This document shows, piece after piece, positions 1-62,711 of a stretch of DNA of 62,711 bases. The notes under the pieces are model-generated. The model saw only the letters and a program-made list of their open reading frames with translations. It searched no databases and had not been told where the DNA came from. Origin of the DNA: Desulfomonilia bacterium (GTDB lineage: Bacteria; Desulfobacterota; Desulfomonilia; UBA1062); contig DATCTV010000006.1 in the NCBI GenBank assembly GCA_036567785.1, positions 1-62,711 on the forward strand. The letters are read 5' to 3'. A program made the translations under genes and the position numbers. Position 1 is the stretch's first letter. Each line of letters opens with the position of its first letter.

Positions 1-9
1 GTTGCCCTA

Positions 10-716
10 GTCGCAATCCCTTCAATCAGGTCGTGTGGTTCGTTTTGATAACGAAAAATACATTCTCGTAGCGTGTGGGATTGTCGCAATCCCTTCAATC
101 AGGTCGTGTGGTTCGTTGGGAAAAAATGAAAAAATCAGGAGGGAAAAAATGAAAAGTCGCAATCCCTTCAATCAGGTCGTGTGGTTCGTTTTCTGCCATC
201 GTAGATGGCAGGAAATTTTTCTACGATAACGTCGCAATCCCTTCAATCAGGTCGTGTGGTTCGTTTGTCTCTCCTCCTACAACACCTCCCTCGAAATGGT
301 TTGGGTCGCAATCCCTTCAATCAGGTCGTGTGGTTCGTTGGAATAAAAAAAGAGGAAATTTTTTCTGCTATCGTAGATGGTCGCAATCCCTTCAATCAGG
401 TCGTGTGGTTCGTTGATGGATTTAAAAAAGAAAATATTTTTACCGGATAGTTGAGTCGCAATCCCTTCAATCAGGTCGTGTGGTTCGTTTACATAATTGA
501 AGAGAACAGGGTCAAATCAATCATGGCTCGTCGCAATCCCTTCAATCAGGTCGTGTGGTTCGTTATGAATATAGAAATTCCCGTGACCAATAGGTCACTC
601 GAGGGCGTCGCAATCCCTTCAATCAGGTCGTGTGGTTCGTTTAAAGAGCCAAATGCGCCGAAATACAGAGTGTTTTTTAGGGTCGCAATCCCTTCAATCA
701 GGTCGTGTGGTTCGTT
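10..716 (-). CRISPR. CRISPR array, 10 repeats and 9 complete spacers, type III-A associated
   Basis: Ten identical 35-nt repeats start at 10, 83, 156, 231, 305, 380, 455, 530, 607 and 682. On the plus strand each begins GTCGCAATCCCTTC and ends GTGTGGTTCGTT. The nine spacers are 38-42 nt. Bases 1-9 can be the end of another spacer, so the array may continue left of the window. The minus-strand repeat ends in ATTGCGAC, which resembles the 8-nt 5' tag of type III crRNAs (commonly ATTGAAAC-like). With all cas genes also on the minus strand and an AT-rich leader at 717-990, minus-strand transcription is inferred, and the newest spacers should be those nearest 716. The repeat has no strong internal hairpin. 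No degenerate terminal repeat is seen at the right end. Confidence 0.97.
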
Positions 717-990
717 AGCTTCCCGTTTTTCATATAAATATTCAACAGGTTAGACATATCTTTTTGAGAACCTGTATGAATGCTTCCAAAGAACAGAGTC
801 ATCATTTTCTTTTTGTCCACCTTATCGTTATATCTTATTGTTTTAATTAATTTATTTATTGCATGAGAACCTATGGTACTTGTTCAGATCCATCATGTTC
901 CATATAACCGCTGACAGCAGTTATCTAAAAGGCATTCGTTAAACAAAATCAATTATCATCAAGAAGGTTCTCAAAATTTTGTATATCTTA
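717..990 (-). promoter_or_regulatory. CRISPR leader (inferred)
   Basis: This AT-rich stretch without a convincing gene lies between the array and the cas2 genes. If the array is transcribed leftwards, it is the leader that carries the crRNA promoter and the signal for new spacer insertion next to the repeat at 682-716. It contains three copies of a GAGAACCT-type motif, two of which form a long inverted repeat (separate entry). I could not fix a -10/-35 pair with confidence. Confidence 0.6.
762..976. repeat. Inverted repeat TTTTGAGAACCT inside the leader
   Basis: TTTTGAGAACCT at 762-773 is exactly mirrored by AGGTTCTCAAAA at 965-976. A third, shorter copy (TGAGAACCT) lies at 864-872 in the same orientation as the first. 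The arms are too far apart for a simple hairpin, so protein binding sites, or the borders of a small element, fit better than an RNA structure. Role unknown. Confidence 0.6.
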
Positions 991-1296
991 TTAAACTATT
1001 GCATAACTTACATCCCAGTCAGGTTCTCCGAATACGCTTACGCCAAGCTTACTCCTTTTCTGCCAGTCGGTATCGCATATTATATAATAGCGCACCGAGT
1101 CTGTTTCAATGTCAATTATTTTGTTGATTTTTTCGTGAAGCACTTTAAGCATTGAAGGAGTTATAATCAGTTCGAAAACCGAATATTGAACGCGCACGCC
1201 ACAACCTTCCAACGTTTTAGCGACATTAGCAAGCCGCTTAGGATCAGTTATGTCATAGACTGCCAATATGTTTCTTTCTTCGTTACGCAGGCTCAT
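991..1296 (-). CDS. cas2: CRISPR-associated protein Cas2 (second copy)
   Basis: A 101-residue Cas2, the small ferredoxin-fold partner of Cas1 in spacer integration. The VYDITD strand with Asp15 and the later SVFE and TDSVRYYI segments match the family. I chose the ATG at 1296 because it overlaps the stop of the preceding cas2 as ATGA; a longer in-frame extension upstream would run into that gene. It differs clearly from the neighbouring cas2 and is a diverged paralogue, not a recent duplicate. Both proteins end in the same four residues, YAIV. It is the last cas gene before the leader. Confidence 0.9.
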   Translation of the reverse strand: MSLRNEERNILAVYDITDPKRLANVAKTLEGCGVRVQYSVFELIITPSMLKVLHEKINKIIDIETDSVRYYIICDTDWQKRSKLGVSVFGEPDWDVSYAIV

Positions 1297-1592
1297 ACAA
1301 TCGCATACTCCTTTATATCGACAATTTCCCCTACGCCCTGCACTACTGCTTTCTTGAGGCATTTTTCGCATAACACGTATATTCTGACCGAGTCTTTATC
1401 GCGGTCAATTACTTCAGAAATTTCCTTTTTCATTTTTTCAAGTTTCGGCGAATCCATAATACATTCAAATATCGATCGCTGACGTCTGAGACCGTAGTTG
1501 CACAAGACTTCGGAAATATCCTTCAGGCGTTTCTGAGCTGACGGGTCATCAATGCAATCAAACTTGATGTCGTATGTAACGATATAGATCAT
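1293..1592 (-). CDS. cas2: CRISPR-associated protein Cas2 (first copy)
   Basis: A 99-residue Cas2. The N-terminal IVTYDIK strand carries the conserved Asp8, followed by a RRQRSIFE segment and DSVRIYVLC, all typical of Cas2. It overlaps the cas1 stop and the start of the second cas2 by 4 nt each (ATGA), so the three genes are probably translationally coupled. It should bridge two Cas1 dimers during spacer acquisition. Having a second cas2 directly downstream is unusual; the two products could form a heterodimer or one could be specialised. Confidence 0.92.
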   Translation of the reverse strand: MIYIVTYDIKFDCIDDPSAQKRLKDISEVLCNYGLRRQRSIFECIMDSPKLEKMKKEISEVIDRDKDSVRIYVLCEKCLKKAVVQGVGEIVDIKEYAIV

Positions 1593-2752
1593 CTCATCAC
1601 CAGCGGGATATAATCCGGTGTCTCATTTCTGAGGAATGAAACAAATTGCCTTACCTGAACCGTAATAGAATCTCTGTACGTCATCTTTTCTTCAAGCAGC
1701 GGATGTGTGAATTCAGTTTCGAGCTTGCGTTCAAACTGTGCAATGACCTTTTTCAGCGCTGATGGGTTCAGATATACAGCGGTCTTTGGTGGTTTTGCCT
1801 CTTCATGACCATCATCTTCGAGTGATGATGATACTGGTTCTTCAAGTGTGCTTATTTCTTCAACTGGTGCCAATTCACTGAATACAGACATTTTGTCTTT
1901 TAAAATATCCGGGGCATCTGGCTGGGCTATCTCAATGGCCTCTTCATCCTGTGGTTCGATTTTTCTGAAATCATCCTTGCCGACAATGCCAAGATTGAAA
2001 AGCGAGAAGGTCAGCGTATCAGCTATAATTGTGCGGAACTCTTCAATGAGGTCAAGAGGAAGCGAACGAGTTCCTCTGCCTATCGAATGAAAGATGCCTG
2101 CATAAGGGTCAAGACCTTCACGCTCTACTGCACCCTCTACCCTGCTTCCGAGCACGGTGTAAATCAGTGATAGCACAGCGTTGACAGGATCGGTCGGGGG
2201 ACGGCGCACTCGTTTTTTGAAACCCTGCGATTTAGTAAATCCCAGGTTGAATACAGAAAAATAGATCTTTGAAGCCGAGCCCTCATAACCGCGAAGAGAC
2301 GCTGCTGACACAGCGCCGTCAACCTTTGAAATCAAATCTTTAAGCTGCTCTGTCTGCTGCTTTATATCCCTGTTCTGAAATCTGGCTATCCTGCCAAGCA
2401 TGACAAGCTGGTTTTTCATCTTGCCCCTGGCCACGGCCTTGCAGAATGAAAGGCATTTCTCACTGTCTGAAAGCATCTCATACTGGAGACGGCGAAGATG
2501 TATGGCGGAATCGACCGGCGGAACAAGCTTGCCGTTAAAGTGGCCGTTCTTGCTTAGAAAAACAGTGGTGATTTTATGCTTTAAAAGCGTGTTCATGGCG
2601 TGCCATGATATCTCGACCCCGCCGAATATAACGACCTGCTCGGTTCGGTAAGGAAAGATTGTGTGATACACAGCGCCATCCTTAATAACCTTGAGCGTTC
2701 CGCCATCCTTGAAAATCTTTGCTCCGGGTGTTGTGACATATACCGTTATCAT
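1589..2752 (-). CDS. cas1: CRISPR-associated endonuclease Cas1
   Basis: The metal-dependent integrase that inserts spacers with Cas2. The N-terminal beta domain is about residues 1-90. The helical domain carries the expected active-site residues: Glu157 (in GYEGSA), His222 (in GIFHSIGRG) and Glu237 (in LDLIEEFR). At 387 residues it is longer than a usual Cas1 of about 320-340. The extra length is a low-complexity acidic, Pro/Glu/Ser-rich stretch at about 268-324 that sits before the conserved C-terminal helices. It lacks the reverse-transcriptase fusion seen in some type III systems. It overlaps cas2 by 4 nt and follows the CARF gene by about 50 nt. Confidence 0.97.
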   Translation of the reverse strand: MITVYVTTPGAKIFKDGGTLKVIKDGAVYHTIFPYRTEQVVIFGGVEISWHAMNTLLKHKITTVFLSKNGHFNGKLVPPVDSAIHLRRLQYEMLSDSEKCLSFCKAVARGKMKNQLVMLGRIARFQNRDIKQQTEQLKDLISKVDGAVSAASLRGYEGSASKIYFSVFNLGFTKSQGFKKRVRRPPTDPVNAVLSLIYTVLGSRVEGAVEREGLDPYAGIFHSIGRGTRSLPLDLIEEFRTIIADTLTFSLFNLGIVGKDDFRKIEPQDEEAIEIAQPDAPDILKDKMSVFSELAPVEEISTLEEPVSSSLEDDGHEEAKPPKTAVYLNPSALKKVIAQFERKLETEFTHPLLEEKMTYRDSITVQVRQFVSFLRNETPDYIPLVMR

Positions 2753-2803
2753 TGCGACCTCCTTTTCGTATAATGCGCTATTTAATTTTTAAAAGAGCTT
2801 TAG

Positions 2804-4030
2804 CTATTTATAGTCAATCCATGGAAACTGGCATTGTCTGGCAATGTCAGGAAAATTCGGGCATGCAAACTCTGCGAGTTCAACGACATTTTCTTTCAGA
2901 CCTTTGAATATTGTTTCATTTATCGGATCAAGGCCATGCGCCATAATAGAGCTGTTTCTGTTTTTAAGATAACCTTGAAGCTGTTCATTTTCATAGAAAA
3001 TCTTTCCTGATTCATGCCCAAGTTCTGATAAAAGATCATAGGATGCAAACAACCCTATTTTGATTTTATTGTCTTTTTTGTCGCGTGTTTTTTCCAGCTT
3101 TTCCCTTCTTGATTCTGGAACTTTATCAATATTTACATCTCCTGTTTTAATTTTGTAGCAAGACGAGAGTATATGTTGAGCAATAAGCTCCACAACCCTG
3201 TAAAGCCTCGCCACGGCATCGTCATATTTCCCTTCTACAGACCGCCTGACAGCGTTATTGAAAATATCGATTATAAGCTGAGGCCTGACTGTTTCAGGTT
3301 TATTGTTTGATAGCAATTCAATCAGTTCGCAGGCTTTTTCTTCGGGTTTAAATATTTCAAAACCTGTCCAATTAATTTTGGATAATTTTTTGTATGCCTT
3401 TTTGTGATTAAAAATATCCCAATTTTCATAAAATGATGAGATATCTTTTAAAGCTTTAAGCCTGTTGTTTTCAGAAGCGCTCAAGGTATTTTTGTTTATA
3501 CCTGATATAATTTGAAGCGCTGGAGAAAACCTTAAATTGTATATCATCTGTTCAGCAAGCTTCAGATCATGCAGTGAAAAGACAGCCTGCGGTATTATCG
3601 TGCGAAACTCCTCTGTGCCATCCTTGACTACACCGCCTTCCCTTTTTCCTGTTATGTATTTTATCGACTGACACTGGTTGTATGTTGCTGAAAGGACTGC
3701 CCCGGCACTCATTGCCTTTGTGCCGCTTGTGAAATCGACCTCAATATCATCGAGAGCAAAACCTTTTAATCTAAGGTTTTCAAATACTTCATTTATAACA
3801 GAAAAAACTGACTGGAAATTTTCCATGTCGTTCAGCTCGATTATCTCGAATGCGTCTTCAGCAAGTTGGGATTCACTGGCTATTGTTGTTGCATAATCCC
3901 TGCTTGTCTGTGTTGCAATCAGCACAAGAAAATCCGGCCTGCTGTTTTTAACGGATTTGACAAGAGGTTTCACAATACATGTTGATGGATTTGTCCCTGT
4001 TCCAACGGTCATGATTAAGGCTCTTTTCAT
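2804..4030 (-). CDS. CARF-HEPN effector, TIGR02710-type (Csm6/Csx1-like)
   Basis: A 408-residue protein with an N-terminal CARF-like Rossmann domain (MTVGTGTNPS at the start, DFTSGTKAMSAG near 105-117) and a helical C-terminal region with the HEPN nuclease motif R358-x6-H365 (RNSSIMAHG). This layout matches the TIGR02710 family. By analogy, cyclic oligoadenylate made by Cas10 would bind the CARF domain and switch on RNase activity in the HEPN domain. It lies between the toxin-antitoxin pair and cas1 in the same direction as the csm genes. The nucleotide ring size it senses cannot be read from the sequence. Confidence 0.88.
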   Translation of the reverse strand: MKRALIMTVGTGTNPSTCIVKPLVKSVKNSRPDFLVLIATQTSRDYATTIASESQLAEDAFEIIELNDMENFQSVFSVINEVFENLRLKGFALDDIEVDFTSGTKAMSAGAVLSATYNQCQSIKYITGKREGGVVKDGTEEFRTIIPQAVFSLHDLKLAEQMIYNLRFSPALQIISGINKNTLSASENNRLKALKDISSFYENWDIFNHKKAYKKLSKINWTGFEIFKPEEKACELIELLSNNKPETVRPQLIIDIFNNAVRRSVEGKYDDAVARLYRVVELIAQHILSSCYKIKTGDVNIDKVPESRREKLEKTRDKKDNKIKIGLFASYDLLSELGHESGKIFYENEQLQGYLKNRNSSIMAHGLDPINETIFKGLKENVVELAEFACPNFPDIARQCQFPWIDYK

Positions 4031-4042
4031 ATAGGCTAATCC

Positions 4043-4531
4043 CTATTCATTTTCGTTCTTGCAGACTGTTTCTATAAAAGAATCAGACAACCACAGGCCG
4101 GATGATTTGATTCTGAAAAGCGCTTCTCTTACAGAAGAGATAAGTTCATTTCGTCTAGCCATAACAATGACAGCAACTGTCCCGATATACTTGCAGCCGA
4201 ATAATTCGGCGCATTGCCTGGCCTGCATATCATCAACAACGGCGTAAAATTCTTTATTCTCAAGAGCGTAAGAGATAACCGATGTTTCACCTTTGCCTAA
4301 ATCCCATCCGGCAACCCGGGCGTCCTGATAATTTCCGGACGCCAGTTCTATGTTTTGAAATGAAAACATCTTGTCTATTTGAACATCATTCAAACCTTTT
4401 ACAGTAACCTCTGCCAATACTTCGTTTGTGATAATTATATGTTTAAAGAGTTCTGACAGCAGGTGATAAAAACCGGATTTTGAGAGGCTTATAATAGGAG
4501 AGGAATTTAATACCACATTATTTATCTGCAT
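4043..4531 (-). CDS. PIN-domain toxin, DUF3368-like
   Basis: A 162-residue protein resembling the DUF3368 group of PIN-domain RNases. It has the early NSSPII segment, the central AEVTVKG with a conserved acidic residue, GKGETSVISYAL, and AVVDDMQARQCAE, which supply the acidic metal-binding residues of a PIN fold. Its start overlaps the UPF0175 gene by 14 nt, as expected for an antitoxin-toxin operon. It lies between csm5 and the CARF-HEPN gene, so it may act as an extra defence effector, or simply be a passenger module. Confidence 0.85.
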   Translation of the reverse strand: MQINNVVLNSSPIISLSKSGFYHLLSELFKHIIITNEVLAEVTVKGLNDVQIDKMFSFQNIELASGNYQDARVAGWDLGKGETSVISYALENKEFYAVVDDMQARQCAELFGCKYIGTVAVIVMARRNELISSVREALFRIKSSGLWLSDSFIETVCKNENE

Positions 4532-4769
4532 CTTTCAAAACCTCATCGGGCGAATACTGAAAAGGGGAAACTTTGAATCTGGCAAGCGAGAGAATAAAAT
4601 CAGCCCTGGTCAATCCAGCTATCTCTGCGGCCTTTTCCTGAGATATCATTCCCATCTCAAACCATTTCACAGCCGCAGCCAGCCTCATTTCTTCCCCGAA
4701 TTCAACAGGACTTTTCCTTATCGAAGAAAAAACATCTTCAGGCATGTTAAGACTCAGTGTTATCGACAT
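4518..4769 (-). CDS. UPF0175 family antitoxin
   Basis: An 83-residue protein of the UPF0175 family. The central segment EEMRLAAAVKWFEMGMISQEKAAEIAGLTRADF is quoted here in parts: EEMRLAAAVKWFE followed by a small helix-turn-helix-like AAEIAGLTRADF. UPF0175 proteins are the usual partners of DUF3368 PIN toxins and probably bind DNA to autoregulate. A GGGGGA ribosome-binding site sits just upstream of the ATG. The roughly 100-nt gap back to csm5 could hold a separate promoter. Confidence 0.87.
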   Translation of the reverse strand: MSITLSLNMPEDVFSSIRKSPVEFGEEMRLAAAVKWFEMGMISQEKAAEIAGLTRADFILSLARFKVSPFQYSPDEVLKDADK

Positions 4770-4871
4770 AAGTCCCCCTTTTTTTATTTAAGTTTTAATC
4801 TATTATGCTGCATATTTCAATTATCCGCTTAAATATTTCCTGCAACAGGTGCGCTTATCCTGTCTTTGTTT

Positions 4872-6257
4872 TCAGACCTCAAATATCTTAACGATTCTGA
4901 ACTGATTCCCCTCCTGCTCGACTTCAACTTTTGCCTGTGTCGGTTTGCGCTTATTAACGACCTTCTCAAACAGACTTTCCGGAATAAGGTCTTTACCTGT
5001 GCAGGCTGCCTTTTTGCCTTCGGATGCCGCCGTCAGCCTCTGGTCGCCGGGCGACCATGATAGAATCGCTTTCTCCCAGGTAAGAGAGGTTGTAGGAACC
5101 GGTTCATAAGCTGGTTTGATCGGGGTGGCGGTAACAGCTGTTTCTTCGTAACTGTCATTAATGGCCGAAATTTCATCCGCTAACGGCTCATTTCTTTGGA
5201 ATGTCACCCAGCCGAAGGGTGTGAGGCTTGAATTTGTCGCAGGTTTGGGATCAGTCGAGGCAAGCCAGATAGTTGTAGCTGAAGGAAGAAATAATGGCGG
5301 GGCATTCTTTGGACCCTTTATTTTTATATTTCTCAGCCCTTCGATTGTTACGGCTTCCGCACCCGAATGCCTCCCAAGGCAAATTAAAAACCCTCCTTCT
5401 GGTATTTCCTTCAACACACATTGAGATGCGCCTATTTTTGACAGGGATGAATTTTCCCTGCCAAGTTCTTTTGAATAAAAAGATGTTGCGCTGTTGAAAA
5501 GGGATTGAATCTTGACTGGATTGTTTATTCCGGAACCTTGAAGCGCATCATCGACAGTTATCGTCCCTTTGAAATACGAGCCCGGCTCTATTATTTCAAG
5601 TATCGGGCTCAAGTTTTCATTTGAAACCTTTCCTGGATTTTTCTTTCTGTTGATAGCATAGACAATTCTTGTCCTGACGATTCCAACAGGCATGAAGTCT
5701 GAAACTTTAACCATACGGAAAGGGTCGGTTGCAAAAGCGCCTCCATCAAGGAGCTGTTTTTCGAGCTGATCGGCCTTCATATTTCTATCCGGCCTTACAT
5801 TCTTTTTCTTTTGAATCTTGTTGAGCCACGCAGTTCTTAAAGCTCCTTTTATTGATGAGCCCGGGATATAAGGCTGATTTGTATTAGGGTTGAAAATCGT
5901 TCTAGCAATGGTAAAGTTGTTGAGTTCGTTCCTGATCTTAGTTTTATCGCCTAAAGGAATTTTGAGCTTGTCTTTGTAATGAGAGATGAAGCCATTACTT
6001 ACCTTCACCCTGTATCCATTCATCTTTTTTGCGCTCATGAATTTCATGATTTCCATGCGTGACTCGACCGTTCCCTTTTCGCAGATATCAGAAAACCTTT
6101 TTCTTTGAGCTTCATCCAGGGATTTGATGAAGTCCATCGGATCAAAGGAGACGAGCTCTGATCGGGATTCATCAATCACAAACCCCGTCGGCTCATAGTC
6201 TTCATCACATCCGATGTGAACAGGGCATATCGTTTTAAGATAAAGTGTTATTGTCAT
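4872..6257 (-). CDS. csm5: Type III-A RAMP protein Csm5
   Basis: A 461-residue RAMP protein that caps the 3' end of the crRNA in the Csm complex. It shows the RAMP fold opening ITLYLKTICPVHIGCDE and the glycine-rich YIPGSSIKGALRTAW signature near 130-145. It overlaps csm4 by 4 nt (ATGA). The C-terminal third carries a Pro/Thr-rich linker and a charged tail that look poorly conserved. It is the last csm gene before the embedded toxin-antitoxin pair. Confidence 0.93.
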   Translation of the reverse strand: MTITLYLKTICPVHIGCDEDYEPTGFVIDESRSELVSFDPMDFIKSLDEAQRKRFSDICEKGTVESRMEIMKFMSAKKMNGYRVKVSNGFISHYKDKLKIPLGDKTKIRNELNNFTIARTIFNPNTNQPYIPGSSIKGALRTAWLNKIQKKKNVRPDRNMKADQLEKQLLDGGAFATDPFRMVKVSDFMPVGIVRTRIVYAINRKKNPGKVSNENLSPILEIIEPGSYFKGTITVDDALQGSGINNPVKIQSLFNSATSFYSKELGRENSSLSKIGASQCVLKEIPEGGFLICLGRHSGAEAVTIEGLRNIKIKGPKNAPPLFLPSATTIWLASTDPKPATNSSLTPFGWVTFQRNEPLADEISAINDSYEETAVTATPIKPAYEPVPTTSLTWEKAILSWSPGDQRLTAASEGKKAACTGKDLIPESLFEKVVNKRKPTQAKVEVEQEGNQFRIVKIFEV

Positions 6258-7273
6258 AGCTCCACCCCCGCAGGCAGTTTAAAGGGAAGATAGATCGAAT
6301 ATCCCTGATGGATGGTCACAAAATCATTGACCTTTGAAATGCCCTTAATGCCCTTGCCGAGATATGGTTTTTCTGAAAGTCTGCTGTCTTTCGGGATGAT
6401 TACAGCACCTTCATCAGCCATGATTACCGGCGACTTGAACGGCCTGCCGGATTTCGCCATGACATCGCCATGCCTGCCGTAGCGGACAAAGGGCGTGAAC
6501 AGGCAGTCTTTGCATAATGCGGAATCGGGTATGGACGGCGACATGGTGTAAAGAGCGTCGCCTTCTCTCGGTTTCGGAACTGGCAGTTCTTCTACTTCTC
6601 CGAGTGAAAACCTTCCCATTCCAGTAGAAGCATCCCTGCCGAACCCGCTCTGACCTATTCTGGTCAGACCGTCTTGTATCCTTTTAATATCTGTTGCCTC
6701 TTCATCAATGAGAACGAATATAGCAAGCTCAACTGTCGGATAATAGACAAAGGCATCGACCGAATAAGGTGCGAAGCCTTCACCTGTCGTTCCTGTAAGA
6801 CGGTTAATGGAATTGTGCTGGCGTTCAAAATTTTCAATGAAGCCGCCTTTTGTTGATTTACATTCAGGGCATGCTTTCAACAAATCGGAACTGTTTAAGA
6901 AGGCCTGCTCGTTAATGTTTATTTTCAAATCCTCGCCAACCTTCATCCATTTCTTCTTAAGGTTATCCTTGCGTGTTTCCATGTACCGCCTTTTGTCTGA
7001 TGCAGTATCCCTGAAAAGCATTGAAGGAGGAAGGTCAGGCCTTTTGAAAGCAAACCACGACTTGTTCTTCTGACTTTCAAGAAATACTGGCCAAGCCGAT
7101 GAGAAAACAGCAAACGGCTTTTCTGTATAACAGTCTGCCCATTTTTTAAGACCGCCTTTCAGCAGTGAATCATCATAAGCCGCCTGCCAGCAGATATGGC
7201 CGAATATCGTATCGCCTTTAAGCGGCGTCCCAAAGGACGATTCTGGTTTTATTATTATTGAATAAAGTTTCAT
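6254..7273 (-). CDS. csm4: Type III-A RAMP protein Csm4
   Basis: A 339-residue Csm4, which binds the 5' tag of the crRNA and docks onto Cas10. The start FGTPLKGDTIFGHICWQA is the family hallmark (SxFGTPLKGDTLFGH-like), and a later GQSGFGRDASTGMGRF is the glycine-rich RAMP loop. CPECKST near residue 137 is a small CxxC pair that might bind metal. It overlaps csm5 by 4 nt. An 87-nt gap separates it from csm3, with GAGGT just before the ATG as ribosome-binding site. Confidence 0.94.
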   Translation of the reverse strand: MKLYSIIIKPESSFGTPLKGDTIFGHICWQAAYDDSLLKGGLKKWADCYTEKPFAVFSSAWPVFLESQKNKSWFAFKRPDLPPSMLFRDTASDKRRYMETRKDNLKKKWMKVGEDLKININEQAFLNSSDLLKACPECKSTKGGFIENFERQHNSINRLTGTTGEGFAPYSVDAFVYYPTVELAIFVLIDEEATDIKRIQDGLTRIGQSGFGRDASTGMGRFSLGEVEELPVPKPREGDALYTMSPSIPDSALCKDCLFTPFVRYGRHGDVMAKSGRPFKSPVIMADEGAVIIPKDSRLSEKPYLGKGIKGISKVNDFVTIHQGYSIYLPFKLPAGVEL

Positions 7274-7360
7274 TATTCATACCTCGCTACATGACTTCCA
7301 GCACCTCGATGGAAAAGAGGCCTCCCAAAGATGGCACCTCAAGAAATTTCTACCCATGCC

Positions 7361-8041
7361 TCAAAAGACTTTCAGATTGTCGAATTTGTCTTTCAGTCCT
7401 GCATCATCGAAGTGAAATTTCACCCTGCCGTAGCCCCGGCTGCCGCTGCCGCCGAGTGCGTCATGTTCGAGGAGCTTAAGACCTTCAAGCAGATAGTCAA
7501 GTAGGCTGTCGCCCTCGTTATCAAACACCTTAAGGTTAATGGAGAAGTCGAAAGATATTCCAGCAGGAACGCGCTCGGTCTGCCTTGGGTTGGAAGCTGT
7601 TCCGCTGATACGGTTGATAGTGTTTTCAGCTTTTACCTCAAACTTCGAGAGCTTGCTTTTTTTCCATTCATCAGTGAGCATGCAGTCCGCAAATGAGACC
7701 CTGGTAGGGCCAATGGCTGAAGAATCTTCCTTGTCATCGCCGCCGGAACCAAAAAGCTTGAGGATGTTTTCTGCTTCAGAGTTTCCATCTACTCTTTTCA
7801 GATCGCCAATTTTAACAGGGCTTCCTCCTGTATTTGCCATCAGCCCGCTTTTAAGCTCGAGCAGTGAGCGGACTTTTCCTTTAAGTGATGAACCGGGTAT
7901 ATATGGCTCGTCAGTATGCGGATGCCTTACAACCGGATTGTCGGTTCCGCCGATGTGCATTTCAGTGTCGCCAGCGCCTATATGAAGGCCGCTCAAAAGT
8001 TCGATTGTTCCTTTGATTTCTTTGATATCTATAAGTTTCAT
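7361..8041 (-). CDS. csm3: Type III-A RAMP protein Csm3 (target RNA nuclease)
   Basis: A 226-residue Csm3, the backbone subunit that cuts target RNA at 6-nt intervals. HIGAGD near 20-25 supplies the catalytic Asp (Asp25), followed by MHIGG. EPYIPGSSLKGKVRSLLE and GSGSRGYGRVKF are the RAMP signatures. I took the ATG at 8041 because AGGAGG lies just upstream and the N-terminus then matches the family. A 28-codon upstream extension is open but would overlap csm2. Confidence 0.96.
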   Translation of the reverse strand: MKLIDIKEIKGTIELLSGLHIGAGDTEMHIGGTDNPVVRHPHTDEPYIPGSSLKGKVRSLLELKSGLMANTGGSPVKIGDLKRVDGNSEAENILKLFGSGGDDKEDSSAIGPTRVSFADCMLTDEWKKSKLSKFEVKAENTINRISGTASNPRQTERVPAGISFDFSINLKVFDNEGDSLLDYLLEGLKLLEHDALGGSGSRGYGRVKFHFDDAGLKDKFDNLKVF

Positions 8042-8054
8042 TTCATTCCTCCTT

Positions 8055-8498
8055 TTAATCCTTTGCGTGTAAACGATAAAAACCCATGAATGCTTCGAAT
8101 AAATTCGTAAAGACTTTAAGATCATTTGAAGTATCTATTTGTTTTATTGAGTCCTTTAAAAAATCAGTAAACTTTTGTGTTATGAAATCCCTTCCTTGTG
8201 CGTATGCAGCTTTTGCGATTATCATATTTATATAAGGTTTAAAGATTTCCGGTTGTTCAGGATTGATTTTTGAATTTGCCCTTGAATTGATCATTAAAAC
8301 TTCATCATAGAACTTTCTTATTTGAGTTCGTTTGTTTTTTTTCTGTTCAATCTTTTTTTCAGTTGAACCATCTTTGTTTCTAACAGTTTTCTCTACTTGA
8401 CCCTCTTCCGCAATAGCTCTGGCTAAGTTGTCAGCAGTCTCATTAAACAATTGGGGTTCGATAAACCCTTTTTCTTTGTTCATGTAAAATTTAATCAT
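8055..8498 (-). CDS. csm2: Type III-A small subunit Csm2
   Basis: A 147-residue, mostly helical, Lys-rich protein. The segment TQIRKFYDEVL and the following helices match Csm2, the small subunit that lines the crRNA-target duplex in the Csm complex. It lies between cas10 (9-nt gap) and csm3 (13-nt gap). Its position and the lack of Cmr-type genes set the subtype as III-A. A charged linker (KDGSTEKKIEQKKNKR) sits near residues 42-57. Confidence 0.9.
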   Translation of the reverse strand: MIKFYMNKEKGFIEPQLFNETADNLARAIAEEGQVEKTVRNKDGSTEKKIEQKKNKRTQIRKFYDEVLMINSRANSKINPEQPEIFKPYINMIIAKAAYAQGRDFITQKFTDFLKDSIKQIDTSNDLKVFTNLFEAFMGFYRLHAKD

Positions 8499-8507
8499 AT
8501 AACCTCC

Positions 8508-11084
8508 TTACCTTCTATTATAGAGTATTTCCCAGACAGCGGCTTTGAGCTTCGAGCCGTAGTTTTCCAGGTTTTTCACCATCATTTGTATAAACTCATT
8601 CACCTTTTCGTCTCGCTTGCCGTCCTTCAAATCCTTTGCGATGTTACGGGATGCCGAATAGTTGAAAAGGGCTCGCCATTTGAGCGGCTGCATGTCATCA
8701 ATGCTGACATGGGCATTCTTTCCCGGCGGCCTTATGATATCCTTGGCCTTTTGCGCCATCTCCATGAAATAATTCATTCGGTAGAGCATGGCGCTTCCCA
8801 TTGTCCTGTCGCTAATATATTCGAGCAGCTTTTCCTTTACCGGTTTGAGTTTGTTGAATTCATTCCATGTCATTGTTTCGCCAAAAATTGTTATGCTGTT
8901 TCTGCCGTTACCCTTGGATTCGCCAAGAGCCTCTTCAGAGTGATAGGCCAGCGAATCAACGGGCGTGTTCGGTCTTTCAATCGTAATTCCCGCTGAAAGG
9001 TGTATTTCGGGATTGCCGCAGGTGTATCTGCCGAACTCTTCATTTATAACTCCTGCCAGCTCGATAATTCGGTTCCAAGGGCCGATGAGGAACAGGTCGT
9101 CGCCACCTGCAAAAACCGTATAGACATTCTGGAAGTTTGCATCAGTTTTCAGCTTCCAGGGAAGCCAAAGGCTGAAGAACTGATTCATCTGGCGGCTGAG
9201 TGAAGCCAGGCGCGAAGCTGTGAACAGTTTTTCTTCAATACCGCAGGACATTATCATTCCCAGGTTGTCAACATCGGCCTTTAAAACACCAAGCGCCTCT
9301 ATGCCGGAGAATTTATCCATTGATATTGGATTAAGCGCCTTTTTAGAAATGTGACTGAAAGTTTTTGGGGCACCTTCGTTTATCATTTCAATTAGTTCAA
9401 GTTTTTTTGCTTCGCTCTTTCCACCACTTAGAAGTCTGTCATCAAACTGGTCTTCTTCTGAATATTTTGGCACATAGCCGTTGATAAACTTTGCTGTTAC
9501 ATCTTTTGACGCCTCGCCTTTTTCATTGATTGATATGTCCCAGTATTTAAGAAGCGAGCCTCTTCTTGCAAGTTCATTGAGCGCGCCTGTTGTAAAACCA
9601 ATCTGATATTCTCCGAAAACAGGCTCGAGAAGCTTATCGCCGTGCAGGTCCGCATTAACAGTAGTTATTGCAATTCGTTCATTTTTCACCAGATTGGCTC
9701 CAAGGAAGATATGGTCGCGGCAGATTTTGCAGGCTGAGCCATTTTTGACAATTGCTGAACCTTCCACTTCTTTATCTGATGGCCTTTTGCCGCAATAAGG
9801 GCAAAGCGCTTTATCGAGTTCGTTATTGAATGAGTCCAGATAGCCTTCAACAGCGCCAAGCGAATTAAGATTGAGTTTTCTGAACTTGCTTACTTCAAGT
9901 GCGCCCCCCAGCCTGTCCCAAAAGGCTGAGAAATTACCTCCGACAAAATCATTGGGAGACGCTTCAAGAACTGAAATACCAATTGCCGTTTCACCGAAAG
10001 AGATTTTTAAAAACCAGTTGTTGATCTTTTCTCTGACCTCTTCGACTGCACTTTTTGCGGCTTCAGTGTTCGGTGCAAGTATCGTGAACTTTCCGGCCGC
10101 ATTCAGGATAACCGAAGTATGCGGCAGACCGATTTTACGGCAAAGCATATCGGCGGCAAGCTCTGCAAAAAGTGAAACCGCAAACGAGCGCCCCCTTAAA
10201 ATCTTGCTGCGGTTTTCACCTGAATCACCGCTGGGTCCGGAAATAAAACTCTGTATGCCATAAAGATCGCCGGTTATCAGAAGAAATTTTTTTGGTTCAT
10301 AGTCCTGTATAATCTGCAAATCCATGTTGCCTTTGTGATAAAGATATAAAGCAGAAGCGAACGCAGAGGTCATCCTGCTGTGATCATAAAGTGAGATATC
10401 TGGTATTTTTTTTCCAGCCCTTGCCGCAGGTATGCATGTTGTGAAAATCATCATGAGGCTATCTAAATGCTCGAACCAAAGGGCGGTATTTTCATCTTTA
10501 TGATGAAGTCGCTCAAGCGCATACACAAACTCGTCAAAAAGGTTTTTGTATTCCACTCTGGCTTTATCATCATCTGAGGGCACAATATCTTTCTTTTGAT
10601 CCGGAAAAATATTTTCAGGCGAAAGGGGCTTTAACGGATAAGCATAATTCGAAGTATTGTTTGTTTGCAGAGCATTTTCAAACAATGTTTCAAGACGGGT
10701 CTTCCTGTAATCCTGCCATGCAATTGCTTTGTTGTATTCGTCAAAACGCTGCCTGTCCCAGCCGCTTGAGATACGGTCGGCCATTGCTATTATCCACTGC
10801 ATCGGCGTTCCTGGTTTGTGATGTCCTGCGGCAAGATTTATAAATGTATCGTCAAGACCCCATCCTGATTTATTGAACTTATCAGGTAGCAGTTTTTCAA
10901 TATGATCGATAAATGCTGCTGTATAAACAGCATGTCTGTGCGTTGGAACGCCGTTATACTCCGGTTGGTAAAGTCCCGAATTATCATTGATAAATCCCGG
11001 TAAAACATTAATGCCCTCCTGCGCCAGCTTGCCAATGTCATGCATGAATCCTGCAAGAGCAATTTTCAGGGTCGTCTCATCCAT
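8508..11084 (-). CDS. cas10: Cas10/Csm1, HD nuclease and cyclic-oligoadenylate synthase
   Basis: An 858-residue large subunit. The N-terminal HD domain has His15-Asp16 (FMHDIGK) plus GHHKP. A zinc-binding cluster uses Cys428/Cys431 and Cys452/Cys455. The second palm domain has an intact GGDD at 660-663 (FAGGDDLFL). Both known activities, single-stranded DNA cleavage and synthesis of cyclic oligoadenylate on target RNA binding, are therefore predicted to be present. The synthase site fits the CARF-HEPN effector at 2804-4030. Its ATG overlaps the cas6 stop by 1 nt (TAATG). Confidence 0.97.
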   Translation of the reverse strand: MDETTLKIALAGFMHDIGKLAQEGINVLPGFINDNSGLYQPEYNGVPTHRHAVYTAAFIDHIEKLLPDKFNKSGWGLDDTFINLAAGHHKPGTPMQWIIAMADRISSGWDRQRFDEYNKAIAWQDYRKTRLETLFENALQTNNTSNYAYPLKPLSPENIFPDQKKDIVPSDDDKARVEYKNLFDEFVYALERLHHKDENTALWFEHLDSLMMIFTTCIPAARAGKKIPDISLYDHSRMTSAFASALYLYHKGNMDLQIIQDYEPKKFLLITGDLYGIQSFISGPSGDSGENRSKILRGRSFAVSLFAELAADMLCRKIGLPHTSVILNAAGKFTILAPNTEAAKSAVEEVREKINNWFLKISFGETAIGISVLEASPNDFVGGNFSAFWDRLGGALEVSKFRKLNLNSLGAVEGYLDSFNNELDKALCPYCGKRPSDKEVEGSAIVKNGSACKICRDHIFLGANLVKNERIAITTVNADLHGDKLLEPVFGEYQIGFTTGALNELARRGSLLKYWDISINEKGEASKDVTAKFINGYVPKYSEEDQFDDRLLSGGKSEAKKLELIEMINEGAPKTFSHISKKALNPISMDKFSGIEALGVLKADVDNLGMIMSCGIEEKLFTASRLASLSRQMNQFFSLWLPWKLKTDANFQNVYTVFAGGDDLFLIGPWNRIIELAGVINEEFGRYTCGNPEIHLSAGITIERPNTPVDSLAYHSEEALGESKGNGRNSITIFGETMTWNEFNKLKPVKEKLLEYISDRTMGSAMLYRMNYFMEMAQKAKDIIRPPGKNAHVSIDDMQPLKWRALFNYSASRNIAKDLKDGKRDEKVNEFIQMMVKNLENYGSKLKAAVWEILYNRR

Positions 11085-12052
11085 TATTCTTCTCCTTCAA
11101 AAAATAATTCAAATTTTCCCAGACCGAATGAAGTCTGTTTTCCGATATGTACTGTTTCGCAGAATTTCAGAATTGGAAGGAAATTATTCAGGACATTGCC
11201 TTCATAAATTATATTACCCACCAGACCCCCCATCAGCATTTCCTGATCCTGTCGGCTCGAATACCTCCGCCAGTCATGCCATGAAAGGTCAGAGTGAACT
11301 GTCCTGACTGTTTCGGCAAGGCTTATCAATCCCTTGTAATCCAGTGCAGGCTCGCCTTTGCCGTATGTTTCAAACAAGGTCGAAATCCGCCTCAAACATG
11401 CCCTTATAAGAACATGAAAAGGTAGTTCCGCACGTTTGAGATTGTTTTCAAATTTCAGCCTCAGCGGCGTTTGCAGCACGACTGTTATTCCAGATATTTC
11501 CGATTCCTTTATTTTTGCAAACCTTCCGGCGCTTATATTTTTAGTAAATGAGCCTTTCACAAGCTTCCGCTCTTTGCCTGAATAAATTAATTTTCTGTTT
11601 GCCTTTACTGACACCAGATTGAATGTGGAACGGAAGCCATCAATCATTTTTCCGATTCCCGTCTGCCCCATCTGTTCAATGGCATAGACAAAATAGGGGA
11701 GATATTCATTGGCTTTCCCGAGAAGTATAATATCAAAATCAAAGAGTTCACCTTTTGTCCAATGTGTTTTTTTTGTGATTGGTGCTTCTATCACATAGGG
11801 ATGGGGAGGAGCTGCTACATGATGTTTTTCACCAGAATCTTCAAACTTTCCAGGTTCAAATATAAAAGGATATATACAGGACTCATTAAGCAGGCAACTG
11901 TTACATTCCTGAAACCTCAGGGCGCAAACCACTTTTTTTAAAGATAAACCAAACACCCCTCTGAATGTAGAGCCTTTGAATTCAGGAAGTATACAATCAG
12001 AATCAAGTACACATTCAAATTTATATTTTCCAATTTCCATAAAAAGTCTCAT
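11084..12052 (-). CDS. cas6: crRNA-processing endoribonuclease Cas6
   Basis: A 322-residue RAMP protein of the Cas6 type that carries the label 'CRISPR system precrRNA processing endoribonuclease'. The N-terminal FKGSTFRGVFGLSLKK and C-terminal HIGKQTSFGLGKFEL glycine-rich loop identify it. A cysteine cluster near residues 43-60 (CALRFQECNSCLLNESC) could bind zinc. It is the first gene of the minus-strand operon, divergent from ribD across about 80 nt of AT-rich DNA. I chose the ATG at 12052 over an in-frame TTG one codon earlier; neither has a good ribosome-binding site. Confidence 0.9.
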   Translation of the reverse strand: MRLFMEIGKYKFECVLDSDCILPEFKGSTFRGVFGLSLKKVVCALRFQECNSCLLNESCIYPFIFEPGKFEDSGEKHHVAAPPHPYVIEAPITKKTHWTKGELFDFDIILLGKANEYLPYFVYAIEQMGQTGIGKMIDGFRSTFNLVSVKANRKLIYSGKERKLVKGSFTKNISAGRFAKIKESEISGITVVLQTPLRLKFENNLKRAELPFHVLIRACLRRISTLFETYGKGEPALDYKGLISLAETVRTVHSDLSWHDWRRYSSRQDQEMLMGGLVGNIIYEGNVLNNFLPILKFCETVHIGKQTSFGLGKFELFFEGEE

Positions 12053-12135
12053 CAATAAATTATATATAATTATATGTGTTTTATCGGAAAAAATATATCA
12101 TTTAAATTACTTAAAAAAATTTTGGTTTATGAATT

Positions 12136-13233
12136 ATGGACACAACTGGTATAAAGACCATGGATATGGACGATTTGACATACATGAAAAAGGCCATCGA
12201 GCTGGGATATAAAGGTCTGGGCAGGACTGCGCCGAATCCGCCGGTAGGGGCTGTCATCGTAAAAAACGGCAGGATTATCGGCGGGGGATTCCACCCAAGG
12301 GCAGGAATGCCTCATGCAGAGATTTATGCACTGAATTCGTGTTCCGAAGACCCGGCCGGGGCCACCCTGTATGTAACACTCGAACCGTGCTGTCATCACG
12401 GCAAGACTCCGCCCTGTACAGACGCAATAATAAAAGCCGGGATAAAGCGGGTCGTATACGCCGTTGACGATCCCAACCCCATTGTTTCCTGCCGCAGCGG
12501 TAAATCCCTGGAAAATGAGGGCATCTCGGTATCATCCGGGGTATGCGGCCATGAGGCCGGCAAGCTAATTGAATGGTATTCGAAATGGATGAGAACCGGC
12601 CTTCCCTTTGTGACCTTAAAAGCGGCCACCACACTAGACGGCTTCATCGCTGCATCAAACGGAAACTCCAAATGGATAAGCTCTGAAGAATCAAGAAAAA
12701 GGGTCCATGAAATGAGGAACAGGATGGATGCGGTTCTTGTGGGAATCGGAACTGTCATCACGGATAACCCTCAACTCACATCCAGGATTGAAGGGGCCCG
12801 CGACCCGCTTCGCGTGATAATAGACAGGGATTTTGTAATACCGGCCGGCTCGAAATGCCTGGGTGAAAAATGCATGGTTATAACAGCATCTGATAAAGAC
12901 CGGGACGAGATATCAGATACCGGGACGAAAATTATCCGTTCCGGATTGAATAATGACGGTTTCTTTGACTGGAATGATATCCTTAAAATTCCTGGCGCTA
13001 TGGGCCTGCACTCTGTCCTTGTCGAAGGCGGCAGCGCAGTTATTTCAAGCCTGCTTAAGGCATCCATCGCAGATAAAATCATTCTTTTCATTGCGCCTAA
13101 AATCCTGGGCTCGGGGGTCAAGCTTGTATCATGGGATAAAACTTCAAGCATTGATGATGCGCTTGGCCTTATGATAGAAGACGTTCAGACAATAAGCGGT
13201 GATATCATGATTGAAGCCCGCATAAGAGGATAA
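12136..13233 (+). CDS. ribD: Bifunctional riboflavin deaminase/reductase RibD
   Basis: A 365-residue two-domain enzyme for the second and third steps after GTP in riboflavin synthesis. The N-terminal deaminase has the zinc site HAE plus PCCHHGKTPPC. The C-terminal reductase has TLDGFIA and VLVEGG. The loop after DPNP reads IVSCRSGKS where most homologues have a KVAGKG-like sequence, a local oddity. The start is uncertain: ATGs at 12136, 12160, 12166 and 12184 are all in frame and none has a strong ribosome-binding site. It is followed after 2 nt by ribE. No FMN riboswitch is seen in the short upstream gap. Confidence 0.94.
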   Translation: MDTTGIKTMDMDDLTYMKKAIELGYKGLGRTAPNPPVGAVIVKNGRIIGGGFHPRAGMPHAEIYALNSCSEDPAGATLYVTLEPCCHHGKTPPCTDAIIKAGIKRVVYAVDDPNPIVSCRSGKSLENEGISVSSGVCGHEAGKLIEWYSKWMRTGLPFVTLKAATTLDGFIAASNGNSKWISSEESRKRVHEMRNRMDAVLVGIGTVITDNPQLTSRIEGARDPLRVIIDRDFVIPAGSKCLGEKCMVITASDKDRDEISDTGTKIIRSGLNNDGFFDWNDILKIPGAMGLHSVLVEGGSAVISSLLKASIADKIILFIAPKILGSGVKLVSWDKTSSIDDALGLMIEDVQTISGDIMIEARIRG

Positions 13234-13235
13234 AG

Positions 13236-13871
13236 ATGTTTACCGGAATTATCGAATCCGTCGGAACCGTTACCGGAATAAAGCCATATTCAAGCGGCTT
13301 TGTTATTGAAGTGGATTCCGGGCTCGACCTTTCAGGAGATGCAGTCGGAGACAGCATTGCTGTTGACGGCATCTGCCTGACTGCAACTAAAATTGCACAA
13401 TCGAAATTCACAGCCACAGCCTCGAGGGAAACCGTCACGCGTTCGACTCTGGGCAGCCTTAAAACCGGTTCAAAGGTCAATATCGAACGCGCCCTCACCC
13501 TGTCAACACGCCTTGGAGGCCATATCGTACTCGGCCACGTCGATTGTGTGGCACGCATCAGGGAGAAAAGAATCTCAGGCGAATCCATCCGCTTCAGTAT
13601 CGAACTCGACAAGTCATATTCAAAATATGTGATTGAAAAAGGTTCGATTGCGGTTGACGGAATATCGCTTACAATAAACAGCATTTCAAGTGATGCGTTC
13701 GAACTCAACATCATACCATTCACGCTCGAATCCACTTCCTTGACACTCAAAACCTCAGGTGATAGGGTAAACCTCGAATTTGACGTAATCGGCAAGTATG
13801 TTCAAAGAATGATTGAAAACAAGGGCGGCGCAACTCTGGGCGATCTCTTGAAACAAAACGGTTTTATCTGA
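13236..13871 (+). CDS. ribE: Riboflavin synthase alpha chain
   Basis: A 211-residue enzyme that dismutates two molecules of 6,7-dimethyl-8-ribityllumazine to riboflavin. The MFTGIIES start is diagnostic, and the two internal halves repeat the lumazine-binding fold (DGICLTAT near 45 and DGISLTIN near 140). Normal length. Tightly packed in the rib operon, 2 nt after ribD and 11 nt before ribBA. The symbol ribE is also written ribC in some genomes. Confidence 0.96.
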   Translation: MFTGIIESVGTVTGIKPYSSGFVIEVDSGLDLSGDAVGDSIAVDGICLTATKIAQSKFTATASRETVTRSTLGSLKTGSKVNIERALTLSTRLGGHIVLGHVDCVARIREKRISGESIRFSIELDKSYSKYVIEKGSIAVDGISLTINSISSDAFELNIIPFTLESTSLTLKTSGDRVNLEFDVIGKYVQRMIENKGGATLGDLLKQNGFI

Positions 13872-13882
13872 AGGATAACAAA

Positions 13883-15085
13883 ATGCCAAGCTGTACAATC
13901 GAAGAAGCGATAACCGAACTTAAAAACGGCCGCATGATTATTCTCGTCGATGATGAAGACAGGGAGAATGAGGGCGACCTTACAATGGCGGCTGAATTCA
14001 TTACGCCGGATGCCATCAATTTCATGGCAAAGCACGGCAGGGGGCTCATATGCCTTGCACTTGACCACAAGATAGTGGACCAGCTCGGCCTCGAACTCAT
14101 GGTCAAGAACAATAAGAGCTCTTTCGGAACAGGATTCACCGTCTCTATTGAAGCCAGCAAAGGTGTCACCACCGGCATATCAGCCGCAGACAGGGCGACG
14201 ACAATAAAGGCTGCAATCGCTGAGAATGCAAAGCCGTCTGACATAGTCAGCCCGGGCCACATCTTTCCGCTAAGGGCCCGCGAAGGGGGCGTTCTGGTAA
14301 GGACCGGACAGACGGAAGGCTCTGTCGACCTTTGCAGGATGGCAGGTCTGAGGCCGGGCGCTGTCATCTGCGAGGTAATGAAGGACGACGGCACAATGGC
14401 CAGAAGGAACGACCTGGAAGTATTTGCCAGAGAGTTCGGTCTGAAGATCTGCACGATAGCTGACACCATCGCACACCGCATGCGCAATGAAATTCTGGTG
14501 CGGGAGGTCGTAAGGGCGAAGATGCCTACAATTTACGGGAATTTCGAGCTTGTAGGATATGAAAACGATATCGACCATAAAGACCATTTCGCAATTCTCA
14601 AAGGCAAAATCTCCCCTGAAGAGCCTGTTCTGGTAAGGGTTCATTCCGAATGCCTGACCGGAGACGTGCTGGGGTCTCTCAGATGCGACTGCGGTGACCA
14701 GTTGACTTCCGCGATGGAAATGATCGAGGCGGAAGGTAAAGGCGTCATCGTCTATATGAGACAGGAAGGCCGCGGCATCGGCCTGCTCAACAAGTTGAAG
14801 GCATATCATCTTCAGGAAAAAGGCATGGATACGGTTGAGGCGAATGTCGAGCTGGGGTTCGCACCGGACCTGCGCGATTACGGAATCGGCGCCCAGATAC
14901 TGGTTTCTCTCGGTGTAAGGAAGATGAGGCTCATGACCAACAACCCTAAAAAGATCATAGGTCTCGAGGGATACGGGCTTGAGATCGTTGACCGTGTGCC
15001 CATTGAGATTCCGCCGACCGAGATGAACAAAAGATATCTCAAAATTAAAAAAGAGAAGATGGGTCATATACTGGAGGTGGTTTAA
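13883..15085 (+). CDS. ribBA: Bifunctional DHBP synthase / GTP cyclohydrolase II RibBA
   Basis: A 400-residue fusion. The N-terminal half makes 3,4-dihydroxy-2-butanone 4-phosphate ([11 protein letters not shown] motif, HTxxDxxV-type region). The C-terminal half opens the GTP ring and has the zinc cysteines in [19 protein letters not shown] plus RQEGRGIGL. Both halves look intact, so it supplies both precursors of the pathway. Its stop overlaps the ribH start by 1 nt (TAATG). Confidence 0.97.
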
Positions 15086-15549
15086 TGGCAAAGACTATTG
15101 AAGGAAAACTCCTTGGTGCAGGCCGTAAAGTGGCGATAGTAGCAAGCAGGTTCAACGAATTCATTACCGCACGCCTTATAGACGGTGCGCTTGACGCACT
15201 TGCCAGACATGGGGTGAACCCGAAGGACATAACCATTTATCGCGTTCCTGGTTCATTCGAGATTCCGCCTGTGGCAAAGAAGGTCGCTTTGAACGGCAGC
15301 GTTGACGGCGTCATATGCCTTGGTGCCGTAATCAGGGGTTCCACCCCGCATTTTGACTACATTTCGGCAGAGGTATCCAAGGGAATCGCCCATGTCTCCA
15401 TGGAAGCAAACGTTCCGGTCATATTCGGGGTGCTTACTACGGATACAATCGAACAGGCTGTCGAGCGTGCAGGAACGAAAGCAGGAAACAAGGGGTTCGA
15501 TGCAGCAATGTCGCTTCTCGAGATGATGGACCTTTACTCTCAGGTCTGA
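15085..15549 (+). CDS. ribH: 6,7-dimethyl-8-ribityllumazine synthase
   Basis: A 154-residue lumazine synthase that condenses the two riboflavin precursors and usually assembles into capsid-like shells. [30 protein letters not shown] and the later FGVLTTD are the standard family blocks. Full length. It closes the riboflavin part of the operon and is followed after 16 nt by nusB, a frequent arrangement. Confidence 0.97.
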
Positions 15550-15565
15550 TCAGCCGAAATAAAAT

Positions 15566-16015
15566 ATGAAGGTAAGGTCCAGGGCTAGAGATGCAGCCTT
15601 GCAGTATCTTTATCAGGCAGAGGTAAACAGCAGACATTCCAGGGAAACACTGGACAGTTTTCTGTCACATTTCATCGAAGATGAATATGTCAAGCCCTAT
15701 GCAAAAAACCTTGTAGCAGGCGTTCTCGATAATCTGCAGGAAATCGACACCCTTATTGAAAAGGCGACCTCCAACTGGAGGGTCAGCCGAATGACCCGTA
15801 CAGATCGTAACATACTCAGGATTGCCACCTATGAACTAGCCATGAGGGAAGATATTCCATACAAGGTTGCAATAAACGAAGGGGTCGAACTTGCAAAGCG
15901 CTTTGGTTCGCCCAGATGTCCGTCATTCGCAAACGGCGTTCTTGATAAGGTGTGGCTGCTCGTTTCAGACACCGTAAAGAAAACCGCCGAAGAAGAAGAG
16001 GACCCTGCCGAATAA
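15566..16015 (+). CDS. nusB: Transcription antitermination factor NusB
   Basis: A 149-residue all-helical NusB, which binds boxA RNA with NusE (S10) in rRNA antitermination. The start RSRARDAALQYLYQAEV and the later RTDRNILRIATYEL and VAINEGVELAKRFG match the family. Its stop overlaps the larC start (TAATG). Linkage to ribH is common in several Gram-negative groups. Confidence 0.95.
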   Translation: MKVRSRARDAALQYLYQAEVNSRHSRETLDSFLSHFIEDEYVKPYAKNLVAGVLDNLQEIDTLIEKATSNWRVSRMTRTDRNILRIATYELAMREDIPYKVAINEGVELAKRFGSPRCPSFANGVLDKVWLLVSDTVKKTAEEEEDPAE

Positions 16016-17196
16016 TGAAAGCCCTTATATTTGACCCGGTCGGAGGCGCAAGCGGCGACATGATTCTCGCCAGCCTTATCGAACTGGGCTGCCCGGTAAG
16101 CCACATACAGGACACCCTTGAACTTCTCGGCCTTGGAAAACCGGTAATCCGTCTTGAAAACAAAAAGGTAAACGGCGTCTCATGCCTCAAGCTCGATTTT
16201 GAAGTCCGTGATGAAGAAACCGAACGCTCATGGAGAGACATCAGGGATATGATAAACTCTTCAGGGCTGGCCGGTGGCATTGCCGAAAAGGCCCTTGATA
16301 TATTCGGTATACTGGCATCAGCGGAGGCAAGAGTGCACGGGGTGGCGACAGATGATGTACATTTCCATGAGGTAGGTGCCGTTGATTCCATATTCGATAT
16401 TGTCGGAATCTCAGCCGCAATCGACTTTTTCAAACCTGACGAGATTTTTACAACACCTCTTCCTCTAAGCACGGGAACTGTTGAATCCCGTCACGGCACC
16501 ATACCTGTTCCGGCGCCTGCAACTCTCCTGCTTATTGAGGGCCTGCCTTCGAGAATGACTGATATCAGGGGCGAGCTGGTCACACCCACCGGCGCCGCCG
16601 TAATAAAGGCACTTGCCGCACAGGCTGAACTTCCCGGTCTTTCAATAATATCTTCAGGGTACGGCTGCGGGGCAAAAACCTTCCCCCGCTGGCCCAACAT
16701 GTTCAGGTCCATTCTTTGCGAGGCATCCGCCGGAAACGAAAGGGTTTATGTCATCGAATCGGATATCGATGATATGATCCCTGAAGACTGGGATGCCGCT
16801 GGTGATAAAATAAGAGAGGCCGGAGCAATCGACTTGTGCCTTGTTCCATGCATCATGAAAGAGGGTCGCCCGGGAAATATACTTCGTGTGCTTTCATCAG
16901 TGGTCAACCTTGAATCAGTATGTTCCGCTATGCTTCAGCATACGACTACAATCGGAGTCAGATATTATCCGGTAGAGAGAAGAATCCTTGAAAGGCGCGT
17001 ATTCCAGCTCGATACCGCATACGGAAAAATAAGGATAAAAGAGGTTGTCACACCTGACGGGTCTTTAAGGCGCAAACCTGAATACAAAGACATGAAAAAA
17101 ATCTCGGAAGAGCTGAACATCCCTGTCCAGAGAATCAGAGACGAAGCTTCGAAAATGCTTTCATCTTACTCAAAAGATGGAGGTGAAAAAAAATGA
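16015..17196 (+). CDS. larC: Nickel-pincer cofactor biosynthesis protein LarC
   Basis: A 393-residue protein starting FDPVGGASGDM, the LarC hallmark. LarC uses CTP to insert nickel into the pyridinium dithiocarboxylic pincer cofactor of lactate racemase and relatives. The segment HFHEVGAVDSIFDIVG is also typical. In some species larC is split by a programmed frameshift; here it is one frame. I used the ATG at 16015, which overlaps the nusB stop; an in-frame upstream extension lies inside nusB. It overlaps larB by 4 nt. Confidence 0.93.
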   Translation: MKALIFDPVGGASGDMILASLIELGCPVSHIQDTLELLGLGKPVIRLENKKVNGVSCLKLDFEVRDEETERSWRDIRDMINSSGLAGGIAEKALDIFGILASAEARVHGVATDDVHFHEVGAVDSIFDIVGISAAIDFFKPDEIFTTPLPLSTGTVESRHGTIPVPAPATLLLIEGLPSRMTDIRGELVTPTGAAVIKALAAQAELPGLSIISSGYGCGAKTFPRWPNMFRSILCEASAGNERVYVIESDIDDMIPEDWDAAGDKIREAGAIDLCLVPCIMKEGRPGNILRVLSSVVNLESVCSAMLQHTTTIGVRYYPVERRILERRVFQLDTAYGKIRIKEVVTPDGSLRRKPEYKDMKKISEELNIPVQRIRDEASKMLSSYSKDGGEKK

Positions 17197-17960
17197 AAGA
17201 CATACTGGATAAGTACAAATCAGGCCTGATCGATGATGCACAGGCCAAAGAAATGATAATGAAAATCTTCTATGAGCGCGGCGAGGAATTCATGCTGGAC
17301 ATGCACAGACAGGAAAGGCTGGGTTTCCCCGAGGTGGTGTTTGCAGAAGGAAAATCCACCGAACAGGTGCTTGATATTGTCGAAAGGATGCTTCCACAAT
17401 CCCAGCCGGTGCTCATATCAAATGTCTCTGACACCCAGACGTCTGCAATAGAGGCGAAGTTTTCTTCACTTCCGATTCAAAAAGCGGGAAGGATGATGAC
17501 GGTAGGCGCAATGCCCGAAGATAAATCACTCGGCACAGTAGGCGTCATAACCGCCGGAACCTCTGATATTCCTTTTGCAAAGGAATGTATTCTCATTCTT
17601 GAAGCCACCGGCGCAAAGACCCTTGCCTATTTCGATGCGGGTGTTGCAGGGATTCACCGCCCGTTTTTGAGCCTGAACGATGTGAAGGACGCTGAAGTCC
17701 TTATAATCCTTGCAGGCATGGAAGGGGCGCTGCCGACGCTAATTGCATCGGTCACGGACAGGCCTGTGATTGCAGTGCCCACCCCTGTGGGTTACGGCAT
17801 AGGCGGCGGCGGAATCGGCGCCATGATATCCATGCTGCAGTCCTGCTCTCCTGGTGTCGTAACGGTCAATATAAGTAATACCATCGGCGCCTCCGCAGCA
17901 GCGATAAGGATACTCAGAACCTTAAAACACTCTTTTGAGAAAAAAACCCGCAGCAGATAA
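17193..17960 (+). CDS. larB: Nickel-pincer cofactor biosynthesis protein LarB
   Basis: A 255-residue AIR-carboxylase-like protein. LarB carboxylates and hydrolyses nicotinic acid adenine dinucleotide as the first step of the pincer cofactor. The C-terminal TPVGYGIGGGGIGAM and the preceding DAGVAGIHR fit the family. It follows larC with a 4-nt overlap (ATGA). LarE, the sulfur-transfer step, and any LarA-type client enzyme are not in this window. Confidence 0.93.
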   Translation: MKDILDKYKSGLIDDAQAKEMIMKIFYERGEEFMLDMHRQERLGFPEVVFAEGKSTEQVLDIVERMLPQSQPVLISNVSDTQTSAIEAKFSSLPIQKAGRMMTVGAMPEDKSLGTVGVITAGTSDIPFAKECILILEATGAKTLAYFDAGVAGIHRPFLSLNDVKDAEVLIILAGMEGALPTLIASVTDRPVIAVPTPVGYGIGGGGIGAMISMLQSCSPGVVTVNISNTIGASAAAIRILRTLKHSFEKKTRSR

Positions 17961-18171
17961 AAACCGGAAAATATACAGGATTTTGTTTTCAGCAGACCCA
18001 GCTTTTGTCAGGATTATCAACCGCAATATTATTTTCATATTAAACATGAGAATTCTTGCTGCCGATATGATGCATTAATCGGGATTTGTTTATGCGGGCA
18101 TGATTACCAGAAGCGGCACCGACAGGCTGCTTGCAGATTCCGACAACAATTCACACAAGGAGGTAGGCGAT

Positions 18172-18279
18172 ATGGCTAAATGTGCAAAAAAGGCAGCACC
18201 CAAGGATGCGAAACCTGCAGCCAAGAAATCAGGATGTGCAAAATCAGCCAAACCCTGCGCTGCAAAGAAAAAGGCTTAA
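18172..18279 (+). CDS. 35-residue Lys/Ala/Cys-rich basic peptide
   Basis: A short open frame, ATG at 18172 to TAA at 18277-18279, preceded by AAGGAGG at optimal spacing, one of the best ribosome-binding sites in the window. The product begins MAKCAKKAAPKDAKPAAKK and is almost only Lys, Ala, Pro and Cys (Cys4, Cys22, Cys29). It resembles the basic tails of histone-H1-like proteins, with Cys added, so nucleic-acid or metal binding is possible. It is followed by a stem-loop at 18292-18325. I do not recognise a named family. Confidence 0.6.
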   Translation: MAKCAKKAAPKDAKPAAKKSGCAKSAKPCAAKKKA

Positions 18280-18291
18280 CTTGAAGCAGGT

Positions 18292-18325
18292 CCCGCCTGC
18301 ATGGAAACATCTGAGCGCAGGCGGG
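18292..18325 (+). terminator. Stem-loop after the 35-residue peptide gene
   Basis: CCCGCCTGC at 18292-18300 pairs perfectly with GCAGGCGGG at 18317-18325 around a 16-nt loop. Only a weak T-rich stretch follows (AAATTTCTC), so it may be a terminator or an mRNA-stabilising hairpin. Confidence 0.55.
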
Positions 18326-18399
18326 GAAATTTCTCTATTCATGGATCGTCAAAGGCTTTTTCCTTGACTTTGTTTTTCACGGTTGTTTAGAGGGGGGAT

Positions 18400-19032
18400 A
18401 TGAAAATTAATGACATTCCCGAATTGCCCGTTAAAGGATTCATGCCTCATGACGAAGGTCTCAGGCTTTACGAATTAGCAAAGGATGCAAGCAGTTTCGG
18501 CGCCTGCCTTGAGATTGGAAGCTATTGCGGCAAGTCTGCACTCTACCTCGGCCTTGGATGCAGGGAAAGTTCAGGCATCCTTTTCTCAATAGACCACCAC
18601 AGGGGCTCTGAAGAGCAGCAGCCGGGCCAGGAATATCATGACGCGGAACTTCTTGATGATAAATCAGGGAAGATCGACACTTTCAGATTTTTCAGGCAGA
18701 CACTTGAAATCGCCGGGCTAGAAGACACGGTTGTCCCGATTGTATCGAAATCGGCTGTTGCGGCCCGGATGTGGTCAACACCGCTTTCCCTGGTTTTCAT
18801 CGACGGTTCACACGCCTTTGAATCCGCCCTTGTCGACTACATATCCTGGTCCTCGCATATCATGCCAGGCGGCTATCTTCTCATGCATGACATATTCGAA
18901 GACCCGAAAGACGGCGGACAGGCCCCGTATGAGGTATATAAAATAGCCGCTCAATCAGGCCTCTTCCGTGAACTTAAGAGAACAGGGTCGCTCAGGGTTC
19001 TCAAACGGCTTATACCCGGAGAGATTAAATAG
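18400..19032 (+). CDS. Class I SAM-dependent methyltransferase (Methyltransf_24-like)
   Basis: A 210-residue Rossmann-fold methyltransferase. LEIGSYCGKSALYLG near residue 38 is the SAM-binding motif I, FSIDHH follows as motif II, and LVFIDGSHAFESALVDY with GGYLLMHDIF matches the macrocin-O-methyltransferase/CmcI-like group. The substrate is not evident. GAGGGGG just upstream of the ATG is the ribosome-binding site. It stands alone, downstream of the peptide gene and upstream of a decayed fragment. Confidence 0.8.
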   Translation: MKINDIPELPVKGFMPHDEGLRLYELAKDASSFGACLEIGSYCGKSALYLGLGCRESSGILFSIDHHRGSEEQQPGQEYHDAELLDDKSGKIDTFRFFRQTLEIAGLEDTVVPIVSKSAVAARMWSTPLSLVFIDGSHAFESALVDYISWSSHIMPGGYLLMHDIFEDPKDGGQAPYEVYKIAAQSGLFRELKRTGSLRVLKRLIPGEIK

Positions 19033-19053
19033 ACCCGCTTATCTTTTCGATTT

Positions 19054-19275
19054 TCAGGAGCCAAGAAGGACGTTCTTCGGATATTCGGTATTGGTTTTCT
19101 GGATGATGTTCAATTTCTCGATGTAGGATGTCTTATCGTCTTGTCCACTGATATGCAGTGAAAACCATCCGAGCAAGACTGTAAAGATTGGCACGTTATA
19201 TTTACCTTCAGCTGATAACAAAAAATGAATATTCCAAGAAATATTGAAAGATGCATTGGACCCTTTTAATATCAG
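19054..19275 (-). pseudogene. Possible remnant of a minus-strand gene
   Basis: On the minus strand a frame without ATG is open for 73 codons from 19275 to the TGA at 19054-19056. Its translation looks protein-like in its second half (EGKYNVPIFTVLLGWFSLHI, then SYIEKLNIIQK). No start codon with a ribosome-binding site precedes it, and a stop lies just upstream. It could be the C-terminal end of a lost gene; chance is also possible. I recognise no family. Confidence 0.3.
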
Positions 19276-19303
19276 TCAGAGCACAAGGCCCGAACCTGAG
19301 GAG

Positions 19304-19939
19304 TTACTTGCGGTATGTCCCCCCGGAGTCGATATATTTCTTAACCGATGCCAGCGACTTGCTGACACCGCTTTTCTTGAATATATCTTCTATGAATTTC
19401 GGGACATTTTTAACGCTGACGTTGCTGCCGTACCGGGCAAGCGTCCTGCCCCGTCCGTATGGATAGAACCTGTAAAAGCCTCGCAGATCTGCAAGATCGT
19501 TTTTGAAGTCGGGATCCAGGCCCCAGTAGAAGTAGTAATCGGGTTTGTCGAAATGGTGAATGACCCTGAAGGTCTGTGTAATGAAGAGCGCCCTGACCCT
19601 GAATTCGATTTTGTCCTCAAGCTGGGCTTTTGTGATGACCCTGCTCATCTCAAGCTCCTTGAGATATTTGTACTGGTCTTCCGTATGATAGAACAGGTTC
19701 CAGGTCTCCTCCGGTGAACGGTCGAAGACTATTGCCGCCTCTATCAGCCCGGACTGCTCATCCGGTGAGGTTGCTGTGAGGGTAAACACCGTCTTCCCCC
19801 GTGCAAGCTCCTGCTTCTGAGCCTCGCTTAAGCCTGCCATGCCGTCTGGACCGAAATCGGGCATTGCAGCGTTGATACATTCCGGGATGAATGCAAGAAA
19901 AACCACCAGAAGAAACACCATCCTTTTAATCTTCATCAT
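19304..19939 (-). CDS. Secreted START/SRPBCC-like protein
   Basis: A 211-residue protein with a clear signal peptide (KIKRMVFLLVVFLAFIPECINA). The mature part resembles the START/polyketide-cyclase helix-grip fold: AAIVFDRSPEETWNLFYHTEDQY, then VIHHFDKPDYYFYW and DLADLRGFYRFYPYG. Such domains bind lipids or other hydrophobic ligands. It is probably periplasmic. A ribosome-binding site (AGAGGG) precedes the double ATG. The gene is alone on the minus strand. Confidence 0.65.
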   Translation of the reverse strand: MMKIKRMVFLLVVFLAFIPECINAAMPDFGPDGMAGLSEAQKQELARGKTVFTLTATSPDEQSGLIEAAIVFDRSPEETWNLFYHTEDQYKYLKELEMSRVITKAQLEDKIEFRVRALFITQTFRVIHHFDKPDYYFYWGLDPDFKNDLADLRGFYRFYPYGRGRTLARYGSNVSVKNVPKFIEDIFKKSGVSKSLASVKKYIDSGGTYRK

Positions 19940-20032
19940 TTCGCATCCCTCTAATCCACAGGAAAGGCAATTAATTCATTTTAAAAAATACACTAAAAAC
20001 AAGCGGCTCTCCAGCTAATTACAGTAAGCATA

Positions 20033-20060
20033 TTGACTTGAAGGTAATTCAGGATACTTT
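20033..20060 (+). promoter_or_regulatory. Candidate promoter for the GH30 gene, in a 386-nt gap
   Basis: The gap 19940-20325 holds no gene I can support. TTGACT at 20033-20038 and TACTTT at 20055-20060 are separated by 16 nt, a plausible sigma-70-type promoter pointing at the GH30 gene about 265 nt downstream. That would leave a long 5' leader in which I see no riboswitch. Confidence 0.3.
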
Positions 20061-20325
20061 TTAATTCATTTCCCTGATATTAATGATGAGCAAGTTGATC
20101 GTCACCGACGAAGCCAATAATATTAGAATGGGATGACAATCAGTGCTTCAATTACCGGCAGACAGTTCTTGAAAGGCCTCTGCCAGATTGATTCATCTGA
20201 AATGAGTAGATTTTTCTAATAGAACATGGCCGGATCATGACAATTGATACCGGCTTTTATATCAAATGCATGAAATCTTGTCCTGTTGGGGGCAAGCGGA
20301 AAAATATCAGGCCGGGGGGAATATT

Positions 20326-21816
20326 ATGAAGCACCGTTTTATCAGGCAGCTGCAATTGACGGTCTTTATGACATTTATGATTTTGTCGGGCTGCAACGAT
20401 GGAGCAGTAACCATAAATACAGAAAAGGAACTGCAGACCATGGACGGTTTCGGCGCCTCTGGCGCATGGTGGGCCCAATATGTCGGCACGTGGGATGACG
20501 ATGTCCGCAATCATATTGCAAAACTCCTCTTCGACCGTACCGAAGGCATCGGCATGTCAGTATACAGATACAATATCGGGGGAGGCCTGCCTGCCGCAGG
20601 CATATGGGATACCTGGCGCCAGACAGAAACATTCGAGGTATCGAAAGGAGTATATGACTGGTCGCGTGATGCAGGCGGAGTGTGGTTTCTGAAACAGGCC
20701 CAAGCATACGGCGTCGAGAACCTTCTGGCCTTCGTCAACAGCCCGCCTGCCCGCATGACGGTATCGGGACTGACTACAGGACAGGACCTCCCGGTAGAGG
20801 GAGATATCGACCCCGGGGCAAAGGCACTGATACAGGACATCATGATGACAGCATTAACCCCAGACTCGATATGGCGCAGCCCCTGGTCAAACCTGCGTCC
20901 TGACATGGTGGATGACTATTCCGCATATCTCGTGGATGTTCTTGATCATCTCAGAAACCATGAAGGAATCCCCGTAGGATGGATAAGCCCCATCAATGAG
21001 CCTCAATGGGCCTGGCGGGGCGGACAGGAAGGCTGCCACTACACGCCTGATGAGTGCATGGAGGTCATGCGCTCGCTCATGCAGGCGATAGATGCCTCAG
21101 GCATGCCTGTAAAAATAAGCGGTGTCGAGTCCGGCTCCTGGTTCTCAGCCGATTTGTACCTGAACGCTCTTATGTCCGACCCTTATATTGCTGCCGGATT
21201 AGACAGCTTTTGCGTCCATTCGTACGGACCGGAAATCGTCACTCCTTTGAAAAAGCCGCTTGCCTGCCTGGTAAAAACAAAGTGTCCAGGGACAAAGCTC
21301 TGGCAGACGGAATGGTGCGAGATGGTTGGCGGCCGCGACACAGGCATGGATTCCGCCCTTGTCATGGCAGATCTGATGCACGAAGACCTGACTTTAGGCA
21401 ATGTAGCATCATGGCAGCTCTGGATAGCGGTCTCAAAATACGACTTCCATGACGGCCTGATATATGTCGATGAGAACACGCATTCAGTGACCGAGACCAA
21501 GCGCCTCTGGGCAATGGGAAACTTCAGCAGGTTTGTGAGGCCGGGCTTTGTGCGTGTACCGGCCCTTTCCAGTGCCCCCGGCCTCAAAACGACGGCCTTC
21601 CGCTCAGCCGACGGGGAAAAAATAGTGCTTGTTGCAATCAATGATGGAACCAAATCTCTTGAGATGCGGCTGCCGGTGCTTGCAGAATATACAAAAATGG
21701 ATGCATACGAAACTTCGGAAATCCATAATCTGGATCTGCTTTTCAGTTCCGGCCAGCAGAATAAATATATTTTCCCCGGAAGGAGCATCACAACACTTGT
21801 CTTTGAAAAAGAATGA
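20326..21816 (+). CDS. GH30-family glycoside hydrolase lipoprotein
   Basis: A 496-residue exported enzyme. The lipobox LSGC places the lipid-modified Cys at residue 23. The QTMDGFGASGAWWA opening, the acid/base Glu225 in SPINEPQW and the probable nucleophile Glu329 in LWQTEW match family GH30 (beta-glucosylceramidase, beta-1,6-galactanase and xylanase types). A small beta-sandwich follows the barrel at the C-terminus (about 410-496). Specificity cannot be told. I chose the ATG at 20326, after GGGGGGA, because it places the signal peptide at the start. It is followed after 52 nt by another lipoprotein gene. Confidence 0.88.
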   Translation: MKHRFIRQLQLTVFMTFMILSGCNDGAVTINTEKELQTMDGFGASGAWWAQYVGTWDDDVRNHIAKLLFDRTEGIGMSVYRYNIGGGLPAAGIWDTWRQTETFEVSKGVYDWSRDAGGVWFLKQAQAYGVENLLAFVNSPPARMTVSGLTTGQDLPVEGDIDPGAKALIQDIMMTALTPDSIWRSPWSNLRPDMVDDYSAYLVDVLDHLRNHEGIPVGWISPINEPQWAWRGGQEGCHYTPDECMEVMRSLMQAIDASGMPVKISGVESGSWFSADLYLNALMSDPYIAAGLDSFCVHSYGPEIVTPLKKPLACLVKTKCPGTKLWQTEWCEMVGGRDTGMDSALVMADLMHEDLTLGNVASWQLWIAVSKYDFHDGLIYVDENTHSVTETKRLWAMGNFSRFVRPGFVRVPALSSAPGLKTTAFRSADGEKIVLVAINDGTKSLEMRLPVLAEYTKMDAYETSEIHNLDLLFSSGQQNKYIFPGRSITTLVFEKE

Positions 21817-21868
21817 ATGAATTTCATAAAGACTTAAAATTTGAATTAAAGAAATTACGGAGGTAACG

Positions 21869-22657
21869 ATGAAGAGCATAAAAACTCTAATCCTGTTGGG
21901 CATACTCATAATAACCGCATCAGGCTGTGCATGGCAGAAGAAGAACATTGAGGCCACAGGCGTTTTTCACGAATTTCATGGAATCTATACGATGGTGGAG
22001 CCTGCCGACCTCGATCTTTACCGTGAACTGCTCCCCGCTCCTCTGGAAATGCCTGATAAACCTGTGGTGTCGCTGTTCGTAGTGGATTATACCGAAGTCC
22101 ATCCCTGGCCCATGACACCTTATCTTGAGGGCGCCGTCTTCCTGCGCGCCAAATACAAGGGACAGGAAGGCTGGCACTGCAAGACCATGCCGGTTAACAA
22201 ATGGGTTCCCAACAAGGGAGGCCGTGCCCTGGGCTTCCCGAAGTATGTTACCAAGACCGTCTCTCTTGACCCCGATGGTGATAGATGGAAGGGCGAAGTC
22301 AAGGACAAGGGCCGGCTCAAGCTGTTACTGGAGTTTACACCCGGGCTCACACGCGAACTTATTCCCCAGGAGGCAGCCATATTGGAAGCAGGTCCGGGAA
22401 AAGCCCTGGCCGACCCGGTATTCCTGTTCGTACCGCCGGATGAGGGCACTCATTTCCAGAAGGTGGAGATGGTAAACGTGGTTCAGCCTCTCTGGTCTGC
22501 ATCGCCTGGCATGGTCAGAATCACGATCGGGCCTGATGAGCCCTGGGCAGGCCTGGTTGCACCGGGCGCAGTCTCACCCGGATTCTTCGCAGAGTTCAAG
22601 GGTGCAGCCAACCTGGTGCCGACAAAACTGACAGAGATAAAAAAAATAAAACAATGA
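21869..22657 (+). CDS. Acetoacetate-decarboxylase-like lipoprotein
   Basis: A 262-residue lipoprotein (TASGC lipobox, Cys20) whose body resembles the acetoacetate decarboxylase fold: PVSLFVVDY-like strands, PYLEGAVFLRAKYKGQEGW, and GGRALGFPKYV with Lys125. In the true enzyme the active site has two adjacent lysines, the first forming the Schiff base. Here the second is Tyr, so decarboxylation may be lost or altered. An exported member is unusual. GGAGG precedes the ATG. It probably shares a transcript with the GH30 gene. Confidence 0.75.
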   Translation: MKSIKTLILLGILIITASGCAWQKKNIEATGVFHEFHGIYTMVEPADLDLYRELLPAPLEMPDKPVVSLFVVDYTEVHPWPMTPYLEGAVFLRAKYKGQEGWHCKTMPVNKWVPNKGGRALGFPKYVTKTVSLDPDGDRWKGEVKDKGRLKLLLEFTPGLTRELIPQEAAILEAGPGKALADPVFLFVPPDEGTHFQKVEMVNVVQPLWSASPGMVRITIGPDEPWAGLVAPGAVSPGFFAEFKGAANLVPTKLTEIKKIKQ

Positions 22658-22737
22658 AGGTTCATGAAGATGATTTCTGGATGAAATCAAAACATATTTC
22701 TTTCAAAACAATATATCAAAATGATTGTTTACCGCGA

Positions 22738-22830
22738 GAGGCATGAAGGACACGAAGAAAACACTTTCAAATCGCCGTGGTTTCATTCCATTTGTTTCTC
22801 TTCGTGACTTTCGTGTTCTTCGTGGTTCAT
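22738..22830. repeat. Palindromic intergenic repeat, TTCGTG-type
   Basis: In the gap between the decarboxylase-like gene and the radical SAM gene, GGACACGAAGAAAAC (near 22748-22762) is mirrored in part by the stretch 22797-22830, which repeats CTTCGTG, TTTCGTG and CTTCGTGG at about 10-nt spacing. This looks like one copy of a dispersed palindromic element. No second copy is obvious in this window. Confidence 0.45.
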
Positions 22831-22949
22831 ATCTTTAGAAGTAATTCGTAATAATCACACTTAAGCGTATACTGGATAGAGTTATCGCGACATCAAGATT
22901 TTCTGCCGATGACAAAAAGTGCTGCCGCAGGTCAAAATTTCAGAAAGTA

Positions 22950-24536
22950 CTAGATCTCCGGCGGGTAGTCCGAAAATTTGTTGAAAGTCCAGAACCACTG
23001 AGTGCCGGCCGGGGTGCTGCTCGATTTGATAAAACCCTTCTCAATCAATGAATCGAGCGTCTTGAATGTCAGCTCCGGATCAGTATCCGTCGCTTTTGCA
23101 ATCCTTGCCGAAAGGTTTTCGATGCTGCCGTTTCCGCTATCGAACCCTCCCATCTCTTCAATCAGGTCGCCGTTAAGCATCTTGAAGACCAGGTTCATGC
23201 GTCTGTGCCCCACAACCCTGAGCCATTCGTAATCCGTTGAAATGCCTTCATTTACACGGCGGACAACCTCTTTCCATATCTCCTCATGTACATACAGATG
23301 CTCGTTCATGAAATTTTCAATATCTTTTGGCGTCAGCGCCGAGGTTTTTACGATGGCATGGTTCGCATCATAAAGATCAAAATCATCGGTCAATATCTCC
23401 ACATCGAACTTCTCGGTCTCTTCCCAGATCGTCGTCCCGGGGAAAGGGGCCAGAAGGTGATAGCCATAGTCTATGCCTAGGCTTTCCGCGAATGTCTTGG
23501 TATCATTAATGCTTTCATGCGTCTCACCGGGAAGCCCGATGACAAAAGACGCATGCGGCGTAACTCCTGTCTTCCTGCAGGCCTCGACCGCCTTTCTCGC
23601 CTGCTCGAGCGTTATGCCTTTTTTAATTCGCTTGAGCATCTCAGTATTGCCGGTCTCGATGCCGAAGCTGACTGTGTCACAGCCTGTTTCTTTCATCATG
23701 GAAAGAACCTCTTCATCGACCGTGTTGACACGGGAAAAGGCAGTCCATGTGAATTTGATACCGCGCTTTTTTATCTCGTCACAGAATATTCTTACCCTGT
23801 CCTTGTTCGATGTGAACAAGTCGTCAGCGATATTGATGCGGGTAAAGCCGTAGGAAAGGATCTCTTCGACTTCGTCAACCACCAGTTTCGGAGACCGGTA
23901 ACGCACCTTGTAGCCGACCATTCTCCTTCCAAGGCAGAATATGCACTGGTTCGGACAGCCGCGGCTGGTTATGATGCTGACAGGAAATCCCAGCGCCTGG
24001 TAGCGGTTCATGGGAAGGAGATGCCTTGCCGGTTTAGGAAGCGTATCAAGGTCATGAATCAGTTCGCGCCTGCCGGTGAAAATAACCTCGCCGTCCTTTC
24101 TGAATGCTATGCCTGCGACATGCTCCCATTTCGACCGGTTGTGGATTACCGGCAGAAGCTCTTTCAGCGTTTCCTCTCCCTCACCTATCACGATGAGGTC
24201 GATCTCGGGATATTTATTGAGCGTATTTGCAGCGTCAAATGACACATGCGGCCCGCCCATCATGGTAATCACATCGGGATTATGCCTTTTCGCATCCTGC
24301 ATTATTGCAGCCGCACCCTTGAAATTCATGGTCACGGAATTTGCGCCGATGACATCAGGTCTGAATGCATCCATTTCATAAGCAAGCTTTTCAGGAGAAT
24401 ATTTTCTTACGATATAATCAAGTATCGTGACATCTGCACCCGCCTCTTCACAGGCAGCAGCAACATAACAAACGCCGAGAGGTGGAGACGGCGCTTCTTC
24501 AAGCGGATAAGGTGATGCTACAATAGCTACTCTCAT
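22950..24536 (-). CDS. B12-binding domain radical SAM protein
   Basis: A 528-residue enzyme. Residues 1-150 form a cobalamin-binding-like domain (SPYPLEEAPSPPLGVCYVAA, ending MGGPHVSFDA). The radical SAM core has CPNQCIFC, the CxxxCxxC that holds the 4Fe-4S cluster, then FGIETGN and GLPGETHES. The C-terminal 100 residues look like a winged-helix fold (NLSARIAKATD, LDSLIEKGFIKSS), an unusual tail. It is the last gene of a five-gene operon, overlapping the acyltransferase by 1 nt. Members methylate or rearrange lipids, sugars and cofactors; the substrate is unknown. Confidence 0.88.
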   Translation of the reverse strand: MRVAIVASPYPLEEAPSPPLGVCYVAAACEEAGADVTILDYIVRKYSPEKLAYEMDAFRPDVIGANSVTMNFKGAAAIMQDAKRHNPDVITMMGGPHVSFDAANTLNKYPEIDLIVIGEGEETLKELLPVIHNRSKWEHVAGIAFRKDGEVIFTGRRELIHDLDTLPKPARHLLPMNRYQALGFPVSIITSRGCPNQCIFCLGRRMVGYKVRYRSPKLVVDEVEEILSYGFTRINIADDLFTSNKDRVRIFCDEIKKRGIKFTWTAFSRVNTVDEEVLSMMKETGCDTVSFGIETGNTEMLKRIKKGITLEQARKAVEACRKTGVTPHASFVIGLPGETHESINDTKTFAESLGIDYGYHLLAPFPGTTIWEETEKFDVEILTDDFDLYDANHAIVKTSALTPKDIENFMNEHLYVHEEIWKEVVRRVNEGISTDYEWLRVVGHRRMNLVFKMLNGDLIEEMGGFDSGNGSIENLSARIAKATDTDPELTFKTLDSLIEKGFIKSSSTPAGTQWFWTFNKFSDYPPEI

Positions 24537-25258
24537 CAGTCTCCCCTTTTTGGAAATGCCATGGACCTGATCCAGCCCAATATCGAATTATTCTTCAGCA
24601 TCTTTCTGTCAAGTTCGTCATGTTCCATTTCAAGCCTTTCCCTGTCAGAGAACCAGTGTGAACGTTTGTGCATATCTTTTTTTGTATCGATATCCCTGAC
24701 TTTTTTTGCAGGATTCCCCGCCGCAATGCAATTGGCCGGAATATCTTTCGTAACAACGGACCCTGCGCCTATAACGCTGTTATCTCCTATCGTAACGCCC
24801 TTGCAGACAGTCACGCTGTCGCCGATCCATACATTGTTGCCGATAATTACCGGTGAGGTGGTACCCATCGATGTCACCCTGTCATATATACCATGCCAGT
24901 CGGAATCGGTTATATATGCCTTGCCTGCAATCATGCAGTCATCGCCTATCACCACCCTGTTCGCTGAGCTTATCCTTACCCCGGGGCATATTAGGCAATA
25001 GTCGCCTATAGTAATACTTCCCATGCCTTTATTTTCCGGCCAGACGGTAAGCCTTACCGTGTAGTCCGGGGCGGATATTACATTGACGCATTCCCCTATC
25101 CTTATCGGTCCGCCGAATATATGGACATTCCATGGTTTCATGAAAGTATAGCCGTCTCCGAGATATTCAAGCTGGGGTTTTATAAAACGCTCGACATAAA
25201 AATCCCTGAACCAGAGATCGAGCTTCTTGATGTAATAGGGTCTGTGATCCTTAATCAA
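24536..25258 (-). CDS. Hexapeptide-repeat acyltransferase (LbH, CatB/MaA type)
   Basis: A 240-residue left-handed beta-helix protein. The repeated [IV]GDxC/[IV]G turns at about 85-190 (ITIGDYCLICPGV, VVIGDDCMIAGKA, VIIGNNVWIGDSV, VTIGDNSVIGAGS) end in NPAKKVRDID, the usual cap of sugar O-acetyltransferases. It probably transfers an acetyl or similar group to a sugar or glycolipid. It lies between the toroid protein (8-nt gap) and the radical SAM protein (1-nt overlap). Confidence 0.85.
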   Translation of the reverse strand: MIKDHRPYYIKKLDLWFRDFYVERFIKPQLEYLGDGYTFMKPWNVHIFGGPIRIGECVNVISAPDYTVRLTVWPENKGMGSITIGDYCLICPGVRISSANRVVIGDDCMIAGKAYITDSDWHGIYDRVTSMGTTSPVIIGNNVWIGDSVTVCKGVTIGDNSVIGAGSVVTKDIPANCIAAGNPAKKVRDIDTKKDMHKRSHWFSDRERLEMEHDELDRKMLKNNSILGWIRSMAFPKRGD

Positions 25259-25266
25259 CTTTGAAC

Positions 25267-26379
25267 CTAGCCTCTCATTTCGGCTGCATAGTCAGAACTT
25301 TCCATTCTGAGGCTTTCTCCCATAAACAGGCTCCTGCGGCGTTGCGGCATGCTTGCGCTTTCCCAGAATGAATGATCGAATATATGAGAACCTGCGGTAA
25401 TGCCGGTAAGGGCGTCATGTGCCATCATGACAACCGCATTTGTCCACGTTATCTTGTCCTCGGGCCAGATGACGCCGTCGGGGAATGTCACTCCACACCA
25501 GTATGTGCCGTCGTCAAAGCGCTTATCGCTTATCCATGAGAATACATTTGCTGCCAGATCGGGCTTCCCCATCCCTGCAAGTGCAATTGTGAGTTCTGAT
25601 GTCTCGGCCATCGTAACCCAGGGCCTGTCGGAAACGCATCTGATACCGAGTCCTTCAACGGCAAAGGTGTCCCAAGATTTTTCAATTCGCTTGATTGCCT
25701 GAAGCCCTGTCATGGCCCCTGACAGAACCGGATAATACCAGTCCATGGAAAATCTGGCCTTTTCACTGTTGAACAGATGCGGTCTGAAACGTATGGCATC
25801 CCTTAGTCTCACAATAGCTTTTTCCCATTGCGGCCTGTTTTTGCCAAGGATATAGGCGATTGCAAGCGCACACCTGATACTTAAAAAGATGGAACTGGAA
25901 CCCGTGAGCAGCGCCATGGTATCAACTTTGTCTTCCGAATTTTTCGCCCAGTATATTTCTCCGCCAGGGGCCTGCATGCCCAGCGAAAAGTCGATCCCCC
26001 TGTTCACTGTATCCCACATGCTTAAAAGGAACTGCTTGTCTCTGGTAATCAGGTAGTGATGGAATACACCCACAGCAATATAAGAGGACATGTTCGATTC
26101 CTTTGTCCTGTCCTCGGGTTCACCGTTTTTGTAAGCGGAATACCAGCTCCCGTCCGTGTTCTGAAAATCGGCCATCCATTCATAAGCCCTTCTGGCCTCA
26201 TCAATCGACCCTGCTATGGAAAGTCCCATCGCCGATTCGACATGATCCCAGGGGTCTGTTTTCCCGCCTTCATGCCATGGAATTTCCCCAGTGGGAAGCT
26301 GCAGATTCAGGATTGAATCCGCCAGCAGATTCATATCGACTGCATGACCGTTAATCGCCTTTAATATCTCAACACCCAT
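25267..26379 (-). CDS. Alpha/alpha-toroid protein (prenyltransferase/squalene-cyclase-like fold)
   Basis: A 370-residue protein with repeated helical-hairpin units of the terpenoid-cyclase/six-hairpin type: QLPTGEIPWHEGG, FQNTDGSWYSAYKNG, MAETSELTIALAGMG and FDDGTYWCGVTFPDG. These QxxxG-W-like elements recall squalene cyclases, but no DxDD or other cyclase acid motif is seen, so it could bind or trim a glycan or isoprenoid instead. I used the ATG at 26379, preceded by AAAGGTGAG and only 1 nt after the methyltransferase stop; an in-frame GTG lies 9 nt upstream. Confidence 0.6.
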   Translation of the reverse strand: MGVEILKAINGHAVDMNLLADSILNLQLPTGEIPWHEGGKTDPWDHVESAMGLSIAGSIDEARRAYEWMADFQNTDGSWYSAYKNGEPEDRTKESNMSSYIAVGVFHHYLITRDKQFLLSMWDTVNRGIDFSLGMQAPGGEIYWAKNSEDKVDTMALLTGSSSIFLSIRCALAIAYILGKNRPQWEKAIVRLRDAIRFRPHLFNSEKARFSMDWYYPVLSGAMTGLQAIKRIEKSWDTFAVEGLGIRCVSDRPWVTMAETSELTIALAGMGKPDLAANVFSWISDKRFDDGTYWCGVTFPDGVIWPEDKITWTNAVVMMAHDALTGITAGSHIFDHSFWESASMPQRRRSLFMGESLRMESSDYAAEMRG

Positions 26380-26380
26380 A

Positions 26381-27094
26381 CTACTCACCTTTCGTCAGAT
26401 AAAGAACGACGCTCTTGGCAATTACAGGATTAAGCATCCTGTCCAGAAACCTGGTCAGAAAAGGCTTCTTCATAATGTCCCATACAAGAAACTTGTGGTA
26501 AAGCCTTACAGGCCATGCCTTATCATTCTTGTGGCCGACGAGGCACTTTATCCACCAGTACGGACTGTGGAGCGCGTGCGCCCAGCCTGAACCAACCAGT
26601 TTTGCCCCTGCATCCTCCAGCATTTTGATAAGTTCATTCCTTTTGTATATCCGTATATGCCCGCCCTTTTCATTATGGTACTCGTATGAAAGGGCCCAGC
26701 ATATCTTTTCGGGAAAATAACGCGGCACACTCACTACAAGAGACTTCCCGGTTTTTAATACCCTTAATATCTCGCTTATGGCCTTTTCATGCTCAGGTAT
26801 GTGTTCAAGCACTTCAGAGCAGATCACGCAATCAAATGAGGCATCGGCAAAGGGCAGATTCGTTATGTCGCTTAAAGAGACATGCCCGATTCCGCCCCCG
26901 TCTTCACCTTCATGTCGCATTATTTTAAGGGTGTTCTTGGCCTTGGTTGCATCCTCCCTGTTCATATCTATTCCAACTACATGGACATTTTTATATCTGA
27001 AGGCTTCGCTGAGATGACGACCTCCTCCGCAACCGGCATCAAGAACCCATGAGCCGGGTGAAAGGTCAAGCCTTCGGTAATCAACTGTCAGCAT
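26381..27094 (-). CDS. Class I SAM-dependent methyltransferase
   Basis: A 237-residue methyltransferase of the Methyltransf_11 type. VLDAGCGGGRHL is the SAM-binding loop, VVGIDMN binds the ribose, and FDCVICSEVLEHIPE is the post-motif segment. The C-terminal half (VLYL near the end, aromatic WAHALHSPYWWIKCL in the middle) suggests contact with membranes or lipid. I preferred the ATG at 27094, which has AGAGG upstream, over the ATG at 27115, which has none; either start overlaps the glycosyltransferase gene. Confidence 0.82.
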   Translation of the reverse strand: MLTVDYRRLDLSPGSWVLDAGCGGGRHLSEAFRYKNVHVVGIDMNREDATKAKNTLKIMRHEGEDGGGIGHVSLSDITNLPFADASFDCVICSEVLEHIPEHEKAISEILRVLKTGKSLVVSVPRYFPEKICWALSYEYHNEKGGHIRIYKRNELIKMLEDAGAKLVGSGWAHALHSPYWWIKCLVGHKNDKAWPVRLYHKFLVWDIMKKPFLTRFLDRMLNPVIAKSVVLYLTKGE

Positions 27095-28370
27095 ATATTG
27101 CCTCTTTATAGACATTTGCAGTAGCCAGTGCCGTATTTTCCCAGGTGAAGTTTCTTATTACTCTTTCATAACCGGCCTTTGCAAGTTTATGGCACATGCC
27201 GGGATTGTCTAGCAGAGTTATTATCGCTTTTTCAAGTGCGGAATCATCGGCAGGAGGAACAAGCAGTCCGGCATCCCCCACAACTTCAGGCAATGCTCCG
27301 CCGGTTGTGCTTATAACAGGAACCGCACACGCCATTGCCTCGCCTGCAGGAAGCCCAAAACCTTCATATATGGACGGAACAACAGCTATCGTGCTGTTTG
27401 CATAGTACCCGGCAAATTCTTCTTCTTCAATACGGCCTGTAAATGTAACAACATCATTTAAATTCAAATCCTTCACAAGCTGTTCAATTGCCCCGCCGGG
27501 TTTCGGTTTGCCTATCACCGTCAGATGAATGTTCCTTTTTCTTCGGATTCTGTCCACCGCATGCAAAAGATATTTCAGACCTTTGAGCGGTGTATCGGCG
27601 CTGTTTGTTACAATCAGACGGTTTGAAGGTCTTAAATTTCCGGGTATCGGATAGAATATTTCGGTATTTATTCCATTGGGTACCACATTGAAATTTGTGG
27701 CATCAACCTTGAAATCGCTGCTTATATCCTTTTTTGACGCCTCCGAAACCGTAATAAAGTGTTCCAGATTTCTTGCTACCCTCTTCTGCATGCCCAGAAA
27801 GGAATACCACCGCCATTTCTGGACCTTCCTCAGCATATTAGGCTGAGCACTGACTTCTATATCCCTGTCTTTTGTTATCGGATGATGAATCGTGGTCACC
27901 AGAGGCAGCAGCTTTTTAATCCCGAGCATGCCGTATGCCAGACACTGGTTGTCATGGACAACATCATAACGGTTTTTATTCTGCTTAAGGAATGAATATG
28001 CCCTGAGACTGAAAGTAAAAGGCTCGGGGAAACCTCCTGAACTGAGGAGCATCCACTCGAGAAGATTTACAGGAGACTTGAGTTCGCTGATCCTGGGCGT
28101 CCTGAAAAGGTCATTGGGATTGTACAAATCCAGACTCGGCAGCTTATGTAATATGATATCGTCATCAAGTATCGGATAAGGCTGCCCGGAAGCGACCTCC
28201 ACGCTATGGCCGAGATCCTTCAGAGCCCTGCTGATTCTTCTTACATAAACGCCCTGTCCGCCTGAAGAAGGATTCCCGCGGTAAGTAAGTATGCATATCC
28301 TGAGCGGGGCATCTGATGCCGTGCCCGATCCTGCAATATTCCTGTTTTCTTTTATAGTGTCGGTTTGCAT
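27081..28370 (-). CDS. Glycosyltransferase family 4
   Basis: A 429-residue GT-B enzyme. SSGGQGVYVRRISRALKDLG at the N-terminus and the C-terminal EGFGLPAGEAMA (E-x7-E motif binding the sugar nucleotide), with NSADTPLKGLKYLL and GKPKPGG before it, are typical of family GT4. It is the first gene of the five-gene minus-strand operon and diverges from the omptin gene. It probably adds a sugar to a lipid or glycan acceptor in the cytoplasm that the next four enzymes modify. Confidence 0.9.
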   Translation of the reverse strand: MQTDTIKENRNIAGSGTASDAPLRICILTYRGNPSSGGQGVYVRRISRALKDLGHSVEVASGQPYPILDDDIILHKLPSLDLYNPNDLFRTPRISELKSPVNLLEWMLLSSGGFPEPFTFSLRAYSFLKQNKNRYDVVHDNQCLAYGMLGIKKLLPLVTTIHHPITKDRDIEVSAQPNMLRKVQKWRWYSFLGMQKRVARNLEHFITVSEASKKDISSDFKVDATNFNVVPNGINTEIFYPIPGNLRPSNRLIVTNSADTPLKGLKYLLHAVDRIRRKRNIHLTVIGKPKPGGAIEQLVKDLNLNDVVTFTGRIEEEEFAGYYANSTIAVVPSIYEGFGLPAGEAMACAVPVISTTGGALPEVVGDAGLLVPPADDSALEKAIITLLDNPGMCHKLAKAGYERVIRNFTWENTALATANVYKEAIYADS

Positions 28371-28587
28371 AATTTTCCAATGATTCCCGTAGTTTTAAGA
28401 ACGTTACCCATATCAATAATACAAGCATAAATCAATGAAAAAGACCTTTAAGATATTTAGTTGGAATCCCGTTTGATAATCAGTTAAAATAATTTATATA
28501 TAATTAAATTAATCTTAAAGCTTTGAACATTAACTTTCCGATATAAGAGAAAGGGAATAAAGTTCCTCATAAGAGGGGGCGCTGTTT

Positions 28588-29607
28588 ATGAGAAAAGTGA
28601 CTGTGGTTTATCTGGTTTTTTTACTTATCTTCGGAGTGGCGGGAAAGGCTTTTGCCGATGACCTTGATTTGTTCGGCAATAACGATATCAAGACCTCCAG
28701 ACAAGATAAAGCCAAAAATCCTTTTGCCGAAAGACCCGATATCAGACTGTCAGCAGGAATCGGATACCTGCAGGGAGAAACCAGTTACCAGATAGGCGGG
28801 CATTTTGACAGTCCGCAATACGGTCCTTATGATTACCGGTTTCCGATAAGCGAACTGGACTGGCCGCTGAATGTGGTAATGGGTTCGGTTGACCTCACTG
28901 CCAGCTACTGGAGGCTTTCAGGAGCTCTTTCCTATAAAATGAATCTTTCCGATCCGAAACAGAAAATGGAGGATTCTGACTGGGGCGCAATAAGCGGTGA
29001 TCCTGAAGACCTTATGGATGTATATTCGGAAAGCAGTGTTACCCTTGATGCAAAAATATTCGACGGCAACATAAATTTCGAGTTCCTTAAATATAAAGAC
29101 TGGGGCATGCAGATAGGCGTGGGTTATCTCTGGCAGGATTTCAGCTATGTTGGAAGCAATGTTGACCAGTGGTATCCTCCATATCCCTCAGAACCTCATT
29201 TTTATTATGGCGGAAGGGTTATTGCATACGATGTGACCTATGAAATTCCATATGCTCAGCTTCTGGTTAATTTTAACACAAAAAAATTCAGAGGGGCCCT
29301 GGCCTATCAGTATTCCCCGTTCGTGAATGCCGAAGACGAGGACAAGCATCTTCTCAGGTCTAAAGTCGGTAAAGGATACGATAGCGGATATATGAATGCC
29401 GTCCGTTTCAACTGCACTTATGATTTTACAAAACATTTTTTTGGAGGTCTCGATCTCAGCTGGAGACAGATTCAGACAACCGGATACCAAAGGCAGCATC
29501 AGGAGGCATGTGCGGAAAACAAGTATCAGGAATGGTGGGGAGATATCGACAATGAGATATACAGCGAGCAGAGAGAATGCAAGCTGTCTGCAGGGTTTAA
29601 ATTTTAA
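28588..29607 (+). CDS. Omptin-family outer-membrane protease homologue
   Basis: A 339-residue protein with a signal peptide (VVYLVFLLIFGVAGKAFA) and alternating beta-barrel strands ending in Phe (SAGFKF). It matches omptins in ISELDWPL, MEDSDW and AEDEDKH. The two catalytic pairs of OmpT appear conserved: Asp129/Asp131 (DSD) and Asp252/His254 (DKH). That predicts an aspartate/histidine surface protease. It is slightly longer than OmpT, with longer N-terminal and loop regions. A ribosome-binding site (GAGGGGG) precedes the ATG. It is followed after 30 nt by a PEBP-repeat lipoprotein. Confidence 0.75.
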   Translation: MRKVTVVYLVFLLIFGVAGKAFADDLDLFGNNDIKTSRQDKAKNPFAERPDIRLSAGIGYLQGETSYQIGGHFDSPQYGPYDYRFPISELDWPLNVVMGSVDLTASYWRLSGALSYKMNLSDPKQKMEDSDWGAISGDPEDLMDVYSESSVTLDAKIFDGNINFEFLKYKDWGMQIGVGYLWQDFSYVGSNVDQWYPPYPSEPHFYYGGRVIAYDVTYEIPYAQLLVNFNTKKFRGALAYQYSPFVNAEDEDKHLLRSKVGKGYDSGYMNAVRFNCTYDFTKHFFGGLDLSWRQIQTTGYQRQHQEACAENKYQEWWGDIDNEIYSEQRECKLSAGFKF

Positions 29608-29637
29608 TATTAAACGACAGAAAACACCGGAGGTTTT

Positions 29638-31242
29638 ATGATGCATTACTTAAAACTCATAAAATTGTCTTCCTTGATATTATTATTTGCCGGATTCTTC
29701 GGAATCGGGTGCGGCCACAGCAGTCCGGATGCAATGATAACAAACGACTCCAACATGTCGCTGTTCAGTTCTGCCTTCAGCAATGCTGGCAGCATACCTG
29801 TGACATACTGTTACAATGACGGATCATCAGGCCCTGACTTCAAAAACTACTCGCCGCCTCTTCAGTGGACAGGAACACCTGCCTCCGCTAAAAGCCAGGT
29901 AATTCTTGCCTGGTGTGATAATGACGGCTCTTCGAACTGGGTGTTATACATGCCGGGTTCTTCAGCCGCATCCCTTGTTGAAAACGCCTCTGCTTCAGGC
30001 AGCCTTCCGGCAGGCAGCATTCAGGGAAAGAACAGGTACGGGACAAACCTGTATGCAGGGCCTTATCCCTATTCGGATGTAGAAAGTTATGATTATGTTT
30101 TCGCTGTTTTTGCACTCGACAGCGAACTATCGGTATCTTCTTCAAGCACCATGGCGGATGTCCAGTCAGCCATGAACGGGCACATAATAGGAAGCGGATA
30201 CATTACAGGCAGCTCGACAAGAATGATCCTTACTTCTAACGGACTTTCAGATGGCGGGGCTATACCCGTGAAATATGCATATTTAACTTCATCTAATTCA
30301 TTATATTCGTCAGACTACTACAATTATAATTCAAATCCTGATTTCACATGGTCAAACGCTCCTTCAAACACAAGGAGTTTCACCCTTATCGTTGAAGACC
30401 AGGATGGAAATACAAACTGGATTGTATATAATATTGCGGCCATTAATACATCCATCCCGGAAGGCAGTGATAATGCACGGCCTAATCCGCCAGGATCCAC
30501 ATTCGGAACAAACGATTACGATATAATTGATTACATTGGCCCCACTCCTGCTTCCGGTCAATTGATGACATACTACTTCAGGCTATATGCGCTTGATACC
30601 GTTCTTGACGAGCAGGCTCTCGGTCACGCATACAAAGATCAGATACTGGCTGCCATGCAGGGTCATATAATAAGCGAGGCATCCATTTCAGGCAAATTCA
30701 TCAGGCTTGAACTGAACAGCACGGGAAGGACATATTCAGATGCCTATCACGAATATATATGGGATAATGATTATTATTACAGGGGAATTTTCAGCAGCAT
30801 TAATCCGCCTTTTACATGGAACAGTTCGGGCATACCCGCCGGTGCGGTCAGCATGGTCCTTTTAGGTACAAAAATGGTAAACTACAACGTTGCTGATGCT
30901 ACCAAGACCTGGGTGCTCTATATCCCGCAAATTAATCCTCATTTATACAGTATTACAGAAGGCTGTTCATGGGATCGAGGACTGTTTCCTGGAAACTGGG
31001 TACAGGCAATGACTGATCGCAGCAAAGAGAGCGATGCACCAAACTTCGGCTATGACGGTTTTGTCTATTATTCAAACTCCACAGGTCGGCCGCACCCTTA
31101 CCGCTTCGGACTATACGTTCTCGCATCAACACTGGGAATTACATACAATGATACCTATGACAGCGTAATCGAAGCATTGGAAAGTGCAACGGTATTGAAT
31201 AAGGCGTTCGCAGGCGGCTATTATCTTAACAGGTTGCCGTAA
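29638..31242 (+). CDS. Lipoprotein with three tandem PEBP (YbhB/YbcL-like) domains
   Basis: A 534-residue lipoprotein (FGIGC, Cys25). The PEBP pattern occurs three times. The first copy (about 40-195) has SPPLQWTGTPA, NWVLYMPG, SLPAG, NRYGTNLYAGPYP and FAVFALDSEL. The second (about 195-360) has DFTWSNAPSN, NWIVYNIAAI, TFGTNDYDIIDYIGPTP and YALDTVL. The third (about 360-534) is more diverged (INPPFTWNSSGIPAG, TWVLYIPQI, FGLYVLASTL). PEBP proteins bind anionic ligands or phospholipid head groups. Three fused copies on a lipid anchor are unusual. GGAGG precedes the double ATG. Confidence 0.78.
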   Translation: MMHYLKLIKLSSLILLFAGFFGIGCGHSSPDAMITNDSNMSLFSSAFSNAGSIPVTYCYNDGSSGPDFKNYSPPLQWTGTPASAKSQVILAWCDNDGSSNWVLYMPGSSAASLVENASASGSLPAGSIQGKNRYGTNLYAGPYPYSDVESYDYVFAVFALDSELSVSSSSTMADVQSAMNGHIIGSGYITGSSTRMILTSNGLSDGGAIPVKYAYLTSSNSLYSSDYYNYNSNPDFTWSNAPSNTRSFTLIVEDQDGNTNWIVYNIAAINTSIPEGSDNARPNPPGSTFGTNDYDIIDYIGPTPASGQLMTYYFRLYALDTVLDEQALGHAYKDQILAAMQGHIISEASISGKFIRLELNSTGRTYSDAYHEYIWDNDYYYRGIFSSINPPFTWNSSGIPAGAVSMVLLGTKMVNYNVADATKTWVLYIPQINPHLYSITEGCSWDRGLFPGNWVQAMTDRSKESDAPNFGYDGFVYYSNSTGRPHPYRFGLYVLASTLGITYNDTYDSVIEALESATVLNKAFAGGYYLNRLP

Positions 31243-31277
31243 GAACTTTAAACTATAAAGATTCTGTTCATGAAAAC

Positions 31278-31311
31278 AGCCCGGCGACGGTGATGTCCCG
31301 GGCTTCTTTTC
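31278..31311 (+). terminator. Rho-independent terminator after the PEBP lipoprotein
   Basis: AGCCCGG at 31278-31284 pairs with CCGGGCT ending at 31304, followed by TCTTTTCTTCT on the plus strand. It lies between the ends of two convergent genes and may serve both. Confidence 0.75.
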
Positions 31312-31313
31312 TT

Positions 31314-32012
31314 CTATAAGACCTTGAATCCAGGCAACAGCTTCAACCCTGTGTTTTCCCCGATTATTGACAATTGCCTTTCATCGGTTCCTGACTGCCG
31401 TCGATATGAAAAAAAGAGCTCTGGATTGCAGCAGGTGCATATTTTGAGGACAGCTATTTTATACCCTTCGATGCCGCCAGACTGTGCTTGAGCCTTTGCT
31501 GTTTCCCAGAGGTCGGCATATATGATGCCGTTTTCATTCCTTTGAAATTTTGAAGGTAAAAGGGTTGCCACGTCATTACCAACCCTGAAACAGCATGGAC
31601 CGACAGCCGGTCCTATCGCCGCACTTAAATTGTGAGCCCCCATTTCCTTCATCTTTGATATGCATTTTCCGATAATGCCTTTTGCAAGGCCTTTCCAGCC
31701 CGCATGCACTGCGGCAAAGATACCCTCTTCAGATGTGAAAAGAACCGGCACGCAGTCGGCAGTCCTTATTACAAGTGCGTCTTCGGGATTGTTCGAAATT
31801 ATCCCGTCGGCCTCAGGTATCCCGGAGGAGATTATTTCCGATGTACTTACAATTGCGTCTCCATGAACCTGATTAAGCGTAAATACCCTGTTTGAGCCGA
31901 GGCCTATGGCAAGCTTGTTCTTTACTGATTCAGCAGAACCGTCAATGCCGCCAGTATAGTCTTTAGTGCAAAATATCCCGTTCATGTTGTAGGATATATT
32001 AGAATAGTTCAT
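31314..32012 (-). CDS. pgeF: Laccase-domain purine nucleoside phosphorylase/deaminase YfiH (PgeF)
   Basis: A 232-residue member of the multicopper-polyphenol-oxidase-like YfiH family, now known to act on purine nucleosides and also linked to peptidoglycan editing. NQVHG, TADCVPVLF, AAVHAGWKG and CFRVG carry the zinc-binding His and Cys residues, and FSYRR is near the end. Its ATG lies only 10 nt from the divergent flavin-reductase ATG. No Shine-Dalgarno sequence is seen for this strand. Confidence 0.9.
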   Translation of the reverse strand: MNYSNISYNMNGIFCTKDYTGGIDGSAESVKNKLAIGLGSNRVFTLNQVHGDAIVSTSEIISSGIPEADGIISNNPEDALVIRTADCVPVLFTSEEGIFAAVHAGWKGLAKGIIGKCISKMKEMGAHNLSAAIGPAVGPCCFRVGNDVATLLPSKFQRNENGIIYADLWETAKAQAQSGGIEGYKIAVLKICTCCNPELFFSYRRQSGTDERQLSIIGENTGLKLLPGFKVL

Positions 32013-32022
32013 TGGAGGCTAT

Positions 32023-32496
32023 ATGAATAATGAATGGCAGAAGGTTTTGGACAGGTTCTCCTATGGCATATACATCGTATCAGTCAAAAATGGTCCTTAT
32101 GACAACGCCATGATAGCATCGTGGGTGACTCAATGTTCGCATGAACCCCCTCAAGTATGTGTTGCAATCAGACGAAACCGGCTCTCCCACAGCCAGATAT
32201 TAAATGCTGGCGCCTTTTCAATAGGAATTCTGCCACAGGGTGAAACCACACTTATAAAAAGATTTAAGATACCCGACTGGCAGCACAAGTTCGAGGGACT
32301 GGAAACCAGACATACCATATTAGGAAACCTGATGCCCCAATCTGTTATAGGATATCTTGACCTTGAACTAGTCAATACGATTGAAACAGGAGACCATACC
32401 CTTTTTATAGGGAAAGCCGTCTCAGGCGAGTTTCTTCATGACATTGAGCCCATGACCGTAAAAGATTATGATGGATGCTACAGAGGGAATGCATAA
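32023..32496 (+). CDS. Flavin-reductase-like FMN-binding split-barrel protein
   Basis: A 157-residue protein of the flavin reductase-like family: LDRFSYGIYIVSVKNG, ASWVTQCSHEPPQVCVAI, AFSIGILPQG and TGDHTLFIGKAVSGEF. These bind FMN and reduce it with NAD(P)H, or use bound FMN for electron transfer; clostridial and delta-type anaerobes often have such small forms next to rubredoxin-type proteins. GGAGG precedes the ATG. It ends at a strong terminator. Confidence 0.85.
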   Translation: MNNEWQKVLDRFSYGIYIVSVKNGPYDNAMIASWVTQCSHEPPQVCVAIRRNRLSHSQILNAGAFSIGILPQGETTLIKRFKIPDWQHKFEGLETRHTILGNLMPQSVIGYLDLELVNTIETGDHTLFIGKAVSGEFLHDIEPMTVKDYDGCYRGNA

Positions 32497-32526
32497 AAAA
32501 GGGGGCTTTGTAAGCCCCCTTTCTGT
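32495..32526. terminator. Strong bidirectional terminator
   Basis: GGGGGCTT at 32501-32508 and AAGCCCCC at 32512-32519 form a perfect 8-bp stem with a 3-nt loop. It is flanked by an A-run on the left and TTTCTGTTCT on the right, so it can end both the flavin-reductase gene and the convergent acyl-CoA dehydrogenase gene. Confidence 0.9.
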
Positions 32527-32547
32527 TCTCTTGTGTGGTGAATTTAC

Positions 32548-34374
32548 TTATACAGCGAACTGTGCTTCGGTGATCCTGTGTGCACTCTCTTCTATCTTGC
32601 TCATGAGCTGGCACTTTGCGGGAACAAGCGCGGTTGTTCTCTGAATGTAGAACCTGGCGCCTTCAATTTTGCCCGTGTAATAGTCCTTATCCACTGCGCT
32701 TGATGTCGCTGCAAGGCCTTTCTTGGCCGCAGCAGCCATCTTGCAGTGCAGGCTGCCTACCAGAACTTCGGAAAGGGCTGTAAGGAAATCACATGCATTT
32801 ATAAGCGGGTTGTAAGGATTGGTCTTCAGCATGCCGCGGAACCCCATTGCAAGCCCTGCAACCGCGTTCATCGCGTCTTCCACGATCTTGGCTTCGTCGG
32901 CCAGATCCTCATAAGCTTTGGCTTCAGCAATGAAGGACTGTATTTCGCCGAGCAGAGTCATGAAGTATGCACCTTTTTTCATACCAAGCTTTCTGCCGAG
33001 AAGGTCAAGGGCCTGGATTCCGTTGGTGCCTTCGTAAATCTGGTTGATCTTCTGGTCGCGCATCATCTGCTCAACTGGATATTCACGGCAGAAGCCATAT
33101 CCGCCGTATGTCTGCACTGCGGTGCTGCAGATTTCCATACCGAGATCCGTTGAATATGCCTTGACCATCGGTGTGAGCATCTCTATCAGGCCTGTCCATT
33201 TCGTCTTGTCATCTTCTGTTTCTGCGATAAAGCTTCTGTCCATGCAATAGTAGCAGAAATATGCGAGAGCCCTGATGCCTTCAACGCCGGATTTCATCTT
33301 GAGAAGCATTCTGCGTACATCGGGGTGCTTTATGATTTCACGTGCAGGAGCGTTAGGATCGAGAACCATTTCTACAGGCTCTTTGCCCTGAATTCTTTCT
33401 TTCGCATATGAAAGCGCATGAAGGAATGCTGCGCCAGCCAGAGATACACCCATCATACCAACGCCCTGGCGTTCTTCATTCATCATGTGGAACATGATCG
33501 GCATGCCCTGGCGCTCTTCGCCCATCAGGTAACCGATACACTTTCCGTTTTCGCCGAAGTTGAGCGTACAGGTTGCATTGCCGTGAATGCCCATCTTGCT
33601 TTCGATATTTCCGCAGGCGACGTCATTAAATTCGCCAATAGTCCCTGTTGCATCATATCTGTATTTTGGAACAATAAATATCGAGATGCCCTTCGTTCCT
33701 TCGGGGTCTCCCTCGATTCTGGCAAGGACCGGATGGATGATGTTCGGTGTAAGGTCATGGTCGCCTGCAGAGATGAAGCATTTCGTTCCGGTTATTGAGA
33801 ATGTGCCGTCCGGATTTCTCTTGGCTGTCGTACGGAGAAGACCGACATCGGAACCTGCTCCAGGCTCGGTAAGGCACATGGTGCCTGCCCATTCGCCTGA
33901 ATACATCTTCTGAAGGGTTATATCACGCAGCTCATGCTGGAAGAAGTCTTCAACAAGTCTTGCCGCACCGTGGGTAAGACCGGGATACATAAGGAACGCC
34001 TGGTTGGTCGAAAGGAACATGTTGGCGCATGCAGCTGAAACGACTGCAGGAAGCTGCTGTCCGCCGAGATCATAACTTTCAGATGTCGTCATCCATCCGC
34101 CTTCACAATAAAGCTTGTAAAGCTTGTGGTATGCCTCTGGTGCATAAACCTTGCCATCCTTGAAAGTTGCTTCAACCGGCTTCCTTTGAACTTCGTCAGG
34201 ATATGTCGGCGCTATGTCGTTAACAGCCAGTTTTGCTGCTGCATCGAGCGTCATATTGACCGTGTCGGCATCGTGGTCCGCATAGCGGCCCTTGCCGAGC
34301 AGAGTCTCACCAATGTTGAAAACTTCATGCAGAAGAAATCTAATATCCCTTTCATCAATCCATTTACTTGCCAT
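32548..34374 (-). CDS. Acyl-CoA dehydrogenase, long form with C-terminal extension
   Basis: A 608-residue FAD enzyme that makes the alpha-beta double bond of acyl-CoA. MCLTEPGAGSDVG and GTKCFISAGDHD form the FAD/substrate site, and IYEGTNGIQ holds the catalytic Glu. The extra N-terminal helices and the C-terminal 100-residue tail match the DmdC/FadE-related long forms. Electrons would go to an electron-transfer flavoprotein that is not in this window. Transcription starts from a clear promoter at 34423-34451 with an operator beside it, suggesting control by fatty-acid or acyl-CoA levels. Confidence 0.93.
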   Translation of the reverse strand: MASKWIDERDIRFLLHEVFNIGETLLGKGRYADHDADTVNMTLDAAAKLAVNDIAPTYPDEVQRKPVEATFKDGKVYAPEAYHKLYKLYCEGGWMTTSESYDLGGQQLPAVVSAACANMFLSTNQAFLMYPGLTHGAARLVEDFFQHELRDITLQKMYSGEWAGTMCLTEPGAGSDVGLLRTTAKRNPDGTFSITGTKCFISAGDHDLTPNIIHPVLARIEGDPEGTKGISIFIVPKYRYDATGTIGEFNDVACGNIESKMGIHGNATCTLNFGENGKCIGYLMGEERQGMPIMFHMMNEERQGVGMMGVSLAGAAFLHALSYAKERIQGKEPVEMVLDPNAPAREIIKHPDVRRMLLKMKSGVEGIRALAYFCYYCMDRSFIAETEDDKTKWTGLIEMLTPMVKAYSTDLGMEICSTAVQTYGGYGFCREYPVEQMMRDQKINQIYEGTNGIQALDLLGRKLGMKKGAYFMTLLGEIQSFIAEAKAYEDLADEAKIVEDAMNAVAGLAMGFRGMLKTNPYNPLINACDFLTALSEVLVGSLHCKMAAAAKKGLAATSSAVDKDYYTGKIEGARFYIQRTTALVPAKCQLMSKIEESAHRITEAQFAV

Positions 34375-34407
34375 AATATCCTCCTAAGGTTTACTTTTGT
34401 TTGCTTA

Positions 34408-34451
34408 TGAATGAGCATTCATTCTATAACCTCATGTACAGATTGTGTCAA
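34408..34451 (-). promoter_or_regulatory. Promoter and palindromic operator of the acyl-CoA dehydrogenase gene
   Basis: On the minus strand TTGACA (34451-34446) and TATAGA (34428-34423) are separated by exactly 17 nt. Just downstream lies the palindrome TGAATG-N2-CATTCA (34408-34421), covering the expected transcription start. TGAATGA half-sites are the known target of TetR-type acyl-CoA regulators such as Bacillus FadR; use of a similar repressor here is an inference. Confidence 0.75.
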
Positions 34452-34558
34452 TAAATAAGTCATATAGACTCCCGCCTATTATTATATCATCTTGTAGATT
34501 GTACTAAGATTTCCATTGTGCCATAATTCTCTTACAAATAATCTGTGGAGGTTCTCCT

Positions 34559-35395
34559 ATGCAGGAAAAAGAGGGTATGTTCAAATCAAATGACGGAACC
34601 GATATCGTCTGGATGGCATGGCTGCCTGAAGGAAAACCAAAAGCTGTCATCAATATAATCCATGGATACGACGAACACATCAGAAGGTATGCGAATGTAG
34701 TTAATGAACTGGTCCCTGACGGATATGCCGTTTTCGGAGTTGACCACAGGGGACATGGAAAATCAGGTGGCAGAAGGTGCCATGTGGACAGCTTCAACGA
34801 ATACATAATCGACGAACTGAAATTCATGAGAGACATAATCAAAAAGGAATATCCGGATACCCCTCTTTTTATTTTAGGCCACTCAATGGGCAGCATTATA
34901 GCCATGAACCTTGTCGAGAATCATCCGGAAGGGATAAAAGGTGTCGTGCTTTCGGGATCAGGTTCATACCACGGCCCGAAAACAAAGAAATCGGATATTC
35001 TTCTGTCTAAAATAGGATCAAAGCTGTTCCCGAAAGTTCATATCAAATTCCCGCTGGCACCGGATTTCATAACTCATGACCCCGGAATTCTTGATGCATA
35101 TATCAACGATAAGCTCAGATGCGGTAAAATCACACCAAGACTTGCCGAGCAGCTGATGACGTTTCTTATCGAAGGCGCCCGTAACGCAGGCATGATCAAA
35201 ATGCCGCTGATGCTTCAATACGGAACGCTTGACATCTCATTCTCAAAACAGAAGGAACTGTTCGACAGTGTCGGCTCCACAGACAAGACATACAAGAGCT
35301 ATGAAGGATTCAAACACGAGGTCTACAACGAAATGCCCGAGATGAGGGCAGTTGCTTTAAAGGACCTTCATGACTGGCTTAACGCCAGAATATGA
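34559..35395 (+). CDS. Alpha/beta hydrolase, monoacylglycerol-lipase-like
   Basis: A 278-residue Hydrolase_4 family enzyme. The nucleophile Ser is in GHSMGS, the acid in QYGTLDISFS and the His in GFKHEVYNE. NIIHGYDEH and GVDHRGHGKSGG are the oxyanion and HG-type segments of monoacylglycerol lipases and lysophospholipases. It probably releases fatty acids that feed the divergent acyl-CoA dehydrogenase. No signal peptide is seen. GGAGG lies 9 nt before the ATG. Its stop codon lies inside a strong palindrome. Confidence 0.87.
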   Translation: MQEKEGMFKSNDGTDIVWMAWLPEGKPKAVINIIHGYDEHIRRYANVVNELVPDGYAVFGVDHRGHGKSGGRRCHVDSFNEYIIDELKFMRDIIKKEYPDTPLFILGHSMGSIIAMNLVENHPEGIKGVVLSGSGSYHGPKTKKSDILLSKIGSKLFPKVHIKFPLAPDFITHDPGILDAYINDKLRCGKITPRLAEQLMTFLIEGARNAGMIKMPLMLQYGTLDISFSKQKELFDSVGSTDKTYKSYEGFKHEVYNEMPEMRAVALKDLHDWLNARI

Positions 35396-35424
35396 AAGGA
35401 TATCTGATACGATATCCTTTCATA
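35391..35424 (+). terminator. 14-bp perfect hairpin covering the stop codon
   Basis: TATGAAAGGATATC (35391-35404) and GATATCCTTTCATA (35411-35424) form a perfect 14-bp stem with a 6-nt loop. The stop codon of the lipase-like gene (35393-35395) is inside the left arm. No U-run follows, so it may stabilise mRNA or slow ribosomes rather than act as a classic terminator. Confidence 0.6.
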
Positions 35425-35443
35425 TTCAGACAAAGCAGGTTCT

Positions 35444-37762
35444 TTAGAACCCTCCGCCTTCTTTCGGCGACGGCCCCAATGTGAAAACGAGAAATCCACC
35501 GTCTTTTATGTCGGCATGCCTTAAGGACGGTTTCGTCAGTCTGATGCCGTTGAGCGTCGCCTTCTGCACATACATATTTGCAAGCGACTGATTCTCGGCG
35601 ACAACAGTCAGGGTTCTGCCGCCGCCCATATTGATTTCAGCCCTGTCAACTATGGGCGCCCCGATCCAGTACCGGTCGGTTCCCGCGACAGGATAAAGAC
35701 CGATTGCCGAAAAGATATACCAGGCGCTCAAAGTGCCTCCGTCATCATTGCCGTCCAGTCCGTTTACATCCGTGCTGTGGCGTTCGGTAAGCGCCCATCT
35801 AACCCATTTCTGGGTCAGTTCAGGTTTCCCTGCCTCGTTGAAAAGATAAGGCGCATGGATGTCGTGCTGATTTCCCTGCCAGTAGCCGGGCCCGGGATCG
35901 ATGGCGGCACGTGTTCTGCTGGCATCTGACATGAAATTGTCAAGTTCGGTGATGAAATAATCCTTACTCTTGAAAAGTCCGATGAACCCGGCAGGATCAT
36001 GCGGAGCGGTCCATCGCCAGTGTCTGGGCCCGCCTTCGCAATATGCCCTTGCAATTTCCTCAGGAAGTATGTCGTCATAATAGCTTGTTATATTCGGATA
36101 AAAAGGCTCAAGCCAGGAACCATTCGAATACCTTGGCTGAAAATACTGAGTCTCGGGATTGAAAATATTTCTGTAGGTCATCGATTTTTCCCTGAATAAA
36201 GCCGCATCTTCGGGTTTTCCAAGCGCCTCGGCAAGCAGTGCGATGCTCCCGTCTGCCCATGCATATTCCAGTGTACGGCTGACCGACTCCTTTATTTTGT
36301 CATCAGGGCAATACCCGTAAGCTATGCATTCAAGATTGCCGTCCCTTACATCGGCATCTGACGGACCTTTTTCAAGCGATGTCAGCTTCATGTATTCATA
36401 TGCTTCGGCAGCTTCGAAATCAGTTATACCTTTGAGATAGCTTTCAGCCATGATCATGTCGGCCGGAGTGCCGAACATGGATCCGGTATATCCGCTGCCG
36501 GAAGGCCATCTGGGAAGCGTTCCTCCCATGCGGGCCATACGGATAAGGCTCTTCAGGCAGTCCCTCTGAATTTCCGGGGCGATCATTACAAGAAGCGGAT
36601 GCTCGGTCCTGAATGTATCCCATAACGACATGTCGGTACGGTAAGTATAATCATCAGCAACACCTACCTGATTCTTGAAACCAAGGTATCGCCTGTTAAC
36701 ATCGGTAAAATCTGTTGGCATTATCATCACATGATACAGTGCGGTGTAGAATATGGTTCTAATCTCAGGATCAGCAGTTTCCATATTTATCCTGGAAAGC
36801 CATGCCTCCCATGTCTGACGTGCGGCGTTTCTTACCCCTTCGAAATCAAGAGACCCCGCTTCAGCATCAAGATTTTCTCTTGCGTTCTCAAGGCTTACAA
36901 AGCTCATGCCGATTTTGATTTCAACGGGGTTGTTTTTTATGTTGCCGAAATTGATGTCAGCGCCAGCATCGTCTCCTGAGGATTCAAGCTTTCCTCCAAC
37001 ATTCTCACCGTCGCTCCATGTGGCAAATGTTGCAAAAGGTCTGTTGAAACGGGCCACGAAATATCCCTTGAGGCCGCCGTATCGACTCGAAAATGCTGTC
37101 AGAACCCGGCCTTCACCTTCAATTTCCCTGGTATCAGGAAGAATTTTCACCCTGCCTTCGGTCGCATGGCCGCCTGCAAGGAAACTGGTCGCATCTATCA
37201 GTATGTGTGCATCCCTGCCAGAGCCGAATGTATAACGGTGGACGCCGACATGTTTGGTGGCTGTCAGTTCGGCAAGACAGTTTATTACAGGCAGGTTCAC
37301 TGCATAATAGCCGGCAGTTGCAACCTCCTGCTTATGTGAGAAGTAAAGCGGCTTCTTCAGCCTGTCTGCAGGGTCAAAGTTACCGACAGAAGGCCTCACC
37401 CTGAAATGGCCAAGGTCAATTGCGCCCGTGCCGGAAAGCCTTGTATGGCTGAACCCCCACAGATAATTGTGGCCGTAATAATAACCGGCTGTCCCGCACT
37501 TTATAATATTGTTGCCCCCGGGGAAGGTCGTATCCGGGCTAAGTCTGACCATTCCGAAAGGTGTTGTTGCGCCCGGAAAGAGCATGGCGCTTGCCCAGGG
37601 TATGCCGCCTGTGCCGATGAATGGATCAACCCACCTGCCCAGTTCTCCAGGCTTTGTATCAGGCATGGGCTCGCACCGAGAAAGGCCGAGCATGAATAAG
37701 GCAGAAAAAATCATTACCGCTATTAATGTCAGGCGGAAAAAAGTGTTCCCTGATGTTCTCAT
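35444..37762 (-). CDS. GH92-family exo-alpha-mannosidase, exported
   Basis: A 772-residue GH92 enzyme, a calcium-dependent inverting exo-alpha-mannosidase family. VDPFIGTGG, FPGATTPFGMVRLSPDT, GFSHTRLSGTG and the C-terminal GLDGNDDGGTLSAWYIFSAIGLYPVAG are the family blocks (last one quoted in two parts: GLDGNDDGGTLSAWYIF and SAIGLYPVAG). The N-terminal signal peptide ends near LSRC, not a standard lipobox, so it may be periplasmic or anchored. I chose the ATG at 37762 because AGGAG sits 7 nt upstream; an ATG 15 nt earlier contains that site. Likely substrate: mannose-rich glycans. Confidence 0.92.
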   Translation of the reverse strand: MRTSGNTFFRLTLIAVMIFSALFMLGLSRCEPMPDTKPGELGRWVDPFIGTGGIPWASAMLFPGATTPFGMVRLSPDTTFPGGNNIIKCGTAGYYYGHNYLWGFSHTRLSGTGAIDLGHFRVRPSVGNFDPADRLKKPLYFSHKQEVATAGYYAVNLPVINCLAELTATKHVGVHRYTFGSGRDAHILIDATSFLAGGHATEGRVKILPDTREIEGEGRVLTAFSSRYGGLKGYFVARFNRPFATFATWSDGENVGGKLESSGDDAGADINFGNIKNNPVEIKIGMSFVSLENARENLDAEAGSLDFEGVRNAARQTWEAWLSRINMETADPEIRTIFYTALYHVMIMPTDFTDVNRRYLGFKNQVGVADDYTYRTDMSLWDTFRTEHPLLVMIAPEIQRDCLKSLIRMARMGGTLPRWPSGSGYTGSMFGTPADMIMAESYLKGITDFEAAEAYEYMKLTSLEKGPSDADVRDGNLECIAYGYCPDDKIKESVSRTLEYAWADGSIALLAEALGKPEDAALFREKSMTYRNIFNPETQYFQPRYSNGSWLEPFYPNITSYYDDILPEEIARAYCEGGPRHWRWTAPHDPAGFIGLFKSKDYFITELDNFMSDASRTRAAIDPGPGYWQGNQHDIHAPYLFNEAGKPELTQKWVRWALTERHSTDVNGLDGNDDGGTLSAWYIFSAIGLYPVAGTDRYWIGAPIVDRAEINMGGGRTLTVVAENQSLANMYVQKATLNGIRLTKPSLRHADIKDGGFLVFTLGPSPKEGGGF

Positions 37763-37809
37763 TTTACAGCTCCTCATACGTAAACGGAATAAAAGAAAAA
37801 CCTTAATTA

Positions 37810-37838
37810 AAATTATTGACTAAGACCTCCCGTGTCAA
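37810..37838 (-). promoter_or_regulatory. Promoter of the GH92 gene
   Basis: On the minus strand TTGACA (37838-37833) is followed after 17 nt by TAATTT (37815-37810), about 50 nt before the ATG at 37762. A good match to the sigma-70-type consensus. Confidence 0.6.
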
Positions 37839-37876
37839 GGTCATTAATCCATCTTATCGTGTTCAAAAAGAAATAA

Positions 37877-39169
37877 TCAGGCCATGCCGCTCCTGACGGA
37901 TTTGTCCTGCAGGATATGAACAACCGTCGGGTCGACAAGCCCCATACCCTCGAAGGAAACCCTGCACAGGTTTTTTATCGACTCTTCAGGTGAACCTCCC
38001 AGCACGCCGTCGGTCTCCGACAGACCGTAACCTGCCAGCGCCATAAAGGCTGAGCGCACGGCTGTTTCTGCACCGCTCATGATCTTCATCGAGCATCCGG
38101 GTTTGGCCCCATCACAGATTATGCCGCACAGGTCGCCGATTACATTATCGATTGCATAACCTATCTTCTTCATGTCAATGCCGGCATTCTGATATACGAG
38201 GGCAATGGCGGCGGAGATGCTTGCCGCTATCGCGCAGCCGCAAATGACGGAGAGTTCTCCCATGAAGCATTTGACATAGGAGTTGACCGCATGGGATATC
38301 GCAATGCTCTCCACTATGCGATCAATCTCGATATCCTGATGCCTGCCCACTATATATGGGACAAGGATCGTGAGCGAACCCTGATTGCCGCTGCCGCCGC
38401 TTGTCATGACCGGTTCGGGCATGCCGCCCATTCTTGCATCTACCGCCGAAGCGACAGCCAGTTTGACCCTGTAGGAAAGGTCGTTGGCCATTATCCCTTC
38501 CTTCATCATATGTTTGAGCTGGTATGCGGTTCTCTTCATGTCGATTCCCTTCAAGGATACGGCTATGTTCATGTCTATTCCACGCTGAATGTAGGCCCGG
38601 TCATCCGCATCCATCACGATGACATTTTTCAGGACATCTTCAAGCTTCATCTCCCGCATGACATCCTTGTATCCCTTTTCGCGGGAACCTGCATGAGGGT
38701 GCTTTTCTATTATCGATTTCCCGTCTTTTTCGAGTTTAACGATGTTTGTATGCCCTTCAGCAACTACACATCGGACAACTGAGACACCGTCTGCAGCCTC
38801 GACCTCGACATGAAATTCCTTTTCGTCTTCCTTGCAGCAATATTGAAGCTTTCCTGAAGCTATAAGCTCTTTTGCAATATTTAAAACTTCAGGGGAAACA
38901 TCCTTTAATATTTCAAGACGCAGTGAAGATTTTGCAATAGCGGCTCCGAGCGCCGCCGCAATCGCATTCCCTTTTGCGCCGCCGCTGTTGGGTACCGTTA
39001 CGGCCGCCCCGTTCTTGTATGTGCCGGGATCCACGTAAAGCGTTATTTTTTCAACAGGTCCGCCCAGCAGTTCGACTGCGGCAGCGGCGGTATATGCACA
39101 TGAAATGGGTTCGGTGCAGCCTATTGCCGGAAAAACTTCATTTTCAAATATATTTTTCAAAAGATTCAT
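37877..39169 (-). CDS. L-cysteine desulfidase / serine-dehydratase-like iron-sulfur protein (UPF0597)
   Basis: A 430-residue protein of the CdsB/YhaM type (UPF0597), related to the alpha chain of iron-sulfur serine dehydratases. PAIGCTEPISCAY, CGCAIAASISA and GIICDGAKPGCSMK supply the cysteines of the [4Fe-4S] site. It should break L-cysteine to sulfide, pyruvate and ammonia, or act on serine. It diverges from an AspT-type transporter, so amino-acid uptake and degradation may be linked. Full length. Confidence 0.88.
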   Translation of the reverse strand: MNLLKNIFENEVFPAIGCTEPISCAYTAAAAVELLGGPVEKITLYVDPGTYKNGAAVTVPNSGGAKGNAIAAALGAAIAKSSLRLEILKDVSPEVLNIAKELIASGKLQYCCKEDEKEFHVEVEAADGVSVVRCVVAEGHTNIVKLEKDGKSIIEKHPHAGSREKGYKDVMREMKLEDVLKNVIVMDADDRAYIQRGIDMNIAVSLKGIDMKRTAYQLKHMMKEGIMANDLSYRVKLAVASAVDARMGGMPEPVMTSGGSGNQGSLTILVPYIVGRHQDIEIDRIVESIAISHAVNSYVKCFMGELSVICGCAIAASISAAIALVYQNAGIDMKKIGYAIDNVIGDLCGIICDGAKPGCSMKIMSGAETAVRSAFMALAGYGLSETDGVLGGSPEESIKNLCRVSFEGMGLVDPTVVHILQDKSVRSGMA

Positions 39170-39263
39170 GTACGCCTCCGGTAAAATTTAGTATTAATAA
39201 CAAGTTAGTTGATAGTAGCATGCGGCGTAATACCGCATCAAGGATGAAATCCGGGAGGTAATG

Positions 39264-40952
39264 ATGATCGAAGATTTTGTAAAGATTGCACAACAGAATC
39301 CTGAAATACTTGTCTTCCTTTCCCTTGCTGCAGGGTATGCCATAGGCAAAATCAAGGTAAAAGGATTCGGGCTCGGCTCGACGGCTTCCGTTCTGATTGC
39401 TGCGATGGTATTCGGCCAGATCAGCATCGAGGTCCCGGGAATACTTAAAAGCATAAGTTTCGCGTTGTTTGCCTTCTGCATCGGCTATCAGGTCGGCCCA
39501 CAGTTTTTCGGGGCGCTTAGAAAAGAAGGTTTGAATTATTTATGGATATCTCTCGTCGTTGCATTTGCAGGTCTTATAACTGCCGTAATACTGGGTAAGA
39601 TACTGCACTTTGACCCGGGCACCACGGCAGGTCTTTTTGCAGGATCGATGACCCAGTCTGCGGCAATAGGAACCGCGCAGGGTGCGGTGGAGCACCTCAA
39701 AATCAGTGAGGCGGACAAGGCGTTGCTGAACGGCAACATCGCAATCGCATATGCAATCACATACATATTCGGCACAGTCGGCGTAATATTCCTATTTAAG
39801 ATTCTGCCAAATCTCATGAGAATAAATATAAAAGATGAAGCGGAGAAACTTGAGAAAACAATGGGCGGCCTGTCGGATACATCTAAAAATCCTGAGTTGT
39901 TTTCATGGTCAAAGCAGGTGGAAATAAGGGCATATAAGGCATCAAACGCCATGGCTGTAGGTAAAACCGTGAGCGACGTAGAGAAGCTGTTCTTTCCTGC
40001 AAGGATTGCCATCAACAGGATCAAACGAGGTGACAGCATCCTGGAAGCAAGGCAGGACATGATTGTCAATTCAGGCGATATTCTTGTTGCTACAGGTAAA
40101 CATACCGGCCTGGTAAATGCACAGGATTACATAGGTCATGAAATAGATGTATCGACTGTTGTAGAGCTTATAGGGGAATCCCTTGAGGTATGTGTCCTTA
40201 ATCCCGAGATCGCGGGCAAAACCCTTGAAGAGCTTGCCCGTTACAAGGATGGCGCGCATGGTGTTTTCCTGAGAAAGATAACAAGGCAAGGCTCCGAACT
40301 GCCCATACTAAGCGGCACAGTCATAAACAAATGCGATATAATTCAGCTTGTAGGCGAGAAAAGCGACGTAGACCGCGTTGCAAAGGTAATCGGATATGCC
40401 GAAAAGCCTACATCCGCTACAGACCTGATCATGGTCGGCATGGGGTGTGCGATAGGCACTCTTATCGGCCTCCTGGTGCTTCCCGTTGCAGGCATACCCA
40501 TAACTCTGGGCTCGGCCGGCGGTATCCTTTTCGCAGGACTTGTCTTCGGTTGGCTGCGCTCAAAGAGACCGACCTTCGGCCGGATACCCGAGGGCGGACA
40601 ATGGCTGTTGAATGACCTGGGGCTTAATCTGTTCATCGCCTGCATCGGACTTGCTTCCGGCAGGCAGGCCCTTCATGCGCTTCAAGCTTCCGGACTGTCC
40701 GTATTCCTGGCCGGAGCCGTACTGGCGATTATCCCTATTATTATAGGCCTTATATTCGGAAGATATCTCCTTAAAATGAATCCCGTGCTGCTGCTTGGCG
40801 CCCTTACCGGTGCGCGGGTTATTCCTGCCGCGCTCAATACACTTCAGGATGATGCAGAAAGCAATACCCCGGTGATCGGTTTTGCAGCGCCCTTTGCATT
40901 TGCAAATGTATTCCTTACCGTCATGGGAAGTGTGATTATAAACATTATGTGA
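39264..40952 (+). CDS. aspT: AspT/YidE-family antiporter with TrkA_C domains
   Basis: A 562-residue membrane protein. Two hydrophobic halves (about 10-190 and 385-560) carry the duplicated AspT-type transport domain (FGLGSTASVLIAAMVFG, GSMTQSAAIGTAQGA, GARVIPAALNTLQDDA). Between them lie two TrkA_C-like domains (about 205-375; ILVATGK, IIQLVGEK). The best-known member exchanges aspartate for alanine, but substrates vary. ATG at 39264 gives better spacing to GGAGG than the adjacent ATG at 39261. It diverges from the cysteine-desulfidase gene. Confidence 0.85.
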   Translation: MIEDFVKIAQQNPEILVFLSLAAGYAIGKIKVKGFGLGSTASVLIAAMVFGQISIEVPGILKSISFALFAFCIGYQVGPQFFGALRKEGLNYLWISLVVAFAGLITAVILGKILHFDPGTTAGLFAGSMTQSAAIGTAQGAVEHLKISEADKALLNGNIAIAYAITYIFGTVGVIFLFKILPNLMRINIKDEAEKLEKTMGGLSDTSKNPELFSWSKQVEIRAYKASNAMAVGKTVSDVEKLFFPARIAINRIKRGDSILEARQDMIVNSGDILVATGKHTGLVNAQDYIGHEIDVSTVVELIGESLEVCVLNPEIAGKTLEELARYKDGAHGVFLRKITRQGSELPILSGTVINKCDIIQLVGEKSDVDRVAKVIGYAEKPTSATDLIMVGMGCAIGTLIGLLVLPVAGIPITLGSAGGILFAGLVFGWLRSKRPTFGRIPEGGQWLLNDLGLNLFIACIGLASGRQALHALQASGLSVFLAGAVLAIIPIIIGLIFGRYLLKMNPVLLLGALTGARVIPAALNTLQDDAESNTPVIGFAAPFAFANVFLTVMGSVIINIM

Positions 40953-40984
40953 GTTTGTTTACCCGGCTGACGCGCCGCCGGCTT

Positions 40985-41530
40985 TTACTTCTCCCTGTTG
41001 ACCATGGAAAGGAAATAATCGATAAAAACAGGATTGTCAGTTAGTTCGGGGTGAAATGTCGAAAGAAGGATATTGCCTGATCGAACTGAAACGATGTGGC
41101 CGTCAAGCTCGCTCAGAATCTCGCAGGAATCGTTTACCCTGGTTATCCTCGGCGCACGGATGAAAACCATGGGAATTTGTTTTTCAAGAAATGAACCGTT
41201 TTTAACAAAACTGTCGAGCTGGGCACCATAGGCATTTCTTTCAATATTTACATCAATGCATTCAAGGATACCGCCCTTTGACAGCAGGATGACGCCGGCA
41301 CACGTCCCCCATACCGGCAGGCCCGTTTTGATAAGCTTTTTCAAAGGCTCAACGAGCCCGGCAAGTCGGATCAGCTTTGTAAGCGTCGTGCTTTCACCGC
41401 CGGGCAGAATCAGCCCCTTGATGCCTTCAAGGTGCTCGGGATAACGGATATATTTATAGGGGATGCCACGCTCGGCCAATTTGTTTGCATGTTCGACGAC
41501 ATCCCCCTGAAGGGCAAGAATCCCGATCAT
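40985..41530 (-). CDS. pdxT: Pyridoxal 5'-phosphate synthase glutaminase subunit PdxT
   Basis: A 181-residue class I glutaminase that feeds ammonia to PdxS. IGILALQGDVVEH starts the family, PGGESTT follows, the catalytic Cys is in WGTCAGVILLS and the His-Glu pair is in STFHPEL. Its start overlaps the pdxS stop by 1 nt (TAATG), as expected for partners made in a fixed ratio. Confidence 0.97.
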   Translation of the reverse strand: MIGILALQGDVVEHANKLAERGIPYKYIRYPEHLEGIKGLILPGGESTTLTKLIRLAGLVEPLKKLIKTGLPVWGTCAGVILLSKGGILECIDVNIERNAYGAQLDSFVKNGSFLEKQIPMVFIRAPRITRVNDSCEILSELDGHIVSVRSGNILLSTFHPELTDNPVFIDYFLSMVNREK

Positions 41531-42414
41531 TACCAGCCTCTTGTTGCCAGCCTCTCTTCTTTCGGAATCGCAGCAATCTCGAGGCCTTTCATTGCAGCCC
41601 CCAGATTTTCGCTGACCCGTGCAATCAGTTTCGGGTCATCATAATGCGCGGTCGCTTCCACTATCGCCTTGGCCATGACAGAGGGGTTTGATGATTTGAA
41701 TATACCGGAGCCTACGAACACCCCGTCAGCGCCGAGTACCATCATCAGCGCCGCATCGGCCGGCGTCGCAATCCCGCCTGCGGCAAAATTCACGACCGGC
41801 AGCCTGCCGTCGGCCTTTATGCCCTTTACCAGACAGACCGGTGCGCCAATTTCCTTGGCATACGCATAGATTTCATCATCCGGCATATTTATGACACGCC
41901 TGACCTGCTGCATGACCGTCCTCATATGGCGGACCGCTTCAACTATATTTCCTGTACCGGCCTCACCCTTTGTGCGTATCATGGCCGCACCCTCGCCTAT
42001 GCGCCTTAACGCCTCGCCAAGATCACGGCAGCCGCATACGAACGGAATCCTGAATGCATGTTTGTCGATATGATTGGTCTCGTCCGCAGGAGTCAGGACT
42101 TCGCTTTCATCAATATAGTCAATCTCAAGCGCCTCAAGGATCTGTGCCTCGACGATATGTCCAATCCTTGCCTTTGCCATCACGGGAATGGTCACGGCCT
42201 GCTTGATCGCCTTGATAATAGTCGGGTCGCTCATCCTGGCAACACCGCCCTGCGCGCGTATGTCGGCCGGAACGCGCTCGAGAGCCATGACGGCTACCGC
42301 TCCCGCATCTTCTGCAATCTTAGCCTGTTCAGGCGTAGTAACATCCATTATGACCCCGCCTTTGAGCATCTGGGCAAGGCCCCTGTTCACCAGAACCTGT
42401 TCATTTCTATCCAT
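41530..42414 (-). CDS. pdxS: Pyridoxal 5'-phosphate synthase subunit PdxS
   Basis: A 294-residue TIM barrel that builds PLP from ribose 5-phosphate, glyceraldehyde 3-phosphate and ammonia. [38 protein letters not shown] (with the active-site Lys) and [14 protein letters not shown] are all in place. Full length; normal partner of pdxT. The 68-nt gap to the upstream coaE gene contains a palindrome. Confidence 0.98.
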
Positions 42415-42438
42415 AATCCACCTCTCGTTTAATGCCGT

Positions 42439-42459
42439 CCCAATGGTTTAAACATTGGG
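42439..42459. promoter_or_regulatory. Palindrome between coaE and pdxS
   Basis: CCCAATG (42439-42445) and CATTGGG (42453-42459) are perfect inverted repeats around GTTTAAA, 25 nt upstream of the pdxS start on the minus strand. It could be an operator for pdxST or a weak terminator of coaE; no U-run is present. Confidence 0.45.
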
Positions 42460-42482
42460 TTCTATTAATAGTTATTTTAAGT

Positions 42483-43124
42483 CTAGTCAACCTCGGCACA
42501 CCGGTTTTTCAACATGTCAAAAACTTTTATTGCCTGAGCATATGTCTCATTCACACCCAGACTGTTGTCTATGATGATCGTGGCATATTTTTTCTTTTCA
42601 TCGACCGGCATCTGAGAACGGATCTTCGCCATTGCTGCGGCCCTGTCTATATTATCCCTAACCATAAGCCTTTCAAGCTGGATATCTTCCGGGGCATAGA
42701 CGAGTATGACATCGCTCATGCCCCGGTACATGCCTGATTCAATCAATAGAGGAACATCCAGAATGATGACCGCGCCGGGATTCTTTTCAGCATCACTAAC
42801 CTGCCTGGCCATTTCAGAGAATACTTCTGGATGGACAATACTGTTTAGCACCTGCTTTTTATCCGGGTCATTAAAGATGATGTCACCCAGTGCCTTCCTG
42901 TCGATTTCACCGTTTTCCTGAAGGATGCATTCACCGAAATATTCGATTATCTTCAGGCAGGCCGGCTTTCCCTTAAGGACCGCATCAAAGGCTATTTTAT
43001 CCGCATCAATTATAACCGCCCCGAGTCCGGCAAGCATCTTTGACACAGTCGATTTCCCCGTAGCGATGCTTCCGGTGAGTCCGACAGGTGAAGGTTTCCA
43101 TTCTTTCTCTTTTTGTCCGGCCAT
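42483..43124 (-). CDS. coaE: Dephospho-CoA kinase
   Basis: A 213-residue P-loop kinase for the last step of coenzyme A synthesis. GLTGSIATGKSTVSKML is the Walker A, DADKIAFD the substrate acid, and IVHPEVF plus LDVPLLIESG are family signatures. It has an extra 12 charged residues at the N-terminus (AGQKEKEWKPSP), so a later start is possible, but the frame has no better ATG near the P-loop. It heads the coaE-pdxS-pdxT group. Confidence 0.95.
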   Translation of the reverse strand: MAGQKEKEWKPSPVGLTGSIATGKSTVSKMLAGLGAVIIDADKIAFDAVLKGKPACLKIIEYFGECILQENGEIDRKALGDIIFNDPDKKQVLNSIVHPEVFSEMARQVSDAEKNPGAVIILDVPLLIESGMYRGMSDVILVYAPEDIQLERLMVRDNIDRAAAMAKIRSQMPVDEKKKYATIIIDNSLGVNETYAQAIKVFDMLKNRCAEVD

Positions 43125-43328
43125 ACATGTCCCTTTTCAGTTACAACATTATCTTTTCCAGGCTTATTTCACCATCGTTAAAACCAGTCAGAAATATATA
43201 AAAATATCGCTGCAACATCAACCTCATCATATCAGTTAGATTATGTCTATTATACGCCACACATATATCTTTCTTCGAATCAGTCCCCTCAATGAATCGG
43301 GCGGTTGAAATATCAGTCCATGTTTTAT

Positions 43329-43368
43329 CTTGACTTGAACCTCTTTACGCTATAATGTCTGACATTAT
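43329..43368 (+). promoter_or_regulatory. Promoter and 17-bp operator of the GntR-type regulator
   Basis: TTGACT-like -35 DNA around 43328-43335 and a perfect TATAAT (43351-43356) are overlapped by the exact palindrome ATAATGTCTGACATTAT (43352-43368), 22 nt before the regulator's ATG. The core TGTC-N-GACA is the usual shape of sites for FadR-subfamily GntR proteins, so autorepression is likely. The spacing is 15 or 17 nt depending on which -35 hexamer is used. Confidence 0.8.
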
Positions 43369-43390
43369 GACCTTTTAATGGAAGGTGTTT

Positions 43391-44101
43391 ATGGAACCGC
43401 TTGTCAAAATGAACCTCTCGGAATCGCTTGCAAAGATAATCATAGAACAGATCAAGGACGGGCTTCTGGCACCAGGCTCCAGGTTGCCTACGGAAAAGGA
43501 ACTCATGACGAGATACAGCGTTGGCCGCTCTTCGGTAAGGGAGGCGTTCCAGTCGTTGGCCATAATGGGAGTGCTGGAGACACATCCCGGTCAGGGCACC
43601 TTTGTAAGGGATGTCTCCAGGAATATAGTAGTAACCCCTCATATCTTCTCACCTCTGGTCGGCTTCGAGACAAGTACAGATTTTCTGGAGGCCAGGCTCC
43701 TGATTGAGCCTGCCATAGCAGGACTTGCGGCAAAGAGACATTCTCAGGAAGAGTATGATGAGCTATCCTCACTGCTCGACAAATGCGAGAAAAACATCGC
43801 CGCAAACAAATCCGTGACAAAGCTGAACGGTGAGTTCCATGTGCGCATCGCCCATGCATCCCACAACATAGTCTTCGTGCGTTTCATAGAAGCCATAATC
43901 AGGATGCTTATTGCCCTCGGCGAGTCGCTAGAAAACGACCCGGAATATCTCAAATGGGAGCTCGCCTCTCACAGAGACGTGCTTTCGGCAATCCGTTCAC
44001 GCAAGGCCAGAAATGCCAGGCTTGTCATGGAAAAACATATAAGACAGGTATCCAAATTCCATTCCCGGCTCGATCCTGCCGAAGGCAGGACCAGAATATA
44101 G
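43391..44101 (+). CDS. GntR-family regulator, FadR/FCD subgroup
   Basis: A 236-residue repressor. The N-terminal winged helix (PGSRLPTEKELMTRYSVGRS, then VREAFQSLAIMGVLETHPGQGTFV) is followed by an all-helical FCD ligand domain with LNGEFHVRIAHASHN and ASHRDVLSAI, which holds the metal-binding Asp/His set. FCD proteins sense organic acids such as sugar acids, lactate or glycolate. I took the ATG at 43391 behind GGAAGG. It sits first in the cluster it probably controls, behind its own 17-bp operator. Confidence 0.92.
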   Translation: MEPLVKMNLSESLAKIIIEQIKDGLLAPGSRLPTEKELMTRYSVGRSSVREAFQSLAIMGVLETHPGQGTFVRDVSRNIVVTPHIFSPLVGFETSTDFLEARLLIEPAIAGLAAKRHSQEEYDELSSLLDKCEKNIAANKSVTKLNGEFHVRIAHASHNIVFVRFIEAIIRMLIALGESLENDPEYLKWELASHRDVLSAIRSRKARNARLVMEKHIRQVSKFHSRLDPAEGRTRI

Positions 44102-44128
44102 CTGTATGGAACAAAAGGGTTCAGCAGT

Positions 44129-44914
44129 ATGGAAATAACACTTTCAGGGCATATGACGGTATTGATAGATATTGGAGGCGTGCACTTCCTTACCGATCCC
44201 TGGTTCGGGCCCTGCAATCTCTTTGAAAGGATTCTTGCGCCTCGTCTGATGCCTCCATTCATGGGACTGGATAACATTCCTCCGATCGACGCCATGATCG
44301 TATCACATAACCACATCGACCACTTCGATTCGACGGCCATAGATCTTGCCCGACGAACCGGATGTACGGTCATAGGCTCAACGAAAGCTGTACGGCGCGC
44401 TATAAAAAATGGCATAGACAATACCATAGCTTTGAAGCACGGAGATGAAATCAACTTCAAAGGCGTGTCCATACATGCCGTGTATGCCGCTCACCCTCTG
44501 GCATCCGATGCCATAGGTTTTGCCGTCAGGAAAAGCGGTACGATATACTTCAGTGGCGATACGAGGTTTTCGCAGGAAATCATTGACCACCTGAGTGGCT
44601 TTCACGTCGACATCGCCCTCGTACAGGCTGCCTGCGCACGCTATCCATTCGCAGGAAAGGATGGAATGGACCTGACCGACCTTATGCTCTTTGCAGAAAA
44701 GGTGAGACCTTCGTGGACCATCCCACTGCACCTGGACTGCATCGGAAAGTGGCTTGATCCGGGCCGCGGCATAAGGATCATGAAGGAAAATAAAGAAGAG
44801 GTCTCAGAGGCACTGAGAGACTGGACCGGGGTAATGGAATCGAAATCCCTGGGTGCGAAAATCCTCGAACCAGGAAAGCCATGGCAGCCAGTAAAGGATT
44901 CAAATGTCAGATAA
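44129..44914 (+). CDS. Metallo-beta-lactamase-fold hydrolase (UlaG/Lactamase_B_2 type)
   Basis: A 261-residue metallo-hydrolase. His60, His62, Asp64 and His65 form the HxHxDH metal motif (SHNHIDHFD); YFSGDTRFS supplies the bridging Asp and PLHLDC a late His. Members of this group include ascorbate-6-phosphate lactonase and NAPE-hydrolysing enzymes, so a lactone or ester of a sugar acid is a possible substrate. It follows the regulator by 27 nt and overlaps the GH38-like gene by 11 nt. Confidence 0.82.
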   Translation: MEITLSGHMTVLIDIGGVHFLTDPWFGPCNLFERILAPRLMPPFMGLDNIPPIDAMIVSHNHIDHFDSTAIDLARRTGCTVIGSTKAVRRAIKNGIDNTIALKHGDEINFKGVSIHAVYAAHPLASDAIGFAVRKSGTIYFSGDTRFSQEIIDHLSGFHVDIALVQAACARYPFAGKDGMDLTDLMLFAEKVRPSWTIPLHLDCIGKWLDPGRGIRIMKENKEEVSEALRDWTGVMESKSLGAKILEPGKPWQPVKDSNVR

Positions 44915-47480
44915 CATACTCATGAATGCGCTCTCGTCGCACGCCATGCCATCCTTTATTGCCAGATCGATACTCAGGGTGTTCGCTTCGGTACACGCGG
45001 CAGCATCAAGCAGAAAAATCGATCGCGGCAGCACAGAAGACATCCGGCCTGAAATTCCGGTCTATATCATGGAGGGTTATCACGGGGGCATGCTTTACTG
45101 GGACTGGCTCATATTAAGAAAAGGCGGACTGTGGAGAAGCCTTATCTGGCCCGCCGTAGGCGTCCCTCTGCTCGCAAGGGCGGAAAAGGGGATACCGGTG
45201 ACGCTCGAACTGGACGCACCCACTTTCAGACACATGGCCCGGAATCAGAAAAAGGCGTTTTCGCGCCTTAAAAGCCTGGCCGCTTCCGGCATGATAGACA
45301 TCGTCAATGGGACATTCTCTCAGCCGCTCCTTTCAACGATAAGCGGAGAATCGGCTATCAGACAGTTCGAACAAGGGTTGAAAGCGATTTCACAGACAAC
45401 AGGTTTCAAGGTTTTATCATATGCCTGCCAGGAACCGTGCTTCTGCTCGCAGCTTCCGCAGATACTCAAAGGCTTCTCGATCCCCTATGCGCTCATAAGG
45501 ACGCACTGGGCACCGTTCGGCAAAGAAAAGGGTATCGATTCTCCAGTCATCTCATGGAATGGCCCGGATGGCTCCAGCGTTACGGCAGTCCCCAGATACG
45601 GCTGGATGGACTACGCCAACAGGGGTGATATGTATCCGGGCTCCATGCGCGGCAATCTTTCCGGAGCGCATTGCAGCCAGTGGAACAGAAAATGGATCGA
45701 AGCATCAGCTCGTGCTGCATCGAGGACACGGACAGTCCCCCTGCTCATATCTGCCATGGAAGACCTTTCACCGCACGAATCGCCTATCCCTGCAACCCAG
45801 GGCCTTTCTCGCATGAATGGAATACGCTTTATTACGCTCGGGTCGTTCATAAAGGAAAACTTGACAGCATCAATGGAAAATCTCCCGGCCGTACGCCTCA
45901 CTTCGGACGATTTCAGGATGTCTCTGCCCTGGGGGCTTGAGGCGGATGCATTGATGATCGCCCGAGACAGCGCTGAATCCACACTTCTTACGGCCGAAAG
46001 GGCCGATGCGTTCTTCAGCCTCATTAAAGGAGCAGGCAGGGAAAGGGATATAAACGAGCTGTGGGAAAAGCTGCTCACGGCGCAGCATCATGACTTCCAT
46101 CTGTGCGGGCCGTGGCTCAGCCTTGCCCACGGAAAGCCCATATCAGCATATGCACGGGATCTGTGCAGAGAGGTGGAGTTTTCAGCCGAAGGGCTTGCTG
46201 AAGAGGCTTTGATCGGCCTGGTGAAACCCTCCGATACAGACAACGCCGGAAGTCGGAGCCTCGTCCTGTTCAACCCCCATGCACGAGAAACGAAAAACGT
46301 CTTTCTCATACCCGGAGCATGGGAGGTGAACGATAACGGAACAAATATCCCTGCACAGATCGAAACAGACGGGACATATATATACCGTGAAATACCTGCT
46401 CTGGGCATTGAAGTGCTCGGCCTTCGAAAAGCGGCTGCAAAAAGTGTCGCCGGACATGAAGGAAACTGTCTGAGCTTCGAGAACGAATTCTACAGGGCCT
46501 CGATCTCAAAAGGCTTCCTTAGCATATCGGCCGGGGATTGCGGCCTGCTCTCATCAGGCTGCTATTTCAGCGTAGGTATGGGCGGCCATGTTCTCGACTC
46601 GAAAAAAACAACTGGCATCCCGGGTCTTACTGCATGCGGCGACATATTAAGCAGATGGGAAACCTCCGGAACGATAGCGGACATGCCGTTCACCCAGACC
46701 TTCATGCTCTACAGAAAGCTCCCGAGAATAGATGTCGAGGTCAGTTTCCAATTCGATGATGGCATGTCATTCGGACCGGGGCCGTCTGACGGCCGGGGCT
46801 TTTATGCAATGAACGCGCTCAAGCTATGCGCATGCTTCCCCATGACAGAGGGCATGGTCATACGCTCTTCCCCGTTCATCTCGGAAAAAACAGATTTGGA
46901 AATCTTCATAGGCAACAACTGGGCCGGGATCGAACGCGAAGGCTCGGGGCTCGCAGTCATCTGCCCGGGTGCCAGGGGCTTCTATTATGAGAAAAATACC
47001 GGCGTCTTGAAGCTCGTACTTGCATGGTCGCCCGCATCATGGATGTACGCAAGCGATGATTCGTTCACACCGAACGGCTCGAAATATGTGAGGCTTAACG
47101 GCAATTACACCTTCCGCTATTCTCTCCTGCCCTACAGGGAAAGAATCGAAGCTGTAAGATGCGCCGAAGAAATAAGGCTCCCCGAATATTCTTTTATCAC
47201 CGGCGGGACCGCATCAACGGAAGCAAGGCTGAAATCCGGCCTGTTCAGCGTTGAGCCGGACGAGGTCGTCCTGACAGCCCTTCTCACGAGACACGGCAGG
47301 CTGTTCGGCAGGCTGTTCAATCCCGCAGGACATGCAATCGAAGCCTCTCTGATCTCGGATATGCCGCTTGAAATCACCGTCTGCGATATGGATTTTTCAT
47401 CGGAAAAACCCGTCCCGGACGGCAGGATTAACATGCGGCCATACGGGATACAGACCATCGGCATATGCGACGGTTCATAA
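44904..47480 (+). CDS. GH38-like glycoside hydrolase (alpha-mannosidase superfamily)
   Basis: An 858-residue protein with the layout of GH38 enzymes: an N-terminal barrel (YHGGMLYWDW, ELDAPTFRHMARN, VNGTFSQPLLSTISGE), a helical domain with LLTAQHHDFH, and C-terminal beta-sandwiches. The segment where GH38 enzymes carry the catalytic Asp reads YACQEPCFCSQLP, with Glu in its place, so activity or mechanism may differ. No signal peptide is seen, so it would act in the cytoplasm on an imported oligosaccharide or glycoside. It overlaps the metallo-hydrolase gene by 11 nt. Confidence 0.72.
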   Translation: MSDNILMNALSSHAMPSFIARSILRVFASVHAAASSRKIDRGSTEDIRPEIPVYIMEGYHGGMLYWDWLILRKGGLWRSLIWPAVGVPLLARAEKGIPVTLELDAPTFRHMARNQKKAFSRLKSLAASGMIDIVNGTFSQPLLSTISGESAIRQFEQGLKAISQTTGFKVLSYACQEPCFCSQLPQILKGFSIPYALIRTHWAPFGKEKGIDSPVISWNGPDGSSVTAVPRYGWMDYANRGDMYPGSMRGNLSGAHCSQWNRKWIEASARAASRTRTVPLLISAMEDLSPHESPIPATQGLSRMNGIRFITLGSFIKENLTASMENLPAVRLTSDDFRMSLPWGLEADALMIARDSAESTLLTAERADAFFSLIKGAGRERDINELWEKLLTAQHHDFHLCGPWLSLAHGKPISAYARDLCREVEFSAEGLAEEALIGLVKPSDTDNAGSRSLVLFNPHARETKNVFLIPGAWEVNDNGTNIPAQIETDGTYIYREIPALGIEVLGLRKAAAKSVAGHEGNCLSFENEFYRASISKGFLSISAGDCGLLSSGCYFSVGMGGHVLDSKKTTGIPGLTACGDILSRWETSGTIADMPFTQTFMLYRKLPRIDVEVSFQFDDGMSFGPGPSDGRGFYAMNALKLCACFPMTEGMVIRSSPFISEKTDLEIFIGNNWAGIEREGSGLAVICPGARGFYYEKNTGVLKLVLAWSPASWMYASDDSFTPNGSKYVRLNGNYTFRYSLLPYRERIEAVRCAEEIRLPEYSFITGGTASTEARLKSGLFSVEPDEVVLTALLTRHGRLFGRLFNPAGHAIEASLISDMPLEITVCDMDFSSEKPVPDGRINMRPYGIQTIGICDGS

Positions 47481-47497
47481 ATATCCGGAGGTAAAGA

Positions 47498-48703
47498 ATG
47501 AAAATAACCGATCTGATCGTTACACCCGTTGGAATCCCTCTTGAAATGACGCTCCTCCATGCATGGGGCAGACACCCGGGCTTCGGCCGCGTCATCATAC
47601 AGGTCATTACTGACGAGGGAATAACCGGCCTGGGCGAGACCACGCTCACCCCCTCAGGCAGGCAGATGGAGGAGGTCCTCAAGGCGAGCAAGGCCCACAT
47701 TCTGGGTGAAGACCCGTTCAGCCTTGAAAGGATAAGGGCCAGGCTCAACAATGCGCTATACGTACGCATGTTCGGACCGAACCTGGCTAACGCTTTTTCC
47801 GCCATTGAATTTGCCTGCCTTGACATACAGGGTCAGGCCATAGGAAGGCCTGTATGCGACCTTCTCGGGGGAAGGATGCGCGATCACGTCCCTCTTTCGG
47901 CATATGTTTTCTACCAGACGCCCACGGATGATGACATCCCGTGGGAGGAGGCCGATGCCCGCATTGTCGAACATTGTGCAGATCTCTGTGAGAACAAGGG
48001 CTGCAAATCGATCAAGTTCAAGGGAGGAGTTTTCAGGCCGGATCTCGAGGTTGAAACCGTCAGACATCTGAACGAGCGGCTGCCCGGTATACCCGTAAGG
48101 CTCGACCCAAACAGTTCATGGGCCCTCACTACGGCTGTAAAGGTTGCGAAGAGCTGCCAGAATCTTAATATGGAATATCTGGAAGACCCTGTCTGGGGAA
48201 TAGCGGCAATGGCCAAACTCAAGCGTATGGCGCCTTTCATGCCTCTGGCTTCGAACATGGCCTGTTTCGGATGGGAAGATATAGGCCCGGCGGCCATGAT
48301 GGACGCCGTCGATGTGATCCTCGCCGATCCCCACTGGTACGGAGGTCTGCATGCGGTGAAGGCGCTCTCGAGACTCTGCGAATCATTCGGCCTCGACCTT
48401 GGAATGCATTCAGGGACGGAGTTCGGCGTTTCCATGGCCGCCATCCTGCAGCTGGGTGCTGCCCTACCCAGCATCCACCATGCACCGGATGCACATTACC
48501 ATTATCTCGCCGACGACATCATCAAGGGAGGCCCCATCCCCTACGAGAACGGCGGCATGAAAGTCCCGGCCGGGCCGGGGCTCGGCGTCACGCTGGATCA
48601 CGACAAGCTGAAGCAGTACAATGAAATCTATGAGATGTTCATGTCAGGAGGCTTCAAGGACCGGATAAAGCCCGAACCGCTTTATTTGAAGTCCAGATGG
48701 TAA
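47498..48703 (+). CDS. Enolase-superfamily sugar-acid dehydratase (glucarate-dehydratase-like)
   Basis: A 401-residue mandelate racemase/muconate-lactonizing-type enzyme. The catalytic set of the glucarate dehydratase group is complete and correctly spaced: Lys173/Lys175 (IKFKGG), metal ligands Asp203, Glu229 and Asn253, then Asp277 and His304 (LGMHSGTEFG). It should remove water from an aldonic or aldaric acid to give a 2-keto-3-deoxy acid. GGAGG precedes the ATG. It is followed by the transporter gene, fitting a catabolic cluster. The actual sugar acid is unknown. Confidence 0.87.
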   Translation: MKITDLIVTPVGIPLEMTLLHAWGRHPGFGRVIIQVITDEGITGLGETTLTPSGRQMEEVLKASKAHILGEDPFSLERIRARLNNALYVRMFGPNLANAFSAIEFACLDIQGQAIGRPVCDLLGGRMRDHVPLSAYVFYQTPTDDDIPWEEADARIVEHCADLCENKGCKSIKFKGGVFRPDLEVETVRHLNERLPGIPVRLDPNSSWALTTAVKVAKSCQNLNMEYLEDPVWGIAAMAKLKRMAPFMPLASNMACFGWEDIGPAAMMDAVDVILADPHWYGGLHAVKALSRLCESFGLDLGMHSGTEFGVSMAAILQLGAALPSIHHAPDAHYHYLADDIIKGGPIPYENGGMKVPAGPGLGVTLDHDKLKQYNEIYEMFMSGGFKDRIKPEPLYLKSRW

Positions 48704-48780
48704 CCACGCTACGGGATAAGATGTTAAAATTTCGATCATAACATGCGCACTATAAGCAATATTTTTCAAGGGGAGGAAAG

Positions 48781-50043
48781 ATGAAGATAGTTGATAAATT
48801 CCAGGTGTTTTTCATAAACGCCTACTGGTTCGGAATGTCCTTCATGTGGAACAGCCTGAACGCAATCGTCATCCCCGTGATTATGCTCGGACTCGTATCC
48901 GAATCTGTAAAAAATACATGGCTCGGTCTTATCAAGGTGCTGGGACTTATAATCGCAATCATCGTACAGCCTGTCGCAGGCGCCGTCAGTGACGGATGGG
49001 TCTCAAAATGGGGCAGAAGACGGCCGATGATTCTCATCGGCACCATCGGGGATGTGGTTTTCCTTGCCGTGATCGGCTGGGCTGCCGGAATATGGGGTGT
49101 GTTCATAGGCTTCATGCTCCTCCAGGTTTTCTCCAATATTGCACAGGGGCCGCTTCAGGGCCTGCTGCCCGATGTGGTGCCGGCCGATAAGATAGGCATT
49201 GCCAGCGGTATTAAAATCTTTTCCGAGATGACAGGCCTTGTCATCGGCATGCTCGCGCTGGGAATGCTCATACCCAAAGGTTCTACTCATCCGACAAGTG
49301 CCATGCTTGCAATCATCATAGTCCTTGCTGTCTGCGCCGCTGTTACCCTCATGTTCTCCAGGGAAAAACCCACGCTCGATAAGCCCAAAAAGCCGATAAG
49401 GATACTCAAGATACTGCGCAACACCCTCATAGTCTGGGACGTAAAGACTCCAAAGGGATACTGGTGGCTTCTCGTCTCGCGGTTTTTCTTCGTCTTCGGC
49501 ATAACTGCAGTGCAGACGTTCGCGATGTATTTCATCAAGGATAAGGTGGGCGCCGAAGATCCGGTCAAGGCGACAACCGATCTGATGGCCGCCCTGGGTG
49601 TGTTTCTTATGGTCTTTGCCGTCATATCGGGATGGCTCGGCGGAAAGGTGGGCTACATAAAGATGCTCGTAATTGCGGGCATCCTGGGCATTGCCGGTTC
49701 GTTGCTGCTCATGATCGCACACACGCCTCTTCAGCTGCTTATCTTCGGAAGCATGTTCGGGACAAGTACCGGCATATTCCTCGCATCCAACTGGTCGCTG
49801 GCGAACAACATGGCGCAGGGCGAGGATGCGGGAAAGCTCATGGGGCTCTCCAATCTGGCCACCGCAGGTGCGCCGCTGCTGGCACAGTTCATTGGCGGGC
49901 CAATCGATATAATCAACAGCATGTGGCCCGGCGGATGGCACGGCTATACGATGATGTTCCTTCTGACCGCCCTGTTCATCCTGTTGAGCACTTTGATTCT
50001 GGCAAAGGTCCCTGAATACAGGGCCTCTGCTGAAAAATCATAA
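48781..50043 (+). CDS. MFS/GPH-type sugar transporter
   Basis: A 420-residue membrane protein with about 12 predicted transmembrane helices. DGWVSKWGRRRPMILIG between helices 2 and 3 is the MFS loop motif as found in the SLC45/glycoside-cation symporter type. IAQGPLQGLLPDVVP is also typical of that group. It probably imports a sugar, disaccharide or sugar acid by proton or sodium symport. GGGGAGG precedes the ATG. It lies between the dehydratase and the aldolase genes. Confidence 0.87.
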   Translation: MKIVDKFQVFFINAYWFGMSFMWNSLNAIVIPVIMLGLVSESVKNTWLGLIKVLGLIIAIIVQPVAGAVSDGWVSKWGRRRPMILIGTIGDVVFLAVIGWAAGIWGVFIGFMLLQVFSNIAQGPLQGLLPDVVPADKIGIASGIKIFSEMTGLVIGMLALGMLIPKGSTHPTSAMLAIIIVLAVCAAVTLMFSREKPTLDKPKKPIRILKILRNTLIVWDVKTPKGYWWLLVSRFFFVFGITAVQTFAMYFIKDKVGAEDPVKATTDLMAALGVFLMVFAVISGWLGGKVGYIKMLVIAGILGIAGSLLLMIAHTPLQLLIFGSMFGTSTGIFLASNWSLANNMAQGEDAGKLMGLSNLATAGAPLLAQFIGGPIDIINSMWPGGWHGYTMMFLLTALFILLSTLILAKVPEYRASAEKS

Positions 50044-50054
50044 AGGAGTGTTTT

Positions 50055-50759
50055 ATGCCAAAAACATACGAATATGATGAAATATTGAGTTTCTGCGAAC
50101 GCATTGAAAAGACCTATACACCTGCAATCGCCGATTCGCTCGATGAGATGGGCTTCATGAACCAGAGCATGAACGTTGGATTCGCACCCATCCTGCCTAA
50201 GGCATCAGTTGCCGGTCCAGCGTTCACCATGGAAGAGGCAAAAACCAGAAAAAGCAAGAGGCTAATGGACTATGACCCGGAGTTTGTTGCAGAAATGCTC
50301 GAATCGGTATTCGGCTCCATGAAGAAGGGCCAGATCGTGGTCATCAATACGAACGGGTTCTATGGCGCGGGCGGGTTCGGCGAACTGATGGCTCATACAT
50401 GCAAGTTCTTCGGCGGAGTGAAGGGCGCAGTAGTAGACGGGCCTATACGGGACATAAACCGAGTGCTAGAAATTGATTTTCCCGTCTGGGCGAAAGGCAG
50501 CATCCCGACAGACTCCATAGGTAGAGTCGACCTTGTCGGCATAGGCTCGCCGATATTTTGCGGCGGTATAAAGGTCAACCCGTCGGACATAATATTCGCT
50601 GACAGGGACGGGATCGTGGTCATACCTGTGGCCGATGTTGATCTGGCCGAGGTCGTCGAAATGGCCGAAGACAGGTTTGTGGCGGAAAGGCGGTCAAGGC
50701 AGGAGCTTCGCGAGGGCAAGTCCCTGCTCGAGGTATACCGGAAATACGGCAAACTGTAG
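50055..50759 (+). CDS. RraA-family aldolase/decarboxylase
   Basis: A 234-residue RraA-like protein (formerly annotated as a menaquinone methyltransferase). GGFGELMAHTCKFFGGVKG and VVDGPIRDINRV hold the Arg/Asp metal site of the 4-hydroxy-4-methyl-2-oxoglutarate aldolase type, and ADRDGIVVIP is the closing block. These enzymes cleave or decarboxylate 2-oxo acids, which fits a step after the dehydratase. It lacks the features of the RNase-E inhibitor RraA proper, which is shorter. 11 nt after the transporter gene. Confidence 0.83.
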   Translation: MPKTYEYDEILSFCERIEKTYTPAIADSLDEMGFMNQSMNVGFAPILPKASVAGPAFTMEEAKTRKSKRLMDYDPEFVAEMLESVFGSMKKGQIVVINTNGFYGAGGFGELMAHTCKFFGGVKGAVVDGPIRDINRVLEIDFPVWAKGSIPTDSIGRVDLVGIGSPIFCGGIKVNPSDIIFADRDGIVVIPVADVDLAEVVEMAEDRFVAERRSRQELREGKSLLEVYRKYGKL

Positions 50760-50775
50760 ACAGAAGGGGAATGCG

Positions 50776-51750
50776 ATGAATATCCTTATAACCGGAAGTT
50801 CGGGCTATCTTGGCAGGAACACGGTCCGACACGCAATAAAGGAAGGGCATGAGGTCACCGGCTTCGACCTGAAACCTTCGGGCTTTGACGATTCCGCCTT
50901 CAATGAGATCATTTCGGACATAACCGATGAAGAGGCTGTCACGAAGGCTGTTGCAGGCCATGACGCCGTCATCCACTCGGCAGCGGCGCTGGCCCAGTTC
51001 GTAAGGGACGAGGACAGGCTGCACAGGATAAACGTTTGGGGGACTCTCAATGTGCTCTCCGCTGCACTTAAACATAATGTCAGGAAAGTCGTCTTCATAT
51101 CGTCGGTCGAAGTCTATGGAGTCGATGTCCCGAATCCGTGCCCCGAGGATGCGCCCATGAGGCCTCTTTGCCAGTACGGCCGGGACAAGCTCGATTGCGA
51201 AATCCTGTGCAAGAAATATATGGACATGGGCCTTAACATAACGATATTCAGGCCGCCAACCATCAACGGAGCCGGACAGAACGAGCCCTTCCTTGTGGAC
51301 CAGATGCGTTCCATATCGAAGGGCGGACTTGCCATACTGCCAGGAGGCGGAAAAACGAGGCTCCAGATGGTCAATATAGATGACGTATCGAGCGCATGCA
51401 TGATGGCGATCAGGAACCCCGATTTCAGTAACAGGACTCTCAATCTGGGAAGCGAAAACGTGCCCACTCTTGAAGAAATGACGACAGCCCTTTTCAGGCA
51501 TGCCGGAAAAAGGCCCCGGGAACTCAATATACCCGCAGGCCTTGCAAGGTTCGCAGTCAGGCTTCTTTCGGTCCTCGGAATATCGCCGCTCGAACCTCAG
51601 CATCTCGAGATCGCCCTTAAGGACTATGTATTTGACATAAAGAGGGCAAAAGCCCTAGGATGGAAACCCTTGAAGGACGACATACAGTCCGCAAAAGACG
51701 CTTATGACTGGCTGATAAAACAGGAGCAAATAAAAAGGAATTTTGAATGA
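50776..51750 (+). CDS. NAD-dependent epimerase/dehydratase (extended SDR)
   Basis: A 324-residue extended short-chain dehydrogenase. TGSSGYLGRN is the NAD(P)-binding loop, SVEVYG and YGRDK supply the active-site Ser and the YxxxK pair, and GKTRLQMVNIDDV and LNLGSE are typical of UDP-sugar epimerase-like or 3-beta-HSD-like members. In this setting it may oxidise or epimerise the sugar acid. I used the ATG at 50776, 16 nt after the aldolase stop; the longer frame upstream lies inside that gene. It overlaps the argC-like gene by 4 nt. Confidence 0.85.
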   Translation: MNILITGSSGYLGRNTVRHAIKEGHEVTGFDLKPSGFDDSAFNEIISDITDEEAVTKAVAGHDAVIHSAAALAQFVRDEDRLHRINVWGTLNVLSAALKHNVRKVVFISSVEVYGVDVPNPCPEDAPMRPLCQYGRDKLDCEILCKKYMDMGLNITIFRPPTINGAGQNEPFLVDQMRSISKGGLAILPGGGKTRLQMVNIDDVSSACMMAIRNPDFSNRTLNLGSENVPTLEEMTTALFRHAGKRPRELNIPAGLARFAVRLLSVLGISPLEPQHLEIALKDYVFDIKRAKALGWKPLKDDIQSAKDAYDWLIKQEQIKRNFE

Positions 51751-52697
51751 AGGTATTCGTTGACGGACAGGAGGGCACGACAGGGCTTAAGATAAACGAA
51801 AGGCTTGCAGGCAGGCCTGATCTCGATGTGATAAAGGTCGATCTGAAAAGGCGCAAGGACCTGAACTACAGGAAGGCAAAAATAAATGAAGCGGATGTGG
51901 TATTCCTCTGCCTGCCGGATTCGGCTGCGATAGAAGCGATAGCGCTCCTTGAAAACACGACAACGAAGATCATCGACGCCTCGACCGCCCACAGGACCAG
52001 TGACAACTGGGCATACGGCCTGCCCGAGTTGAGCCCTTCGCATAGGGAGGCCATAAGACAATCCCGCTTCGTAAGCGTGCCGGGCTGCCATGCAACCGGC
52101 TTCACACTGGGACTGTATCCGCTCATCGCTTCCGGCGTCATGGGCAGGGACTATCCCGTCACATGCTTTTCCCTGACAGGTTACAGCGGCGGCGGCAAAA
52201 AACTCATTGAACAGTATGAAACCGCAAGGGCTGGTGATCCAAGAATGCTGGGATGCAGGCCTTATGCGCTGGGCCTCGCACACAAGCACCTTCCCGAAAT
52301 GACCAAGGCCACCGGACTTGCAAAGCCACCCGTGTTCAATCCGGTGCTGGGGCCCTTTTCGCAGGGCATGATCGTAACCATCCCAATCGTATTGAGCCAG
52401 CTTGAAAAGAAACTCTCCGCGAAAGATCTGCATGACGTCATCTCGAAACACTACTCGGGAGAGAAGTTCGTCAAGGTTGCCGCATTCGGAGACGACAGCG
52501 CTCTCGATGACGGATGCCTCGACCCTCAGACAAATAACGGCACGAACAGGGCGGACATATTCGTCTTCGGCCACAATACTCAGGCTTGCATCATGTGCCG
52601 CCTCGACAACCTCGGTAAAGGTGCATCAGGGGCTGCCGTGCAGTGCATGAACATTATGACGGGCAGCGATGAAGGTTCAGGTCTTACAATTTATTAA
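51747..52697 (+). CDS. argC: N-acetyl-gamma-glutamyl-phosphate reductase, ArgC type 2 (or related)
   Basis: A 316-residue reductase. VDGQEGTTGLKINERL is the short NADP-binding loop of type-2 ArgC, and VPGCHATGF holds the nucleophile Cys114, with AHKHLPEM supplying the His. It would reduce an acyl phosphate to a semialdehyde. No other arginine gene is nearby, and it overlaps the SDR gene by 4 nt at the end of a sugar-acid cluster. So it may either make arginine from an odd location or act on a different acyl phosphate. Family membership is firm; role in this cluster is a guess. Confidence 0.85.
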   Translation: MKVFVDGQEGTTGLKINERLAGRPDLDVIKVDLKRRKDLNYRKAKINEADVVFLCLPDSAAIEAIALLENTTTKIIDASTAHRTSDNWAYGLPELSPSHREAIRQSRFVSVPGCHATGFTLGLYPLIASGVMGRDYPVTCFSLTGYSGGGKKLIEQYETARAGDPRMLGCRPYALGLAHKHLPEMTKATGLAKPPVFNPVLGPFSQGMIVTIPIVLSQLEKKLSAKDLHDVISKHYSGEKFVKVAAFGDDSALDDGCLDPQTNNGTNRADIFVFGHNTQACIMCRLDNLGKGASGAAVQCMNIMTGSDEGSGLTIY

Positions 52698-52702
52698 CCG
52701 AA

Positions 52703-53608
52703 TCAATGTGCTTCTAACCATTCGATAACTTCCTGCCAGTAAGTCAGAAACGCCGGATCATCCAGTATCGAATGCTTTGCGCCTTGGGCTATGATAATCT
52801 TCTTGTCTCCGCCCGCATCGAGCCTTGCGAAATAGTCCTTCACCGCACCCACCTCGACCGATGTATCGTCTGTCCCGGCCAGAATGATAACGGGCTTTTT
52901 TGTCGCCGATGGGCCCTGTTTCAGCGCCATCTTAGCTGATTTGTTAAGCTCAAGGAGATAGCGGGGCGAGGCCTTGGAAAATCTGAGCGGGTCCCTCGCA
53001 TCATATTCCTGATGAAGCGGGTCAACAATTCCGTCTGCCGGATTTCCCGTTATATCTATTACAGGCCTTCCAGGCGCGAAGAGCAGATTGAATATATTAG
53101 GTATGGCCTTCATGAGCATCTCGGAAAATTTTCCCGATTTGAACTTGACGGCAGGCGAAAAGAGTATGAAACCGGATACCGGCAGGTCGGGATAAAGCAC
53201 CGAGATGCCTGACGCGAGCTGGCCTCCCATGGATTCGCCTAGCAGGAATACCGGCAGACCGGGACTCGCTTCCCGCCTTATGAACTCGATGAGATCGGCC
53301 GCATCCCTGTACCAGTCCGTGAAGCGCAGTACATCGCCTCTTCTGCCTTCGGACCTTCCGTGGCCTTGATAATCGAAGACCGCAACGTTCGCGCCCAGAG
53401 GCACGAACCTGTCGGCCACAAGAGAGAAGTATTCCCCGTGCGCGAATGCGCCGTGAAGGCATACAACGATCTTATCCGGTTTCGTAGCCCTCCACAGCCG
53501 GTAGAACAGGTTGTACCCGTCCCTGTTTTTGAAATGTCCGTATTCACCGTCTCCGGCAGGGGCGTCCCTTCTCATTTTCATCAGCACCGGGTCATATGAG
53601 TAATCCAT
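52703..53608 (-). CDS. Alpha/beta hydrolase, lysophospholipase-like
   Basis: A 301-residue Hydrolase_4 enzyme. Ser in GESMGG, Asp in AGTDDTS and His in GAKHSILDD form the triad, and CLHGAFAHGEY and FDYQGHGRSEG are the family segments. It resembles the lipase-like protein at 34559-35395 in fold but is clearly diverged from it. No signal peptide. It is convergent with the argC-like gene, 5 nt between the stops, with no terminator in between. Confidence 0.85.
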   Translation of the reverse strand: MDYSYDPVLMKMRRDAPAGDGEYGHFKNRDGYNLFYRLWRATKPDKIVVCLHGAFAHGEYFSLVADRFVPLGANVAVFDYQGHGRSEGRRGDVLRFTDWYRDAADLIEFIRREASPGLPVFLLGESMGGQLASGISVLYPDLPVSGFILFSPAVKFKSGKFSEMLMKAIPNIFNLLFAPGRPVIDITGNPADGIVDPLHQEYDARDPLRFSKASPRYLLELNKSAKMALKQGPSATKKPVIILAGTDDTSVEVGAVKDYFARLDAGGDKKIIIAQGAKHSILDDPAFLTYWQEVIEWLEAH

Positions 53609-53835
53609 GGCAGCCTCCTTTTATCAGATCATATTTATATCAGACGTGCTGAATCTTGTATTTTAAAAAATTAAAGGTGATACCCGGCTCCCCGCAGCTC
53701 TGGTTTGATGGATATCTCATTGTTTATTACAAACGAGCGTCTCCGTATTAATGAGTTTTCTTTGGCCCCCTTTTTACGGTATGATTAACTTAAAGGGGAT
53801 TTGACCCCTGGATAATAATTCATTCGGAGGTGTCT

Positions 53836-55107
53836 ATGATAAGAGGGGCAGAACCGGTAAGATTTTTTCTGGCAGTAATTATTCTACTGGCTTTGGGGCT
53901 TTCCGGCTGCATCAAGGTAGTAAGCACCGATCCGGCAAAAAATTCCAGTGATGTTTCCAGGATTCAAGTCATTACAGTCGTTTTCAACTCCAGCCCGAAG
54001 GCATCAACCGTAAACGGCTCGACTTTCTTCGTCAAAGACGCCGGCGGAAACCCGGTAGAGGGTAACATAACATGCAGCGGAACGCAGGCAACCTTTATGC
54101 CGAAGCATATTCTCGCAACTCACACGACCTACAGCGTCACACTGACATCGGGCATCAAGGACGGGACAGGCCTGCCGATGCTGAGCCGCTACAGCTTTCA
54201 ATTCACCACCAATGACACGTCGGAAAAGCAGGTCACAGATGCCTGGGGCGACCAGTTCGATGCCTCCATCTCGGGCAACCTCGTCGTCTATACAGACTTC
54301 AGCGGAGTCGATGCGGATATATGGTACGCCGACCTGACCACCGGCCTTTCTTATCCGGTCACTACCGCATCAGGTGACCAGCAGCTTTCAGGGGTATATG
54401 GCGGCAGGATTGCCTACAGCGACTGGAACACAATGGATGTGCTGGTCTATGATGTAGCATCACACACGACGCTGAATATAACAAACGCAGCCGTTTCGAA
54501 CTCCTTTGACCCGGCCCTGGGCGGCAATCTAATTGCCTGGACCGATGACCGCGACGGAAATGCCGAGATATACGCCAGAGACCTTTCAACAAGCGAAGAA
54601 CGTCGCATAACCAGTAACATCTTGACGGATCAGGCCGCAGCCGTGGGTGACGGCATCATAGTATGGGAACGCTGTGACGGATACGCATGTGACGTTTTCG
54701 CATATGAGTGGGCCACCGGGGTGACAACACAGCTTACTGCAACACCCTGGGCAAGTGAACGCTTCCCTGACGTTTCCGGCCGCACAGTAGTATTCCATCG
54801 GGAACAGGGAACGCCGATAGAGAAAAATATTGTGGCCTTCGACCTCGATACCCTTACCGAAAAAGTGCTGTCCCTCACAGGTGATCAGGAAAATGCACAT
54901 ATCAGTGGCGACTTCGTCGTCTTCAACGACTCGGCTACCGGGTTGAGCCACATCGGGCTCTGGCAGCTATCGACCGGGGGCGTCTTCGAGATAACAAGCG
55001 GTGGAGACAACTCCCAGTATCTGCCCGACATAGACGGCAACCGCATCACCTATACCGACAACCGTTCAAGCTCGGGCGAATTAAACATATACATGTGCAC
55101 ATTCTGA
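53836..55107 (+). CDS. Lipoprotein with Ig-like (Big_5) domain and TolB-type beta-propeller
   Basis: A 423-residue lipoprotein (GLSGC, Cys25). Residues about 30-125 are an SbsA-type Ig-like Big_5 domain (VVSTDPAKNSSDVSRIQVIT, AGGNPVEGNI). From about 130 on, six or so repeats of the form IAWTDDRDGNAEIYARDL, IAYSDWN, VVFND and ITYTDNRSSSGELNIY build a beta-propeller like that of TolB. It probably binds protein or glycan at the cell surface or periplasm. The ATG at 53836 lies 5 nt after CGGAGG; an in-frame GTG 6 nt earlier is less likely. Confidence 0.8.
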   Translation: MIRGAEPVRFFLAVIILLALGLSGCIKVVSTDPAKNSSDVSRIQVITVVFNSSPKASTVNGSTFFVKDAGGNPVEGNITCSGTQATFMPKHILATHTTYSVTLTSGIKDGTGLPMLSRYSFQFTTNDTSEKQVTDAWGDQFDASISGNLVVYTDFSGVDADIWYADLTTGLSYPVTTASGDQQLSGVYGGRIAYSDWNTMDVLVYDVASHTTLNITNAAVSNSFDPALGGNLIAWTDDRDGNAEIYARDLSTSEERRITSNILTDQAAAVGDGIIVWERCDGYACDVFAYEWATGVTTQLTATPWASERFPDVSGRTVVFHREQGTPIEKNIVAFDLDTLTEKVLSLTGDQENAHISGDFVVFNDSATGLSHIGLWQLSTGGVFEITSGGDNSQYLPDIDGNRITYTDNRSSSGELNIYMCTF

Positions 55108-55128
55108 CTGAAACATGAATAAGACTGC

Positions 55129-55154
55129 GGCGTCACTTTTCAAAAAGTGGCGCC
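55129..55154 (+). terminator. Stem-loop terminator after the propeller lipoprotein
   Basis: GGCGTCACTTTT and AAAAGTGGCGCC (about 55129-55154) pair with one mismatch around a 2-nt loop. A TCATATAATTGTTTT stretch follows. It separates the lipoprotein gene from the GH4 gene. Confidence 0.65.
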
Positions 55155-55195
55155 TCATATAATTGTTTTACTGTCACAATTAAAAAGAGGAATTT

Positions 55196-56527
55196 ATGAA
55201 AATTGCTTTTATCGGCGCCGGAAGCCTGGGATTCACAACCGAACTCGTGCGCGACATTCTGACGTTCGATCTGCTCAAGGATTCAACGCTCGCGCTGATG
55301 GATATCGATGACAAAAGGCTTGAGTTTGCACAGACCTCTGTAAAAGGAATAGTGTCGGCTGGTAAATATCCAGCAAAGGTGATCGCGACAAAGGACAGGA
55401 AAAAGGCGCTTAAAGACGCCGATGTCGTGCTGACCACAATCCTATCCGGAAGCACGGATGTCTGGAAATACGATATCGAGATCCCGAAAAAATACGGTGT
55501 GGACATTAATGTCGGGGATACCAGGGGGCCGAGCGGCATCTTCAGGTTCCTAAGGACATTGCCTCCAATGCTCGAAATCATCCGCGACATGGAAACATAC
55601 TGCCCGGGAGCGGTACTCCTCAATTATACGAATCCAATGGCCATGCTGTGCGGTGCCCTTCAGCGAAGTACTCATATACCGGTCACCGGCCTGTGCCATT
55701 CCGTTCAGGGAACGGCCATTATGCTTGCATGCTGGATAGGAGCCAGGTCATTCGATGACATCACATACACCTGTGCAGGCATAAACCATCAGGCGTTTTA
55801 CCTCAGGTTTGAAAATAACGGAAAAGACGCCTATCCGGATATATACAAGGCTGTAACAGAGAATCCCGATGTCTATAATGAAGAGATCGTAAGGAACGAG
55901 ATGTATCTCCACCTCGGCTATTACCCGACCGAATCGAGCGGGCATAACTCGGAATACAATGCATGGTTCAGGAAACGGCCCGACCTGATAGAGAAGTACT
56001 GTCTGCCCGGCACGGGATGGAACCCCGGTGAATATGCATACATCCTTAAGGAGTATCAGGAGACCGAGGCCACATGGAAAGACAGGGTCAGAAAAGAACT
56101 TGAAAGACCTCTTGAGCCGCATGACCTGAACCGTGGTCTGGAATACGCCTCCTTCATCATCAATGCGTTGGCCGGAGGTGAGATATATTCATTTAACGGC
56201 AATGTGCCGAACACCGCACTTATTACAAACCTGCCTGATAACGCATGCGTGGAGGTCCCGGTCTATGTGGACAGGGCGGGTTTCCACCCGGTCCATGTCG
56301 GCGCTTTACCGCCGCAGCTTGCGCCCCTCGTCTATACGAACTCCATGATTGAGGAAATGGCTATAGAGGCTGCGCTTACGGGCAATGCCCGTCTTGTTAT
56401 GCAGGCGATACTTAACGACCCGCTTACCGCGGCTGTCCTTTCAATGGCTGAGATAAGGGCAATGGTCAAAGAGATGTTCGAGCAGAACAGGGGTTACCTA
56501 GGATATTTCAAGAATATGGACATTTGA
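55196..56527 (+). CDS. GH4-family NAD- and manganese-dependent glycosidase (alpha-galactosidase-like)
   Basis: A 443-residue GH4 enzyme, which hydrolyses glycosides by a transient oxidation using bound NAD and a metal. FIGAGSLGF is the NAD loop, LNYTNPMAM the substrate Asn region, GLCHSVQGT with Cys167 and GINHQAF with His198 the metal ligands. The sequence is nearest in type to MelA alpha-galactosidases and related galacturonidases. It is cytoplasmic and alone on its strand between two terminators. AAAGAGGAATTT precedes the ATG. Confidence 0.9.
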
Positions 56528-56548
56528 AAATTGTACGGATTCAGTACC

Positions 56549-56618
56549 CCCGAAAAATAAGGGCCGCGTCTGGAAACAGTCCGTGAAGGCCTGGAAATAC
56601 TGTCTCAGATGCGACCCT
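56549..56618 (-). terminator. Long hairpin terminator of the enoyl-CoA hydratase gene
   Basis: AGGGCCGCGTCTG (from 56560) pairs with CAGATGCGACCCT (to 56618), with ACAGT/ACTGT as an inner stem; there is one mismatch and one wobble. Read on the minus strand the hairpin ends in CCCTTATTTTT, a proper U-run, which fits termination of the gene starting at 57366. Confidence 0.6.
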
Positions 56619-56643
56619 AGTAAATGCTTGTTCTTCTCCTACT

Positions 56644-57366
56644 TTAATCGGTCACCATCAAATTAAGGGGCTCTATGAAAGCCTTGTCCTCATTGTCGAT
56701 GACGGCGACGATATCCTTGTGAAGCCTGCGTTTGTGCTCACCGAATATCCCGCGTTTCTTGTTGAAGGTTTTTGCAAAGGCGATTGCTTCCTGCATGAGT
56801 GCGGCCTGATCCGGACAGGCCTTATCAAGAAAATGCTTCTCGTACAGTTCGACTGCCCCGGCCCGCCTGCCGGTGAGTTTCAGATCGTTATAGAGGTAAT
56901 AAGGCATAGCCTTCTTGATAAAAGCGATCATACCCGGCAGGAAAGGAATGCCCAAATCCACCTCAGGGAAACAGAAAAAGCCCTTATCTGATTTCATGAA
57001 GCGGAAATCACATGCGCAGGAAATTATTGCGCCGTTTCCGAAAGCATGCCCGTTGATGGCTGCAATAACCGGCAGCGGAATAAGCAGAAGCCTTTTAAAC
57101 ACATCGTTCATGCCGTACATGAAGGCCCTTATGGAGTCCTTGTCGCCTTCCTGAAACTTCTGCATGAGCCATTCCACATCAATTCCCTGCGAGAAGTTCT
57201 TCTCATCGCTCGATGTAAGTACGACAGAAGAAACATCCTTGTCCGCCTGGATTTCATCCAATACGGCCAGCATGGCCCGGGCAAATGCCAGGTTATGCCT
57301 GTTGGCGCCATTGTTCATGTATATGATCGCTACGTTTTCATCCTTTTTCCACTCGACGACTGCCAT
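56644..57366 (-). CDS. Enoyl-CoA hydratase/isomerase family protein
   Basis: A 240-residue crotonase-fold protein. NEKNFSQGIDVEW-like and NGHAFGNGAIISCACDFRFM segments form the oxyanion hole and CoA-binding loops. The usual catalytic Glu pair of hydratases is not clear: the second position lies in CFPEVDLGIPFLPGM, similar to eukaryotic delta3-delta2 enoyl-CoA isomerase-like forms. So it may isomerise rather than hydrate. I used the ATG at 57366 behind GGAGG; the longer frame upstream is not needed for the fold. Confidence 0.83.
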   Translation of the reverse strand: MAVVEWKKDENVAIIYMNNGANRHNLAFARAMLAVLDEIQADKDVSSVVLTSSDEKNFSQGIDVEWLMQKFQEGDKDSIRAFMYGMNDVFKRLLLIPLPVIAAINGHAFGNGAIISCACDFRFMKSDKGFFCFPEVDLGIPFLPGMIAFIKKAMPYYLYNDLKLTGRRAGAVELYEKHFLDKACPDQAALMQEAIAFAKTFNKKRGIFGEHKRRLHKDIVAVIDNEDKAFIEPLNLMVTD

Positions 57367-57477
57367 AAAACCGGTTCCTCCTTCAGAATTATTATCCCTT
57401 ATGATACACAAAATCCCGGAACCATTCCAGAAAAAGGCAAATCACAGGCATCCCTGAAGAATAAAATGATCGGAAGA

Positions 57478-57651
57478 TCAGCTCTCCGAAATTTCGGAAC
57501 ATCCTCCCCAGCCCTGCTCCTCGCAATGGTCCAGAAATTCCCAACTGCCTGCCGTACTTGTTGACTTACAGAGATCCAGGACCGCCTCTTCAGGCTTGTT
57601 GCGCACCAGCACAACCAGTTCCGGCTTGTTCCATGCCTTCTTTTGTTCCAT
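57478..57651 (-). CDS. 57-residue-class Cys-rich peptide, candidate RiPP precursor
   Basis: A 57-codon gene for a 56-57-residue peptide starting at ATG 57651, with AAGGAG upstream. The N-terminal half reads WNKPELVVLVRNKPEEAVL, a leader-like stretch with a W-x2-P-x-L pattern similar to the YxxPxL site used by RiPP recognition elements. The rest holds three Cys, several Ser/Thr and Gly (CKSTSTAG, HCEEQGWGGC), like a core peptide for cyclisation. No maturase, protease or exporter is next to it; the radical SAM gene at 22950 is far away. The same frame is open upstream to 57807. Family assignment is inference. Confidence 0.55.
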   Translation of the reverse strand: MEQKKAWNKPELVVLVRNKPEEAVLDLCKSTSTAGSWEFLDHCEEQGWGGCSEISES

Positions 57652-57896
57652 CACAATTACTCCTTCTTCTTTCTTGTGCTGATGAGCCGTTTCAATGTCT
57701 TCCCCATCTCCTACCACATTTACCGATTGAGTGAAAACACCGGCAAATGTCTTGAGGCTCGTGTGAACGCCCCGGAAGTATAGCGTCCTGAACTTGAACA
57801 GATCATTCTATCCGTCAATAATCATCACATGAAGCGGCTTCTCGGCCCTGAACCATTCAATACGAAGGGATCAGAGTTCTTCTTCAGTACCTGCAT
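57652..57896 (-). pseudogene. Decayed coding remnant upstream of the 56-residue peptide
   Basis: On the minus strand, protein-like pieces lie in successive frames: MQVLKKNSDPFVLNG from the ATG at 57896, then FRAEKPLHVMIIDG ending at a TAG (57808-57810). The same frame then reads FKFRTLYFRGVHTSLKTFAG down to the peptide gene. One frameshift and one stop separate them, as in an eroded gene. A divergent GH123-like gene starts at 57973. I recognise no family. Confidence 0.4.
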
Positions 57897-57972
57897 ATTT
57901 GCTTGAACAGCCGGGCAAACATCTCTATAATTGGATTTCCGGTTTTAAATTATTGATTATGAGGAGTTCATC

Positions 57973-59748
57973 ATGAAAAGAAAAGCACCGCTAATTCTTG
58001 TCATCGGCATATTGATATTTTTTTCCGCCTGCAAAGACTCCATGAAGGTATGGATTGAGCCATCAACCGAAAGGGTGATGCAGTTCTCGGCCTCGAAAAA
58101 GACTTATCTGGCGGAAATATGCGCTGCGCATAACGATTATGAATCCTTTCAGATAGTGATAAACGGCGGAGCCAACGGCCTGTCAAACGTGAACGTGACC
58201 GCGGGCGACCTTGCGGGGCCCGGAGGCGCAGTCATCCCTTCCGCGAACATAACGCTTTACCGGGAATTTTATGTCCATGCCGCCAAACCTTCATTCCTTT
58301 ACGGTGTTGTCGGTGATCTCAGACTTCCCGGAAATTATCCCGATCCTCTCATTCCATTCACCGATCCCTATGATCCGGCTCATCCGGCGGTAGGCGCTCC
58401 CTTCAAGGTGGACAAGTTTAAAAATCAGCCTGTCTGGGTTGAGGTTTACATCCCTGAAGGAATCCCGGCAGGCCTTTATTCAGGCAAGTTTACGGTTACG
58501 GCAGATAACGTTAAGCCGGCGGAGATCGATGTGAAGGCTACGGTCTGGAACTTCAGCATACCGGAACAAAGGACGATCTCCACAGCTTTCGGCCTCTACT
58601 ACAGCACTGAGGAAAAATTTCATGCTGCCGCAACGCTGTCTGAAACGCTCTACAATTACGAGCTCGAGCTTCACAGGCACAGGCTCGATGTGACGAGGAT
58701 TACTAGCTTCGCAACAAACCCCTTCAAGTTCGGAGGCGACGGTCATCTGCTTGCCGTCGACTGGAGCGAATATGACTCGATAATGGAATCGAGGCTTAAT
58801 GGCAGCTACTACGGCGACGGCACGGGCATGTATAAGTTCAATGCCGGATTCTTCCGTCCCGGAAGCAGCGGGGCGCTTGAAACCAAGATCACGGATGACC
58901 AGTATAAGGAGGCTGCCGCTGAATTCGCCCGCCACCTCAAGGAAAAAGGCTGGATGAACAGGGTTTACGTATATTGCCAGGATGAACCTTTCTGGAACAA
59001 TGTTCCATACGAAGATCTGGCCCATGACATAAAGCTCATGCTTGAAGCCGACCCCGACTGGAAAGGAGCGTTCATGGTCACCAACTGGTGGGTCAAGGAG
59101 CTCGACGGCCTTATCGACATCTGGTGTCCGGAAGTCACCAAGTATGAAGGCTGGCTAACCGCAGGCATCCTTAATTTCGCCGGAAGGGAAGAATACGACG
59201 CCATGAGACTGAGGGGGGATCAGCTCTGGTTCTACGTCTGCAATGCAACCATTCCACCGTATGCGGGTTATGATATCGACACGATGGTTGGCTTTGAGCC
59301 GCGCATCATGATGTGGGGCGCTTGGTATGAAAAGGCGACAGGTTTTCTTTACTGGAGCACAACCGCCTGGAAAGAGGTGAACCCATGGGAAGACCCGCTG
59401 GCTTATCCGGAATTCTCGCGCAACGGTGACGGCTTTCTGTTCTATCCCGGTGATCATAACGGGACTGCCGCGCCGGTGGGTTCGCCTGAAGAGGTTTCAA
59501 TGAACGGTCCGGTGACCTCGATCAGATTGAAACAGACCAGGGACGGTCTGGAAGACTGGGAGATGTTCAAGATAGCAGCCGGCATTGCAGGCGAGAATGC
59601 GGTGAAAGAGGCGGTTTCAAAGGCCTATACCAAGCTTGGAACAGCCCCTGTTCTGGGAATCTGGAACCCGCTGAGCCCGCCCTGGACGAGGAATGGCAAA
59701 GTGATAGACGAGGTGAGAAAGGAAGTGGCTGCCCTGATTACGGAATAA
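57973..59748 (+). CDS. GH123/DUF4091-type glycoside hydrolase lipoprotein
   Basis: A 591-residue lipoprotein (FFSAC, Cys20). An N-terminal beta-sandwich (about 25-195) with AAHNDYESFQIVI and PAGLYSGKFTVTA precedes a catalytic barrel. CQDEP near 337 holds the Asp-Glu pair expected for a GH123-type N-acetylgalactosaminidase mechanism, and IRLKQTRDGLEDWEMFK near the end is the DUF4091 hallmark. It probably trims amino-sugar glycans outside the cytoplasm. GAGGAG precedes the ATG. It is followed after 13 nt by a C45-type hydrolase gene. Confidence 0.85.
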   Translation: MKRKAPLILVIGILIFFSACKDSMKVWIEPSTERVMQFSASKKTYLAEICAAHNDYESFQIVINGGANGLSNVNVTAGDLAGPGGAVIPSANITLYREFYVHAAKPSFLYGVVGDLRLPGNYPDPLIPFTDPYDPAHPAVGAPFKVDKFKNQPVWVEVYIPEGIPAGLYSGKFTVTADNVKPAEIDVKATVWNFSIPEQRTISTAFGLYYSTEEKFHAAATLSETLYNYELELHRHRLDVTRITSFATNPFKFGGDGHLLAVDWSEYDSIMESRLNGSYYGDGTGMYKFNAGFFRPGSSGALETKITDDQYKEAAAEFARHLKEKGWMNRVYVYCQDEPFWNNVPYEDLAHDIKLMLEADPDWKGAFMVTNWWVKELDGLIDIWCPEVTKYEGWLTAGILNFAGREEYDAMRLRGDQLWFYVCNATIPPYAGYDIDTMVGFEPRIMMWGAWYEKATGFLYWSTTAWKEVNPWEDPLAYPEFSRNGDGFLFYPGDHNGTAAPVGSPEEVSMNGPVTSIRLKQTRDGLEDWEMFKIAAGIAGENAVKEAVSKAYTKLGTAPVLGIWNPLSPPWTRNGKVIDEVRKEVAALITE

Positions 59749-59761
59749 GGAGAAACGGTAA

Positions 59762-61492
59762 ATGACAGAACAGATATGCGGCAAAGCACCTTTTCCTCTT
59801 CCCAGAAAAAGCGGAAAAGCATCCCTGAAAACCGAAAAGGGAATGCTCGTCATGCACTTAAAAGGCACATACGAGGAAATGGGTTGGCAGCACGGCGAAC
59901 TGGTGCGCGGCATGCTTGATGATTATGTGATGCAATATTATGGCAACCTGATAGAAACACTTGTGGCGCACAGCGCGGTTTCTGAAATATCCCGCGCCCT
60001 GCCGCCCAGGATCGCAAAGCTGCTTTATTACATTTTCCATAAAGCGAATCTTAAGTATATCGGCGAACCCTTGGAACAGATGCAGAAAGGGTTCACAGAT
60101 GCGCTCGGTCTGCCGGAAAAATCAGGCCAGGGCGTGATACTGTTTGCAGACATACTGCACTTTCTTGCAGGAAGGTCGATGGCGCCGATGGCGATGCCGG
60201 CACTTGGATGTTCCGCATTTTTTGCAAGCGGAGCGGCGACAAAGGACGGCAAACAGATCCTCGGCCGCAACTTCGATTTCTACGGACGCGGCCTGTGGGA
60301 TGCATATCAATGCGTGAAAGTGTTTCACCCTGCGGGCAGTCAGGCGTTTTTCTGGATAGGCGCTGCAGGCATTCCTGTCGGCGGATTCGCCATGAATCAG
60401 GCCGGAATATGCATCATGCCGTTCACGAATTTCATGAAGGATGTCGCCATAATCGGAAGGCCGCTTTTCACGCTTGCCGGTGAAATTCTTTCGAATGCTG
60501 CAAACCTCAAAGATGCAATCAGGATAATGGAGAACGGAAAACGCATCGGCGGACTGTCTTTTCTGATATGCGATACGCGCGCCTGCGATGCCGCGGTTTA
60601 CGGCTTTACCGCTCATCATGCTGAAATTATCCGGCCGGAAAAGGATTTCCTCGTAAGGACAAACCATCATCTCTCCGCAGAAATGAAGAAACTGGAGGTT
60701 GCACCTACCGCATGGTGGCGCCACAGTACGGCCAGATATATGAGGATCAACGAACTCATCATGGAGAAATACGGTAAACTCACTCTTGACGATGCCGTAT
60801 CGATATTGAGCGATTTCATCGACCCGCGCGAAAACAGGAAACGCGTTGCCGGAGATATCGTAGCTTCTACAAACAACGCAATGTCGATAGTCCTTTCTCC
60901 CGGCGAGGACTCGATTTATATTGCAAACGGGTCTTTCCCCGTGTGCTTCTCAGAAAAATATATCGGGCTTAAACTGAGTGCGCTGTTTGAGGATGGCGCC
61001 GATACCGCTGAAGCCTGCGATCTCACGGGTGGACGTGGCAGATTGTCAGAGGAAGAGTCCCTTGCCCTTGAACACTATGAACAGGCCTGGACGGAACATC
61101 TGGACCGTTTCGACGATTCGCGGGCGGTTTTCCACCTGCGGCGGGCATCTGAAATACTGCCTGATGAACCGATATTCGACCGTGTGGCCGGTTTGTTTCT
61201 TTTAAAGATGCACCGGTTTGAGGACGCGCTTGCACACCTGAAGAAAAACGCCGATTATCCTTACCGTGATCCGAGGATGAAAGCGGAATCCATGCTCTGG
61301 CTTGCACGCTGCAATGATCTTCTGGGCCTGCGCGAAAAGGCCGTGCAGATTTACCGTCAGGCGCTCGATCAGAAAGACAGGGAAATCTCCTGTTCGGCTG
61401 AACGCGGCATACGCAAACCATACAGGAAAACCCATCTTCTAATGATGGATGTCGAGCCCATTATCGGAAACCCCATCGTCAAATATATGTAA
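59762..61492 (+). CDS. C45-type Ntn hydrolase (acyltransferase/amidase) with helical-repeat tail
   Basis: A 576-residue protein. Residues about 30-400 form an N-terminal-nucleophile hydrolase of the C45/acyl-CoA:6-aminopenicillanate acyltransferase and phospholipase-B-like type. Cys150 in GCSAFFAS is the predicted self-processing nucleophile, and GRNFDFYGRG, TNHHLS and TNNAMSIV follow. The 150-residue C-terminus (ALEHYEQAWTEH, HLRRASEILPDEPIFDRV, LGLREKAVQIYRQALDQ) looks like TPR repeats, an unusual addition. It probably shares a transcript with the GH123-like gene; removing N-acyl groups from amino sugars is one possible role. Confidence 0.78.
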   Translation: MTEQICGKAPFPLPRKSGKASLKTEKGMLVMHLKGTYEEMGWQHGELVRGMLDDYVMQYYGNLIETLVAHSAVSEISRALPPRIAKLLYYIFHKANLKYIGEPLEQMQKGFTDALGLPEKSGQGVILFADILHFLAGRSMAPMAMPALGCSAFFASGAATKDGKQILGRNFDFYGRGLWDAYQCVKVFHPAGSQAFFWIGAAGIPVGGFAMNQAGICIMPFTNFMKDVAIIGRPLFTLAGEILSNAANLKDAIRIMENGKRIGGLSFLICDTRACDAAVYGFTAHHAEIIRPEKDFLVRTNHHLSAEMKKLEVAPTAWWRHSTARYMRINELIMEKYGKLTLDDAVSILSDFIDPRENRKRVAGDIVASTNNAMSIVLSPGEDSIYIANGSFPVCFSEKYIGLKLSALFEDGADTAEACDLTGGRGRLSEEESLALEHYEQAWTEHLDRFDDSRAVFHLRRASEILPDEPIFDRVAGLFLLKMHRFEDALAHLKKNADYPYRDPRMKAESMLWLARCNDLLGLREKAVQIYRQALDQKDREISCSAERGIRKPYRKTHLLMMDVEPIIGNPIVKYM

Positions 61493-61731
61493 TCCCTTCA
61501 ACCGAGCGCATCGCAAAACCCTCCAGGTATCAGATATTTACGGGCTGGTGCCTTTGGGGCAATGACACCGATACAGTCATTTGCTTCAAAATGAAGAGAG
61601 AAGGCTTCAGGTTTTGAAAATGACATTTCGATAAATTTCAAGATTCAAAACTTGTTTCTATTTGCTTTAATATTCATATTTTCATGAACGTCCCATTCTG
61701 GTCTCCTGTGTGTTCTAATACCTTTAAATTC

Positions 61732-61773
61732 TTGACTTGTTTTTTTTATGGTTTTATTTATGAACATATGTAC
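61732..61773 (+). promoter_or_regulatory. Promoter/operator of the toxin-antitoxin pair, in a 307-nt gap
   Basis: The gap 61493-61799 holds no gene I can support. TTGACT (61732-61737) and TATTTA (61755-61760) are 17 nt apart and point at the toxin gene. Just downstream TGAACATATGTACA (61760-61773) is a near-perfect palindrome, a likely binding site for the toxin-antitoxin complex. Confidence 0.5.
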
Positions 61774-61799
61774 AGGTTGAATAGCTGTCGGAGGCAAAT

Positions 61800-62195
61800 A
61801 TGAAAATCGTTGCAGATGCGTCGGCCATCATTGCAGTCATACTTAATGAGGCTGAAAAAGAGCATATAATAAGGCTGACTGAAAATGCTTCTATATATGC
61901 GCCTTTATCAGTACACTGGGAGATAGGCAATGCTTTCTCATCAATGCTTAAAAGAAAATTGATTGACATCAAAAAAACTGCCTATGCATTCGAGGAGTAT
62001 AAGCAGATTCCTATCCATTATATTGATGTCGATCTGGTTAAATCTCTTAAAATTGCAGATGATCTAGGCATATATGCCTATGATGCATATTTGTTATGCT
62101 GCGCGAAAGATAATCGCATGCCTCTTCTTTCGCTTGATAAAAAACTAATCAAGGCTGCTGCAAGCATATCGATTTCTACTTTAGACATAGCATAA
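61800..62195 (+). CDS. vapC: PIN-domain toxin, VapC-like
   Basis: A 131-residue PIN-domain RNase. The acidic residues are at Asp6 (VADAS), Glu41 (SVHWEIGNAF), Asp93/Asp95-type positions (YAYDAYLL) and Asp112 (LSLDKKL), the usual four-carboxylate metal site. Toxin of a type II toxin-antitoxin pair; unlike most vapBC operons the toxin gene comes first. GGAGG precedes the ATG. Target RNA unknown. Confidence 0.92.
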   Translation: MKIVADASAIIAVILNEAEKEHIIRLTENASIYAPLSVHWEIGNAFSSMLKRKLIDIKKTAYAFEEYKQIPIHYIDVDLVKSLKIADDLGIYAYDAYLLCCAKDNRMPLLSLDKKLIKAAASISISTLDIA

Positions 62196-62205
62196 GGAGA
62201 AAAAA

Positions 62206-62430
62206 ATGAATGTTTATACATACACACAGGCAAGACAGAATCTGGCATCCGTATTGGACAAGGCCCAGACCGAAGGCGAAGTTATCATTAAAAGAAGGGG
62301 CGGCGGCATCTTCATCGTCAAAGCTCAGAAACAACCGCAAAAAAAATCACCTTTTGATATCAAAGGCGTCGATGCCCGAATTGGCGTTAAAGCAATCCTC
62401 AAATGCATCGAAGAGGGAAGAAGAAAATAA
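62206..62430 (+). CDS. Phd/YefM-family antitoxin
   Basis: A 74-residue antitoxin. YTYTQARQNLASVLDKAQ and EVIIKRRGGGIFIV are the DNA-binding Phd/YefM fold; the Lys-rich C-terminal tail (about 44-74) would wrap the toxin. It follows the toxin gene by 10 nt with AAGGAGA as ribosome-binding site. The pairing of a PIN toxin with a Phd/YefM-type antitoxin is a common mix-and-match arrangement. Confidence 0.9.
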   Translation: MNVYTYTQARQNLASVLDKAQTEGEVIIKRRGGGIFIVKAQKQPQKKSPFDIKGVDARIGVKAILKCIEEGRRK

Positions 62431-62447
62431 CATCTCGTAAAATAATT

Positions 62448-62460
62448 GAGGAATGTCCTC
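62448..62460 (+). terminator. Small hairpin after the antitoxin gene
   Basis: GAGGA-ATG-TCCTC forms a 5-bp stem 18 nt after the antitoxin stop, followed by TAATCTTATAAT. Weak; may end the toxin-antitoxin transcript. Confidence 0.3.
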
Positions 62461-62600
62461 TAATCTTATAATCAAATGGACGTCCCATATGGTTCCTCAT
62501 CTGGTTTTGTCAATTGTTGACGGTCTGTTGCCCAAATAGGTATTGGCTGTTTTTGGGAATGGGGGGGGCAAGCTGAAGCCATAAGGTTTGCCTTTCATTT

Positions 62601-62630
62601 ACCTGGGGATAAAATTACCAGGGGATAAAA
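62601..62630. repeat. Short tandem repeat in the right-end non-coding stretch
   Basis: From 62461 to the window end (62711) I see no gene. It contains a direct repeat, ACCTGGGGATAAAA (62601-62614) and ACCAGGGGATAAAA (62617-62630), a GTCAA-TTG-TTGAC palindrome near 62508-62520, and an 8-G run near 62561-62569. Function unknown. Confidence 0.4.
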
Positions 62631-62711
62631 CATCGGATTATCTTTTTGCGGAATGCCCATAAAGCCGCATAATAACTAGTTTCAGCCCATGTTTTATGTT
62701 AGAGTTGTTGC

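Follow-up and report, generated by a model that had tools for sequence, protein, structure and literature searches.

The type III-A (Csm) CRISPR array native to a Desulfomonilia bacterium carries three related spacers in one orientation, and it has probably sampled a family of hairpins at least three times, with the common strand most simply put down to selection for RNA targeting or to acquisition itself. The window analysed here (62,711 nucleotides) is the whole of contig C6 of a draft genome of 3.96 Mb in 64 contigs, and the array occupies positions 10–716 on its minus strand, with ten identical repeats of 35 nt, nine complete spacers, and one end cut off by the start of the contig. In crRNA sense (minus strand) the repeat reads AACGAACCACACGACCTGATTGAAGGGATTGCGAC. 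Elsewhere in the genome, copies of this repeat were found only at positions 1–1071 of contig C30, where 12 repeats run in the opposite orientation and the terminal one is slightly degenerate. The geometry fits a single array split by assembly, whose leader would lie beside cas2 on C6 and whose oldest end would lie on C30; the two parts together hold 20 complete spacers. The presumed leader (717–990, minus strand), recognized purely by its position between cas2 and the first repeat, is 69% A+T.

All genes adjoining the array lie on the minus strand and together form a type III-A locus. Nearest to the array are two cas2 genes, at 991–1371 (second copy, PF09827 E-value 7e-22, TIGR01573) and 1293–1592 (first copy, PF09827 E-value 5e-21), which stand in tandem, overlap, and are listed at 126 and 99 amino acids, alongside a single cas1 (1589–2752; PF01867, E-value 3e-78, its sole Pfam match). 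These are followed by a gene for a CARF-HEPN ancillary RNase of the TIGR02710/Csm6 kind (2804–4030; TIGR02710 E-value 5e-62, Csm6 HEPN model PF09670 E-value 9e-37), the effector expected of a type III-A system, and then by csm5 (4872–6257; TIGR01899, 2e-19), csm4 (6254–7273; TIGR01903, 1e-21), csm3 (7361–8125; TIGR02582, 2e-65), csm2 (8055–8498; PF03750, 8e-17), cas10/csm1 (8508–11084; TIGR02578, 3e-199) and cas6 (11084–12055; PF10040, 3e-17). The models for cas10/csm1 and for csm2, csm3, csm4 and csm5, which define type III-A, all scored over their cut-offs, and Cas10 carries both the MHDIG motif of the HD domain and the AGGDD (GGDD) motif of cyclic oligoadenylate synthesis. No reverse transcriptase (RT) was found fused to cas1, which matches Cas1 models only, or among the ten cas-locus genes scanned. 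The system, type III-A (Csm), has Cas1 together with two Cas2 and lacks a reverse transcriptase; the csm genes are the only interference genes beside the array, no other CRISPR system was seen in the window, and a genome search found no Cas8c. Between the CARF-HEPN gene and csm5 (4043–4769, minus strand) lies a UPF0175 (PF03683) and DUF3368 (PF11848) gene pair, which, judged from its domains, would have the make-up of a toxin–antitoxin pair with a PIN-like toxin.

The related spacers are S1 (191–230, minus strand) and S2 (340–379, minus strand) on C6 and S3 (C30:261–303), which in window orientation read TTCTGCCATCGTAGATGGCAGGAAATTTTTCTACGATAAC, GGAATAAAAAAAGAGGAAATTTTTTCTGCTATCGTAGATG and GAAATGAAGTATTTTCAGCCATCGTAGATGGAGGAAAATACTT, respectively. 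The likeness of S1 and S2, as originally predicted, holds: 16 of 17 bases are identical in the same orientation (shared TTCTGC[C/T]ATCGTAGATG, at the plus-strand 3′ end of S2), so that the two crRNAs would share one polarity. Within the window, no further copy of the shared motif was found at up to 3 mismatches (0.08 such matches expected), and an equal or better pair score arose in 1.3% of shuffled arrays, the shuffles keeping dinucleotides only. S3, the third relative among the 20 complete spacers, was found by a genome search with the merged S1–S2 sequence, and it carries the core GCCATCGTAGATGG within a longer hairpin whose flanks differ from those of S1 and S2. S1 and S3 share an exact 14-mer followed, after a one-base gap, by AGGAAA. 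All three pairwise matches in the trio are on the same strand, and shared runs of at least 12 bases between spacers are expected only 0.02 times in a shuffled array. The S1–S2 match alone is moderate evidence of kinship and the trio is strong evidence; the kinship of the spacers beyond chance is thereby made firm by S3.

Structurally, S1 read in target sense (plus strand) contains the hairpin CTGCCATC-GTA-GATGGCAG, a perfect 8-bp stem followed by the T run GAAATTTTT, just as had been noted from the sequence. As single-stranded DNA it folds at −7.9 kcal/mol (z −4.0), with an alternative pairing ATCGTAGA/TCTACGAT also allowed, and S3 folds into a long hairpin (z −7.3) with the same apex, CCATC-GTA-GATGG. 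A terminator-pattern scan of positions 1–1100 finds the S1 hairpin (stem 188–216, partly inside the repeat), a match not beyond chance, with 0.9 expected in shuffles. The hairpin is at most a candidate intrinsic terminator, conceivable as such only in a target transcript, which would read as the plus strand, the crRNA being the minus strand. Two further spacers have internal structure of their own: that at 565–606 (minus strand) bears the hairpin GTGACC-AATA-GGTCAC, and that at 118–155 (minus strand) contains an internal 23-nt tandem repeat, which in target sense reads twice as a ribosome-binding site plus start codon (AGGAGGGAAAAAATGAAAA).

Viruses and plasmids are the default expected origin of CRISPR spacers, and a foreign origin is presumed for these three. 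No protospacer of S1, S2 or S3 was found in the genome itself, in the relatives searched, in phages, in plasmids or in IMG/VR. The merged 63-mer gave best E-values of 0.5 and 1 against phages and plasmids, respectively; each array part, searched as one sequence against phages, gave no convincing match; all spacers searched against the genome itself gave no protospacer; and 59 relatives and 41 class members gave matches at chance level only. Exact core matches, five in IMG/VR and four in GTDB contigs, were set aside as chance, the clear cases being SAIVDG-type coding sequence. The gapped core with AGGAAA had 11 matches in IMG/VR, which lie in open frames of 117–831 codons and were likewise judged to be chance, and more specific core patterns had no matches.

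The polarity of the array was assigned from the repeat ends, the position of the presumed leader beside cas2, and analogy with other arrays. In presumed crRNA sense, the repeat runs from AACGAACC to GGGATTGCGAC, a 3′ end common to type III-A arrays of the phylum, and this end gives an ATTG-type 8-nt crRNA tag, ATTGCGAC, identical in 30 such arrays. On this assignment the crRNAs would be minus-strand transcripts, able to pair with RNA of plus-strand sequence. Independent support for the polarity rule comes from the strand on which Shine-Dalgarno motifs occur: among 559 spacers from 30 type III-A arrays located close to csm2 genes, strong motifs numbered 51 in target sense and 10 in crRNA sense, compared with 28 and 27, respectively, among 914 I-C spacers. 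With related spacers removed, a lean towards target sense is seen in 20 type III arrays and the reverse in none. This skew agrees with, and reproduces, a bias of type III spacers towards the coding strand that has been published (PMC8482600). A preference of type III-A spacers for translation starts was also considered and rejected in favour of a strand bias, as the target-sense excess is offset by a shortfall on the opposite strand, leaving a total close to that of I-C.

Same-strand overlap between spacers is a habit of type III-A arrays in this phylum. Our comparison set comprised 30 type III-A arrays (559 spacers) and 23 I-C arrays (914 spacers) from the one phylum; a simple finder based on exact 20-mers identified the arrays, and their repeat ends gave the type. 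At an ungapped score of at least 13, in a comparison designed after the array had been seen, the type III-A set contains 18 pairs with partial overlap, spread over 10 of the 30 arrays, 16 of them same-strand and 2 opposite, including two clusters of three, versus 14 pairs in 7 of 23 I-C arrays, 8 same-strand and 6 opposite. Under a stricter exact-match count, the same-to-opposite ratios are 14:3 for type III-A and 7:6 for I-C. It is therefore normal for a type III-A array to contain two or three overlapping spacers on the same strand, and their polarity is most simply accounted for by selection for RNA-targeting guides or by capture biased to the non-template strand. Priming is known in type I systems and partly in type II. 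The original prediction had suggested primed or strand-biased acquisition; priming is not supported here: no CRISPR type besides III-A was seen in the window, and since same-strand overlap is ordinary in such systems (16:2), priming is not needed.

How the three spacers came to resemble one another admits several explanations. S1 and S2 had been read as overlapping protospacers offset by 23 nt, taken from a single site that two variants of the same phage would share, during recurrent attack by related phages. Their 16/17 identity speaks for this, as do flanks that join into a plausible 63-nt stretch and the same-strand overlapping pairs offset by 9–16 nt in other type III-A arrays. However, the searches of phages, plasmids, IMG/VR, the genome itself and its relatives yielded no single locus holding both protospacers, and the merged stretch nearly repeats itself (AGGAAATTTTTTCTGCTATCG/AGGAAATTTTTCTACGATAAC, or AGGAAATTTTTTCTGC.../AGGAAATTTTTCTACG...), as would be expected of a multi-copy element. 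S3, with the same core between other flanks, suggests instead a family of hairpins, either dispersed or diverging. We consider the one-site explanation rather unlikely; the better reading is a family of related stem-loops, which explains S1, S2 and S3, whereas a single twice-sampled site explains two. Similar spacers might also have been made within the array through duplication of a repeat–spacer unit followed by divergence or recombination, and adaptation-independent unit duplication has been reported (PMC9048733). Unit duplication keeps register, but here the shared part occupies one end of S1, the other end of S2 and a central position in S3, and what remains of the three is unrelated, so that such an origin is very improbable. 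Chance resemblance of A+T-rich, low-complexity sequence around a short palindrome would be in keeping with the 1.3% of shuffled arrays that match the S1–S2 score, and with the exact core also occurring in unrelated coding DNA, but it is scarcely credible given three mutual matches on one strand, an exact 14-mer among them.

A further explanation looks to DNA shape: adaptation in this type III-A system would favour hairpin DNA, and the RT-free system would repeatedly have taken one hairpin family, perhaps a replication, transfer or attenuation stem-loop, on account of its fold. A preference of this kind is reported for RT-free type III-A adaptation in Streptococcus thermophilus, where the stem-loops include single-strand origins, oriT and attenuators (PMC9048733). 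In the present array, four of the 20 spacers fold below −11 kcal/mol, where shuffling predicts 0.69, and three of 20 have a perfect stem of at least 8 bp, versus 12 of 559 elsewhere in the type III-A set (Fisher p 0.012), although two of these three are homologous and hence not independent, and the thresholds were set with the data already in view. Across the phylum such stems are only weakly more frequent in type III-A than in I-C spacers (2.1%, 12/559, versus 1.1%, 10/914; p 0.12), and overlapping type III spacers are no more hairpin-prone than the rest (5/33 versus 57/520). The hairpin excess is in line with a stem-loop preference and is suggestive only; we think it unlikely that shape drove the repeated capture.

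We thus favor the explanation by a stem-loop family, under which Cas1–Cas2 would have captured DNA of related stem-loops, with the core TTTTC[T/A]GC[C/T]ATC-GTA-GATGG...AGGAAA, on at least three occasions. The family would be carried by a putative virus or plasmid lineage, either as several copies dispersed through a single genome or at a site that diverged between relatives. Once captured, the three spacers would presumably serve in immunity: their minus-strand crRNAs would pair with plus-strand transcripts, the sole polarity able to activate Cas10–Csm and its CARF-HEPN RNase, and the same-strand pattern would most simply mean that RNA-targeting spacers were selected or acquired.

This locus resembles RT-free type III-A systems such as those of Staphylococcus epidermidis and S. 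thermophilus in its Csm1-5, Cas6, Cas1, Cas2 and CARF-HEPN RNase, and differs from such systems in having two cas2 genes and an internal DUF3368/UPF0175 pair. Capture of DNA without a PAM and spacers in mRNA sense would be expected here as in those systems. The coding-strand bias described previously (PMC8482600) likewise concerns same-polarity spacers able to pair with RNA, but here it shows in spacers that partly overlap within one array and in Shine-Dalgarno motifs rather than in mapped targets. With the S. thermophilus stem-loop preference (PMC9048733) the present array shares hairpin-bearing spacers in an RT-free type III-A system; that preference was measured in acquisition experiments, whereas the present array, a single natural one, shows no more than a small excess.

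The old end of the array has a separate peculiarity. Three repeats there are each interrupted, at the identical position, by a 67-bp element of three hairpins (C30:181–247, 852–918 and 992–1058), flanked by ATTGA direct repeats, with insertion at one TTGA site. At least seven diverged copies of the element occur elsewhere in the genome, each copy read being preceded by TTGAT; no copy was found in 23 other family members, and the other arrays examined contained no interrupted repeats. A fragment of an IS200-like Y1 transposase, apparently with an in-frame stop, lies at C33:2174–2494 (PF01797, E-value 2e-32). Our guess is that the element is REP- or PATE-like and moved by an IS200/IS605-style enzyme with a TTGA(T) target, and the CRISPR repeat looks like a repeated target of it.

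Taken by itself, this array is a clean natural case of repeated same-strand capture by a type III-A system. If capture were driven by shape, it would be a natural counterpart of a stem-loop preference known so far from S. thermophilus experiments, and the source of the hairpin, if found, would test DNA shape as a guide of type III-A adaptation outside the laboratory. At the level of the phylum, same-strand pairs are usual, occurring in a third of the type III-A arrays examined and nearly always with one polarity, and the strand of Shine-Dalgarno motifs in spacers offers a target-free route to array orientation and to RNA-targeting bias.
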